Shown: positions 1 to 46,527 of the stretch, piece after piece
How positions within the stretch are numbered: position 1 is the stretch's first letter
How the letters are laid out: every line of letters starts with the position of its first letter
NCBI GenBank assembly: GCA_015065645.1
Contig: SVPW01000016.1
Span: 1 to 46,527 of the forward strand
DNA: 46,527 nucleotides
From: Oscillospiraceae bacterium
GTDB lineage: Bacteria; Bacillota; Clostridia; Oscillospirales; Acutalibacteraceae
Reading direction: 5' to 3'
Made by a program: the position numbers and the translations under genes
The notes under the pieces: model-generated
What the model saw: only the letters and a program-made list of their open reading frames with translations
The model's database searches: none
What the model was told of the DNA's origin: nothing

Positions 1-593
1 TGATGCCTGTTGATGATTATGACCTTGCAGGCTTTGCGGTTGGTATTGTTGATAAAAAGAAAATTCTTGATAATACCAGTATGCGTGAGGGAGATGTTGT
101 TATAGCGCTTCCGTCATCAGGTGTTCATTCAAACGGATTCTCCTTGGTTCGTAAGGTTTTTGATATCGGTAACTGTGATTTGAATAAAACCTATGATGAA
201 TTGGGTGGAAAGTCTCTTGGTGAAACTTTGCTCACCCCCACAAAGATATATGTTAAGCCGGTTTTGGCATTGCTTGAAAAGGTTAATGTAAAGGGAATTT
301 CCCATATTACCGGCGGTGGATTTTATGAGAATATTCCAAGAAGTATTCCTGATGGTCTTGGCGCTAAAATTGATAAATCCGCTGTTAAAATTCTTCCAAT
401 ATTTGAGCTTTTGGCTAAGGTTGGTAATATCAGCGAACACGATATGTTTAACACCTTTAATATGGGTGTTGGTATGAGTATCGTAGTACCCGCAAATGAG
501 GTTGAAACAGCACTCGAAGTATTAAAGGCAAACGGTGAAGATGCCTATGTTATCGGTGAGATAATCAAGTCTGATGAAAAGGTGATTTTATGA
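1..593 (+). CDS. purM: Phosphoribosylformylglycinamidine cyclo-ligase (AIR synthetase), 3' part
   Basis: PurM closes the imidazole ring of FGAM with ATP to give AIR, the fifth step of purine synthesis, in the cytoplasm. Only the C-terminal ~196 residues are present; the reading frame runs off the left edge, so the first ATG at position 3 is not a true start. Visible PurM motifs are DDYDLAGFAVG at the left end, SSGVHSNGFSLVR near residue 39, HITGGGFYENIPR near residue 101, and the NTFNMGVGM motif near residue 151. The stop overlaps the purN start by 4 bases (ATGA), so the two are translationally coupled in one operon. Confidence 0.95.
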   Translation, partial: MPVDDYDLAGFAVGIVDKKKILDNTSMREGDVVIALPSSGVHSNGFSLVRKVFDIGNCDLNKTYDELGGKSLGETLLTPTKIYVKPVLALLEKVNVKGISHITGGGFYENIPRSIPDGLGAKIDKSAVKILPIFELLAKVGNISEHDMFNTFNMGVGMSIVVPANEVETALEVLKANGEDAYVIGEIIKSDEKVIL

Positions 594-1216
594 ACCGTGC
601 AAAAATAGCCGTTTTGGTTTCGGGTGGGGGAACAAATTTACAGGCTTTAATAGATGCTCAGCAAAGCGGTATTATAACAAGCGGTGAAATCTCACTTGTT
701 ATTTCCAATAATGCAGATGCTTATGCGCTTACCCGTGCAGAAAAAGCAGGTGTTAAAACTGCTGTAATTTCTAAAAAAGAACTTGGAAAAGAAAAGTTTG
801 AAGAAAAGCTTATTGAAACTTTAGATGGTGAAAAAATTGATATTATCGTTCTTGCAGGTTTTATGGTGATATTAAGCGAAAACTTTACAAGCCATTACCC
901 AAAACGCATTATTAATGTTCATCCGTCACTTATCCCGTCATTTTGCGGTGAGGGCTTTTACGGACTGCATGTTCATGAAGCCGCATTAAGCTATGGTGTT
1001 AAGGTAACGGGCGCTACGGTGCATTTCGTAAACGAAATACCCGATGGCGGTGAAATAATAATGCAAAAGGCTGTAGAAATTGAGGAGGGTGACACCCCCG
1101 AAATTTTGCAAAAGCGTGTAATGCAGCAGGCGGAATGGATAATACTTCCTGCAGCTGTTGAAAAGGTTTCAAAACAAATAATTATGAAAGAGGAAGATAC
1201 AAATGGCTCTTTATGA
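590..1216 (+). CDS. purN: Phosphoribosylglycinamide formyltransferase (GAR transformylase)
   Basis: PurN transfers a formyl group from 10-formyl-THF to GAR. The 208-residue protein is close to the usual family size (E. coli 212). It starts with the phosphate-binding loop VLVSGGGTNLQAL (residues 8-20). The catalytic triad is readable as N109 and H111 in INVHPSLIPSF and D152 in PDGGEIIMQ. A short extra stretch (CGEGFY, 119-124) sits after HPSLIPSF compared with E. coli. The start is shared with the purM stop (ATGA), and the 3' end overlaps purO by 14 bases, so coupling continues downstream. Confidence 0.95.
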   Translation: MNRAKIAVLVSGGGTNLQALIDAQQSGIITSGEISLVISNNADAYALTRAEKAGVKTAVISKKELGKEKFEEKLIETLDGEKIDIIVLAGFMVILSENFTSHYPKRIINVHPSLIPSFCGEGFYGLHVHEAALSYGVKVTGATVHFVNEIPDGGEIIMQKAVEIEEGDTPEILQKRVMQQAEWIILPAAVEKVSKQIIMKEEDTNGSL

Positions 1217-1931
1217 TTTAAAAACACTTTTATCCGAAAATTCATACCCCGGAAGAGGTATTGTTGTTGGAAAATCGGCAGACGGTAAAAATGCTATGAT
1301 AGCTTATTTTATAATGGGCAGAAGCGTAAACTCCCGTAACCGTATATTTGAAAGCTTTGAGGGTGGTATGCGCACTAAGGCTTTTGATGAATCAAAGCTT
1401 TCCGATCCTTCACTTATCATTTACAATCCTTATTTAAAAATAGGCGATACCGATATTATCACTAATGGGGATCAAACCAATACTGTTTTTGATTATATCA
1501 AAGAACATGGTGAGGATGGCTTTGCTTTTGAAAAGTCATTGCATACCCGTGAGTTTGAGCCTGATGCTCCAAACTATACACCCCGTATATCAGGTATTCT
1601 TTATTATGCCTTCCCCGGAAATACATTCCATTATAAGCTTTCTATTTTAAAGAGCAATAACGGTGATCCCACCGCTTGCCAGAGATATTTTTACAGCTAT
1701 AATCCGCTTGATGGTATCGGTCATTTTATTCACACCTATAAATGTGATGGTGATCCCATTCCGTCATTCTATGGTGAGCCTGAAGAAGTAGCTCTTCCAA
1801 ATACCGCAGAGGAGCTTGCTGATATGGTATGGAATAATCTTAATGAGGATAATAAGGTTTCCCTTTTTGTACGCAGTGTTCCGCTTGATGGCAGTGAACC
1901 TACTGAAATTATAATCAATAAAAATAAATAA
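1203..1931 (+). CDS. purO: IMP cyclohydrolase, PurO-type
   Basis: This 242-residue protein looks like the archaeal-type IMP cyclohydrolase (PurO), which closes FAICAR to IMP. Recognisable parts are the N-terminal YPGRGIVVG segment (residues 15-23) with ...IAYFIMGRSVNSRNR, the central NGDQTNTVFD, and NYTPRISGI. It is unrelated to the MGS-like cyclohydrolase domain of bifunctional PurH. It overlaps purN by 14 bases and is followed 16 bases later by a stand-alone AICAR transformylase, so the two halves of the usual PurH function are on separate neighbouring genes. Family assignment is from sequence pattern plus operon position. Confidence 0.85.
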   Translation: MALYDLKTLLSENSYPGRGIVVGKSADGKNAMIAYFIMGRSVNSRNRIFESFEGGMRTKAFDESKLSDPSLIIYNPYLKIGDTDIITNGDQTNTVFDYIKEHGEDGFAFEKSLHTREFEPDAPNYTPRISGILYYAFPGNTFHYKLSILKSNNGDPTACQRYFYSYNPLDGIGHFIHTYKCDGDPIPSFYGEPEEVALPNTAEELADMVWNNLNEDNKVSLFVRSVPLDGSEPTEIIINKNK

Positions 1932-1947
1932 TAGGGGAGATATAAAA

Positions 1948-3132
1948 ATGAAAGAATTTGAACTTAAATACGGTTGTAATCCCAATCAAAAGCCTGCTAA
2001 GATATTTATGGCAGATGGCAGTGAATTACCAATAGAAATACTTTGCGGCAGACCGGGTTATATCAATTTTCTTGATGCTTTTAACTCTTGGCAGCTTGTA
2101 AAGGAGCTTAAAGAGGCTTTGGGTCTTCCTGCAGTTACCTCCTTTAAGCATGTAAGCCCCACATCTGCGGCTGTTGGTATTCCTCTTTCCGATAAGCTCA
2201 AAAAGGCTTGCTTTGTTGATGATATTGAGGGTCTTGATGAGTCACCACTCGCTTGTGCTTATGCAAGAGCTCGTGGTACCGATAGAATGTGTTCTTTTGG
2301 TGATTGGGTAGCTCTTTCTGATGTTTGTGATGTTACCACAGCTAAGATGATTAAGCGTGAGGTTTCTGATGGTATTATTGCTCCCGGCTATGAACCTGAG
2401 GCACTTGAGATTTTGAAATCCAAGCGTGGCGGCAACTATAATATTGTTAAAATTGACCCCGATTATGTTCCTGCCGCTATTGAGCATAAGCAGGTTTACG
2501 GTATTACCTTTGAGCAGGGAAGAAATAACTTTGAAATCAACCGTGAGTTGCTTTCAAATATCGTTACAGCTAATAAAGAGCTTCCCGAAAGTGCTGTTCG
2601 TGACCTTATAATTTCTCTTATCACTCTTAAATATACCCAGTCTAATTCGGTTTGCTATGCGGTAGATGGTCAGGCAATAGGAGTAGGAGCAGGTCAGCAG
2701 TCAAGAATACATTGTACACGCCTTGCAGGTACTAAGGCAGATACATGGTTCTTGCGTCAGCATGATAAGGTATTAAATCTTCCTTTCAAGGATACCTTGG
2801 GTAGACCGGACCGTGATAATGTTATTGACGGTTATATTAACCGCAATGAAGAGGATGTTTGTGCAGAAGGAAATTGGCAGAAGTATTTTAGCGTTCAGCC
2901 TGAGCCTTTAACCGATGCTGAGATAAGAGCATACCTTGATACCATTGACGGTGTTGCTTTGGGTTCAGATGCTTTCTTCCCGTTTGATGATAATATTGAG
3001 CGTGCAAAGCGCAGCGGTGTTAAATATATTGCAGAACCGGGCGGTTCTATCCGTGATGATGTTGTAATTTCCTGTTGTGATAAGTATGATATGGTTTGTG
3101 CTTTCACAGGAATGAGATTGTTCCACCACTAA
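1948..3132 (+). CDS. AICAR formyltransferase, stand-alone (no cyclohydrolase domain)
   Basis: The 394-residue protein corresponds to the AICAR transformylase part of PurH: AICAR plus 10-formyl-THF gives FAICAR. The catalytic Lys-His pair is visible as K67-H68 in SFKHVSP. Other family segments are RMCSFGDWVALSD, SNSVCYAVDGQAIGVGAGQQSR (the folate/AICAR region), and DAFFPFDDNIERA near the C-terminus. The N-terminal MGS-like IMP cyclohydrolase domain of normal PurH (~200 residues) is absent; its role is supplied by the PurO-type gene immediately upstream. A GGGGAG Shine-Dalgarno lies upstream of the ATG. This gene is often labelled purH in related genomes although it is not bifunctional. Confidence 0.92.
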   Translation: MKEFELKYGCNPNQKPAKIFMADGSELPIEILCGRPGYINFLDAFNSWQLVKELKEALGLPAVTSFKHVSPTSAAVGIPLSDKLKKACFVDDIEGLDESPLACAYARARGTDRMCSFGDWVALSDVCDVTTAKMIKREVSDGIIAPGYEPEALEILKSKRGGNYNIVKIDPDYVPAAIEHKQVYGITFEQGRNNFEINRELLSNIVTANKELPESAVRDLIISLITLKYTQSNSVCYAVDGQAIGVGAGQQSRIHCTRLAGTKADTWFLRQHDKVLNLPFKDTLGRPDRDNVIDGYINRNEEDVCAEGNWQKYFSVQPEPLTDAEIRAYLDTIDGVALGSDAFFPFDDNIERAKRSGVKYIAEPGGSIRDDVVISCCDKYDMVCAFTGMRLFHH

Positions 3133-3154
3133 TTCATTAAGAAAGGGTTTCGTA

Positions 3155-4426
3155 ATGAAAATTTTAGTTGTAGGCGGTGGCGGAAGAGAACACGCCATTA
3201 TTAAAAAGATAAAAGAAAATAAAAATGTAGAAAAGATATTTGCACTCCCCGGTAACGGCGGTATTGCGGCTGATGCCGAATGTGTTAATATCTCTGCCAC
3301 AGATATTGAAGGCATTGTAAGCTTTGCTGTAGAAAATAAAATTGATTATGCGGTTGTAGCTCCTGATGATCCGTTGGTTTTGGGCGCTGTTGATGCTTTG
3401 GAAGAAAAGGGAATACCCTGTTTCGGTCCTAAAGCCAATGCCGCTATAATTGAGGGCAGTAAGGTCTTTTCAAAGGATCTTATGAAGAAATACGGTATAC
3501 CTACAGCTTCGTATGAGGTATTTACCGATATGGCTGCCGCACTTGAATATTTGGAAACTGCGCCTATTCCCACCGTTATTAAGGCTGATGGTTTGGCTCT
3601 TGGTAAGGGCGTTATTATTGCCGAAACAAGGCAAGCGGCAAAGGATGCAGTTGTCTCAATGATGGCTGATAAAGTGTTCGGTAAAAGCGGAGACCGTGTA
3701 GTTATAGAGGAGTTTTTAACAGGTCCTGAGGTTTCGGTTCTTTCCTTTACAGACGGTAAAACCGTTGTTCCTATGATTTCTTCTATGGACCATAAGCGTG
3801 CAGGGGATAACGATACAGGCCTTAATACAGGCGGTATGGGAACGGTTGCTCCAAATCCTTATTATACCGAAGCAGTTGCAAAGGAATGTATGGAAAAAAT
3901 ATTCCTGCCAACCGTAAACGCAATGAACGCAGAGGGTAGAAGTTTTAAGGGTTGCCTTTATTTTGGCCTTATGCTAACTCCAAACGGACCTAAGGTTATA
4001 GAATATAACTGCCGTTTTGGTGACCCCGAAACACAGGTTGTATTACCGCTTTTGGAAAGTGATCTTTTAACCGTTATGCAGGCGGTTACAAACGGTACAT
4101 TGGCTGAAACGAAGGTTAAGTTCAGCAATTCCCATGCTTGCTGTGTTGTTATGGCTTCTAAGGGCTATCCCACAAGCTATGAAAAGGGCTTTGAAATTAC
4201 AATTCCTGATGATACTGCTAATACAACATTTGTTGCAGGTGCCGCTATAAAGGATGGTAAACTTGTAACAAGCGGCGGCAGGGTATTGGGTGTTACCGCT
4301 GTGAGCGATACACTTGAAACAGCTATTAAAAAAGCCTATGAAAAGGTTGATACCATACATTTTGATAATGCCTTTTTCCGTCATGATATCGGAGCTAAGG
4401 CTATGAAAGCTACGGAGGAAAAATAA
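3155..4426 (+). CDS. purD: Phosphoribosylamine-glycine ligase (GAR synthetase)
   Basis: PurD is an ATP-grasp enzyme that ligates glycine to phosphoribosylamine (second step of the pathway). Its 423 residues match the family length. Features in order: N-terminal Rossmann-like segment with ILVVGGGGREHAI (3-15); GSKVFSKDLMKKYGIPTA at the start of the ATP-grasp region (~106-123); LKGCLYFGLM-like segment with YNCRFGDPETQVVLPLL near residue 283-299; and a C-terminal PurD_C domain. It is 22 bases downstream of the AICAR transformylase and is followed directly by purL. Confidence 0.96.
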   Translation: MKILVVGGGGREHAIIKKIKENKNVEKIFALPGNGGIAADAECVNISATDIEGIVSFAVENKIDYAVVAPDDPLVLGAVDALEEKGIPCFGPKANAAIIEGSKVFSKDLMKKYGIPTASYEVFTDMAAALEYLETAPIPTVIKADGLALGKGVIIAETRQAAKDAVVSMMADKVFGKSGDRVVIEEFLTGPEVSVLSFTDGKTVVPMISSMDHKRAGDNDTGLNTGGMGTVAPNPYYTEAVAKECMEKIFLPTVNAMNAEGRSFKGCLYFGLMLTPNGPKVIEYNCRFGDPETQVVLPLLESDLLTVMQAVTNGTLAETKVKFSNSHACCVVMASKGYPTSYEKGFEITIPDDTANTTFVAGAAIKDGKLVTSGGRVLGVTAVSDTLETAIKKAYEKVDTIHFDNAFFRHDIGAKAMKATEEK

Positions 4427-7400
4427 ATGGTATACAGAGTATATGTTGAAAAGAAAAAGGAGCTTGCAAATGAAGCGGCATCACTTCTTAATGATGCCCG
4501 TTCACTTCTTGGTATTGCTTCACTTGAGGATGTTCGTGTAATAAACCGCTACGATGCTGAAAATATCACGGAAGAGCTGTTTGATTACGCTATAAAAACT
4601 GTATTTTCTGAGCCTCAGCTTGATATAACTTCAGCTGAAGTTGAGCTTTCAGATGCCACAGTTTTTGCTGTGGAGTTTTTGCCCGGTCAGTTTGATCAGC
4701 GTGCTGATTCTGCCGCACAGTGTATTCAGATTATATCTCAGGGAGAGCGTCCGCTTGTGCGTTCTGCAAAGGTTTATGCTCTTTACGGAAACCTTACCGA
4801 AAATGATATTGCAGAAATTAAGAAGTATGTTATTAATCCTGTTGAGGCAAGAGAGGCAACACTCCAAAAGCCTGAAACCTTAAAGGTAAATTATGAGATT
4901 CCCACAACCGTTCGCACTCTTGACGGATTTATAAACCTTGACCGCAAGGGCCTTGAGGATTTTGTTAAGGAATATGGTCTTGCAATGGATGCGGATGATA
5001 TTGCTTTCTGTCAGGATTACTTTAAGTCTGAGCACAGAGATCCCACCATTACCGAAATTCGTATGATAGATACATATTGGTCGGATCATTGCCGCCATAC
5101 CACATTCTTAACCGTTATTGATGGTGTTAAGTTTGAGGATGAGCTTTTGCAGTCGGCTTATGATGAATATATCGCTGTTCGTGCAGAGCTTAACAGAACT
5201 AAGCCTATCTGCCTTATGGATCTTGCAACGGTTGCAGTTAAGTATTTAAAGAAAAACGGTAAGCTTGAAAAGCTTGATGAATCCGAAGAAATTAATGCTT
5301 GTACCGTTAAAATGGAGGTAGAGGTTGACGGTGTTAAAGAACCGTGGTTATTGCTCTTTAAGAACGAAACCCATAACCACCCAACCGAAATTGAGCCCTT
5401 TGGCGGTGCTGCCACCTGTATTGGCGGTGCAATTCGTGACCCGCTTTCAGGCCGTTCTTATGTTTATGCCGCAATGCGTGTAACGGGTGCGGCTGATCCG
5501 TTAAAGGCGGTTTCTGAAACTATCCCCGGAAAACTTCCCCAGCGTAAGATAGTTACCACCGCTGCAGCAGGTTATTCCTCCTATGGTAACCAAATTGGTC
5601 TTGCAACAGGTATTGTAGATGAAATTTATCATGATGGTTATGCCGCAAAGCGTATGGAAATTGGTGCTGTTATTGCGGCTGCTCCTCAAGAAAATGTACG
5701 CCGTGAGCGTCCGGAGCCGGGTGATATTGTAATCCTTTTGGGTGGAGCTACAGGTCGTGACGGTATCGGTGGTGCTACAGGTTCTTCCAAAGCACATACC
5801 GCACAGTCGGTTGAAACCTGTGGTGCAGAGGTTCAAAAGGGAAATGCTCCCGAAGAGCGTAAGCTGCAAAGACTCTTCCGTAATAAAACCGCAACCCGTA
5901 TGATAAAGCGTTGTAATGACTTTGGCGCAGGCGGTGTTTCGGTTGCAATAGGTGAGCTTGCTGATGGATTATGTATTGACCTTAATGCCGTTCCTAAAAA
6001 GTATGACGGTCTTGACGGAACTGAGCTTGCAATAAGTGAGTCTCAGGAGCGTATGGCTGTTGTTGTTGAAAAGGAAAATGTTGATGCATTCTTGAAGCTA
6101 GCAAATGAGGAAAATCTTAATGCCTGCCCTGTTGCCGTTGTTACAGAAGAACCCAGACTTGTAATGAATTGGAACGGCAAGAAAATCGTTGATATCAGCC
6201 GTGAATTCCTCAATTCCAACGGTGCAGATAAGCATATTACAATCACACCTGCAAAGCCGCAGTCTTATGATAAAAAGATTGAGGGTACATTTACCGAAAA
6301 CAGCAAAAAGGTAGCTTCTGACCTTAATATGTGCTCAAAGCGTGGCCTTTCTGAGCGTTTTGACTCTACTATAGGTGCAGGAACTGTTCTTATGCCGTTT
6401 GGCGGTAAAAATCAGTTAACACCTATTCAGGCAATGGTGCAAAAAATATCGGTTGAGAAAAAGCATACCGATACTTGCTCGTATATGTCTTGGGGTTATA
6501 ATCCGTTCATCACCGAAAAGAGCCCCTATCACGGTGCATATTTAGCTGTAGTTGAATCGGTTTGTAAGCTTATTGCAACAGGTGCATCTTTTGAGGATGT
6601 TTACCTTACCTTCCAGGAATATTTTGAGCATCCCGGTAAAGATGGTAAGCGTTGGGGTAAACCTCTTGCAGCTCTTCTTGGTGCATTTAAGGCTCAAAAG
6701 GAGTTTGGCATCGGCTCTATTGGTGGCAAGGACTCTATGAGTGGTAGCTTTGAGGATTTGGATGTTCCTCCAACCCTGGTTTCCTTTGCCGTAACTACAG
6801 GTGATGTTAAGGAGGTTGTTTCTCCTGAATTTAAAAAGGCAGGCAACCGTGTTGTATTGCTTGCACCTGAGTATGATGCAAACGGTCTTCCCGTAACAGC
6901 TTCTATGATAGCCCTCTTTAATCGTGTTACTGCTTTAATGCGTGAGGGTAAGGTTGTTTCCTGCTATACACCCGGTATGGGCGGTATAGGTGAGGCAGTT
7001 ATGAAGATGTGCTTTGGTAATGGCTTTGGCTTTAAGTATGAAGATAACCTTTGCCCGCAGGGTATATTTGAATATTGCTACGGCACATTCCTTATGGAAG
7101 TTACTGCTGATATTGAGGGTGCTACTGTTATCGGTACCGTTACAAATGACGGCAATATTACACTCAAAGATGAAGCAGTATCTGCCAGTGAGCTTTTGGG
7201 TGTTTATGAAGATAAGCTTGAAAGTGTTTATAGCTGTAATATTGCTGACCGCAAAACACCAATGCAGAACTTTGAATATAAGGCTGAAAAGCGTGTTGCT
7301 CCTGCAATAAAGGTTGCTCGTCCTAAGGTACTTATTCCTGCGTTCCCCGGTACAAACTGTGAATTTGATAGTGCAAAGGTTATGCGTGATGCAGGGGCAG

Positions 7401-8116
7401 AACCTGAGATAATCGTTATCAATAACCTCAGCTCTGCAGGTATTTCAGCAAGTGTTGAAAGATTTGCAAATGAACTTAAAACTGCTCAAATGGTATTTAT
7501 CCCTGGTGGTTTCTCCGGCGGTGATGAGCCTGACGGTAGTGGTAAGTTTATCACAGCATTCTTCCGTAATGCCGCTGTAAAAGAGGGTGTTACAGATCTT
7601 CTTGAAAACCGTGACGGTCTTATGTGCGGTATCTGTAACGGCTTCCAGGCTCTCATAAAATTGGGTCTCGTTCCTTACGGTAAAATTATTGATACCGATG
7701 AAAATTGCCCCACACTCACATATAACACCATTGCCCGCCATCAGTCACGCATAGTTCGCACAAGAGTGGCTTCAAATAAGTCACCGTGGCTTGCTTTAAC
7801 TGAGGTTGGTGATGTTTACAATGTGCCGATTTCTCATGGTGAGGGTCGTTTCTTAGCAAGTGAAGAGCTTATAAAGCAGCTTGCCCAAAACGGTCAGATC
7901 GCTACTCAGTATGTTGATTTACAGGGTAATGCTACAAGTGATGTTCACTTTAACCCCAATGATTCAATGTATGCTATTGAGGGTATAACTTCACCGGATG
8001 GTAGAGTATTCGGTAAGATGGGTCATAGTGAGCGTATAGGCTCGGGTCTTTATAAAAATGTTCCAGGTAACTATGAGATTCGTATGTTTGAATCTGCTGT
8101 TAAGTATTTTAAATAA
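4427..8116 (+). CDS. purL: Phosphoribosylformylglycinamidine synthase, single-chain (synthetase plus glutaminase)
   Basis: PurL converts FGAR to FGAM using ATP and glutamine. The 1229-residue chain carries all three parts that other Firmicutes split into PurS, PurL and PurQ. An N-terminal PurS-like region is followed by the synthetase core, with ETHNHPTEIEPFGGAATC around residue 313 and a second AIRS repeat after GLSERFDSTIGAG. A class I glutaminase starts near residue 966 (FPGTNCEFD), with nucleophile Cys1070 in MCGICNGFQA and the His in ISHGEGRF. The ATG directly follows the purD TAA; GGAGG ends 8 bases upstream. It is the last gene of the visible pur operon and ends before a strong hairpin terminator. 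Confidence 0.96.
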   Translation: MVYRVYVEKKKELANEAASLLNDARSLLGIASLEDVRVINRYDAENITEELFDYAIKTVFSEPQLDITSAEVELSDATVFAVEFLPGQFDQRADSAAQCIQIISQGERPLVRSAKVYALYGNLTENDIAEIKKYVINPVEAREATLQKPETLKVNYEIPTTVRTLDGFINLDRKGLEDFVKEYGLAMDADDIAFCQDYFKSEHRDPTITEIRMIDTYWSDHCRHTTFLTVIDGVKFEDELLQSAYDEYIAVRAELNRTKPICLMDLATVAVKYLKKNGKLEKLDESEEINACTVKMEVEVDGVKEPWLLLFKNETHNHPTEIEPFGGAATCIGGAIRDPLSGRSYVYAAMRVTGAADPLKAVSETIPGKLPQRKIVTTAAAGYSSYGNQIGLATGIVDEIYHDGYAAKRMEIGAVIAAAPQENVRRERPEPGDIVILLGGATGRDGIGGATGSSKAHTAQSVETCGAEVQKGNAPEERKLQRLFRNKTATRMIKRCNDFGAGGVSVAIGELADGLCIDLNAVPKKYDGLDGTELAISESQERMAVVVEKENVDAFLKLANEENLNACPVAVVTEEPRLVMNWNGKKIVDISREFLNSNGADKHITITPAKPQSYDKKIEGTFTENSKKVASDLNMCSKRGLSERFDSTIGAGTVLMPFGGKNQLTPIQAMVQKISVEKKHTDTCSYMSWGYNPFITEKSPYHGAYLAVVESVCKLIATGASFEDVYLTFQEYFEHPGKDGKRWGKPLAALLGAFKAQKEFGIGSIGGKDSMSGSFEDLDVPPTLVSFAVTTGDVKEVVSPEFKKAGNRVVLLAPEYDANGLPVTASMIALFNRVTALMREGKVVSCYTPGMGGIGEAVMKMCFGNGFGFKYEDNLCPQGIFEYCYGTFLMEVTADIEGATVIGTVTNDGNITLKDEAVSASELLGVYEDKLESVYSCNIADRKTPMQNFEYKAEKRVAPAIKVARPKVLIPAFPGTNCEFDSAKVMRDAGAEPEIIVINNLSSAGISASVERFANELKTAQMVFIPGGFSGGDEPDGSGKFITAFFRNAAVKEGVTDLLENRDGLMCGICNGFQALIKLGLVPYGKIIDTDENCPTLTYNTIARHQSRIVRTRVASNKSPWLALTEVGDVYNVPISHGEGRFLASEELIKQLAQNGQIATQYVDLQGNATSDVHFNPNDSMYAIEGITSPDGRVFGKMGHSERIGSGLYKNVPGNYEIRMFESAVKYFK

Positions 8117-8130
8117 ATATGAAAGCAAAA

Positions 8131-8163
8131 AAATACGGCTGTCCTGAACGGACAGCCGTATTT
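8131..8163. terminator. Bidirectional intrinsic terminator between purL and the Na/Pi transporter
   Basis: A perfect 14-bp stem (8131-8144 with 8150-8163) and 5-nt loop lies between the convergent genes. The right side ends in a T run, and the left side begins with an A run that reads as a U-tract on the minus strand, so it can stop both transcripts. Confidence 0.9.
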
Positions 8164-8181
8164 TGATTTGGGAAAGAAAAA

Positions 8182-9966
8182 TTAAATTGAATATTTTTCT
8201 TTATACAAATTATAATCGCTTATAAATTCTTCATTCGGGTGGCTGGTAACATTTCTTAAATACTTATGTGCATCAAGCTTGGTTGAATGAAGCTGTAGGG
8301 TATAAACCGCTATATTGGAGCAGTGGTCTGCAACACGCTCATAATTTTGCAATAAATCGGTAAATACAAATCCCAACTGAATAGTACATTCTCCGTTTTG
8401 CAAACGGTCAATATGCTTTGATTTAAGACTATCACGCAGTTCATCAATAATCTGCTCAAGCGGCTCAACATGTGATGCAACAACAGGATCTTCGTTTATA
8501 AATGAATCTACCGAAAGGTTAAGTATTTCGTGTAATGCACTGCTTACAGTATGCAATTCGTTATAAGCATCATCGGAAAAAATAATACTCTTTTCTTTTA
8601 TTTCAATGGCAAGATCAAGTATGTTTAGTGCGTGGTCACCAATACGCTCAAAGTCACCAATGCTATGTAACATTCTTGCAACTGCATGTGAATCTTCTTC
8701 GGAAAGGGCATTGTTTGAAAGGCGAACCAAATATGTTCCAAGCTTGTCCTCATATTTATCAATAAGGGTTTCAAGCTCTTTTATATGCTCAGCCTTTTCA
8801 GCGTCAAAACTGTTAACCACATCGTTTGCCGCAATAATTGCTTCTCTTGCATAATCGGCCATTTCAACGGTTAATCTTCTGCATTCCGAAATGGCAAGCG
8901 GTACATTGTTAAATAAACGCTCGTCCAGGAAAACGGCATGCTCCTTTTCGGGAGCATATTTAACCGTCTTTTCACAAAGCCGTATTAGTGATTTACGGAA
9001 GGGAATAAGAATTATAGTGTTTGCACTGTTAAATACGGTGTGAATCATAGCAACCATCCACATAGGAATTATCATTCCAAGTGTGGTTGGTATAAACAGT
9101 CTTGAAATGTAAAGAAGAATCATGCAAAGCACAGAGCCCAATACATTAACATAAATATGCATTGCAACAACACGCTTTGCGTTTTTGTTGGTTCCAAAGG
9201 AGGAAATAAGAGCTGTAATACAAGTACCGATATTTGCACCCAAAACAAGCGGAACAGCCATTTGGAAGGTGATAGCACCACTTGATGCTAAAGCCTGAAC
9301 TATAGCAACCGTTGCCGCAGATGACTGTATGACACCTGTGAAAATAGTTGAAACAAGTAATGCCAAAATAGGACTTTCAAGTGTTGCGAGGAAGGAGTTA
9401 AATCCTTCAAGATGGCGTATGCTTTCCATTGAGGAGCTCATAAGCTCCATACCTGTCATCAAAACAGCAAAACCTATAAATATAAATCCTAATTGCTTTT
9501 GTTTTTCTTTTTTGGAAAGCATGTGCATAACAATTCCCACAAAAGCAAGAATCGGGGCAAAGGTCATAGGCTGTAAAAGTGTTAAGAATATGTTGCCTCC
9601 ACCCTCATCAAGCCCTGTAAGGCTTAAAAGCCATGCGGTAAGCGTTGTTCCAACATTGGAACCCATTATTATTCCAAAAGAATCCCTAAAGGCCACAATG
9701 CCTGAGTTAACAAGACCAACCAACATAACCGTCATCGCAGAAGATGATTGTATTGCAATGGTGATACCTGCTCCCAAGGCAAATCCTAAGAATTGGTTTT
9801 TGGTAACCTTTCTGAGTGTGCGTTCAAGACCGCCACCTGCCATTTTTTCAAGTCCGTCTGACATAACATTCATTCCAAAAAGGAAAAATGTAAGTCCGCA
9901 AAGCAGCATAACAACGGTCATAAGTATTTCTATTTCAATACTTGCATTTGCTATTTTAAATTCCAT
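8182..9966 (-). CDS. Na+/phosphate cotransporter family protein with C-terminal PhoU-like domain
   Basis: An inner-membrane protein of 594 residues predicted to take up (or export) phosphate with sodium. Two inverted NaPi-cotransporter repeats are visible. The first has the QSSSAMTVMLVGLVNSG motif (~residues 73-89) and the second has GVIQSSAATVAIVQA (~211-225). About eight hydrophobic segments fill the first ~330 residues. From ~345 onward the chain is charged, helical and PhoU-like, with the repeating pattern HSIGDFERIGDHA and ...YERVADHCSNIA. It is 49 bases downstream of glyS on the same strand and could be cotranscribed with it. Phosphate transport is inferred from the family; substrate direction is not shown by sequence. 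Confidence 0.9.
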   Translation of the reverse strand: MEFKIANASIEIEILMTVVMLLCGLTFFLFGMNVMSDGLEKMAGGGLERTLRKVTKNQFLGFALGAGITIAIQSSSAMTVMLVGLVNSGIVAFRDSFGIIMGSNVGTTLTAWLLSLTGLDEGGGNIFLTLLQPMTFAPILAFVGIVMHMLSKKEKQKQLGFIFIGFAVLMTGMELMSSSMESIRHLEGFNSFLATLESPILALLVSTIFTGVIQSSAATVAIVQALASSGAITFQMAVPLVLGANIGTCITALISSFGTNKNAKRVVAMHIYVNVLGSVLCMILLYISRLFIPTTLGMIIPMWMVAMIHTVFNSANTIILIPFRKSLIRLCEKTVKYAPEKEHAVFLDERLFNNVPLAISECRRLTVEMADYAREAIIAANDVVNSFDAEKAEHIKELETLIDKYEDKLGTYLVRLSNNALSEEDSHAVARMLHSIGDFERIGDHALNILDLAIEIKEKSIIFSDDAYNELHTVSSALHEILNLSVDSFINEDPVVASHVEPLEQIIDELRDSLKSKHIDRLQNGECTIQLGFVFTDLLQNYERVADHCSNIAVYTLQLHSTKLDAHKYLRNVTSHPNEEFISDYNLYKEKYSI

Positions 9967-10015
9967 AATTTCCTCCTAAATCTCTCTCGTCTCTGTATAA
10001 AAGGTATGTTGGAAA

Positions 10016-11407
10016 TTAAAACTTTATTTTTTCAGCTATATAATTTTTAAGGTCCGCAATCGCAATGCGCTCCTGCTGCATGGTATCTCTGTCACGAACA
10101 GTAACACAGTTATCCTCAAGAGAGTCAAAGTCATAGGTGATACAAATAGGTGTACCTATTTCATCCTCACGGCGGTAACGCTTACCAATAGAGCCGGCAT
10201 CGTCAAAGTCTACCATAAAGTCAGCAGCTAATGCGTTCTTAACTTCAAGTGCTTTTTCTGAAAGCTTTTTGGAAAGCGGTAAAACAGCAGCCTTAAAAGG
10301 AGCAAGTGCACCATGCAGACGCAGTACATTACGAACATCGCCCTTTTCATCAACCTCTTCGTCATAAGCATCGCAAAGGAATGCAAGTGTTACACGGTCT
10401 GCACCCAAAGAAGGCTCAACAACATAAGGAACATACTTTTCGTTTGTTTCGGGATCAAAGTATTCAAGCGGCTTGCCCGAATGATTCATATGCTGTGTAA
10501 GGTCATAATCGGTACGGTCAGCAACACCCCAAAGCTCACCCCAACCAAACGGGAAGAGGAATTCAAAGTCGGTAGTTGCTTTTGAGTAGAAGCAAAGCTC
10601 ATCCTTATCGTGGTCACGAAGCCTAAGATTTTCCTCTTTAAGACCTAAATCAAGTAACCACTTGCGGCAGAATGAACGCCAGTATTCAAACCATTCAAGG
10701 TCGGTTCCCGGCTTGCAGAAAAATTCAAGCTCCATCTGCTCAAACTCACGAATACGGAAAATAAAGTTTCCGGGAGTAATTTCATTACGGAATGATTTAC
10801 CAATCTGTCCCACACCGAAAGGAATCTTTTTGCGGGTGGTACGCTGAATGTTGTTAAAGTTTACGAAAATACCCTGTGCTGTTTCAGGACGAAGATAAAG
10901 TGTTGAGCTGTTATCCTCGGTAACACCCTGGAATGTTTTGAACATAAGATTAAATTTTCTTATATCGGTAAAATCGTGTGATCCGCAGGAAGGGCAGGCA
11001 ATGCCGTGCTCACGGATGTATTCTGACATTTCACTGTCGCTCATTGTTGCAGGGTTATCGGAAAGTCCGTTTTCTGCAACATAATCCTCAATAAGCTTAT
11101 CTGCTCTGTGGCGGGTTTTACACTGACGGCAATCCATAAGAGGATCAGAGAAGCCGCCCAAGTGACCGGAAGCTACCCATGTTTCGGGATTCATAAGTAT
11201 TGCACTGTCAAGACCTACATTATAAGGGTTTTCCTGAACAAACTTTTTCCACCATGCTTTTTTAATATTGTTTTTAAGCTCAACTCCTAAAGGACCGTAA
11301 TCCCAAGAGTTAGCAAGTCCGCCATATATTTCACTGCCGGGGTAAACAAAACCACGTCCCTTTGCAAGAGCAATAATGGCATCCATTGTTTTTTTATTGT
11401 TTTCCAT
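10016..11407 (-). CDS. glyS: Glycyl-tRNA synthetase, alpha2 type
   Basis: A class II aminoacyl-tRNA synthetase that charges tRNA-Gly. The 463 residues form the single-chain dimeric type rather than the alpha2beta2 GlyQ/GlyS type. Class II motifs are visible: the active-site entry [18 protein letters not shown] (~26-43), motif 2 [21 protein letters not shown] (~206-226) and motif 3 [13 protein letters not shown] (~333-345). A CxxC...CPSCG zinc-ribbon-like insertion lies at ~93-142. The C-terminus is the anticodon-binding domain. GGAGGG precedes the ATG, and a sigma-A promoter lies 41-69 bases upstream. No T-box leader is seen in the short 5' region. Confidence 0.96.
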
Positions 11408-11447
11408 TTTTTAATTCCCTCCAAAAAAAACAAATTTCTACAAATAT

Positions 11448-11476
11448 ATTGTATACAAAATCAGCGAAAAAGTCAA
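11448..11476 (-). promoter_or_regulatory. Sigma-A promoter for glyS
   Basis: On the minus strand TTGACT (11471-11476) and TACAAT (11448-11453) are separated by 17 bases and lie just upstream of glyS. Confidence 0.7.
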
Positions 11477-11505
11477 TTAATAAAAATGTTGATAAAGAAT
11501 CCAAC

Positions 11506-11534
11506 TTGACATATTATTATGTATAGTTTATACT
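11506..11534 (+). promoter_or_regulatory. Sigma-A promoter for the small-protein gene pair
   Basis: TTGACA (11506-11511) and TATACT (11529-11534) with a 17-base spacer, 44 bases upstream of the ATG at 11579. It is divergent from the glyS promoter. Confidence 0.75.
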
Positions 11535-11578
11535 TATTATGGGTATGATTCTAATATTATTTGAATGGAGGCAGAATT

Positions 11579-11842
11579 ATGAATCCCAATAAAATTGAAT
11601 TACACAATATAAATTTAGAGGATTTTATTAAAGCGATAGATGGCTGTAAAGGTGATGTTTATCTTGAAACTTCTGATGGTGATGTTTTGAATCTTAAATC
11701 AAGGCTTTGCCAGATGATTGGTATAGCAACCATACTCAAAAGCACTGAAATCGGTGAGGTTTCGGTTCGTTGTACTGATCCTGAGGATGAAACATTGCTT
11801 TTCCGTTTTAATCTTTACGGCGAAATGCCTGAAAATAAATAA
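11579..11842 (+). CDS. Small protein of unknown function (possibly HPr-like fold)
   Basis: An 87-residue acidic, soluble protein with no signal peptide or membrane segment. The ATG at 11579 is chosen because GGAGG at 11567-11571 sits 7 bases upstream; an in-frame TTG at 11561 would place that ribosome-binding site inside the gene. The pattern LEDFIKAID...GDVYLETSDG..LNLKSRLCQMIGIATIL faintly recalls the helix-strand-helix layout around the LKS/AKS-x5-G segment of HPr-type proteins, but no active-site histidine context is present. Treat the fold idea as a guess. It is first in a two-gene unit with the next small ORF, 18 bases downstream, and has its own promoter. Confidence 0.75.
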   Translation: MNPNKIELHNINLEDFIKAIDGCKGDVYLETSDGDVLNLKSRLCQMIGIATILKSTEIGEVSVRCTDPEDETLLFRFNLYGEMPENK

Positions 11843-11860
11843 TTAACAGGAGTTTTTAAA

Positions 11861-12145
11861 ATGGCAGAAAACAAATTTTTAATGTATAAGGGTAAACCGC
11901 TTGTTCGCAAGGGTAATGAGATATATTACGGTGATATGACCGAAAAATATATTGCTCGTTTTGAAATACTTTCAACCACAAAAGCAGGGGATCTTGAGAT
12001 TGCCGATAAGGTATCTGTGCAGTTACTTGACAGTAATGTGGACTTTCCTATGAAAGACAGAATTTCTAAAGAAACCGTAAAGCCAACCCTTTTTGATGCA
12101 CTTGAAATTGGATTTATTTGGCTTGAAAGAGCTTTGAAAAACTAA
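11861..12145 (+). CDS. Small conserved-looking protein of unknown function
   Basis: A 94-residue soluble protein. An AGGAG ribosome-binding site precedes the ATG, and codon use looks like that of neighbouring real genes. The sequence begins with a beta-rich stretch (FLMYKGKPLVRKGNEIYYG) and contains KYIARFEILSTTKAGDLEIADKVSVQLLDS followed by a C-terminal helix. I do not recognise the family. It lies 18 bases after the preceding small gene and before a hairpin terminator, so the two probably form one transcript and may act together. Confidence 0.75.
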   Translation: MAENKFLMYKGKPLVRKGNEIYYGDMTEKYIARFEILSTTKAGDLEIADKVSVQLLDSNVDFPMKDRISKETVKPTLFDALEIGFIWLERALKN

Positions 12146-12154
12146 GAATGAAAA

Positions 12155-12177
12155 GGACCGTCTTAAAAAGGCGGTCT
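12155..12177 (+). terminator. Intrinsic terminator after the small-protein pair
   Basis: GACCGTC pairs with GGCGGTC (7 bp, one G-U pair) around an A/T-rich loop. It is followed by a T-containing but imperfect tail. Confidence 0.6.
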
Positions 12178-12199
12178 TGATTTATTTAGGGAGGTATTT

Positions 12200-12922
12200 A
12201 TGGATAAGCAAACCGTTAAAATAGAAAATTCCGCAGATACACTTTTTATTGCACATAGGGGTTTAAGCGGTATCTATACCGAAAATACAAATGCCGCTTT
12301 TTCCGAGGCTGCTAAATGCTCATATTTTGGAATAGAAACAGATATTCATCCCACAGCCGACGGTGAGTTTGTTACCATTCATGATGATACAACCCGCCGT
12401 GTGGGAAATGAAAATATACAGGTGGAATCATCTTCATTGCAAGAGCTTAGAAGTATTGCTTTAAAGAAAAAGGTGGGGATAGAGGATGAAGGTTATATTC
12501 CCACTCTTTCCGAGTATATAGAAATATGTAAAAAATACGGTAAAACCGCAGTTGTTGAACTAAAAAATACCTTTGAGCGTAATCAGGTATTTAAGGCTTG
12601 TGAGCTTATAGAAAGATTGGGTTATATGGATAAATGTATCTTTATTTCCTTTTACTTTCAAAATCTTTTGTATATTAGAATGCGTTATCCAAAACAAGCA
12701 TTACAATACCTTGTAAAAAAGGATAGCTTTGGCTTGATTTTGCGGTTGAGAATGCATAAAATTGACCTTGATATAAAACATACCGCAGTAACAAATGAGC
12801 TGGTTAAAAAATGCCATAAGCATGGCATAAAGGTTAATTGCTGGACGGTAGATGCCCCTCATACTGCTCAAAAGCTTATAGAATCAGGAGTTGATTTTAT
12901 TACGACAAATATATTGGAATGA
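12200..12922 (+). CDS. Glycerophosphodiester phosphodiesterase family protein
   Basis: A GDPD-fold enzyme that hydrolyses glycerophosphodiesters to glycerol-3-phosphate and an alcohol, or a related lipid headgroup. The 240 residues include the catalytic set: H19-R20 in FIAHRGLSG, E46 and D48 in GIETDIH, and H61 in TIHDDTTRR. The later VVELKN and C-terminal VNCWTVD.....LIESGVDFITTN segments complete the TIM barrel. There is no signal peptide, so it acts in the cytoplasm. GGGAGG is well placed before the ATG. It is followed by a terminator hairpin and then the first copy of the 222-bp repeat. Confidence 0.92.
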   Translation: MDKQTVKIENSADTLFIAHRGLSGIYTENTNAAFSEAAKCSYFGIETDIHPTADGEFVTIHDDTTRRVGNENIQVESSSLQELRSIALKKKVGIEDEGYIPTLSEYIEICKKYGKTAVVELKNTFERNQVFKACELIERLGYMDKCIFISFYFQNLLYIRMRYPKQALQYLVKKDSFGLILRLRMHKIDLDIKHTAVTNELVKKCHKHGIKVNCWTVDAPHTAQKLIESGVDFITTNILE

Positions 12923-12935
12923 TATAATAATGACA

Positions 12936-12967
12936 AAAAATTGCCCTGAAATCTCAGGGCAATTTTT
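12936..12967 (+). terminator. Intrinsic terminator after the GDPD gene
   Basis: A perfect 14-bp stem (12936-12949 with 12954-12967), 4-nt loop, A-rich left and T-rich right end. The 222-bp repeat begins at its last base. Confidence 0.9.
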
Positions 12968-13188
12968 GAGAGTGTCGACAAAGTCTCCACTCTCTTGGAC
13001 GGGGATGCCGTTCGCAAAAAATTAAAAATTTTTTGACTGCACTCTATCCCCGTGGGTACACCCCTGTGCCCTTGAAAATCCGCATTATAAGCGAATTTTC
13101 GCTTATGATGTGTTTTTTCACCGCACCTGTCGCTGAAAAAACAAAAATGCGGCTACAAGCCGCATAAAAAATTAAATTTAGGTTTTTC
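12967..13188 (+). repeat. 222-bp dispersed intergenic repeat, copy 1
   Basis: The first of three near-identical copies (others at 31584-31806 and 46401-46527, the last cut by the window end). Internal inverted repeats can be read in order: GAGAGTG/CACTCTC; CGGGGAT/ATCCCCG enclosing CAAAAAATT/AATTTTTTG; CATTATAAGCG/CGCTTATGATG; and ATGCGGCT/AGCCGCAT. Against copy 2 there are only a handful of changes, the largest cluster after ATCCCCG. The right end stops exactly at the prs stop codon (13189-13191). No convincing ORF or transposase is present. Confidence 0.9.
13135..13165 (-). terminator. Repeat-borne intrinsic terminator for prs
   Basis: Inside the repeat, an 8-bp hairpin (13147-13165, loop ACA) is followed on the minus strand by a U-rich run (13146 down to 13135). 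It lies just downstream of prs, so the repeat may supply its terminator. Confidence 0.65.
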
Positions 13189-14316
13189 TTATATCTGGTT
13201 GTATTTAGCCATGATTTTCTTGATGCGGTCAGCCGGATCAAGAAGTCCGCTAATGGAGTTATCATTATTGAGGGTATCAATTATTAATGCGATGTACTTA
13301 GACATATTAACACTGCAGTACCATTCACGGGAAAGAAGCTCAGGTGTTTGATAAATAAGGTTGGTGGTAAATACCTTATTAATAAGACCGCTTTCGTAGT
13401 ATTCATCAAACTTCTCAAGTCCTTCAACAAAAAGACCAAAGGTGGAGAATACGAATATACGGCCGGCACCTTTTTCTTTAAGCTTTGCAGCAATATCAAG
13501 CATAGAATCACCGGAGGAAATCATATCGTCTACAAGGATAAGATCCTTACCAACGATATCACTACCCAAAAATTCATGTGCTTCAATGGGGTTACGTCCG
13601 TTAACAACTACAGAGTAATTGCGGCGCTTATAGAACATACCAAGCGGCAGTCCTAAAACGGAGGAGTAGTAGATACAACGTCCCATACCGCCTTCATCGG
13701 GAGAAACTATCATAGCGTGATCTTTGTCAAGCTTAATATCCGGAACGGTTTTAAGCAAAGCCTTAATCATTTGATAGGTAGCCTGAACATTATCAAATCC
13801 GTCAAGCGGAATAGCATTGTTAACTCGTGGGTCGTGAGCATCAAATGTAATAATGTTCTTAACACCCATGCTTACAAGTTCCTGTAAAGCCAATGCACAG
13901 TCCATAGACTCACGGGTTGTGCGTCTGTGCTGTCTGCCTTCATAAAGCATAGGCATAATAACGGTGATTCTTCTTGCTTTACCGCCAAAAGCTGCAATAA
14001 CACGCTTGAGGTCTTGGAAATGATCATCCGGACTCATTGGAACAGAGCGACCGTACATTTTGTATTCTACGCTGTAGTTAAAACAGTCGCAGATAATGTA
14101 AGCGTCAAGTCCACGGGCGGTGTGGTTAAGTACAGCCTTTGCTTCACCTGTGCCAAAACGTGGGCAGTTAGCTCCAACAACAAAGGACTCATCGCCCTCA
14201 ATGTTACGCCATTGCTTGAGATAATAGTCTACCTTGGAAGCAATGTCCTCGCAACCTCTCATGCTAACAATAGCAAGGTCGCCATAAGGTGTGTGCTTAA
14301 AATCAATGTTCGCCAT
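13189..14316 (-). CDS. prs: Ribose-phosphate diphosphokinase (PRPP synthetase), long divergent form
   Basis: Makes PRPP from ribose-5-phosphate and ATP for nucleotide synthesis. The PRPP-binding loop is visible as ILVDDMISSGDSM, the catalytic flexible-loop region as MLYEGRQHRRTTRES, and the metal/ATP site as FDAHDPRV. At 375 residues it is longer than the usual ~315, with an extended N-terminal half and a C-terminal tail. The loop sequences differ from canonical Prs (which has D-T-A-G-T in the PRPP loop), so it belongs to a divergent clade. GGAGGG precedes the ATG. The 222-bp repeat starts directly after the stop. It could instead be another phosphoribosyltransferase-fold enzyme, but PRPP synthetase fits best. 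Confidence 0.85.
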   Translation of the reverse strand: MANIDFKHTPYGDLAIVSMRGCEDIASKVDYYLKQWRNIEGDESFVVGANCPRFGTGEAKAVLNHTARGLDAYIICDCFNYSVEYKMYGRSVPMSPDDHFQDLKRVIAAFGGKARRITVIMPMLYEGRQHRRTTRESMDCALALQELVSMGVKNIITFDAHDPRVNNAIPLDGFDNVQATYQMIKALLKTVPDIKLDKDHAMIVSPDEGGMGRCIYYSSVLGLPLGMFYKRRNYSVVVNGRNPIEAHEFLGSDIVGKDLILVDDMISSGDSMLDIAAKLKEKGAGRIFVFSTFGLFVEGLEKFDEYYESGLINKVFTTNLIYQTPELLSREWYCSVNMSKYIALIIDTLNNDNSISGLLDPADRIKKIMAKYNQI

Positions 14317-14535
14317 AATAAATACCCTCCGAAAAGTATTAATTTAATCATCATATATAATATAACACATTTTCTTCGCCGAAAAAAGACCTTTTTCTAA
14401 AAAATCTTACATAATCTTTATATATATTTTTTGTGTTTTTTTTAGAGTGATTATACAAAAGCGCATTTTTTTGAAAAAAGTTTTAAAAGCACTGCATTAA
14501 TTTGAAAAGAAAAATGATTTTTTACTTTGTAGCGG

Positions 14536-14564
14536 TTGACAAAATATTCACATTATTGTAATAT
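14536..14564 (+). promoter_or_regulatory. Sigma-A promoter for the CNNM gene pair
   Basis: TTGACA (14536-14541) and TAATAT (14559-14564) with a 17-base spacer, 34 bases upstream of the ATG at 14599. This rules out the in-frame TTG at 14536 as a start. Confidence 0.8.
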
Positions 14565-14598
14565 AAAAGAAATATGTAATTTGGGAGATGATATACGC

Positions 14599-15621
14599 AT
14601 GGACGACCCGGGGAGTAGTATTCCTTTAGGTAGTATCATACTGTATCTGCTGTTTATTGTGGGCAGCGCTTATTTTTCGGGAACTGAAATTTCTTTGGCT
14701 ACCGTAAACCGTATTCATATGATGAGTTATGCTGATAACGGAAGTAAAGGTGCAAAAAGGGTGCTTCGCATTTTAGATCACTTTGATGAAGCACTTGTTG
14801 TATTGCTTATCGGTAATAACATTATGAATATCGGCTGTGCAACCTTATCGGTAGTTATCGCCACAAATCTTTGGGGCGGCGGTTCCGTAACTCTTGCAAC
14901 CGTTGCAACAACGGTTATACTGTTTATCTTCGGTGAAATGGCACCAAAAAGCATAGCAAGGGCTTGTAATGAAAGCTTTGTAATGTTTATTTCAGGTTCG
15001 CTTTTGTTTTTGATGAAGGTATTAAAACCTATTTCTTGGGTTTTTACCAAGCTTTCGGATTCTGTTTCAAAGCCTTTAATTAAAAATACTAAGCCTGATG
15101 TCACTATGACCGAAGATGAGTTTCAGGATATTGTTGAAAACATTTCCGTAGATGATGGTTTTGATGTGGATACCGGTAAATTGGTAAAATCGGCATTTCT
15201 TTTTGATGACCTTACCGCTGCGGAAGTTATGACCCCATGGGATGATGTTCAAAAAATTTATGCGGGTATGAAAACCGATGAAATAATTGAACAGATTAAG
15301 GGTACAGTACATTCAAGATTGCCTGTTATCGGCCGTGATGGTTCGGTAAAGGGGATTTTGCAGATTCGTCGCTTTATGCGTGCATACATAAAAAATAAAC
15401 ATATCATATTGGCATCGGTAATGGATTATCCGTATTATATCCGTCCCGAAGTTGCCATTGATGATTTGCTCACTCAAATGAGTAACCACCGCCGCAATCT
15501 TGCTATTGTTAAGGGAAGTGACGGAAAGCCTATCGGTATTCTCACCATTGAGGATATTCTTGAACAGCTTGTTGGTGAAATTTATGATGAGGATGACATC
15601 GGAGGTGGCGAAAATGGATGA
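14599..15621 (+). CDS. CNNM-domain/CBS-pair membrane protein (HlyC/CorC family), short paralogue
   Basis: A 340-residue inner-membrane protein of the CNNM/DUF21 family, members of which are linked to Mg2+/Co2+ homeostasis. N-terminal membrane segments (~9-30, 63-84, 93-112 and 126-148) are followed by a cytosolic CBS pair (~180-330) ending in GILTIEDILEQLVGEIYDED. It stops there and lacks the C-terminal CorC_HlyC domain found in its downstream neighbour. GGGAG precedes the ATG. The 3' end overlaps the next gene by 8 bases. Ion substrate is not readable from sequence. Confidence 0.9.
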   Translation: MDDPGSSIPLGSIILYLLFIVGSAYFSGTEISLATVNRIHMMSYADNGSKGAKRVLRILDHFDEALVVLLIGNNIMNIGCATLSVVIATNLWGGGSVTLATVATTVILFIFGEMAPKSIARACNESFVMFISGSLLFLMKVLKPISWVFTKLSDSVSKPLIKNTKPDVTMTEDEFQDIVENISVDDGFDVDTGKLVKSAFLFDDLTAAEVMTPWDDVQKIYAGMKTDEIIEQIKGTVHSRLPVIGRDGSVKGILQIRRFMRAYIKNKHIILASVMDYPYYIRPEVAIDDLLTQMSNHRRNLAIVKGSDGKPIGILTIEDILEQLVGEIYDEDDIGGGENG

Positions 15622-16903
15622 TATTTTCCTTTATTGCTGTATTCCGGTTCTTATTTTATTTTCCGCCTTCTTTTCTGCAAGTGAAATAGCGCTTGCAAGC
15701 GCCAATGTACATAGGCTTAAAAGCCGTGCTGAAAATGGAAGCTTTTTGGCAAAATTAGCCTGCAAGCTTATAGATAATTATGATGATAACTTAGGCGGTA
15801 TTTTAGTAGGTAATAATGTTGTTAATAATGCCGCTTCCTCTATTGCAACGGTTATTGTTATAAACCTTTTATCTGATGATTATGCGTGGGTTTCCACCGT
15901 TATTATGACCATATTGGTGCTTATCTTCGGTGAGATTATACCAAAGGTTTTAGCTAAAACCTTTGCAGAAAAGTTTTCACTTTTTTGTGCCGTTCCTATT
16001 TTTATTGTTTCAACTATATGCCGTCCTATTTCGGTATTTATGGTGTTTATAATAAATCTTTTTTCAAAGCCGTTTAAATCTGCAAGAAGTGATAGCAGTG
16101 CGGTTTCTGAGGATGATTTTGAAAACATCATTGATATTGTTGAGGATGAGGGCGTTCTTGATGAGGAGCAATGTGATCTTTTGCAAAATGCTCTTGGTTT
16201 TGATGAAATTTTAGCTTATGAAGTAATTACTCCCCGTGTGGATATGAGTGCTATTGATATTCGTGATCCGTATGAAAAGAATATAGAAAAGATTATGGAT
16301 TGCATTTATACAAGGGTTCCTGTTTATGAGGATACACCTGATAATATTATTGGTATTTTGCATCTTAACCATGTTTTTAAGGAGCTTGTTGAAAATGAGC
16401 AGGTTAGCCTTAGAAATCTTTTGTTGCCCGTAACCTATGTTCATCAAACAATGCCTCTTCCCGATGTGCTTGAAAAGATGAAGGAAAACAAAACGCATCT
16501 TGTTGTGGTGCATGATGAATACGGTGGCACAATGGGTATTCTCACCATGGAGGATGTGCTTGAACAGCTTGTTGGTGAAATTTGGGATGAAACGGATGAA
16601 ATAGAGTATGAGTTCGTTTGTGTTGATGAAACCCATTTTGAAGCTGTTGGTGAAATGCGAATCTATGATTTCTTCGATGAATTTGATATTGATATTGAAG
16701 AGGATGAGGATTTTGCAGATGATAACGCAACTGTTGGTGGTTGGGTTGTTGATAGATTAGAGGGTGAATTTGATATAGGTGATACAGTTACCTATAAAAA
16801 CTTAGTAATCACCATTCTTGAGGCAGATGACAAGCGTATTGAGCGTGTTGCTGTTGAAGAACTTCCCGTTTCTGATGATGAAGATGAGGAAGATGACGAT
16901 TAA
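15614..16903 (+). CDS. CNNM/CBS/CorC_HlyC membrane protein (HlyC/CorC family), full-length paralogue
   Basis: A 429-residue inner-membrane protein with the complete family order. DUF21/CNNM membrane segments (first ~170 residues) include AFFSASEIALASANVHRLK, and a CBS pair includes GILHLNHVFKEL and GILTMEDVLEQLVGEIWDE. A C-terminal CorC_HlyC domain (~345-415, GWVVDRLEGEFDIGD) ends in a strongly acidic tail (SDDEDEEDDD). The ATG at 15614 lies inside the end of the upstream paralogue, with GGAGGTGG upstream, so the pair is translationally coupled and may form a heteromer. A role in divalent-cation efflux is family knowledge, not shown here. Confidence 0.92.
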   Translation: MDDIFLYCCIPVLILFSAFFSASEIALASANVHRLKSRAENGSFLAKLACKLIDNYDDNLGGILVGNNVVNNAASSIATVIVINLLSDDYAWVSTVIMTILVLIFGEIIPKVLAKTFAEKFSLFCAVPIFIVSTICRPISVFMVFIINLFSKPFKSARSDSSAVSEDDFENIIDIVEDEGVLDEEQCDLLQNALGFDEILAYEVITPRVDMSAIDIRDPYEKNIEKIMDCIYTRVPVYEDTPDNIIGILHLNHVFKELVENEQVSLRNLLLPVTYVHQTMPLPDVLEKMKENKTHLVVVHDEYGGTMGILTMEDVLEQLVGEIWDETDEIEYEFVCVDETHFEAVGEMRIYDFFDEFDIDIEEDEDFADDNATVGGWVVDRLEGEFDIGDTVTYKNLVITILEADDKRIERVAVEELPVSDDEDEEDDD

Positions 16904-16921
16904 AAATATGTTTTTTTGATG

Positions 16922-16956
16922 AAATTGGGAGCATTTTTTACAAATGCTCCCAATTT
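16922..16956 (+). terminator. Intrinsic terminator after the CNNM pair
   Basis: A perfect 15-bp stem (16922-16936 with 16942-16956), 5-nt loop, and a T-rich right end. Confidence 0.9.
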
Positions 16957-17012
16957 TTATGTTGCACTTTATAAAAAAATCGCATTTTTGAAAAATAATG
17001 GTAAAAAGTGCT

Positions 17013-17040
17013 TTGAAAATCTGCTGAAATATTGTATAAT
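17013..17040 (+). promoter_or_regulatory. Sigma-A promoter for hprK and following genes
   Basis: TTGAAA (17013-17018) and TATAAT (17035-17040), 16-base spacer, 34 bases upstream of the hprK ATG. Confidence 0.75.
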
Positions 17041-17074
17041 AACTTTGAATAATAAATTAGGGGAGAGTGTGCTT

Positions 17075-18040
17075 ATGAAGTCTGATTTTACCGTTTCTTT
17101 AAAACGGATAATTGATGAATTTTCGCTTGAAATATTATATATGCCGTCTATCACGGATGAAATAATGATAAGCAGTCCTGAAATTAATCGTCCGGGTCTT
17201 CAGTTAGCAGGATATTTTGAATATTTTGATGATAAGCGTATTCAAATAATGGGTATCAGTGAAATAAGCTTTATTGATCGCTTGGGTGACGAAGATGCCA
17301 AAAAGCGTATGAATGACTTTTTTGCAAAAAAGCCTCCTGCAGTAGTTATAGCACGAAATTTAAAGGTAAATGATTATTATATTGAAACCGCCCGTAAATA
17401 CGATGTGCCGTTATTCCGTACAGGTGAATCCACATCTGATTTTGCGGCATCGTTAATTGCATTTCTTAATTTGCAGTTGGCACCCCGTGTTACCCGCCAC
17501 GGTGTTATGGTTGAGGTTTATGGTGAAGGTATATTGCTCCTTGGTGAAAGCGGTGTAGGTAAAAGTGAAACTGCTATTGAGCTTGTAAAAAGAGGTCACC
17601 GTCTTATTGCTGATGATGCGGTTGAAATTCGCCGTGTATCAAGTAAATCGTTGGTTGGCTCCGCACCTGAAAATATTCGTCATTTTATTGAACTTCGTGG
17701 TATAGGTATTATAAACGCAAGCCGAATTTTTGGTGTGGGTGCGGTTAAGCTTACCGAAAAAATTGACCTTGTAATAAACCTTGAGCCGTGGGATGTTAAT
17801 AAGGTTTATGACCGTATGGGACTTGAAAGTCAAAAAACCGATATTTTGGGTCTTATGATCCCTTCAATGACCATTCCGGTAAAACCCGGTAGAAACCTTG
17901 CGGTAATTATTGAGGTTGCGGCTATGAACAGCCGTCAGAAAAAACTTGGCTATAATGCGGCGGAAGATCTGCTGAAGCGTCTTGGTATGCAGGATGATTT
18001 CCCTGCATCAAGCGAAGAAAAACCGGTAGACCCGTTTTAA
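17075..18040 (+). CDS. hprK: HPr kinase/phosphorylase
   Basis: The bifunctional sensor enzyme of carbon catabolite control in Firmicutes; it phosphorylates Ser46 of HPr and reverses this with phosphate. The 321 residues match the family. The N-terminal domain is followed by H142 (RHGVMVEVYG), the P-loop GESGVGKS at 157-164, D180-D181 in IADDAVEIRR, and the HprK signature ELRGIGIIN near 206. The ATG at 17075 is chosen because AGGGGAG lies 9 bases upstream; longer in-frame starts would run through the promoter and the preceding terminator. It heads a seven-gene co-oriented run through pfkA. Confidence 0.96.
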   Translation: MKSDFTVSLKRIIDEFSLEILYMPSITDEIMISSPEINRPGLQLAGYFEYFDDKRIQIMGISEISFIDRLGDEDAKKRMNDFFAKKPPAVVIARNLKVNDYYIETARKYDVPLFRTGESTSDFAASLIAFLNLQLAPRVTRHGVMVEVYGEGILLLGESGVGKSETAIELVKRGHRLIADDAVEIRRVSSKSLVGSAPENIRHFIELRGIGIINASRIFGVGAVKLTEKIDLVINLEPWDVNKVYDRMGLESQKTDILGLMIPSMTIPVKPGRNLAVIIEVAAMNSRQKKLGYNAAEDLLKRLGMQDDFPASSEEKPVDPF

Positions 18041-18073
18041 ATTTAAAAAATAAAAGATTGGAGATAAAAAATT

Positions 18074-19030
18074 ATGTACAGAGTTGGAATTGATCTTGGA
18101 GGAACTAATATTGTTGCAGGCGTTGTTGATGATGATTACAAAATCATTGGCACAGGCAAATTAAAAACAAACGCATCCCGTCCTGCTGAGGAAATTGCTG
18201 ATGATATGGCAAAAACCGTATTTATGGCTGTTGAGGATGCAGGTCTCACTCTTGATGATATTGAGGTAATGGGTATCGGCTCTCCCGGTGCTATTGATCC
18301 TGTTAAGGGTGTTGTAACCTATGCAAATAATCTGCCTTTCAGCAATCTTCCCATCTGCGAAATGATGAAGGAGCGTGTAGGCAAGGATTTTTATGTTGAA
18401 AATGATGCCAATGCTGCGGCATACGGTGAATTTATTGCAGGTGCAGGAAGAGGTACTAAAAACTTTGTTGCAATAACCTTGGGCACCGGTGTTGGCGGTG
18501 GAGTTATTATTGACGGTAAAATTTATTCAGGCTCTAACTATGCAGGTGGTGAGCTTGGTCATACCGTTATCAGTATGAACGGCGAAATGTGTTCATGCGG
18601 CCGTCACGGTTGTTGGGAAGCTTACGCTTCTGCAACCGCACTTATCAATCAAACCGCACAGGCAATGCACCGTTATCCCGATAGCCTTATGTGGAAGCTT
18701 TGTGACGGAGATATTAAAAATATAAGCGGTATTACCGCATTTAACGCAATGCGTAATAATGACCCAATAGGTAAAATGGTAGTTGACCGTTACTGTGAAT
18801 ATATTGCAGTAGGTATTTCTAATATTATTAATATTTTCCAGCCTGATGTAATTTGTATCGGTGGAGGTATCTCTCGTGAGGGTGATACTCTTACAGATCC
18901 TATTAAGGCATTTGTTGCCGGTGAAAACTATGCACGTAGCGTTAAGCAAAAGGCAGTTATTAAAACAGCCGCTTTGGGTAACGATGCCGGTATTATCGGT
19001 GCCGCTTATCTTTGTGACCTTTATCGTTAA
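18074..19030 (+). CDS. glcK: ROK-family glucokinase
   Basis: Phosphorylates glucose (or a related hexose) with ATP in the cytoplasm. Its 318 residues carry the ROK hallmarks: N-terminal phosphate loop GIDLGGTNIVAGVVD (5-19), ENDANAAAYGE with the catalytic Asp, GLGTGVGGGVI-like TLGTGVGGGVIIDG, HTVISMNGE, and the zinc-binding CSCGRHGCWEAYAS. Position after hprK ties it to carbon control. It starts 33 bases after hprK, with GGAG upstream, and murB follows after 11 bases. Substrate is by family; another sugar is possible. Confidence 0.9.
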   Translation: MYRVGIDLGGTNIVAGVVDDDYKIIGTGKLKTNASRPAEEIADDMAKTVFMAVEDAGLTLDDIEVMGIGSPGAIDPVKGVVTYANNLPFSNLPICEMMKERVGKDFYVENDANAAAYGEFIAGAGRGTKNFVAITLGTGVGGGVIIDGKIYSGSNYAGGELGHTVISMNGEMCSCGRHGCWEAYASATALINQTAQAMHRYPDSLMWKLCDGDIKNISGITAFNAMRNNDPIGKMVVDRYCEYIAVGISNIINIFQPDVICIGGGISREGDTLTDPIKAFVAGENYARSVKQKAVIKTAALGNDAGIIGAAYLCDLYR

Positions 19031-19041
19031 GGAGCAATAAT

Positions 19042-19947
19042 ATGCAACTTGAAGCCTTTTTAAAGGTTGTTGAAAATAAAGGAATTTCATATAAACGTAA
19101 TGTGCCGATGAGCCTTCACACCAGCTTTAAAATCGGCGGTGATGCAGATGTGTTTATTACTGTTTCCAATGAGGAGGAGCTTAAACACATCACTATTGCG
19201 GCAAAGGAAAACGGCGTTCCGCTGTTTTGTATTGGTAAAGGTTCAAATCTTCTTGTTTCGGATAAGGGGATTGAGGGTGCCGTTGTTAGCCTTTTGGGAA
19301 TAAACAGTATTGAAATAAACGGTGAATATGTCAGCTGTGGTGCGGGTGCTTCACTTGCTTCCCTTTGTACAGCGGTTCGTGATGCTTCTCTTTCCGGTCT
19401 TGAATTTGCCTATGGTATACCCGGAAGCGTGGGCGGTGCAATATTTATGAATGCAGGTGCCTATGGGGGAGAAATGTCACAGGTAGCAGTTTCGGCACGC
19501 TGTATGGATGAAAACGGTGTCTTTTTTGAAATGCCGCTTGAGGATATGTGCTTAGGGTATAGAAGCAGTGCTTTTAAGAAAAACGGCTTTATAGTCACTA
19601 AGCTAACATTAAAGCTTGCATTTGGCGATAAATCACTTATTAATGCCAAAATGGAAGAACTAATTGGCCGCCGCCGTGATAAGCAACCACTTGAATACCC
19701 AAGTGCAGGAAGCACCTTTAAGCGTCCTCAAGGGTATTTTGCGGGCGCCCTTATTGAAAAAAACAAATTAAAGGGCGTATCTATAGGCGGTGCTCAGGTA
19801 AGCGAAAAACACGCAGGCTTTGTCATAAATAAAGGTGGTGCAACCTCAAATGATGTGCTTGCTTTAATTCAAAAGATAAAGCAAATCGTATTTGAAGCTG
19901 ATGGGGTTGAATTAGAACCGGAAGTGTTATTTATCGGAAGAAAATAA
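19042..19947 (+). CDS. murB: UDP-N-acetylenolpyruvoylglucosamine reductase
   Basis: MurB reduces UDP-GlcNAc-enolpyruvate to UDP-MurNAc with NADPH and FAD, a committed step of peptidoglycan precursor synthesis. The 301 residues have the FAD-binding segment GKGSNLLVSDKG (~67-78) and GSVGGAIFMNAGAYGGE (~129-145). The catalytic Ser lies in PSAGSTFKRP, and the C-terminal Glu in LEPEVLFIG. The short form lacking the E. coli extra loop (type II) fits Firmicutes. It sits 11 bases after glcK and 12 bases before rapZ. Confidence 0.96.
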   Translation: MQLEAFLKVVENKGISYKRNVPMSLHTSFKIGGDADVFITVSNEEELKHITIAAKENGVPLFCIGKGSNLLVSDKGIEGAVVSLLGINSIEINGEYVSCGAGASLASLCTAVRDASLSGLEFAYGIPGSVGGAIFMNAGAYGGEMSQVAVSARCMDENGVFFEMPLEDMCLGYRSSAFKKNGFIVTKLTLKLAFGDKSLINAKMEELIGRRRDKQPLEYPSAGSTFKRPQGYFAGALIEKNKLKGVSIGGAQVSEKHAGFVINKGGATSNDVLALIQKIKQIVFEADGVELEPEVLFIGRK

Positions 19948-19959
19948 AGGGGAAGTATT

Positions 19960-20820
19960 ATGAAACTTTTAATTGTTACCGGAATGTCAGGAGCAGGTAA
20001 ATCTCAGGCGGCAAATGCTTTGGAGGATATGGGTTATTATTGTGTTGATAATATTCCGCCAAGTATTATTCCGGCTTTTGTTGAGCTTTCTGCAAGAGGT
20101 GCCAACAGTGAGTTAAGTCGTCTTGCCATAGTTACTGATATCAGAGGCGGTGAAATGTTTTCTGAGCTTTCGGGTGTACTTGAAAATCTGCGTAAAAACC
20201 AAGCGTATTTTAAAATACTGTTTTTAGATGCTTCAAATGAGGTTTTAATTAACCGTTATAAGGAAAATCGCCGTAAGCATCCGCTTTGTGAGCAAAATGA
20301 TATTACCCTTACCGATGCTGTGAATAAAGAAAGGGAAATCCTTTCTCAAATTCGTTTTGAGGCGGATTATGTTGTTGATACCAGCCGTATCACAAGTGCA
20401 CAGCTAAAGGGTCAAATTTCTGATATTTTCTTTGGTAATATTAATAACGGTCTTAAAATTCAATGTAAATCCTTTGGCTTTAAATATGGGGCTGATAGTG
20501 AGGCCGATATGGTTTTTGATGTACGCTGTTTACCAAATCCTTTTTATGTTGATGATTTAAAGGATAAAACAGGTATTGATAAAGAGGTAAAGGATTATGT
20601 AATGAGCTTCCCTGAAAGCGTTGAGTTTCATAAGAGAATGATGAATTTCATTGAATACGCTATTCCGCTATACGCTAAAGAGGGTAAAAGCCAGCTTGTT
20701 ATTTCAATCGGTTGTACAGGCGGTAAGCACCGTTCTGTGCTGTTTGCCGAAATGCTTTATCGCTATTTAGAGCAGCAGGGTTATCGTGTAAGTTCATTAC
20801 ATCGTGATATTTACAAATAA
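19960..20820 (+). CDS. rapZ: RapZ/YvcJ-type nucleotide-binding protein
   Basis: A P-loop protein of 286 residues (YvcJ in Bacillus, RapZ in E. coli). It has the Walker A loop GMSGAGKSQ at 7-15, YCVDNIPPSIIPAF around 30, and a C-terminal domain ending in the conserved segment IGCTGGKHRSVLFAE. In E. coli this protein controls GlmS by guiding RNase E; in Firmicutes it binds nucleotides with a less clear role. The usual Firmicutes order is rapZ-yvcK-whiA; here whiA follows directly after 51 bases. Confidence 0.94.
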   Translation: MKLLIVTGMSGAGKSQAANALEDMGYYCVDNIPPSIIPAFVELSARGANSELSRLAIVTDIRGGEMFSELSGVLENLRKNQAYFKILFLDASNEVLINRYKENRRKHPLCEQNDITLTDAVNKEREILSQIRFEADYVVDTSRITSAQLKGQISDIFFGNINNGLKIQCKSFGFKYGADSEADMVFDVRCLPNPFYVDDLKDKTGIDKEVKDYVMSFPESVEFHKRMMNFIEYAIPLYAKEGKSQLVISIGCTGGKHRSVLFAEMLYRYLEQQGYRVSSLHRDIYK

Positions 20821-20871
20821 AACTAAAGACTCAATAGATTGAAATTGAGCCTTAAATAAACGGAGCTTTTT

Positions 20872-21765
20872 ATGTCATTTTGTACCGATATAAAAAATGA
20901 GCTTGCCGGGATACGACCGCCTAAACGTTGTAAGCTGCCGCTTGTCTACGGCTTTTTACTGTTCGGACGGTCGTTTTCTTATAAGCGCATTTGTATGCAA
21001 ACAAATAATAATGTAACTGCTGAGTATTATGCAAGACTTTTAAGTGAGGTTTACCGTGTAACGGGTGAAATTACCGTTGGAGGTGGGGCAAGACCTACAT
21101 ATAAGGTTGAAGTTCCAAGCAGTGCCGATAGATTGAAAATTCTTGCATCCCTTGATTTTGGTATGCACGAGGGTGCAATTAACCGTGAAATTATTACCGA
21201 TGCTCGTGATGAAGCCGCCTTTATCAGAGGGGCTTTTTTGGCAAGCGGAAATTTAAGTGATCCTGAAAAAAGTTATCGTGCGGATTTTTCCGTAAAGGAT
21301 GAAGCTCTTGCTTTGGAGCTTTTGGAATTGCTTTCAAATCATTATATTGAGGCAAAAATTTCAAAACGTGGCAATGGCTTTGTTGTGTATGTTGGTAAAA
21401 GTGAAATGCTTACAAACCTGCTCACTCTTTTAGGAGTGACCGAACGCAGCTTGGCTCTTATAGAAACCACTATTTTAAAAAGTGTTAAAAATAATATGAA
21501 CCGTGCAAGTAACTGTGATAATGCAAATATTTCAAAAACGGTTGAAGCATCTATTATTCAGCGTACAGCTATTGAGTATTTGGAACGCACGGGAAGACTT
21601 GAAACTTTAGATGCACCGCTTTATTCGGCTGCAGTTTTGCGGCGTGATAATCCTGAGCTTAGTTTAAGCCAGCTTTGTCGTGTGAGTCCTGAACCTATAA
21701 CCGTTTCGGGGCTTAATCATCGCCTTAAAAAAATTCTTGAAATATATAACGAATTAATCAAATAA
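20872..21765 (+). CDS. whiA: DNA-binding protein WhiA
   Basis: WhiA is a chromosome-binding protein linked to cell division and envelope control. The 297 residues show an N-terminal pair of degenerate homing-endonuclease (LAGLIDADG-like) repeats, with FIRGAFLASGNLSDPEK-type segments around 115-131. A C-terminal helix-turn-helix ends in ELSLSQLCRVSPEPITVSGLNHRLKKI. It sits between rapZ and dnaE with a CGGAG ribosome-binding site. Its usual partner yvcK (glmR) is not present. Confidence 0.95.
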   Translation: MSFCTDIKNELAGIRPPKRCKLPLVYGFLLFGRSFSYKRICMQTNNNVTAEYYARLLSEVYRVTGEITVGGGARPTYKVEVPSSADRLKILASLDFGMHEGAINREIITDARDEAAFIRGAFLASGNLSDPEKSYRADFSVKDEALALELLELLSNHYIEAKISKRGNGFVVYVGKSEMLTNLLTLLGVTERSLALIETTILKSVKNNMNRASNCDNANISKTVEASIIQRTAIEYLERTGRLETLDAPLYSAAVLRRDNPELSLSQLCRVSPEPITVSGLNHRLKKILEIYNELIK

Positions 21766-21785
21766 TTAAAAAGGGGGGGAGTTAT

Positions 21786-24700
21786 ATGGATTTTGCACAT
21801 CTTCATCTTCATACCGAATATAGCCTTCTTGACGGTTGTTGCAGAATATCAAACCTTTTGGATGCCGCTGTTAAAAGGGGACAAAAAAGTGTTGCAATAA
21901 CCGATCATGGTGTTATGTACGGTGCGGTTGAATTTTATAAAGTCGCAAAGCAAAAAGGTATACATCCGGTTATTGGATGTGAGGTTTATGTAGCTCCCAG
22001 AAGTCGCTTTGATAAACAAAAGGTTTTAGATGGTAATTACAGCCATTTGGTTTTGTTGTGTGAAAATAATGAGGGGTATCAAAACCTTATTAAAATGGTA
22101 TCTCTTTCTTTTACTGAAGGCTTTTATTCTAAGCCTCGTGTGGATCGTGAGCTTTTGGAAAAATACCATGGCGGTCTTATAGCGCTTTCGGCGTGTTTGG
22201 CAGGTGAGATACCTAAAGCACTGCTTAACGGTGATATTGAGACTGCGGAACAAACCGCACTTTGGTATAAAAATGTTTTTGGTGAAAATAATTATTTTTT
22301 AGAAATTCAAAACCACCGATTGCCTGAGCAACAGCGTATTAATCCGCTTATAAAAAGGCTCTCATCAAAGCTTAATATCGGGCTTGTTGCTACAAACGAT
22401 GTGCATTATATTGAGCCTGAGGATTACCTTATGCATAAGGTTTTGCTGTGTGTGCAAACGGGTACAAAAATAAATGAAGAAAATCCTATAGAATTTAAAA
22501 CAAATGAGTTTTATATGAAAACAGCCGAGGAAATGGCAGAACTTTTCCCTGATGTTCCTTCGGCTTTGGAAAACACCGTAAAAATTGCTGAGCGTTGTAA
22601 GGTTGAATTTGAGTTTGGTAATATAAAGCTTCCGTTTTTTGATACGGGCGGTGTAGACCATAATGAATATTTCCGTAAAAAATGCTATGATGGAGCAGTT
22701 CGTATTTACGGCGAAAATCTACCGCAGCAGGTTAAAGAAAGGCTTGATTATGAGCTTTCCGTTATAGGCAAAATGGGTTATACGGATTATTATCTCATAG
22801 TTTGGGATTTTGTAAATTATGCAAAACAAAACGGTATTCCGGTGGGTCCGGGGCGTGGTTCCGGTGCAGGAAGCCTTGCGGCATATTGTATAGGTATAAC
22901 AGGTATTGATCCGCTAAAATATAATTTGCTGTTTGAAAGATTTTTAAATCCCGAACGTGTTTCAATGCCTGACTTTGATATTGATTTTTGCTTTGTAAAC
23001 CGTCAAAAGGTTATTGATTATGTAACCGAAAAATACGGTAGCAATCATGTGGCACAAATTGTAACTTTCGGTACAATGGCGGCACGAGGAGCAATTCGTG
23101 ATGTGGGTAGGGCAATGGATATTCCATATAATATCTGTGATCGCACCGCAAAACTTATACCGCAGGCTATTGGTGTTACCATTGATTCTGCTCTTAATAC
23201 ATCAAAAGAGTTTAAAAATCTTTATGAAAGCGATACGCAAATTAAAGATCTTGTTGATATGGCACGCAAATTAGAGGGAATGCCAAGGCATGCTTCCACC
23301 CATGCGGCGGGAGTTGTTATTTCGGACAAGCCCGTAAGTGAATATGTTCCTCTTTCTGTTAATGATGAGGCTGTGGTAACACAGTATACGATGACACAGC
23401 TTGAGGAGCTTGGTCTTTTAAAGATGGATTTTTTGGGGCTTCGCAATCTTACCGTTATTGAAGATGCCCAAAAAGCTATTAGGCTTAAAGAACCGCAGTT
23501 TGATATAGAAAAAATATCTATGTCGGATGAAGAAACTTTTCGTATGATGGGTAAGGGGCTTACGGATGGCGTTTTTCAGTTTGAATCTGATGGAATGAAG
23601 AATGTACTTCGTCAATTCGGACCCGAAAGCCTTGAGGATCTTATAGCAATTATTTCTCTTTATCGTCCGGGACCAATGGATTCCATACCCAAATATATTC
23701 ATAACCGTCATCATCCTCAGGATGTAAGCTATGCAACACCGCTTTTAAAGCCTATTTTAGAGGTGACATACGGTTGTATAGTTTATCAAGAGCAGGTAAT
23801 GCAGGTTTTCAGAAGTCTTGCAGGTTATTCTTTTGGCAGGGCGGATGTTGTACGTCGTGCTATGGCAAAGAAAAAACATGCGGTAATGCAAAAGGAACGA
23901 AATGCCTTTATTCATGGTGAAACCGATGAAAACGGTAACATTTTATGTGAAGGCTGTATAAGACGTGGTGTGAGCGTTGAGGTTGCTGAAAAGATATTTG
24001 ATGAAATGTCGGCATTCAGCTCTTATGCTTTCAATAAATCTCATGCCGCAGCCTATGCACTTGTTTCTTACCGTACTGCATATTTAAAATGTCATTATCC
24101 TGCCGAATATTTTGCGGCTTTGCTTACAAGCGTGCTTGATAATGCCAATAAGGTTTCCCTTTACACCGCAGAATGTAAGCGTATGAATATTGCGGTTTTA
24201 CCGCCAAGCGTTAATGAAAGCGGTGAGAATTTCACGGCTGTTTCGGGTGGAATTCGTTATGGGCTTTTGGGTATTAGAAATATTGGCAGAAATTTAATTG
24301 AAAAAATAATTTCTGAGCGTGTTTTATCCGGGGCATTTTCCGATATTTATGATTTTTGTTTAAGAAATTGCGGCAGAGAGCTTAATCGCCGTGCACTTGA
24401 AAGCCTTATTAAAAGCGGCGCAATGGATAATCTTGCCGCTAATCGCCGTCAGATGATTTATCATATTGATAAAATAATGAATGCCGCCGAAAATGAAAGC
24501 AGATTGATTTCTAACGGTCAGCTTGATATTTTTGGGAGTATGGGGGAAAGGTCTGCGCCTATACTTGAAAGTATGCCCGAAATGCCGTATGCCCAGCTTT
24601 TAGCTTTTGAAAAGGAAGCAACAGGGCTTTATCTTTCAGGTCATCCAATGGATGAATATGTATCACTTTACCGTAATTCGGGAATAACTAAGTGTATAGA

Positions 24701-25229
24701 TATTAATACTAAAAAGCTGTTAGATGGTAGGCGTGTTGTGGTTGCAGGTGTTTTATCTGCTGTGAATGTCCGTCAGCTGAAAAACAAAAATATTATGGTT
24801 TCAACCTCTGTAAGTGATATTTCGGGTGAGGTTGGTGTGATAATTTTTGCAGATGCCTATTCTCGTTTCCGCCCATTGCTTTTTGATGGAAATATCGTTT
24901 TAATAACAGGCAAAATTTCTGAGCGTGAGGAAACTGAATCAGAGATAATTTGTGAAAAAATAGAGGAAATTACAAATGTTCCCACATCAAATCCTAAAAA
25001 AATTCAGCCCGGTCTTTATATTCGTGTTCCTTCAATTTCATCAGATGAATTTGAAAAGGTTAAGGGATGTCTTAAAAAATATCATGGCAGCACCGGCGTA
25101 ACACTTATAAGCCTTGACACAAATAAGCGTTTTTCTGCTCCTGATTCTTTAAAATGCAATCCTTGTGATGAGCTTTTATTGGATTTAGGTTTGATTTTGG
25201 GTGAAGAAAATGTTAAATTTGTAAAATGA
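21786..25229 (+). CDS. dnaE: DNA polymerase III alpha subunit, DnaE type
   Basis: A replicative or accessory C-family polymerase of 1147 residues. In order: PHP domain starting HLHLHTEYSLLDG (5-17); polymerase palm with GPGRGSGAGSLAAYCIG and the catalytic aspartates in PDFDIDFCF; the region YQEQVMQVFRSLAGYSFGRAD; helix-hairpin-helix; and a C-terminal OB-fold (RRVVVAGVLSAVN..., ~975 onward). It has no N-terminal 3'-5' exonuclease, so it is not PolC. A long GGGGGGAG ribosome-binding site precedes the ATG. pfkA follows, an arrangement common in Clostridia. Confidence 0.96.
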   Translation: MDFAHLHLHTEYSLLDGCCRISNLLDAAVKRGQKSVAITDHGVMYGAVEFYKVAKQKGIHPVIGCEVYVAPRSRFDKQKVLDGNYSHLVLLCENNEGYQNLIKMVSLSFTEGFYSKPRVDRELLEKYHGGLIALSACLAGEIPKALLNGDIETAEQTALWYKNVFGENNYFLEIQNHRLPEQQRINPLIKRLSSKLNIGLVATNDVHYIEPEDYLMHKVLLCVQTGTKINEENPIEFKTNEFYMKTAEEMAELFPDVPSALENTVKIAERCKVEFEFGNIKLPFFDTGGVDHNEYFRKKCYDGAVRIYGENLPQQVKERLDYELSVIGKMGYTDYYLIVWDFVNYAKQNGIPVGPGRGSGAGSLAAYCIGITGIDPLKYNLLFERFLNPERVSMPDFDIDFCFVNRQKVIDYVTEKYGSNHVAQIVTFGTMAARGAIRDVGRAMDIPYNICDRTAKLIPQAIGVTIDSALNTSKEFKNLYESDTQIKDLVDMARKLEGMPRHASTHAAGVVISDKPVSEYVPLSVNDEAVVTQYTMTQLEELGLLKMDFLGLRNLTVIEDAQKAIRLKEPQFDIEKISMSDEETFRMMGKGLTDGVFQFESDGMKNVLRQFGPESLEDLIAIISLYRPGPMDSIPKYIHNRHHPQDVSYATPLLKPILEVTYGCIVYQEQVMQVFRSLAGYSFGRADVVRRAMAKKKHAVMQKERNAFIHGETDENGNILCEGCIRRGVSVEVAEKIFDEMSAFSSYAFNKSHAAAYALVSYRTAYLKCHYPAEYFAALLTSVLDNANKVSLYTAECKRMNIAVLPPSVNESGENFTAVSGGIRYGLLGIRNIGRNLIEKIISERVLSGAFSDIYDFCLRNCGRELNRRALESLIKSGAMDNLAANRRQMIYHIDKIMNAAENESRLISNGQLDIFGSMGERSAPILESMPEMPYAQLLAFEKEATGLYLSGHPMDEYVSLYRNSGITKCIDINTKKLLDGRRVVVAGVLSAVNVRQLKNKNIMVSTSVSDISGEVGVIIFADAYSRFRPLLFDGNIVLITGKISEREETESEIICEKIEEITNVPTSNPKKIQPGLYIRVPSISSDEFEKVKGCLKKYHGSTGVTLISLDTNKRFSAPDSLKCNPCDELLLDLGLILGEENVKFVK

Positions 25230-25272
25230 GATATAAAAAATCGGTTTTTGGAAAAATTTTGTCAAATTAATA

Positions 25273-25301
25273 TTGCAAAATCGTTAATAATATTATATAA
25301 T
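25273..25301 (+). promoter_or_regulatory. Sigma-A promoter for pfkA
   Basis: TTGCAA (25273-25278) and TATAAT (25296-25301), 17-base spacer, in the 111-base dnaE-pfkA gap. Confidence 0.7.
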
Positions 25302-25310
25302 GATTTTTGA

Positions 25311-26300
<990 letters not shown>

Positions 26301-26320
26301 TGGTTACTTTATTGCATTTT

Positions 26321-26367
26321 AAGCGGGACAGTACCCTGAAAAAAACAGGGCGTTGTCCCGCTTTTTA
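26321..26367 (+). terminator. Intrinsic terminator after pfkA
   Basis: An outer 10-bp stem (26321-26330 with 26354-26363) encloses an inner CCCTG/CAGGG stem and is followed by a T run. Confidence 0.9.
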
Positions 26368-26395
26368 TTACTTTTTAAATAATGGAAAAATATGC

Positions 26396-26424
26396 TTGAC
26401 ACAAGGCTGTGTGCAATATATTAT
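26396..26424 (+). promoter_or_regulatory. Sigma-A promoter for the beta-galactosidase gene
   Basis: TTGACA (26396-26401) and TATTAT (26419-26424) with a 17-base spacer; GH2 start at 26459. No clear operator palindrome or cre site was recognised around it. Confidence 0.75.
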
Positions 26425-26437
26425 AAAGAAAAGCTAA

Positions 26438-29296
<2,859 letters not shown>

Positions 29297-29316
29297 GGAA
29301 ATTATTGTAAAAACGG

Positions 29317-29345
29317 TTGAAAAAAGTTAAGTTCAGAGGTATAAT
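29317..29345 (+). promoter_or_regulatory. Sigma-A promoter for the alpha-galactosidase gene
   Basis: TTGAAA (29317-29322) and TATAAT (29340-29345), 17-base spacer, immediately after the GH2 stop. Confidence 0.75.
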
Positions 29346-29406
29346 GCTATTATATGTAATTTTATGTTAATTTCTTCTATTTATCAGAAAGGCGGTAAAT
29401 AAAAAA

Positions 29407-31569
29407 ATGCCAATTTCATTTGATGTTGAAAAAAGTATTTTTTCTATTGAAACCCAAAATACAAAATATTGTTTTCAAATAGTATTTGGTAAATTTCCCG
29501 TGCATCTTTATTATGGTGCTAAAAATGATGCTGAAATAGAAGGCTATAAGCCTGAAATGTATTCGTTTTCTCCGTTTTATGCAGAACACGGCTTTGAATA
29601 TTTTCCGGATACCTGTATGGCAGAATATACAGGTTTTGATGACGGTGATTTTCGCACCTGTTCTTTAAAGGTAAAAAATGCTAATGGGGACTGTGCAACC
29701 GTATTAAAGTATAAAGAGCATCGTATTTTCAATGGTAGATTGGAGCTTCCCGGTCTTCCTTTTGCCGATGTTGATAAAGACTGTGAAACCTTGGAAATGA
29801 CATTGTGTGATGATGTTACAGGTCTTATTGTAAAGGTTTATTACACCGTATTTGTAAATGAGGATATTATTTCCCGCTATGTAAGCATTACAAATGGCGG
29901 TGAGTATACCGTTACAATAGAAAAGTGTATGAGCCTTTTACTTGATATAGAGGGTAAGAACTTTGATATGATAAGCCTTTACGGAAAGCATAACCGTGAG
30001 CGCAATTATCAAAGAAATCCACTTTTTGTTGGAAATCAAAGTATTTTTAGCCGCCGTGGTGCTTCAAGCCATCAGTTTAACCCCTTTATTGCGGTTTGTG
30101 AAAAAAATGCTGATCAGCGTTCAGGCGTGGTTTACGGATTTAACTTTGTTTACAGCGGTAATTTCCTTGATGAGGTTGAGGTTGATCAAACAGGTCACAC
30201 CCGTGTTCAGATAGGTCTTGGTAGTGATAACTTCAGTTGGCTATTGGAAAAAGGGGAAACCTTTGTATCTCCTGAGGCTGTTATGACCTTCTCAAACTCA
30301 GGCTTTGATACTATGACTCATAATTTCCATAACTTTACTCGTCGTCATATATTGCCACCTGAGCCGTTTAAAAAGCGTCCTGTTGTGCTTAATACCTGGG
30401 AAGCATGTTATTTTGATATAGATGAAAAAGAGATGCTTCGCTTTGCCGAAAGTGCAAAGGAATGCGGTATTGATATGCTTGTTATGGATGACGGCTGGTT
30501 TGGTGAGCGTAATGACGATAAAGCAGGTCTTGGGGATTGGTTTGAAAACCGTAATAAGTTTAAAGATGGATTAAAGGCTTTTGTGGATAAGGTAAAGAAC
30601 TATGGAATTAAATTTGGTATTTGGGTAGAGCCTGAGATGGTTAATCCTGATTCTGATCTTTTCCGTGCTCATCCCGATTGGTGTATTCAATGCCGAAACA
30701 GGGAAATGATGGAATCTCGTTTTCAATTAGTTCTTGATATGGGCAATCCACAGGTTATAGAGTATCTAAAGGATATATTTTCAAAAACCTTTGATGGCGT
30801 TTCGATAGACTATTTTAAGTGGGATATGAACAGACATCTTTCTCAGGTTGGTTCAAGCTATTTACCGCCGGAGCGTCAGGGAGAAGCGGCATACCGCCAT
30901 ATTTTAGGTGTTTATGAATTATTCCGTTGGTTTAGAGAGAAATATCCTAATGCCATGATAGAAAACTGTTCAGGTGGCGGCGGAAGATATGACCTTGGTA
31001 TGATGAAATACAGCACTATGATATGGACAAGTGATAACACAAATCCTTATGCTCGTATTCAGCTTCAGTATTCTTCAATGCTTGCCTATCCGGCGGCAAC
31101 TATGAGCTGCCATGTATCAAATCATAGACTTTGCTCTGATCCTAAGACGTTTAATTACCGTTATCACACTGCTTTGGGCGGTGCTTTAGGATATGAAATG
31201 CATTTGCCTAATGCCGAACAGGCAATTCGTGATGGTGTTAAGGAACAAATTGTAAATTATCGCAAATATGAGGATTTGATCTTAAAAGGCGATTATTATG
31301 CTGTACTTAACCCGTTTGTAACTAATTACAGTGCATATTATTATACAAATGAGGATAAGAGCAGAATATTGCTTTCTTATTTGCAGTATAGACCAGAAGA
31401 GGCGTGTGAGGTTGTAATTCCTGTACTTGAGGCTTGTGAGGACGCTGTTTATCTTGATGAAATAAGCGGTAAAACCTTTACAGGTAAGGAACTTATAAGA
31501 GGTATAAGCGTTATTTCTGAAAACAGCGAATGTAATTCTCAAATGTGGTACTTAATAAAACAAAAATAA
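29407..31569 (+). CDS. Glycoside hydrolase family 36 alpha-galactosidase
   Basis: A 720-residue cytoplasmic enzyme expected to remove alpha-1,6-galactose from melibiose, raffinose-type or galactomannan oligosaccharides. An N-terminal beta-supersandwich (~1-320) precedes the TIM barrel, which begins NTWEACYFDID (~336). The GH36 nucleophile is D473 in YFKWDMNRHL, and the acid/base is D543 in WTSDNTNPYARI; CSGGGGRYDLGM binds substrate. A C-terminal beta domain follows. The spacing between AAAGGCGG and the ATG is a little long. It follows GH2 by 110 bases with its own promoter; no sugar transporter gene lies nearby. Confidence 0.94.
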   Translation: MPISFDVEKSIFSIETQNTKYCFQIVFGKFPVHLYYGAKNDAEIEGYKPEMYSFSPFYAEHGFEYFPDTCMAEYTGFDDGDFRTCSLKVKNANGDCATVLKYKEHRIFNGRLELPGLPFADVDKDCETLEMTLCDDVTGLIVKVYYTVFVNEDIISRYVSITNGGEYTVTIEKCMSLLLDIEGKNFDMISLYGKHNRERNYQRNPLFVGNQSIFSRRGASSHQFNPFIAVCEKNADQRSGVVYGFNFVYSGNFLDEVEVDQTGHTRVQIGLGSDNFSWLLEKGETFVSPEAVMTFSNSGFDTMTHNFHNFTRRHILPPEPFKKRPVVLNTWEACYFDIDEKEMLRFAESAKECGIDMLVMDDGWFGERNDDKAGLGDWFENRNKFKDGLKAFVDKVKNYGIKFGIWVEPEMVNPDSDLFRAHPDWCIQCRNREMMESRFQLVLDMGNPQVIEYLKDIFSKTFDGVSIDYFKWDMNRHLSQVGSSYLPPERQGEAAYRHILGVYELFRWFREKYPNAMIENCSGGGGRYDLGMMKYSTMIWTSDNTNPYARIQLQYSSMLAYPAATMSCHVSNHRLCSDPKTFNYRYHTALGGALGYEMHLPNAEQAIRDGVKEQIVNYRKYEDLILKGDYYAVLNPFVTNYSAYYYTNEDKSRILLSYLQYRPEEACEVVIPVLEACEDAVYLDEISGKTFTGKELIRGISVISENSECNSQMWYLIKQK

Positions 31570-31583
31570 ACTAAAAATAAAAA

Positions 31584-31806
31584 TGAGAGTGTCGACAAAG
31601 TCTACACTCTCTTGGACGGGGATGCCGTTCGCAAAAAATTAAAAATTTTTTGACTGCACTCTATCCCCGCCAATACCACCCCTGTGCCCTTGAAAATCCG
31701 CATTATAAGCGGATTTTCGCTTATAATGTGTTTTTTCACCGCACCTGTCGCTGAAAAAACAAAAATGCGGCTACAAGCCGCATAAAAAATAAAATTTAGG
31801 TTTTTC
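31584..31806 (+). repeat. 222-bp dispersed intergenic repeat, copy 2
   Basis: Same orientation as copy 1 and nearly identical along its length. It again lies after a plus-strand gene and before a convergent minus-strand gene. In this copy the sequence continues with CGACAGG (31806-31812), which pairs with the internal CCTGTCG and closes an extra stem around the ATGCGGCT hairpin; copy 1 lacks this end. One helix differs by G-U versus A-U changes only, so pairing is kept. Confidence 0.9.
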
Positions 31807-31815
31807 GACAGGCTG

Positions 31816-31854
31816 AAATGTGTTGCCTTAAAAAGGGCAACACATTTTTTTATA
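31816..31854 (+). terminator. Intrinsic terminator after repeat copy 2
   Basis: A 12-bp stem (31816-31827 with 31836-31847) followed by a T run on the plus strand. It would end an alpha-galactosidase transcript that reads through the repeat. Confidence 0.8.
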
Positions 31855-31856
31855 TC

Positions 31857-32603
31857 TTATTCGGTAGCAGCTTTAAGAATAGCATTAGAGTTTTTGATAT
31901 ATTTACCGGAATTATCTTTGCCTTCAAGAAGTGTTCCTTCAAGCTTTCTGCAAGAAATACTTAAACCTTCCTTTAATTCAAAATCCAAAGGATTATCACT
32001 CTTGATTTTACAAGCTTCATAAAAAGCTTCATTTAAAGGCAGAGGCTCTGTATCAAAAACACCATTGAGCGCACTATCTGCAGCAGAGAAGTATTTGATG
32101 CTTTCATCATCTGTTATGAAAAGCAGTGCGTTTTCCTCTGCCACAATGATACCCTGCATTTTTTGAAGCAGGGTATTGCGGTATTGCAAATCACCTAATT
32201 CATTGCTGAAAGAGCAATTTACAATCTGCACCTTAACCTTGCCGTCACCATTAATGTCTTCACAGTGCTTTTGTGCAAATTCGGAAATTTTTTCACAGCT
32301 GGCATCAGAAACGGTGTCGTATGTAAAAACAACAATTTGCAGGTCAGGGTCAACCTTTTTAACACACTGTGCCACCATAATAATAATTATTATACAGGTA
32401 AGCAGACCGCCAATAATGAAGTATTTATCGTGATACCATATATTCTTTAGCTTTTCGCCTAATGTTTTTGGTTTAACCGCAACTTCACTTGGCTTGGGTT
32501 CGGTTGGGATTTCACCACTTTGCATTTTTTTAAGCTTTAAAAATTCTTCTCTTGCACGCCGTTGTTCGGCGATAATTGGATTAACCTTTTTCTTTTTTGC
32601 CAT
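31857..32603 (-). CDS. Single-pass membrane protein of unknown function
   Basis: A 248-residue protein with a basic N-terminal cytoplasmic segment (MAKKKKVNP..., ~1-58), one strong transmembrane helix (~60-80, IIGGLLTCIIIIIMVAQCV), and a ~165-residue outer domain. The outer domain begins VDPDLQIVVFTYDTVSD and contains DINGDGKVKVQIVNCSF, an EF-hand-like DxNGDG loop that may bind Ca2+ but is only one loop. I do not recognise the family. The upstream (minus-strand) region is a 516-bp repeat-rich gap, so its promoter is unclear; repeat copy 2 lies downstream and may supply a terminator hairpin. Confidence 0.8.
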   Translation of the reverse strand: MAKKKKVNPIIAEQRRAREEFLKLKKMQSGEIPTEPKPSEVAVKPKTLGEKLKNIWYHDKYFIIGGLLTCIIIIIMVAQCVKKVDPDLQIVVFTYDTVSDASCEKISEFAQKHCEDINGDGKVKVQIVNCSFSNELGDLQYRNTLLQKMQGIIVAEENALLFITDDESIKYFSAADSALNGVFDTEPLPLNEAFYEACKIKSDNPLDFELKEGLSISCRKLEGTLLEGKDNSGKYIKNSNAILKAATE

Positions 32604-32652
32604 TTATAATTAAACCATCCTTAAAATGATAAATAAATATTCCAACTTGGCA

Positions 32653-32765
32653 TACCGCAAGAGGGCAGCCAACTGCAAACGGTGCATAATAGGTTGAAAT
32701 ATAAAATAAGAATCCCAGCCTGCCGTAACGCATTTAAGATAACCTGCTGTTTTTGCAGGTGGGTG
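32653..32765 (+). repeat. 113-bp direct repeat R1, left copy
   Basis: Repeated at 32862-32975 with one substitution and one single-base insertion. It contains the hairpin ACCTGC/GCAGGT near its right end. The two copies flank the structured core at 32766-32861. Confidence 0.9.
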
Positions 32766-32861
32766 AGGTTGCGACCGCCGCCTGTGGCGGAAACAGGGAG
32801 CAAAACGAAGCGCCGCGGTCGAAATTTGCCTGCGCTCCAAGCAGTTATGCAAATTTCGGGT
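32766..32861 (+). repeat. Structured GC-rich core R2, locus 1
   Basis: Homologous to 43295-43381. Shared blocks are the hairpin CCGCC-TGT-GGCGG followed by CAGGGAG, then GCGGTCGAA, a helix, the loop GCTCCAAGC, the return helix, TTCGGG, and ACCGCAAGAGG. The main helix here is ATTTGC/GCAAAT; at the other locus it is GCACAT/ATGTGC, so all six base pairs are compensated. GACCGC also pairs with GCGGTC. The conserved tail continues into the first bases of the right R1 copy. Confidence 0.8.
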
Positions 32862-32975
32862 TACCGCAAGAGGGCAGCCAAATGCAAACGGTGCATAATA
32901 AGGTTGAAATATAAAATAAGAATCCCAGCCTGCCGTAACGCATTTAAGATAACCTGCTGTTTTTGCAGGTGGGTG
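32862..32975 (+). repeat. 113-bp direct repeat R1, right copy
   Basis: Near-identical to 32653-32765. Its first bases (ACCGCAAGAGG) are also the tail of the R2 core, found once at the tRNA-Trp locus. Confidence 0.9.
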
Positions 32976-33119
32976 TCCGCCGGGCGGCTTCGCGCTCCCT
33001 TCTTCCGAACTCGGCACAGCCGCGGGAGGTCTGCAAGCCCACCGCCCGAGATAGGACCCCGTTTAATATTGTTGTAGGGTTATAAAAATACGATTCGCGA
33101 ACAGGCCAGGATAAAAAAG
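32976..33119. other. GC-rich hairpin and remainder of the repeat-rich gap
   Basis: CCGCC-G-GGCGG starts this stretch. A larger fold can be drawn from CGGGCGG (32990-32996) to CCGCCCG (33042-33048), enclosing CTCCC/GGGAG and the small hairpin CCGA-AC-TCGG. From about 33060 the DNA is AT-rich with a TTCGCGAA palindrome, and nothing further is recognised. The open frames across 32610-33077 on both strands are read-through of the repeats, not genes. Confidence 0.55.
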
Positions 33120-33434
33120 TTATTTATTATCTATTTCAAAAAAGTTTTCAAGTCGGTCAACAAACGCATCAGCGATTGTTTCATACTCATCGTCATCCTC
33201 AATTTCGGTGAAAAATTCTTCTCCGTTTTCTTCAGCAACTTTTACAATTACCAATTCTCCGCTTTCATCAAGCATCTTTTTTGGATCGTCATAAACAGGA
33301 AGCATTGCAAGATAGCGTGCTTCATCGGTTTCTATAGCGTCAATTACCTCAAAGGTATATTCTTTTCCGTCATCATCACAAAGTGTGATAATATCGGGAT
33401 CGTATCCTTCATTGTTATTTACATTATTACTCAT
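33120..33434 (-). CDS. DUF1292-type small acidic protein (YrzB-like)
   Basis: A 104-residue, very acidic soluble protein. The core pattern ITLCDDDGKEYTFEVIDAIE...YLAMLPV...DESGELVIVKVAEENGEE fits the DUF1292 family, found throughout Firmicutes and of unknown function. The ATG at 33434 is chosen because GGAGG lies 5 bases upstream; an in-frame TTG 12 bases earlier overlaps that ribosome-binding site. It lies downstream of an ABC exporter with its own promoter-like sequence. Confidence 0.88.
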   Translation of the reverse strand: MSNNVNNNEGYDPDIITLCDDDGKEYTFEVIDAIETDEARYLAMLPVYDDPKKMLDESGELVIVKVAEENGEEFFTEIEDDDEYETIADAFVDRLENFFEIDNK

Positions 33435-33464
33435 AATATCCTCCAATTTTTTATTTACCTATCT

Positions 33465-33493
33465 ATTTTAAACCATTAAACGATTTAAGTCAA
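33465..33493 (-). promoter_or_regulatory. Sigma-A promoter for the DUF1292 gene
   Basis: On the minus strand TTGACT (33488-33493) overlaps the end of the ABC gene, and TAAAAT (33465-33470) follows after 17 bases. Confidence 0.6.
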
Positions 33494-35406
33494 TCGGAAA
33501 AAGAAAGTTTTGTGCTGTTATTATCTTCATTTTTTTGCCGTTCGTGTTCTAAAACACGTCGGAACTGTGTTTCGTATAGCTCACGATAGCGTTCACTGCG
33601 TTCCAAAAGCTCATCGTGTGTTCCTTCGTCCTGAATAGTACCGTCCTGCAAAACCATAATTTGGTCAGCCGCAAGCACTGTTGAAAGGCGGTGCGCTATC
33701 ACAAGACTTGTTCTTCCTATCATAAGCGTATCAAGTGCTGTTTGTATTGAATTTTCCGAAATTGAATCAAGAGAAGAGGTGGCTTCGTCAAGAATTAAAA
33801 TTTTGGGGTCTTTAAGTATAACTCTTGCAATTGAAATTCTTTGCTTTTCACCACCTGAAAGTTTAAGACCTCTATTGCCTACAATAGTATCATAGCCATC
33901 AGGAAGTTTAGAAATAAAATCATAAATATTAGCGGCACGGCAGGCAAAATCAAGCTCATCCTGTGTGGCATCGGATTTGGCATATAGCAAATTTTCACGG
34001 ATTGTACCATTGAAAAGATATGTGTCTTGCGTTACAACACCGATATTTTGTCTTAAATATGCAAGGTCATATTCCTTAACATCAACCCCGGCTATCAATA
34101 CATTGCCCTTTACCGTATCATAAAGACGAGGTATCATATTAATTATAGTAGATTTTCCTGCTCCCGAAGCACCTACTATAGCATACATTTTACCGCTTGG
34201 CAAGGTGAAGCTTACGCCTTTTAATATTTCTATATTGCGCTCATAAGAAAAATGAACATCTCTAAATTCTATGGTAGAATCTGTAATATCGGGCAATTTT
34301 GGGTTTTCGGGGTTTGTGATTTCACATGGCTTGTCATAATATTCAAAAATACGGGTGAAAAGAGCAAGCGAACGCACAAAATCAACCTGAAGATTGAGTA
34401 ACTGCCTTACGGGTTGATATAAACGGTTTATAAGTGCTACTATAACCGAAATATCTCCCACGGTAAGACCTTTATCCCATCCTGAAATAATTAAAAATCC
34501 ACCTGCAAAATATATCATAAGAGGAGCCGTTTGTATAAACATTCCAAGCATAACATGAAACCAGCTTCCCGCACGATGTTCTTTTATGGTGGTGTTTGTT
34601 ACACGATTGTTTATGTTACGGAATTTTTCATATTCTTTTCTTTCTCTTGTAAAGAGTTTCACAAGCATTGAACCGCTTACTGAAAGCGTTTCGTCAACCT
34701 GTTGGTTAAGCTCATCCTGAGCTTCCTGCACTTCACTTGCAAGCTCCCAACGCTTTTTTCCCACTGCACGGGTGGGGAAAATCATAATCGGAAGTATTAT
34801 TAGTCCCACTATAGCAAGCCGCCAATCGGTATAAAAAAGGCTGAAAATACAGGTTCCGCTTATCAGCACATTACTTACTATTGTGGTTAGAGTTCCGGAA
34901 ATTACAGAGCTTACACCGTTTATATCACTGTTCATTCGTGTTATAATATCGCCCTGCTTTTCACTTGTGAAAAATCTGTGTGACATTCTTTGCAGATGGT
35001 CATACATCTGATTTTTCATATCAAAAATAATTTTTTGAGAAATCCATGAATTTATGTATTGTTCTAAAACACTTATAACCTGAGAAAGCACAAGAACTAT
35101 AAATGCAAGTACCAAAAGATAAGCAAGCGTATAGATACTGCGATCAGTATCTATTATTTCATCAACTATTTTACCTGTTATAATTGATGGGAATAGGCCT
35201 AATACCGCAGAAATTGCAAGTGCTGTAAATACAAGTATAAACTGTGGAAGATAAGGCTTTAAATAGCTTAATATGCGCTTTATAAGCGATTTTGTAACCT
35301 TTGGTTTGTTTCTTTTTTCTTCTTCGGTTAAAAAGCTTCTTGGCCCTCTTGGTCCAAATCCTCCCGGTCTCATTCCCGGTGGGGGAGGCATTGAAGGAGG
35401 TCTCAT
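33490..35406 (-). CDS. ABC exporter, fused permease and ATPase (MsbA/LmrA-like)
   Basis: A 638-residue half-transporter expected to work as a homodimer in the membrane. A Pro/Gly/Arg-rich cytoplasmic start (residues 1-25) is followed by a six-helix ABC membrane domain (~50-350). The nucleotide-binding domain has Walker A GASGAGKST, signature LSGGEKQR, Walker B ILILDEATSS and switch His in VIAHRLST. Substrate (lipid, drug or peptide) cannot be told. AAGGAG precedes the ATG with a long 10-base spacing. It is encoded alone, without the second half-transporter often seen in tandem. Confidence 0.94.
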   Translation of the reverse strand: MRPPSMPPPPGMRPGGFGPRGPRSFLTEEEKRNKPKVTKSLIKRILSYLKPYLPQFILVFTALAISAVLGLFPSIITGKIVDEIIDTDRSIYTLAYLLVLAFIVLVLSQVISVLEQYINSWISQKIIFDMKNQMYDHLQRMSHRFFTSEKQGDIITRMNSDINGVSSVISGTLTTIVSNVLISGTCIFSLFYTDWRLAIVGLIILPIMIFPTRAVGKKRWELASEVQEAQDELNQQVDETLSVSGSMLVKLFTRERKEYEKFRNINNRVTNTTIKEHRAGSWFHVMLGMFIQTAPLMIYFAGGFLIISGWDKGLTVGDISVIVALINRLYQPVRQLLNLQVDFVRSLALFTRIFEYYDKPCEITNPENPKLPDITDSTIEFRDVHFSYERNIEILKGVSFTLPSGKMYAIVGASGAGKSTIINMIPRLYDTVKGNVLIAGVDVKEYDLAYLRQNIGVVTQDTYLFNGTIRENLLYAKSDATQDELDFACRAANIYDFISKLPDGYDTIVGNRGLKLSGGEKQRISIARVILKDPKILILDEATSSLDSISENSIQTALDTLMIGRTSLVIAHRLSTVLAADQIMVLQDGTIQDEGTHDELLERSERYRELYETQFRRVLEHERQKNEDNNSTKLSFSD

Positions 35407-35439
35407 AACGCATTGCTCCTTATTATAAATCTGTTTTTA

Positions 35440-35468
35440 ATTATACTACAATTTTATGAATTTTTCTA
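35440..35468 (-). promoter_or_regulatory. Sigma-A promoter for the ABC exporter
   Basis: Minus strand: TAGAAA (35463-35468), 17 bases, TATAAT (35440-35445). Confidence 0.6.
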
Positions 35469-35514
35469 CATTATGAATAAATTGTTAATTTAAACAAAAG
35501 TTATCAACAAATAC

Positions 35515-35543
35515 TTGACAAACTGTGAAATATGTATTATAAT
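35515..35543 (+). promoter_or_regulatory. Consensus sigma-A promoter of the non-coding RNA gene
   Basis: TTGACA (35515-35520) and TATAAT (35538-35543) with exactly 17 bases between: a perfect consensus, the strongest promoter in the window. Expected transcription start is near 35550. Confidence 0.9.
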
Positions 35544-35549
35544 AAAGTC

Positions 35550-35934
35550 ACAGAAAGAAGAAAGGGTGTGAACCACTAAGATGGCAGTCCAACCGAAGAG
35601 TTAAAAAAATATTAACAGAGGGTGAGTCCGATGAACAGTTAAAACTTTTTCTTAAAATAAAAAAATAATATGGTGGAGCCAATGTACTAAGTAGCCTAAA
35701 ATATAATAATTTCCTCGTAGATTAAGAGTTTATATATGAGTTTTGGTGATGCTTATGATCAGAACAAAATTTCAAAATAAATAAACAGTTCGGGTGGTAC
35801 CAATGTACAAATAAATTTCAAAAGGTTCTTCTTGAGTATTTATATAAAAATTTAATATGAAAAGATGTAATTTAAAATGATAGAAATAATATAGCGATCC
35901 GTATGTGCAAATTGCGTGTACGGATCGTTTTTTT
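35550..35934 (+). ncRNA. Stand-alone structured non-coding RNA, ~380 nt (possibly raiA-type)
   Basis: An independent transcription unit with no ORF, a perfect promoter at its 5' end and a strong terminator at its 3' end. AAGAAGAA (35555-35562) can pair with TTCTTCTT (35826-35833), closing a ~280-nt core. Inside are four related G-rich boxes: GGGTGTGAACCAC (35564 on), GGGTGAGTCCGATGAAC (35620 on), GGTGGAGCCAATGTAC (35672-35687) and GGTGGTACCAATGTAC (35793-35808). A ~60-nt AT-rich tail leads to the terminator. The layout is that of a large Firmicutes ncRNA; the raiA class is my best guess but is from memory. It is not a T-box: no antiterminator, and no tRNA-synthetase or amino-acid gene follows. 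Confidence 0.8.
35895..35934 (+). terminator. Intrinsic terminator of the non-coding RNA
   Basis: CGATCCGTA (35895-35903) pairs with TACGGATCG (35919-35927) and is followed by seven T. Confidence 0.92.
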
Positions 35935-35938
35935 ATTC

Positions 35939-35967
35939 TTGTAAAAGAGAATGGATTGTGCTATTAT
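35939..35967 (+). promoter_or_regulatory. Extended -10 promoter for the phosphodiesterase gene
   Basis: TTGTAA (35939-35944), 17-base spacer, TGC-TATTAT (35959-35967). It begins right after the ncRNA terminator, so the phosphodiesterase gene is transcribed separately. Confidence 0.7.
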
Positions 35968-35997
35968 TAAAAAAATACTTCTGTTAGGGGAAATCTT

Positions 35998-36540
35998 ATG
36001 AAATGGTTGATAGCTTCCGATATACACGGCTCAGCATTTTTTTGTGAACAACTGATTAATGCCGCAAAAAGGGAAAAGGCGGACCGCATTTTGCTTTTGG
36101 GTGATATTTTATATCACGGTCCCCGTAATGATTTGCCTGAGGGTTATAACCCTAAAAAAGTTATTGAAATGCTTAACGCTATAAGTGAACAGCTTGTTTG
36201 CGTGCGTGGAAACTGCGATACTGAGGTTGACCAAATGGTTTTAAAATTCCCAATTCTTGCAGATTACGCATATTTATGTGAGGGCGATATAACCATTTTT
36301 GCAACCCACGGTCATAATTTTAATGAGAAAAATTTACCGCCAATTAAAAAGGGGGATATCTTGCTTCACGGGCACACTCATATACCTGCGCTTTTAAAGC
36401 ACGAAGATTATACCTATATAAACCCCGGCTCGGTTTCTATTCCGAAAGAAAACAGCCCACACAGCTATATGATTTTTGAAAATTCAACCTTTGTGTGGAA
36501 AGACCTTTCAGGAAACGAATATAAAAAATATATTGCATAA
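35998..36540 (+). CDS. YfcE-type metallophosphodiesterase
   Basis: A 180-residue calcineurin-like phosphoesterase with all metal-binding motifs in order: SDIHGS (8-13), LLGDILYHG (33-41), GNCDTE (75-80), ATHGHN (104-109) and LHGHTHIP (121-128). Length and motif wording match E. coli YfcE (184 residues), which cleaves phosphodiesters in vitro and has no settled physiological role. AGGGGA precedes the ATG. It has its own promoter and terminator. Confidence 0.92.
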   Translation: MKWLIASDIHGSAFFCEQLINAAKREKADRILLLGDILYHGPRNDLPEGYNPKKVIEMLNAISEQLVCVRGNCDTEVDQMVLKFPILADYAYLCEGDITIFATHGHNFNEKNLPPIKKGDILLHGHTHIPALLKHEDYTYINPGSVSIPKENSPHSYMIFENSTFVWKDLSGNEYKKYIA

Positions 36541-36548
36541 TAAAGATT

Positions 36549-36587
36549 ACGGATAGCCTCAAATTAATGATACTATCCGTTTTTTTG
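36549..36587 (+). terminator. Intrinsic terminator after the phosphodiesterase gene
   Basis: ACGGATAG (36549-36556) pairs with CTATCCGT (36573-36580), 16-nt loop, followed by a T run. Confidence 0.8.
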
Positions 36588-36592
36588 CCTTA

Positions 36593-37444
36593 TTAAATAT
36601 AGTAGGGATTGCGTGATTTGCAAATCCTGATTATATCTCTTATCAAAACTATAGGAAATGCAATTACGCCTAAAATAGCACCTAACACAATAGTTAATAT
36701 CAACGCAATTGATGCTGAACGATTTTCAGCTTCAATATCAAAATCTGTTTTTCTTGCTTGAGCTTCTTCATCTGTGCTACCGTAAAACCATCCTGCACAA
36801 AGGAAACAACCGTATGGGAAACAGGCGAAAACTATCCATAACCAAAACTGTGTTGTATCTGCATTTGTAATTAATAAGCCTACTAATAAGCCGATAGCTG
36901 CAAAGAAAAGATGACTGAAAAGTTTTGCCCATGTTTTATGGTGATAGTTTTTGCGCCCCAATATACCGAATACAAGCCATACAATAGCAAGCGCCAGTAT
37001 TACAAAAAACATTATAATGGATATAATAATAAGTGTGTATGTTAATTCCAACTCTTCAAATGCACCTTCCCGTGTTTCGGTTGCGGTTTTGGCCAATCTG
37101 AAGGTGTAAAAAGAATATTCATTTTCTTTTACTATAAGGTTTTCTTTTTTGCTTGCAAGCTCATAAACAATATCTTCGTGGTCTTTTAGTGCACATTTTA
37201 TATATTCGTATTCTCCCGGAGGTGTATTATAAAATTTATTTAATCCTATTGTGCTAATATTAAAGGAAATTATCTCCTCGGTTGCAATATTTTTAAAATA
37301 AACAACAAGTCTCTTACCACTGGCATCGGAATCTTTTGCAACGCAGTTTATTCCTAAAAATACTTCATCTGCTACAACATTAACCGTAAATGCAGAAAAA
37401 ATAAATAATACTGCAAATAAAAAACATATTAACTTCTTTAACAT
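36593..37444 (-). CDS. Secreted-start multi-pass membrane protein of unknown function
   Basis: A 283-residue protein. A signal peptide (MLKKLICFLFAVLFIFSAFTV..., cleavage near ADE at ~26) is followed by a ~110-residue outer domain with FLGINCVAKDSDASGKRLVVYF. Then come about four transmembrane helices (around 135-165, 178-197, 205-225 and 250-275) and a short C-terminal tail. The ATG at 37444 is chosen because GGAGG lies 6 bases upstream and the signal peptide starts there; longer in-frame starts add an unrelated hydrophilic stretch. I do not recognise the family. It is last in a minus-strand run of envelope-related genes. Confidence 0.8.
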   Translation of the reverse strand: MLKKLICFLFAVLFIFSAFTVNVVADEVFLGINCVAKDSDASGKRLVVYFKNIATEEIISFNISTIGLNKFYNTPPGEYEYIKCALKDHEDIVYELASKKENLIVKENEYSFYTFRLAKTATETREGAFEELELTYTLIIISIIMFFVILALAIVWLVFGILGRKNYHHKTWAKLFSHLFFAAIGLLVGLLITNADTTQFWLWIVFACFPYGCFLCAGWFYGSTDEEAQARKTDFDIEAENRSASIALILTIVLGAILGVIAFPIVLIRDIIRICKSRNPYYI

Positions 37445-37543
37445 TTTTTCCTCCAAGATATATCCGTAATTTAAGTTTACTAATTTTAGCATATTGTATG
37501 TTAAAGTACAATACGAAATATTACATTTTTTTACATTTCTCAA

Positions 37544-37681
37544 TTAAATGTTATTAGGCTTTTCAAATATATTTATGCGCATTGCTTCTGCCTTAATGGG
37601 TGATAATAAATTATTATTTTTATCCTCTAAAAAAATATAATACAAATTGAAATGTTCTATATTATCTGTATTTTTCTTCAT
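37544..37681 (-). CDS. Putative small protein (45 residues), unknown
   Basis: A short frame between two real minus-strand genes: MKKNTDNIEHFNLYYIFLED... ending in NIFEKPNNI. AAAGGCAG lies about 8 bases upstream of the ATG at 37681; an alternative in-frame ATG at 37687 gives 47 residues but sits too close to that site. The peptide is soluble and mixed-charge, with no signal or membrane helix. It starts 22 bases after the transglutaminase-like gene and could be cotranscribed. There is no family recognition, and it may be a degraded C-terminal remnant of a larger gene. Confidence 0.4.
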   Translation of the reverse strand: MKKNTDNIEHFNLYYIFLEDKNNNLLSPIKAEAMRINIFEKPNNI

Positions 37682-37702
37682 TGGCATTCTGCCTTTCTTG
37701 AT

Positions 37703-39085
37703 TTAAGCAATAAAATAGTTTTTATAAGAATATTTTGTTGCGGTGCATTCGGGTACAGGCCAACGGCTATCAGACCAATCGTGATTAAAATTTTTCATTT
37801 GCTCACTTGTTAAATTGAAAAAGGTGTGGTATGCTTCACCCTCACCGCCACCTATTGGGTCATCAAAGGTGATATCGCACATATACCATTCATTATCAAG
37901 CATTACACAGTTCCATTTGTGTCCGCCTCCTGCAGTTCCAACAACGCCTGTGCAGTTAATGCCGACATAAAGGCAAAGTGTCTGAAATGCTTCGGAATAA
38001 GATTCACAAACTCCCATTTTATTAACTATAATACCGTATGCTGTCCAGTTATCTTCGGCAATGCCGTCCCACTTGGCAGAGAGATTATAGTGGCTGTCTA
38101 TAAGTATGCGGTCATATATCAGCTTTTCTTTTACAACATCGGGAGTGTTGGCAGGAATGGTGCTTATTATTCTTTCAACCTCTTTATCAAATACCGCCTT
38201 TTTGGCTCTTATTCTTGTTCTGAGCTCATCATTTATCTCTTTTAATTCTCCACCAAAACGGCAGGTCATTTCACCATCGGAATAACAGAACACAAGCGCA
38301 TCCTTATCACCGCCATAGTTGTAAATTGTTACCTGATTTCCAAGGTAAAAATGCTCGGGATTATCAAACATATAAAGATAATAGATATAGTAGTTATAGT
38401 TTACCGCAAGATCTACATTGATCTCTGCTCTTGCCTCAAGATTTGTAACGGCTTTATCTATAGCTTCATACCAGCCCTTTTTCTCATCATCCAGAACAGA
38501 ATAAAGATATCTTTCGCAATAAGGAACTTTTGTATGCTTTTGATTTGTTGTATAGGTGTACTTTGGCTTTTCTTCTTCTTTAGGCACTGTCGGCTTTACT
38601 TCGGGCTTTACTTCAGGCTCAGGCTGTATTTCGGGTTCGGGCTGTGTTTCGTCCTCAATGTTAACATCAGGATTTGTAATTTCCTCTTTGATTTCTTCCT
38701 TAATCTCTTCCTTTTCAGGTTCAACCTTAGGTGTAGGTGTAGGCTCCGGAATTTTATCAATGGTAGGTATTACCGGTTTTACCTCATCGTTATCAATAGT
38801 AGGAGTATTAAGCTCTATCAAAACAGAGCCGTCTTCACTTTCGGTAAGAGTGGTGGTGTAACCCCAATCATCCATTTTATTAACAAAATCATCAAAGCTT
38901 GAAATATCATCTAATGGTGCATCAGGTATGATATTTTCATCTTTTTCTTCCTCATCAGAAACCACGATGTTTTCTTTAATCGCAGTTGATGGCTTGTTCT
39001 TTTTGTCGGCGGTATTATTTTTTCCGCAGGCGGTGAGTGATAAAATAAAGATAAGTGCTAAAATGAGTGCTAAAAGTTTTTTCAT
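37703..39085 (-). CDS. Lipoprotein with transglutaminase-like (cysteine protease-fold) domain
   Basis: A 460-residue surface lipoprotein. The signal peptide ends in lipobox LTAC with Cys20 as lipidation site. A long low-complexity spacer (~105-190) is rich in Pro, Glu and Lys (repeats such as KEEIKEEI and PEPEVKPEVKP), typical of wall-spanning linkers. The C-terminal domain has a full catalytic triad: Cys in GVCESYSEAF, His in GGGHKWNCV and Asp in WYMCDITFDDP. Such domains act as proteases, peptidases or crosslinking enzymes; substrate unknown. Its leader carries a hairpin covering the ribosome-binding site, shared with the lipoprotein at 41953-42627. The sigma-LRR gene lies upstream on the same strand. 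Confidence 0.92.
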   Translation of the reverse strand: MKKLLALILALIFILSLTACGKNNTADKKNKPSTAIKENIVVSDEEEKDENIIPDAPLDDISSFDDFVNKMDDWGYTTTLTESEDGSVLIELNTPTIDNDEVKPVIPTIDKIPEPTPTPKVEPEKEEIKEEIKEEITNPDVNIEDETQPEPEIQPEPEVKPEVKPTVPKEEEKPKYTYTTNQKHTKVPYCERYLYSVLDDEKKGWYEAIDKAVTNLEARAEINVDLAVNYNYYIYYLYMFDNPEHFYLGNQVTIYNYGGDKDALVFCYSDGEMTCRFGGELKEINDELRTRIRAKKAVFDKEVERIISTIPANTPDVVKEKLIYDRILIDSHYNLSAKWDGIAEDNWTAYGIIVNKMGVCESYSEAFQTLCLYVGINCTGVVGTAGGGHKWNCVMLDNEWYMCDITFDDPIGGGEGEAYHTFFNLTSEQMKNFNHDWSDSRWPVPECTATKYSYKNYFIA

Positions 39086-39092
39086 GATTAAA

Positions 39093-39196
39093 AATCCCCT
39101 TTAATAATGTTTTTGGACTCTTTTTTTCGTCCTTACATTAATAAAGGGGATTTAAGATTTAATTTGGTTTTATATTTTTTTAAAAAATTTTAAAAA
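39093..39196 (-). promoter_or_regulatory. Shared leader block A with Shine-Dalgarno-masking hairpin
   Basis: On the minus strand an A/T-phased tract and TATAAAACCAAA are followed by an imperfect hairpin spanning 39152 to 39093. It has an outer 11-bp stem AATCCCCTTTA/TAAAGGGGATT, one mismatch, TAATGT/ACATTA, and inner GGAC/GTCC. The 3' strand of the outer stem is the AAAGGGG ribosome-binding site of the transglutaminase-like lipoprotein gene. The block matches the leader at 42634-42740 almost base for base in its 5' half. Confidence 0.7.
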
Positions 39197-39208
39197 ATTT
39201 TAAAATAT

Positions 39209-41794
39209 TTATCCCAATGTAATATTACCGTTATTTGCCGAAGCGGCAAGTTCGGATAAAATCGGGCAAGTACCCTTAAGCGTTATAGGTAATACGGTAC
39301 CGGTAAAACACTCTGTATTATATTCCATATCGGTAATATTGGCATTGATTTCGATATTTCCCGTAAGAGAAGTACAGTCTCTGAACATTCCTCCAATATA
39401 TTTAGCCTTTTTTGGTATCGCAGGAATGGTTTTAAGGGATGTGCATCCGTCAAACATATAGTTCATAAATTCAGCATTTGCAGGAATATTCGGTATAGAT
39501 TCAAGAGCAGTACAATCCGAAAAAGCATTATGCATAACATTAATACTATCGGGCAATACAGGAACCTCAACCAATGATTTGCAACTTAAGAATGCTAATT
39601 GCATATCGTATACCGAATCAGGAATTTTGGGTGCCACCCTTAGTGCTTTACAGTAAGAAAACGTGTAAACAAGCTCATGTATTTCAGGGGGCAACTCAGG
39701 AGCTTCCTCCAGAGAATGACAATGTAAAAATGCAGCGATAACCGAAATTACGCTTTCTGGAATTTTCGGCGCCACTTTCATACTGGTACAGTTTGCAAAA
39801 GCGGCTGTCATAATCCTTAACGGATAACCGCCTATATCAGCTAAAAGCGCACTGTAACTCGTTTTTGTTTTATCGTTGACTCTTACGGCCCAACCACTGA
39901 TCCAACCATCGGCCTTGCTCAATTCAATACTTCCGTCACTGCTTACAGCACCCACACTGAGTATTTCACCGAAAGTATAGGTGTAGTCATCGGTTATAAA
40001 TTTATCACCATTTTCAGGGTGAGCTTCTATAACCGCACCGGCATTATATACCTTTCCGTCAACCGTTAAATATTGGCAACCTATCGGCACGGTATAATTC
40101 CAGAGCTGCATAACCTCTTCATCATTGCCGGTACCACGGTCTATCGCTTTGCCGTTTACGGTGATTTTTTCATTATCAGAAAGCCTTGCAATAAGTATCA
40201 GATTCTCTTCCGGTGTTTCACCCGTTAGATTGATAGGCTCTGCCGTACCGCTAAAGGTATCGCTGTAAAACCATTCAATGCTTTTATCCAATTCCGCATT
40301 GATCACAACATCCCCCGTAAGGCTTGTACAATCCTTGAAAGACATCATAATTCTTTGAACATTTTTCGGTATAATCGGTGCTTTTTTGAGCGCCGAGCAA
40401 CCCAAATATGCCGCAGGCATTGCTGTTATTGTGGATGGAATTTCAGGTGCTTCTGTCATATTGGTACAACCGAAAAATGTGCCGTATAATGTTTTTATCG
40501 GCTTGCCGTTAATTTTAGAAACGATTACACTGTAAGATTTTTTGGTTTGGTCTGCTACCATAACAGACCAACTCCCAAACACATCACTTTCTATAACACC
40601 GCTGTCACCGCTATCAAAGCCATCTTTCCACATATGCCAAGTGTCTGTGCCTTCAATATTTTTTGTATATACACATTCATAACCGTAAAGGTAATCGGCG
40701 TATGCAACCTTATCGCCTGCGGTGCAGTTTTCGGGAAATTTCTCTCCTGCATTCAATACAGTGCCGTTAAAAAGTGTGTAGGTGCACCCATCGGGGATGA
40801 TACCTTCTAAAATCAACTCATCATTATCATTATTATCAGATTCCGATGAAGCGTCATTTTTATTATCTTCTGATGATGTAATATTCTGATTATTTGCCGG
40901 AATTTCATTATCGTTGTTTTGCGATATAATAACCGCAGCAGTACCACCGCCTACTGCTATTGTAACCGCAACAATACCCGCAACAACCTTAGTAACTAAA
41001 GGCAGTGCGGCAATTTTTGCACCTATTCCAACTGCAGTAGCCGTTGTGGCAGTTGTTGCCACAGCTGCTGTGGTAGCGGTTGCAACACTGATTGAGCTGC
41101 CTGTTGCCGTACCAATACCCTCAGCCAAAACCTTTGCAGCAGATAATGGCATACCGCCCTCGTAAGAGCTTTTGAATAACCAGCCAAATAAAGGGAAAAG
41201 AGGAATAGCATGCAATTTGATACCGTTTTTCTTTTCGTATTCTTCCACCGATTCCTTAATTGATTTTCTTGCATAGTTAAGTCGGCTCTTAACCGTACCT
41301 TCTGAAACACCTTGAATTTCTGCAATCTGTCGTACTGACATTTCATCAAAGTAATACATCATAGCAGCAGAGCGTTGCTCTTCGGATAGCTTGTCCAAAA
41401 TTGCTATTACGGTTTTTTTGAAATCCGCCTTATCAAGTGCTTCATCGGGAATAAATTCGGTATTTTCCTCTTGCAAAGCATCGAAAACGGTATTACCTTC
41501 TTCATCTTCATCAACAAGCACATCTTTTTTCTTTTTAAAATAACGGGTGCATTGATGATATGTAATCTGCTTTGCCCAGGTAACAAATGCGGCAGGCTCT
41601 TTTAAATTACCGAGTGTATTAATTATCTCTACAAACGCTTCCTGCGTTACATCAAGTGCGGTTTCTTCATCCTTAATCGTCTTTAATGCAAAATAATATA
41701 AATCATTGTAATACTCATTAAAAAGAGTATTTAAAGCATCATTATCTCCGTTTTGTGCTGCCGTAACGGTAGATACAAGTTGTTCTTTCTCCAA
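39209..41794 (-). CDS. ECF-type sigma factor fused to a transmembrane segment and extracellular BspA-like leucine-rich repeats
   Basis: About 861 residues. Sigma region 2 spans ~20-92 (LFNEYYNDLYYFALKTI...DVTQEAFVEI) and region 4 ~130-185 (LSEEQRSAAMMYYFDEMS...EGTVKSRLNYAR). An Ala/Thr-rich stretch leads to one transmembrane helix (~263-291). A Ser/Asn/Asp-rich linker is followed by outer repeats of about 23 residues, pattern FxxCxxLxxaPxiPxxvxxmxxxF, in two blocks (~445-505 and ~685-850). So the DNA-binding half is inside and the repeats outside. No anti-sigma gene adjoins. The start is set at TTG 41794, 4 bases after GGGGTGAT; a GTG 9 bases earlier lacks a ribosome-binding site. Function as a membrane-held sensor-regulator is inference. 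Confidence 0.9.
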   Translation of the reverse strand: MEKEQLVSTVTAAQNGDNDALNTLFNEYYNDLYYFALKTIKDEETALDVTQEAFVEIINTLGNLKEPAAFVTWAKQITYHQCTRYFKKKKDVLVDEDEEGNTVFDALQEENTEFIPDEALDKADFKKTVIAILDKLSEEQRSAAMMYYFDEMSVRQIAEIQGVSEGTVKSRLNYARKSIKESVEEYEKKNGIKLHAIPLFPLFGWLFKSSYEGGMPLSAAKVLAEGIGTATGSSISVATATTAAVATTATTATAVGIGAKIAALPLVTKVVAGIVAVTIAVGGGTAAVIISQNNDNEIPANNQNITSSEDNKNDASSESDNNDNDELILEGIIPDGCTYTLFNGTVLNAGEKFPENCTAGDKVAYADYLYGYECVYTKNIEGTDTWHMWKDGFDSGDSGVIESDVFGSWSVMVADQTKKSYSVIVSKINGKPIKTLYGTFFGCTNMTEAPEIPSTITAMPAAYLGCSALKKAPIIPKNVQRIMMSFKDCTSLTGDVVINAELDKSIEWFYSDTFSGTAEPINLTGETPEENLILIARLSDNEKITVNGKAIDRGTGNDEEVMQLWNYTVPIGCQYLTVDGKVYNAGAVIEAHPENGDKFITDDYTYTFGEILSVGAVSSDGSIELSKADGWISGWAVRVNDKTKTSYSALLADIGGYPLRIMTAAFANCTSMKVAPKIPESVISVIAAFLHCHSLEEAPELPPEIHELVYTFSYCKALRVAPKIPDSVYDMQLAFLSCKSLVEVPVLPDSINVMHNAFSDCTALESIPNIPANAEFMNYMFDGCTSLKTIPAIPKKAKYIGGMFRDCTSLTGNIEINANITDMEYNTECFTGTVLPITLKGTCPILSELAASANNGNITLG

Positions 41795-41823
41795 GTTTAT
41801 CACCCCAAAAATACTATAAAAGT

Positions 41824-41852
41824 ATTATATCTTATTTCATTATCTATTACAA
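41824..41852 (-). promoter_or_regulatory. Sigma-A promoter for the sigma-LRR fusion gene
   Basis: Minus strand: TTGTAA (41847-41852), 17 bases, TATAAT (41824-41829). The gene can therefore be expressed by housekeeping sigma. Confidence 0.75.
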
Positions 41853-41853
41853 T

Positions 41854-41887
41854 GAAAAAGTGTGCTTTTGTTAAAACACACTTTTTC
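41854..41887 (-). terminator. Hairpin terminator after the SLAP-like lipoprotein gene
   Basis: GAAAAAGTGTG (41854-41864) pairs with CACACTTTTTC (41877-41887). The T run is part of the stem. It lies between the lipoprotein gene and the sigma-LRR promoter. Confidence 0.6.
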
Positions 41888-41952
41888 AATTATTCTTTGC
41901 TGAATTTTAGCTTATCATATTTATAGATTTTAACAATATACTGTATTTAAAT

Positions 41953-42627
41953 TTAATATGAATTTGAAACGCTTGCATTACAGATCAAAGATGAAAGGTT
42001 TGCGCCATAATTTGCCACGGTATCAGGTGCAAATCTGAATGTCCAAACGATATTTGTGTATGGTGCTAAGGTAACATTATTTAAAACACCAAATCCGCTT
42101 CCGGAAGCAATTACTCCTGAGGAATTGCTGAATGTTATGGATTTAACATTGATGTTGAAAACATTATGCGAGAAGCCGTTGATAACAAAGCATTCTGCAA
42201 CAAGTTCGCCGTTTTCCCAATAAACATATCGTGGTTTAATTGAAACTGCATTTGCATCATAGTTGCTGTTATTTGGATTGAAGAATTTGTTATTAGTATC
42301 AATCTCTTGGCTTCCTTGTGGATTCTGAGGTTCTGTTTCAACCGGGGTTGTTTGGGGGATGGAAGGTTCAGGATTGTTTACGGGTGTATCATTTTGACCG
42401 TTATTGGTTTGAGGGGTGTTTTCTCCCTCATTTTTTTCTTCATTTTCGGAAACTTCTTCTTCGATTTCGTTTGATGAATTTAACTCTTGCTTTGGATCCT
42501 CTGTATTTTGGGAAATTTCGGTTTTAGGCGGGTTTACATCACTTGATGTTTCAACCACCCTGTTACCGCAGGCGGTAAGGCTAAAGGTTAATGCGAGTAC
42601 GGTTAAGATTGCAAAGATTTTTTTCAT
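41953..42627 (-). CDS. Lipoprotein with a C-terminal SLAP-like domain
   Basis: A 224-residue surface lipoprotein with signal peptide and lipobox LTAC (Cys20). A Glu/Asn/Pro-rich spacer (~25-115) is followed by a ~95-residue beta-rich domain. The pattern YWENGELVAECFVINGF..VFNINVKSITF...GVIASGSGFGVLNNVTLAPYTNIVWTFRF resembles SLAP domains of Firmicutes surface proteins; this is by eye only. The ATG has AAAGGAG upstream, buried in a leader hairpin like that of the transglutaminase-like gene. A terminator separates it from the sigma-LRR gene downstream. Confidence 0.85.
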   Translation of the reverse strand: MKKIFAILTVLALTFSLTACGNRVVETSSDVNPPKTEISQNTEDPKQELNSSNEIEEEVSENEEKNEGENTPQTNNGQNDTPVNNPEPSIPQTTPVETEPQNPQGSQEIDTNNKFFNPNNSNYDANAVSIKPRYVYWENGELVAECFVINGFSHNVFNINVKSITFSNSSGVIASGSGFGVLNNVTLAPYTNIVWTFRFAPDTVANYGANLSSLICNASVSNSY

Positions 42628-42633
42628 TTTAGA

Positions 42634-42740
42634 TTTCTCCTTTAAAATGTGTTTTTTATTTCGGGTTTTTCCCTTTACACTAATTAAGGGGAATGAGATT
42701 TGCTTTTGGTTTTATATTTTTAAAAAATTTTTTAAACCTT
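42634..42740 (-). promoter_or_regulatory. Shared leader block B with Shine-Dalgarno-masking hairpin
   Basis: The counterpart of the block at 39093-39196. On the minus strand TTTTTTAAAAATATAAAACCAAA is followed by CCCCTTAATTAGTGTAA. TTCCCCTT/AAAGGAGAA and GTGT/ACAC form an imperfect stem, and the tip helix is GGG/CCC instead of GGAC/GTCC. The ribosome-binding site AAAGGAG is in the 3' strand. A further TATAAT lies upstream at about 42758-42763 without a good -35. Confidence 0.65.
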
Positions 42741-42952
42741 TTGTAAAATGTTCGTGTATTATACCATAATATGTATTTATTATCTATATTTCCTTATTAT
42801 AAATCAAAAATCTGCAATCAATATTTTGAGTAAAATAACATATTTATAAAAAAACAATTCTATATAGGCGCCGTCAAAACTACTTTTATTTAGTGGCTTA
42901 GCTTGGCTAATTACTGTATGAAATCTTTTTACGAATTTTTGGAATTTTAATA
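42741..42952. other. AT-rich intergenic stretch without recognised feature
   Basis: Between leader block B and the tRNA promoter I see no ORF, repeat or clear hairpin. Confidence 0.5.
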
Positions 42953-42980
42953 TTGACAAAAAAGATATTTATGGTATAAT
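42953..42980 (+). promoter_or_regulatory. Sigma-A promoter of the tRNA-Met/tRNA-Trp unit
   Basis: TTGACA (42953-42958) and TATAAT (42975-42980), 16-base spacer, 33 bases before the first tRNA. Confidence 0.9.
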
Positions 42981-43013
42981 AGTTTTCGGCGACTAAAAAA
43001 GGTCGGCATTTTC

Positions 43014-43090
43014 GGACCAGTAGCTCAGTTGGTTAGAGCAACCGGCTCATAACCGGTTGGTCCGGGGTTCGAGTCCCTGCTGGTCCACCA
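43014..43090 (+). tRNA. tRNA-Met (CAT anticodon)
   Basis: 77 nt with encoded CCA. Acceptor GGACCAG pairs with CTGGTCC; the anticodon arm CCGGCTCATAACCGG gives CAT; the T-arm is GGGGTTCGAGTCCC. The first base pair is G-C, so it is not the initiator tRNA. It reads as elongator Met, but a lysidine-modified Ile2 tRNA shares this anticodon and cannot be excluded by eye. Confidence 0.95.
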
Positions 43091-43125
43091 TTTAAGGAAA
43101 TTCCACCTGCCGCCAAATTGAATAT

Positions 43126-43201
43126 AGGGGTATAGCTCAGCTGGTAGAGCATCGGTCTCCAAAACCGAGTGCCGAGGGTTCGATCCCTTCTGCCCCTGCC
43201 A
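43126..43201 (+). tRNA. tRNA-Trp (CCA anticodon)
   Basis: 76 nt with encoded CCA end. Acceptor AGGGGTA pairs with TGCCCCT (one G-U); the anticodon loop CTCCAAA gives CCA (Trp); the T-arm is GAGGGTTCGATCCCTTC. It lies 35 bases after tRNA-Met in the same transcript. Its 3' half is duplicated downstream. Confidence 0.96.
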
Positions 43202-43259
43202 AAACGGTTTCCGCTTATGCGGAGACCGTTTTTTTGTATAGATAAAAGAGATAGAATAA
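43179..43259 (+). repeat. ~80-bp direct repeat (tRNA-Trp 3' half plus terminator), left copy
   Basis: Runs from the T-loop of tRNA-Trp through its terminator to GATAGAATAA. It is repeated at 43406-43485 with one base deleted in the T run and one G/T change. The seven bases before it (GCCGAGG, 43171-43177) also recur directly after it at 43260-43266. Confidence 0.9.
43201..43238 (+). terminator. Intrinsic terminator of the tRNA unit
   Basis: CGGTTTCCGC pairs with GCGGAGACCG (10 bp, one G-U) around TTAT, flanked by A and T runs. Confidence 0.9.
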
Positions 43260-43405
43260 GCCGAGGCACGAGGAGAGTGCCGGGCAACAAAATTGACCGC
43301 CGCCTGTGGCGGAAGCAGGGAGATTTTGTTGGCGTAGCGGTCGAAGCACATAGGCGCACCAAGCCGTAATGTGCTTCGGGAAACCGCAAGAGGGGTGCGA
43401 AGCAC
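43260..43405 (+). repeat. Structured GC-rich core R2, locus 2 (inserted after tRNA-Trp)
   Basis: Carries the same core as 32773-32861: the CCGCC-TGT-GGCGG hairpin, CAGGGAG, GCGGTCGAA, helix GCACAT/ATGTGC, loop GCACCAAGC, TTCGGG and ACCGCAAGAGG. Here the first hairpin is further closed by CAACAAAAT/ATTTTGTTG, with GGCAC/GTGCC before it and GTGC-GAA-GCAC after it. It sits between the two ~80-bp tRNA-Trp-derived direct repeats. There is no coding sequence; minus-strand open frames here are read-through. Confidence 0.8.
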
Positions 43406-43485
43406 TTCGATCCCTTCTGCCCCTGCCAAAACGGTTTCCGCTTATGCGGAGACCTTTTTTTGTATAGATAAAATAGATAGAATAA
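43406..43485 (+). repeat. ~80-bp direct repeat (tRNA-Trp 3' fragment plus terminator), right copy
   Basis: Holds TTCGATCCC through the CCA end and the terminator hairpin of tRNA-Trp, but no D-arm or anticodon arm, so it is not a functional tRNA. Its hairpin (43427-43460) keeps the stem and T run and can still end transcripts. Confidence 0.9.
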
Positions 43486-43535
43486 TTTAACAGTATACCG
43501 TTACAGTTAGTACATTTGTATTTTAAATAATTTAA

Positions 43536-43564
43536 TTGTTACATAAAAAAGATGGTGTTATAAT
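43536..43564 (+). promoter_or_regulatory. Sigma-A promoter for the GH3 gene
   Basis: TTGTTA (43536-43541), 17 bases, TATAAT (43559-43564). The expected transcription start near 43571 leaves too little leader for the ATG at 43579, favouring GTG 43597. Confidence 0.75.
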
Positions 43565-43596
43565 AATTATATATAATAATGTTTGGATGTGGTGTT

Positions 43597-46260
43597 GTGT
43601 TAAATATTTTGGATTTGTGTAAAGCGGCGGTTGCTGAGGGCACTGTTCTATTGAAAAACGATGATAATTTGCTTCCTTTGAGTAAAGGTGTGCGACTTGC
43701 AGTTTTTGGCAGAATGCAAACCAATTATTACCGCTGCGGTACCGGCTCCGGCGGTGGTGTTAGAATAAAAGAAATACCTTGTATTTTAAATTCCTTAAAA
43801 GCAAATTCTGATTTGGTTTTGGATGAAGATTTAGTAAACCTTTATACCGAATGGGTAAAGGAAAATCCATTTGATGATGGCGGCGGAGTTTGGGCAGGCG
43901 AGCCTTGGCATCAAAAAGAAATGCCTATTAGTGATGAAGTAGCACAAAAATCCGCTATAAATAATGATGTTGCCCTTGTAATCATTGGAAGAACCGCAGG
44001 TGAGGATCACGATAACGCTGATGTTGAGGGAAGTTATAGATTGACCCAAACCGAAGAGGATATGCTTTTGAAGGTTTGTAACTACTTCAAAAAAGTAATA
44101 GTTGCTCTTAACACAGGTAATGTTATTGACCTTTCTTTTATAGATAAATACAATCCGCAATCAGTTTTGTATATTTGGCAGGGCGGTATGGAGGGAGCCA
44201 ATGCTTTTGCTGAAATTTTGAGTGGCAGAATGTATCCTTCCGGTAAGCTTTCTGATACACAACTTTGCAATTTGAATAGGCATCCTACAAACAATTCATT
44301 TGGTAATACCGGTAAAATAATTTATGATGATGATATTTATGTGGGATACCGTTATTTTGAAACCTTTGCCAAAGAAAGTGTCAGGTATCCGTTTGGCTTT
44401 GGATTGTCATATACTGAATTTGATACTTCATACAGTGCTGAGTTTAGTGGTGAATACATAACTATAAATGCAGGCATTAAAAATGTCGGCGATTTTTGCG
44501 GCAAAGAGGTAATTCAGGTATATTTTGAAGCACCTGTCAGCGATATGGGATGTCCCTCAAGGCAGTTAGTAGAATTTGCAAAATCCAAGGAACTTGCTCC
44601 TGGTGATTGTGAAGAATTAAACATTCGTTTTCCTATAAGCCGAATGGCATCTTTTGATGACACAGGTATAACGGGTAATAAATCTGCGTATGTGCTGTTA
44701 AAAGGTGATTATCGGATATATGCAGGTACCGATGTCAGAAGTGCAAAGTGTATTTTCACATACAATGTACCAAGCACTAAGGTTACCGAGCAATTAAGCT
44801 CTGCAATGGCACCTTATATAGATTTAGAAGTAATAAAAGCTGAAAAGAAAAACGATGATTATGTAATCGGATATCGTAGCGTTAAAGGTCAAGCGGCAGA
44901 TAACGAAAGCTTTAAAACCGATTTTAAGGAGCTTGCATTCAGCGGTGATAAAAATATAAAGCTTTCAGATGTATTTGAAAAAAAGCACAGTTTAGATGAG
45001 TTTATTGCACAATTAAATGATATAGAGCTTGCCGCTTTGGTTTGCGGTGAGGGTATATGCAGTCCTAAGGTTACTGAGGGAGCAGCAGGTGCTATGGGCG
45101 GTCAAACCGAAAGCTTGTCTAATTACGGAATACCTGTTTGCTGTGTGGCAGATGGTCCTTCAGGTATAAAAATCAGTAAGAAATATGAAACCACCTTAAC
45201 CCCCAATGGAACAATGCTTGCTTGTACTTGGAATACTAAAATAGTTGAGGAGCTTTTCCGTGGAATTGGTGGAGAACTTAAAAAATATGAGGTTGATTCG
45301 CTTTTAGGACCCGGTTTGAATATACATAGAAGTCCACTTTGCGGCAGAAACTTTGAATATTTTTCAGAAGACCCGTACCTTAGCGGAAAAATGGGTGCAT
45401 ATATTACAATAGGTATCACTGAACACGGCACTTATTCAACTATTAAGCACCTTTGCTGTAATAATCAGGAAAAAAGAAGATCGGATTATGATGTTGCTGT
45501 AACCGAAAGAGCGCTCAGGGAAATATACTTAAAACCTTTTGAAATTGCGGTCAAAGAGGGAAAGAATGTTCTTATAATGACCTCTTATAACTCGGTTAAC
45601 GGTTTTTGGTCTGCATCAAACTATGATTTAACTAAAAAAATTCTAAGAGATGATTGGGGCTTTAAAAATATTGTTATGACCGATTGGTGGGCAAAATGCA
45701 ATGCAAATCAGGGGGATTGGGGAAGCACAAACCGTCTTGATGTAATGGTGCGTTCACAAAATGATTTGTATATGGTAAGCCCCGATTCATTGGTAAAATC
45801 CAGCAGTGTGCTTAACGGACTTGAAAAGGCAACAATTACAAGGGCTCAGCTCCAACTTTCCTGCAAACGAGTTTTGGAATGGATTTTAAAAACAAACACC
45901 TTTAAGGAATATTATAAACGGGGCTGCACACCAAAATACCCAATTTCTGTGAGTACAAACAATATGACTGAGGTTGACAGCATTATAAATATAGAATCGG
46001 ATAAAGAGTATATTATCGATATTAAATCGAATAAAGATGCTGCATTTGTATTTAAAATTTCAAATGATTTAGACTCTTTAGCACAGGAGACTATAGCGGT
46101 TAAGGTTGATAATTCTGAATTTTTAATTACGGTAAACGGTACTAATGGTGCCGAAATTGAGGTAACCCGACTTCTTAGAATTGATTGGTGGAAGGAGCAT
46201 AAGATAACTTTAAGTTATTCAAATGCAGTTTCGGTTAAAGAAATATTGATGAAACAATAA
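43597..46260 (+). CDS. Glycoside hydrolase family 3 enzyme with permuted domain order
   Basis: 887 residues, predicted beta-glucosidase or related beta-glycosidase in the cytoplasm (no signal peptide). The usual GH3 order is reversed: the alpha/beta sandwich domain comes first (EGTVLLKNDDNLLPL near 14, RTAGEDHDN near 130). An Fn3-like domain follows (~270-395, SYTEFDTSYS...GDYRIYAGTD). The TIM-barrel is last (~465-770), with VADGPSGIK, LLGPGLNIHRSPLCGRNFEYFSEDP, KHLCCNNQE and nucleophile D696 in VMTDWWAK. An extra ~110-residue beta-rich domain ends the protein. The GTG start is chosen from promoter position; ATG 43579 is the alternative (893 residues). Neither has a strong ribosome-binding site. 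Confidence 0.92.
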   Translation: MLNILDLCKAAVAEGTVLLKNDDNLLPLSKGVRLAVFGRMQTNYYRCGTGSGGGVRIKEIPCILNSLKANSDLVLDEDLVNLYTEWVKENPFDDGGGVWAGEPWHQKEMPISDEVAQKSAINNDVALVIIGRTAGEDHDNADVEGSYRLTQTEEDMLLKVCNYFKKVIVALNTGNVIDLSFIDKYNPQSVLYIWQGGMEGANAFAEILSGRMYPSGKLSDTQLCNLNRHPTNNSFGNTGKIIYDDDIYVGYRYFETFAKESVRYPFGFGLSYTEFDTSYSAEFSGEYITINAGIKNVGDFCGKEVIQVYFEAPVSDMGCPSRQLVEFAKSKELAPGDCEELNIRFPISRMASFDDTGITGNKSAYVLLKGDYRIYAGTDVRSAKCIFTYNVPSTKVTEQLSSAMAPYIDLEVIKAEKKNDDYVIGYRSVKGQAADNESFKTDFKELAFSGDKNIKLSDVFEKKHSLDEFIAQLNDIELAALVCGEGICSPKVTEGAAGAMGGQTESLSNYGIPVCCVADGPSGIKISKKYETTLTPNGTMLACTWNTKIVEELFRGIGGELKKYEVDSLLGPGLNIHRSPLCGRNFEYFSEDPYLSGKMGAYITIGITEHGTYSTIKHLCCNNQEKRRSDYDVAVTERALREIYLKPFEIAVKEGKNVLIMTSYNSVNGFWSASNYDLTKKILRDDWGFKNIVMTDWWAKCNANQGDWGSTNRLDVMVRSQNDLYMVSPDSLVKSSSVLNGLEKATITRAQLQLSCKRVLEWILKTNTFKEYYKRGCTPKYPISVSTNNMTEVDSIINIESDKEYIIDIKSNKDAAFVFKISNDLDSLAQETIAVKVDNSEFLITVNGTNGAEIEVTRLLRIDWWKEHKITLSYSNAVSVKEILMKQ

Positions 46261-46400
46261 ATTCCGAAAAAATCAGAAGAACAATGCGTATTCGTGATAG
46301 TGACTCACCGAATACAATATTGACACCTTTTGATAGGTTTTGTTGGGCGATACCATAGTGCGGTGAAAATAGATAAAGAAAGCGGAGTGATTCACTCCGC
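46261..46400. other. Intergenic gap after GH3 with terminator-like hairpin
   Basis: No ORF. A 9-bp hairpin AGCGGAGTG-ATT-CACTCCGCT (46381-46400) ends exactly where repeat copy 3 begins; it lacks a T run, which may have been displaced by the repeat. Confidence 0.6.
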
Positions 46401-46527
46401 TGAGAGTGTCGACAAAGTCTCCACTCTCTTGGACGGGGATGCCGTTCGCAAAAAATTAAAAATTTTTTGACTGCACTCTATCCCCGCCAATACCACCCCT
46501 GTGCCCTTGAAAATCCGCATTATAAGC
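46401..46527 (+). repeat. 222-bp dispersed intergenic repeat, copy 3 (cut by window end)
   Basis: The first 127 bases of the repeat, identical to copy 2 except for one base in the first hairpin, where it matches copy 1. The orientation is the same as in copies 1 and 2, again downstream of a plus-strand gene. Confidence 0.9.

Follow-up and report, generated by a model that had tools for sequence, protein, structure and literature searches.

The fused sigma factor gene and its domain layout

The locus studied here raises the question of how an ECF sigma factor could be controlled when it is joined, in one polypeptide, to a membrane helix and outer leucine-rich repeats (LRR), with no anti-sigma family detected among the adjacent genes scanned. 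It lies in a stretch of 46,527 nucleotides, hereafter the window, for which a sequence-only reading had proposed a one-protein signalling device in which the repeats sense a surface ligand and the sigma part acts at the membrane or is released by proteolysis. The gene can be read as 864 amino acids from a GTG at 41803 (41803-39209, minus strand). The likelier start is a TTG at 41794, preceded by GGGGTGA and aligned with the Met start of relatives, which results in 861 amino acids and agrees with the coordinate that the sequence-only reading had given. The layout from the N- to the C-terminus was confirmed as ECF sigma regions 2 and 4, a short hydrophobic segment, an Ala/Thr-rich tether, a transmembrane helix, an acidic linker and two outer units (Table 1).

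Table 1. Features of the fused sigma factor locus, with positions in the window
Feature	Position	Strand	Residues, basis or remarks
Fused sigma factor gene	39209..41794	-	861 codons + stop
Sigma region 2	41525..41725	-	residues 24-90; Pfam Sigma70_r2, 1.9e-10
Sigma region 4	41261..41410	-	residues 129-178; Pfam Sigma70_r4_2, 8.6e-13
Conserved short hydrophobic segment after sigma4	41174..41215	-	residues 194-207; by eye
Ala/Thr-rich cytoplasmic tether	41015..41173	-	residues 208-260
Transmembrane helix	40922..40987	-	about residues 270-291; Kyte-Doolittle and charge bias
Acidic Ser/Asn-rich outer linker	40817..40921	-	residues 292-326; low pLDDT at modelled end
Outer unit 1, beta subdomain + BspA-type LRR	40136..40816	-	residues 327-553; model, repeats by eye
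Outer unit 2, beta subdomain + BspA-type LRR	39212..40102	-	residues 565-861; LRR_5 at 710-826, model
Predicted target: transglutaminase-like lipoprotein	37703..39085	-	460 aa; directly downstream
Predicted target: lipoprotein with SLAP-like domain	41953..42627	-	224 aa; upstream of fusion gene
Predicted ECF-type promoter AAAACC-N15-TCCCC	39146..39171	-	86 nt before downstream lipoprotein start; 48.3 bits
Predicted ECF-type promoter AAAACC-N15-TCCCC	42688..42713	-	86 nt before upstream lipoprotein start; 56.2 bits
Sigma-A-like promoter of fusion gene, TTGTAA-17-TATAAT	41824..41852	-	weak; such matches only somewhat above shuffles

All three Pfam matches (Sigma70_r2, Sigma70_r4_2 and LRR_5, the last with 6.8e-15) exceeded the curated cut-offs, and the NCBIfam sigma70-ECF model matched the window protein with 3.2e-31. 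Over the sigma part, a 13-member profile compared with solved ECF sigma factors matched SigW (6.9e-21), SigH (2.7e-20), sigma-E (2e-16) and SigL (1.6e-10). The protein has only regions 2 and 4 and keeps the residues for core and promoter contact, as is characteristic of ECF (group 4) sigma factors; among the 60 family members described below, D48 and Q51 are each conserved in 59 and W73 in 56. Both sigma regions are thus intact, as had been supposed.

The structure model of residues 309-861 was confident (pLDDT 84.6) and comprised two units, each with a beta subdomain followed by LRR repeats. The closest solved structures to this outer part were bacterial LRR proteins of the BspA type, namely 4fs7 (E 4.8e-8), 4h09 and 6mlx, with TM-scores of 0.69-0.72 by target length. 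Membership of the BspA-type LRR family (Pfam LRR_5) is apparent in both sequence repeat and fold. Of the two blocks of 23-residue BspA-like repeats that had been described, the second corresponds to the LRR_5 match; the first gave no Pfam match and was seen by eye and in the model. The repeat family and fold are therefore those of BspA-type LRR surface proteins; however, the listed solved matches stand alone and the BspA-type example in the same genome is secreted without a sigma domain, whereas the window protein is fused to one.

Kyte-Doolittle hydropathy identified one hydrophobic helix, in accordance with the single transmembrane helix placed near residue 275 by the sequence-only reading. 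In the expected region, the best 19-residue window had a mean of at least 1.55 in all 60 members and at least 1.6 in 58. The net charge of the flanking 25 residues was more positive on the sigma side in 57 members and less so in two; counting Lys and Arg alone, the sigma side had more in 36 members, an equal number in 13 and fewer in 11. Together, hydropathy and charge bias favour an orientation with the sigma part inside and the repeats outside. A second hydrophobic segment past the helix was present in two of the 60 members.

Two other candidates for a membrane helix were considered and rejected by eye from the homologues: the segment after sigma4 has only about 14 hydrophobic residues followed by charge, and some homologues (L053, L064 and L078 among them) have charged sequence in place of the Ala/Thr-rich stretch, which was therefore taken as a cytoplasmic tether. 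The tether has a median length of 61 residues among members, and the model of the sigma-tether part was poor (pLDDT 53.4). The Ala/Thr-rich stretch had been suggested as a cleavage zone; since it is N-terminal to the helix and therefore cytoplasmic, it cannot be the outer (site-1) cleavage zone, for which the acidic linker is the candidate.

A clostridial family with varying outer parts

A scan of genome contigs identified 12 relatives, all from metagenome bins, 11 of them labelled Clostridia or Oscillospiraceae and one 'uncultured bacterium'; a ruminant host was named for seven of the 12. A search profile of 13 rows spanning sigma, tether and helix gave matches at 1e-30 in four of 20 near relatives including the own genome, one of the four (G019) being unfused. 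At 1e-35 the profile matched 29 of the 394 genomes searched at order level and 15 of the 391 at class level, with the own genome and G144 in both sets; the order and class matches listed were all in open frames of at least 359 residues. Three genomes (G226, G403 and G576) had four copies each.

Sixty members were scanned, comprising the window protein, L011-L022 and 47 from the searches; five of these proteins are cut by a locus or contig end. L023 (the window itself), L024 and L039 (contigs of L014 and L018), the unfused L026 and matches without a fetched locus were excluded. Pfam identified Sigma70_r2 and Sigma70_r4_2 in all 60. Among the families listed (25 of 34), the outer parts had LRR_5 in eight members, Big_2 in three and WG repeats in three, with RCC1-like, lipocalin-like, SH3 and other domains in single members. 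In an alignment of eight rows, the window protein and L011 had both outer units, L012-L015 had unit 1 and then other sequence, and L016 and L017 had unit 2 only, indicating that modules change behind a constant sigma and helix part.

The survey of homologues thus found sigma2, sigma4 and the hydrophobic helix in every member and varying outer parts. The fusion of sigma, anchor and repeats is real, with Pfam domains and helix in a single ORF. It is not an assembly join, this candidate explanation being rejected on the occurrence of the same architecture in independent assemblies. As judged from sequence, the fusion is not unique but occurs within a family of clostridial proteins whose outer parts can be exchanged.

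For the one pair with unsaturated silent sites (L012/L013), dN/dS was 0.031 for the sigma part, 0.27 for tether and helix and 0.13 for the outer part. Silent sites in the remaining four pairs were close to saturation or beyond it, and sigma was lowest wherever dN/dS could be computed. These ratios indicate that the sigma part is under strong purifying selection and is the most constrained part of the protein. That the gene is an artefact of fusion or assembly, or a surface protein carrying a decayed sigma domain, might be suspected from the stand-alone secreted BspA-type proteins in the genome; this is extremely improbable given the recurrence in independent assemblies, the constraint on sigma and the retention of sigma by relatives whose outer domains vary.

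A tree was built from 86 sigma domains, 61 of them fused and 25 not. The fused domains fell in one supported group (96/95), which included one sigma with a soluble extension, with two changes of state on the tree; the sampling is biased because most fused rows were chosen by similarity to the query. A region-4 search of 13 genomes gave 53 matches listed, seven of them in frames of more than 400 codons; this search also brought out long-frame sigmas in G001 and G006, which had initially been counted as without the family. Among them, L175 (G001) is a distant sigma with a transmembrane fusion and L166 (G001) has a soluble extension; a third (L165, G006) may be chimeric and was omitted from the tree. 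More distant long sigmas therefore exist, and not all of them are membrane fusions.

Neighbouring genes and a predicted linked promoter element

Scanned one by one, the immediate neighbours (in relatives, ORFs of at least 90 codons) gave no match to an anti-sigma Pfam family, as the sequence-only reading had it for the window gene, and a batch scan of 67 flanking proteins gave none among the matches listed (25 of 73 families). Nor did Pfam recognise an anti-sigma-type domain in the window protein. The sigma might instead be held by a partner that is soluble or has escaped notice, such as a very small protein, with the anchor serving only for localisation. Small ORFs do lie directly before the sigma gene in relatives (55 codons in L021, similar in L018 and L019, by eye), a size below the 90 codons from which the flank scans started; however, no ORF of at least 25 codons with a ribosome-binding site precedes the window gene, and we regard such a partner as very improbable. 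The own genome also encodes an S2P/RseP-type protease, the presence of which says little since the family is near universal (14 of 14 control genomes).

A homologue of the transglutaminase-like lipoprotein is directly downstream in L011, L012, L013, L014, L017 and L020, that is, in seven of 13 loci with the window; it is absent from that position in L015, L016, L018, L019 and L022, and the contig of L021 ends. The intergenic stretches share an A-tract, AAAACC, 15 bases and TCCCC (equivalent to AAAACC-N16-CCCC), followed by TTNATTAAYGTAAGG. We predict that A-tract-AAAACY-N16-CCCC, brought out by this analysis, is a bipartite ECF-type promoter upstream of genes that adjoin the fusion gene, lipoprotein genes among them. 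In the 13 fusion loci (112.8 kb: the last 12.5 kb of the window and L011-L022), AAAACY-N15-TCCCC had 20 exact sites, some not independent because L012 and L013 are closely related, and was present in 12 of the loci. One hundred dinucleotide shuffles of these loci gave a mean of 0.1 sites (maximum 2), and the same pair at 16 other spacings (8-14 and 16-24) gave zero sites in the 13 loci. L018, the one locus lacking an exact site, scored 28.7 bits with the promoter model described below.

Measured by script, AAAACC lay 80-87 nt from the called start at 17 of the 32 sites for which a gene was called and 22-294 nt from it at the others, some of the start calls being doubtful. Predicted targets were mostly lipoproteins or exported proteins; the next called gene was the fusion gene itself in L011, L018, L021, G392 (C59) and G237 (C84). 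The exact AAAACC form occurs three times in the own genome, twice in the window. No Rfam family matched at the promoter or leader. The A-tract palindrome might, in principle, be a binding site for some other factor, and upstream of the upstream lipoprotein gene there is also a sigma-A-like match (42786-42758).

Distribution of the element and co-variation with region 2.4

A promoter model derived from the sequences of 18 sites was applied to 29 genomes: nine carried a fused homologue (carriers) and 20 had no close one at the search thresholds, the latter including G019 despite its unfused match. Up to 150 candidates were scored per genome, and counts at the weak end refer to the matches listed. 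Hits of at least 22 bits numbered 12 and were found in four of the nine carriers (five in G004, three in G236, two each in G000 and G392); nine of the 12 adjoin a fused sigma gene, and four are training sites (two each in G000 and G004). Carriers G003, G144, G237, G291 and G403, whose sigmas are more distant, had no hit of that strength. Weaker hits lay beside fused sigmas in G237 and G403; in the latter, with four fused sigmas, six of eight weak hits listed (14-20 bits) were within about 3 kb of one. Among the 20 genomes without a close fused sigma, none had a hit of at least 22 bits (top score 20.6 bits, G191), and 16 control loci gave a single hit of 8.7 bits (L029).

In 46 loci of distant members (182 kb) there was no CCCC peak. 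At spacing 16, the pair [AT]AAAC[CT] and [CT]GTC was counted 16 times, spread over 11 loci and with some of the sites looking like chance matches, against 0-7 sites at each of 16 other spacings. Divergent members had CGTC, TGTC or GCTC as the -10 instead of CCCC, alongside a differing sigma region 2.4. With tetrads assigned by eye and few independent cases outside the CCCC class, region 2.4 YHQC or YHRC paired with CCCC in 14 of 14 labelled cases, YSQC with GCTC (two cases, one genus), FCQC with CCAC (one case) and mostly NxA-type sequences with CGTC or TGTC. The -10 tetrad thus seems to change with region 2.4 of the sigma linked to it.

It is very likely, from linkage and co-variation, that the fused sigma reads the AAAACC-N16-CCCC element, and the fusion protein probably switches on the adjacent surface-protein genes. 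Another ECF sigma might read the element, with the fused protein as its regulator or decoy; there were eight matches to sigma-70 region 2 in the own genome, counting the fusion gene and one of 370 codons, so that other sigma factors are at hand. This is quite unlikely, as all 13 close loci, whose neighbouring genes differ, have the element beside a fused sigma gene, and as the element is absent in strong form from the 20 genomes without a close fused sigma and differs in its -10 along with region 2.4 of the fused sigma itself.

Proposed mode of action

Based on the constant architecture, purifying selection on sigma, the lack of an adjacent anti-sigma family among the neighbours scanned and the linked, predicted ECF-type promoter, we consider it fairly probable that the protein is a single-protein transmembrane signalling device, in which a tethered ECF sigma with an outer sensor switches on flanking lipoprotein genes. 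The one-protein device of the sequence-only reading is upheld in this respect, but not its Ala/Thr cleavage zone. The parts of the model that can be read from the sequences themselves are the architecture, its conservation, the charge bias, purifying selection, the linked element of fixed spacing and its co-variation with region 2.4. In this model, the protein's C-terminal tether and helix would keep the ECF sigma against the cytoplasmic face of the membrane, and an exchangeable sensor, here two beta/BspA-LRR units, would lie outside the cell. A surface ligand or wall change would act on the outer part and make sigma available, most likely through a cut in the outer linker followed by an S2P/RseP cut in the Gly/Ala-rich helix. 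The freed sigma would then direct RNA polymerase to the AAAACC-N16-CCCC promoters of lipoprotein genes flanking its own gene. By analogy with RsgI, the Ala-rich helix might leave an XAA-type ClpXP tail on sigma, making the signal short-lived.

The sigma could alternatively be active while tethered, signal binding or clustering freeing sigma2 and sigma4 at the membrane face and recruiting RNA polymerase near lipoprotein export, with no proteolysis. The mostly exported products of adjacent targets, the long and flexible-looking tether and the lack of a recognised anti-sigma-type domain would be consistent with this. We consider it rather unlikely, as IutY is activated by proteolysis and the same is proposed for SCO4117 in the cited account (PMC8999054), and as the strong sites far from the fusion gene in G004 and G236 would be harder for a tethered sigma to reach. 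A broader view, also unlikely, would see in the family an ancient clostridial line of ECF sigmas that are single-pass receptors by ancestry, with no anti-sigma, freely exchanged sensors and sub-lineage promoters matched to region 2.4, acting while tethered and drawing RNA polymerase and the adjoining surface-protein genes to the membrane.

If the single-protein device is the true mode of action, one gene and a 26-base promoter would form a complete outside-to-transcription switch in Gram-positive gut bacteria. The natural exchange of sensors would give a handle on the ligands of LRR, WG and Ig-like surface domains in uncultured Clostridia, and promoter specificity would be readable across dozens of natural sigma variants. 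It would also raise the question of whether control of an ECF sigma factor is possible without any anti-sigma.

Relation to known systems

Fused, membrane-bound ECF sigmas have been published elsewhere, namely ECF52, ECF53, ECF48 and IutY. Those compared are, in the accounts cited, actinobacterial or proteobacterial and have anti-sigma-type domains. Proteins of ECF52, ECF53 and ECF48 are described as single polypeptides that join an ECF sigma to one or two membrane helices and an outer domain (PMC5826349, PMC8999054); the ECF52 protein SCO4117 of Streptomyces coelicolor, for instance, has a zinc finger, a helix and a carbohydrate-binding domain (PMC5826349), and its release by proteolysis has been proposed (PMC5826349, PMC8999054). 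The window protein shares the C-terminal membrane helix and outer domain. However, these actinobacterial groups have a zinc-finger anti-sigma-type domain between sigma and helix and other outer domains according to those accounts, whereas Pfam recognised no such zinc finger in the clostridial window protein, nor in other members among the matches listed (25 of 34 families). The binding motif given for ECF52, CSGYN-17-SRHA (PMC5826349), is also unlike AAAACC-N16-CCCC.

In IutY of Pseudomonas putida (ECF243) the sigma is similarly joined in cis to a membrane part, and Prc and RseP are reported to take part in its activation by regulated intramembrane proteolysis (PMC8999054). It differs in being proteobacterial and in its fusion partner, the anti-sigma of an iron-transport system that includes an outer-membrane receptor (see also PMC5411451); no Pfam match to an ECF243-type C-terminal iron-signalling anti-sigma domain was found in the window protein. 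The present family would be set apart from the known cases by the lack of a recognised zinc finger or anti-sigma domain, its clostridial distribution, swapped sensors and linked promoter. Among the listed titles and abstract openings of open-licence papers no report of a clostridial fused-sigma family was found; the family may already be numbered as a group in the 2021 ECF re-classification.

The SigI/RsgI systems of Clostridium thermocellum are likewise clostridial, with many paralogues sensing different outer substrates (PMC12203970). RseP is reported to cut RsgI anti-sigmas in the helix, and their fragments to be degraded by ClpXP via XAA sites of the helix region (PMC12203970). In that account RsgI is a separate protein from its sigma and is itself the fragment degraded, whereas here the fragment would be the sigma.

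Possible hairpin ahead of a lipoprotein gene

The transglutaminase-like lipoprotein gene lies directly downstream of the fusion gene, and its leader can form a strong hairpin, with an energy of -19 to -29 kcal/mol and the ribosome-binding site within the 3' arm. The hairpin can also form at the equivalent position in loci L011-L014 of relatives carrying the fused sigma factor, and compensatory changes in it were seen on inspection by eye. The proposed -10 CCCC of the linked promoter coincides in part with the hairpin's 5' arm, so the sequence may instead represent a DNA palindrome.

Reading frames preceding sigma and related proteins

Small ORFs of about 45-55 codons were located immediately 5' of the fused sigma gene in three relatives (L021, L018 and L019). 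That of L021 comprises 55 codons and stops 4 nt before sigma; by eye, similar ones directly precede the sigma gene in L018 and L019. These ORFs possibly encode a small partner. In the loci of four more distant members (L058, L060, L065 and L074), a Trp/Phe/Lys-rich frame was observed ahead of the sigma domain, within about 40 nt after the linked promoter; it could represent either an extended N-terminus of sigma or a small ORF.

The window's own genome also encodes, at another place (L002), a secreted, stand-alone LRR protein of the BspA type whose end is dockerin-like. The protein at L166 (genome G001, contig C5) consists of a sigma domain and a soluble C-terminal extension, in which no membrane helix was seen by eye; in the tree of sigma domains it forms a long branch inside the fused group.

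Promoter sites and RNA genes

Each of two strong predicted promoter sites at locus L146, distant from the fusion gene, precedes one of two consecutive genes, one of whose products weakly matches DUF4428. Within the window, the minus-strand ORFs listed across two tRNA genes are probably not genes.

Coordinates of features
Feature	Location	Positions	Strand	Match
Possible leader hairpin	window	39086-39150	minus	
Small ORF	L021	1712-1876		
LRR protein	L002	940-2673		
Promoter site	L146 (genome G004, contig C39)	1031-1094		
Promoter site	L146 (genome G004, contig C39)	1617-1672		
6S RNA	window	32918-33115	minus	Rfam RF00013, 69.9 bits
tRNA	window	43014-43087	plus	
tRNA	window	43126-43198	plus
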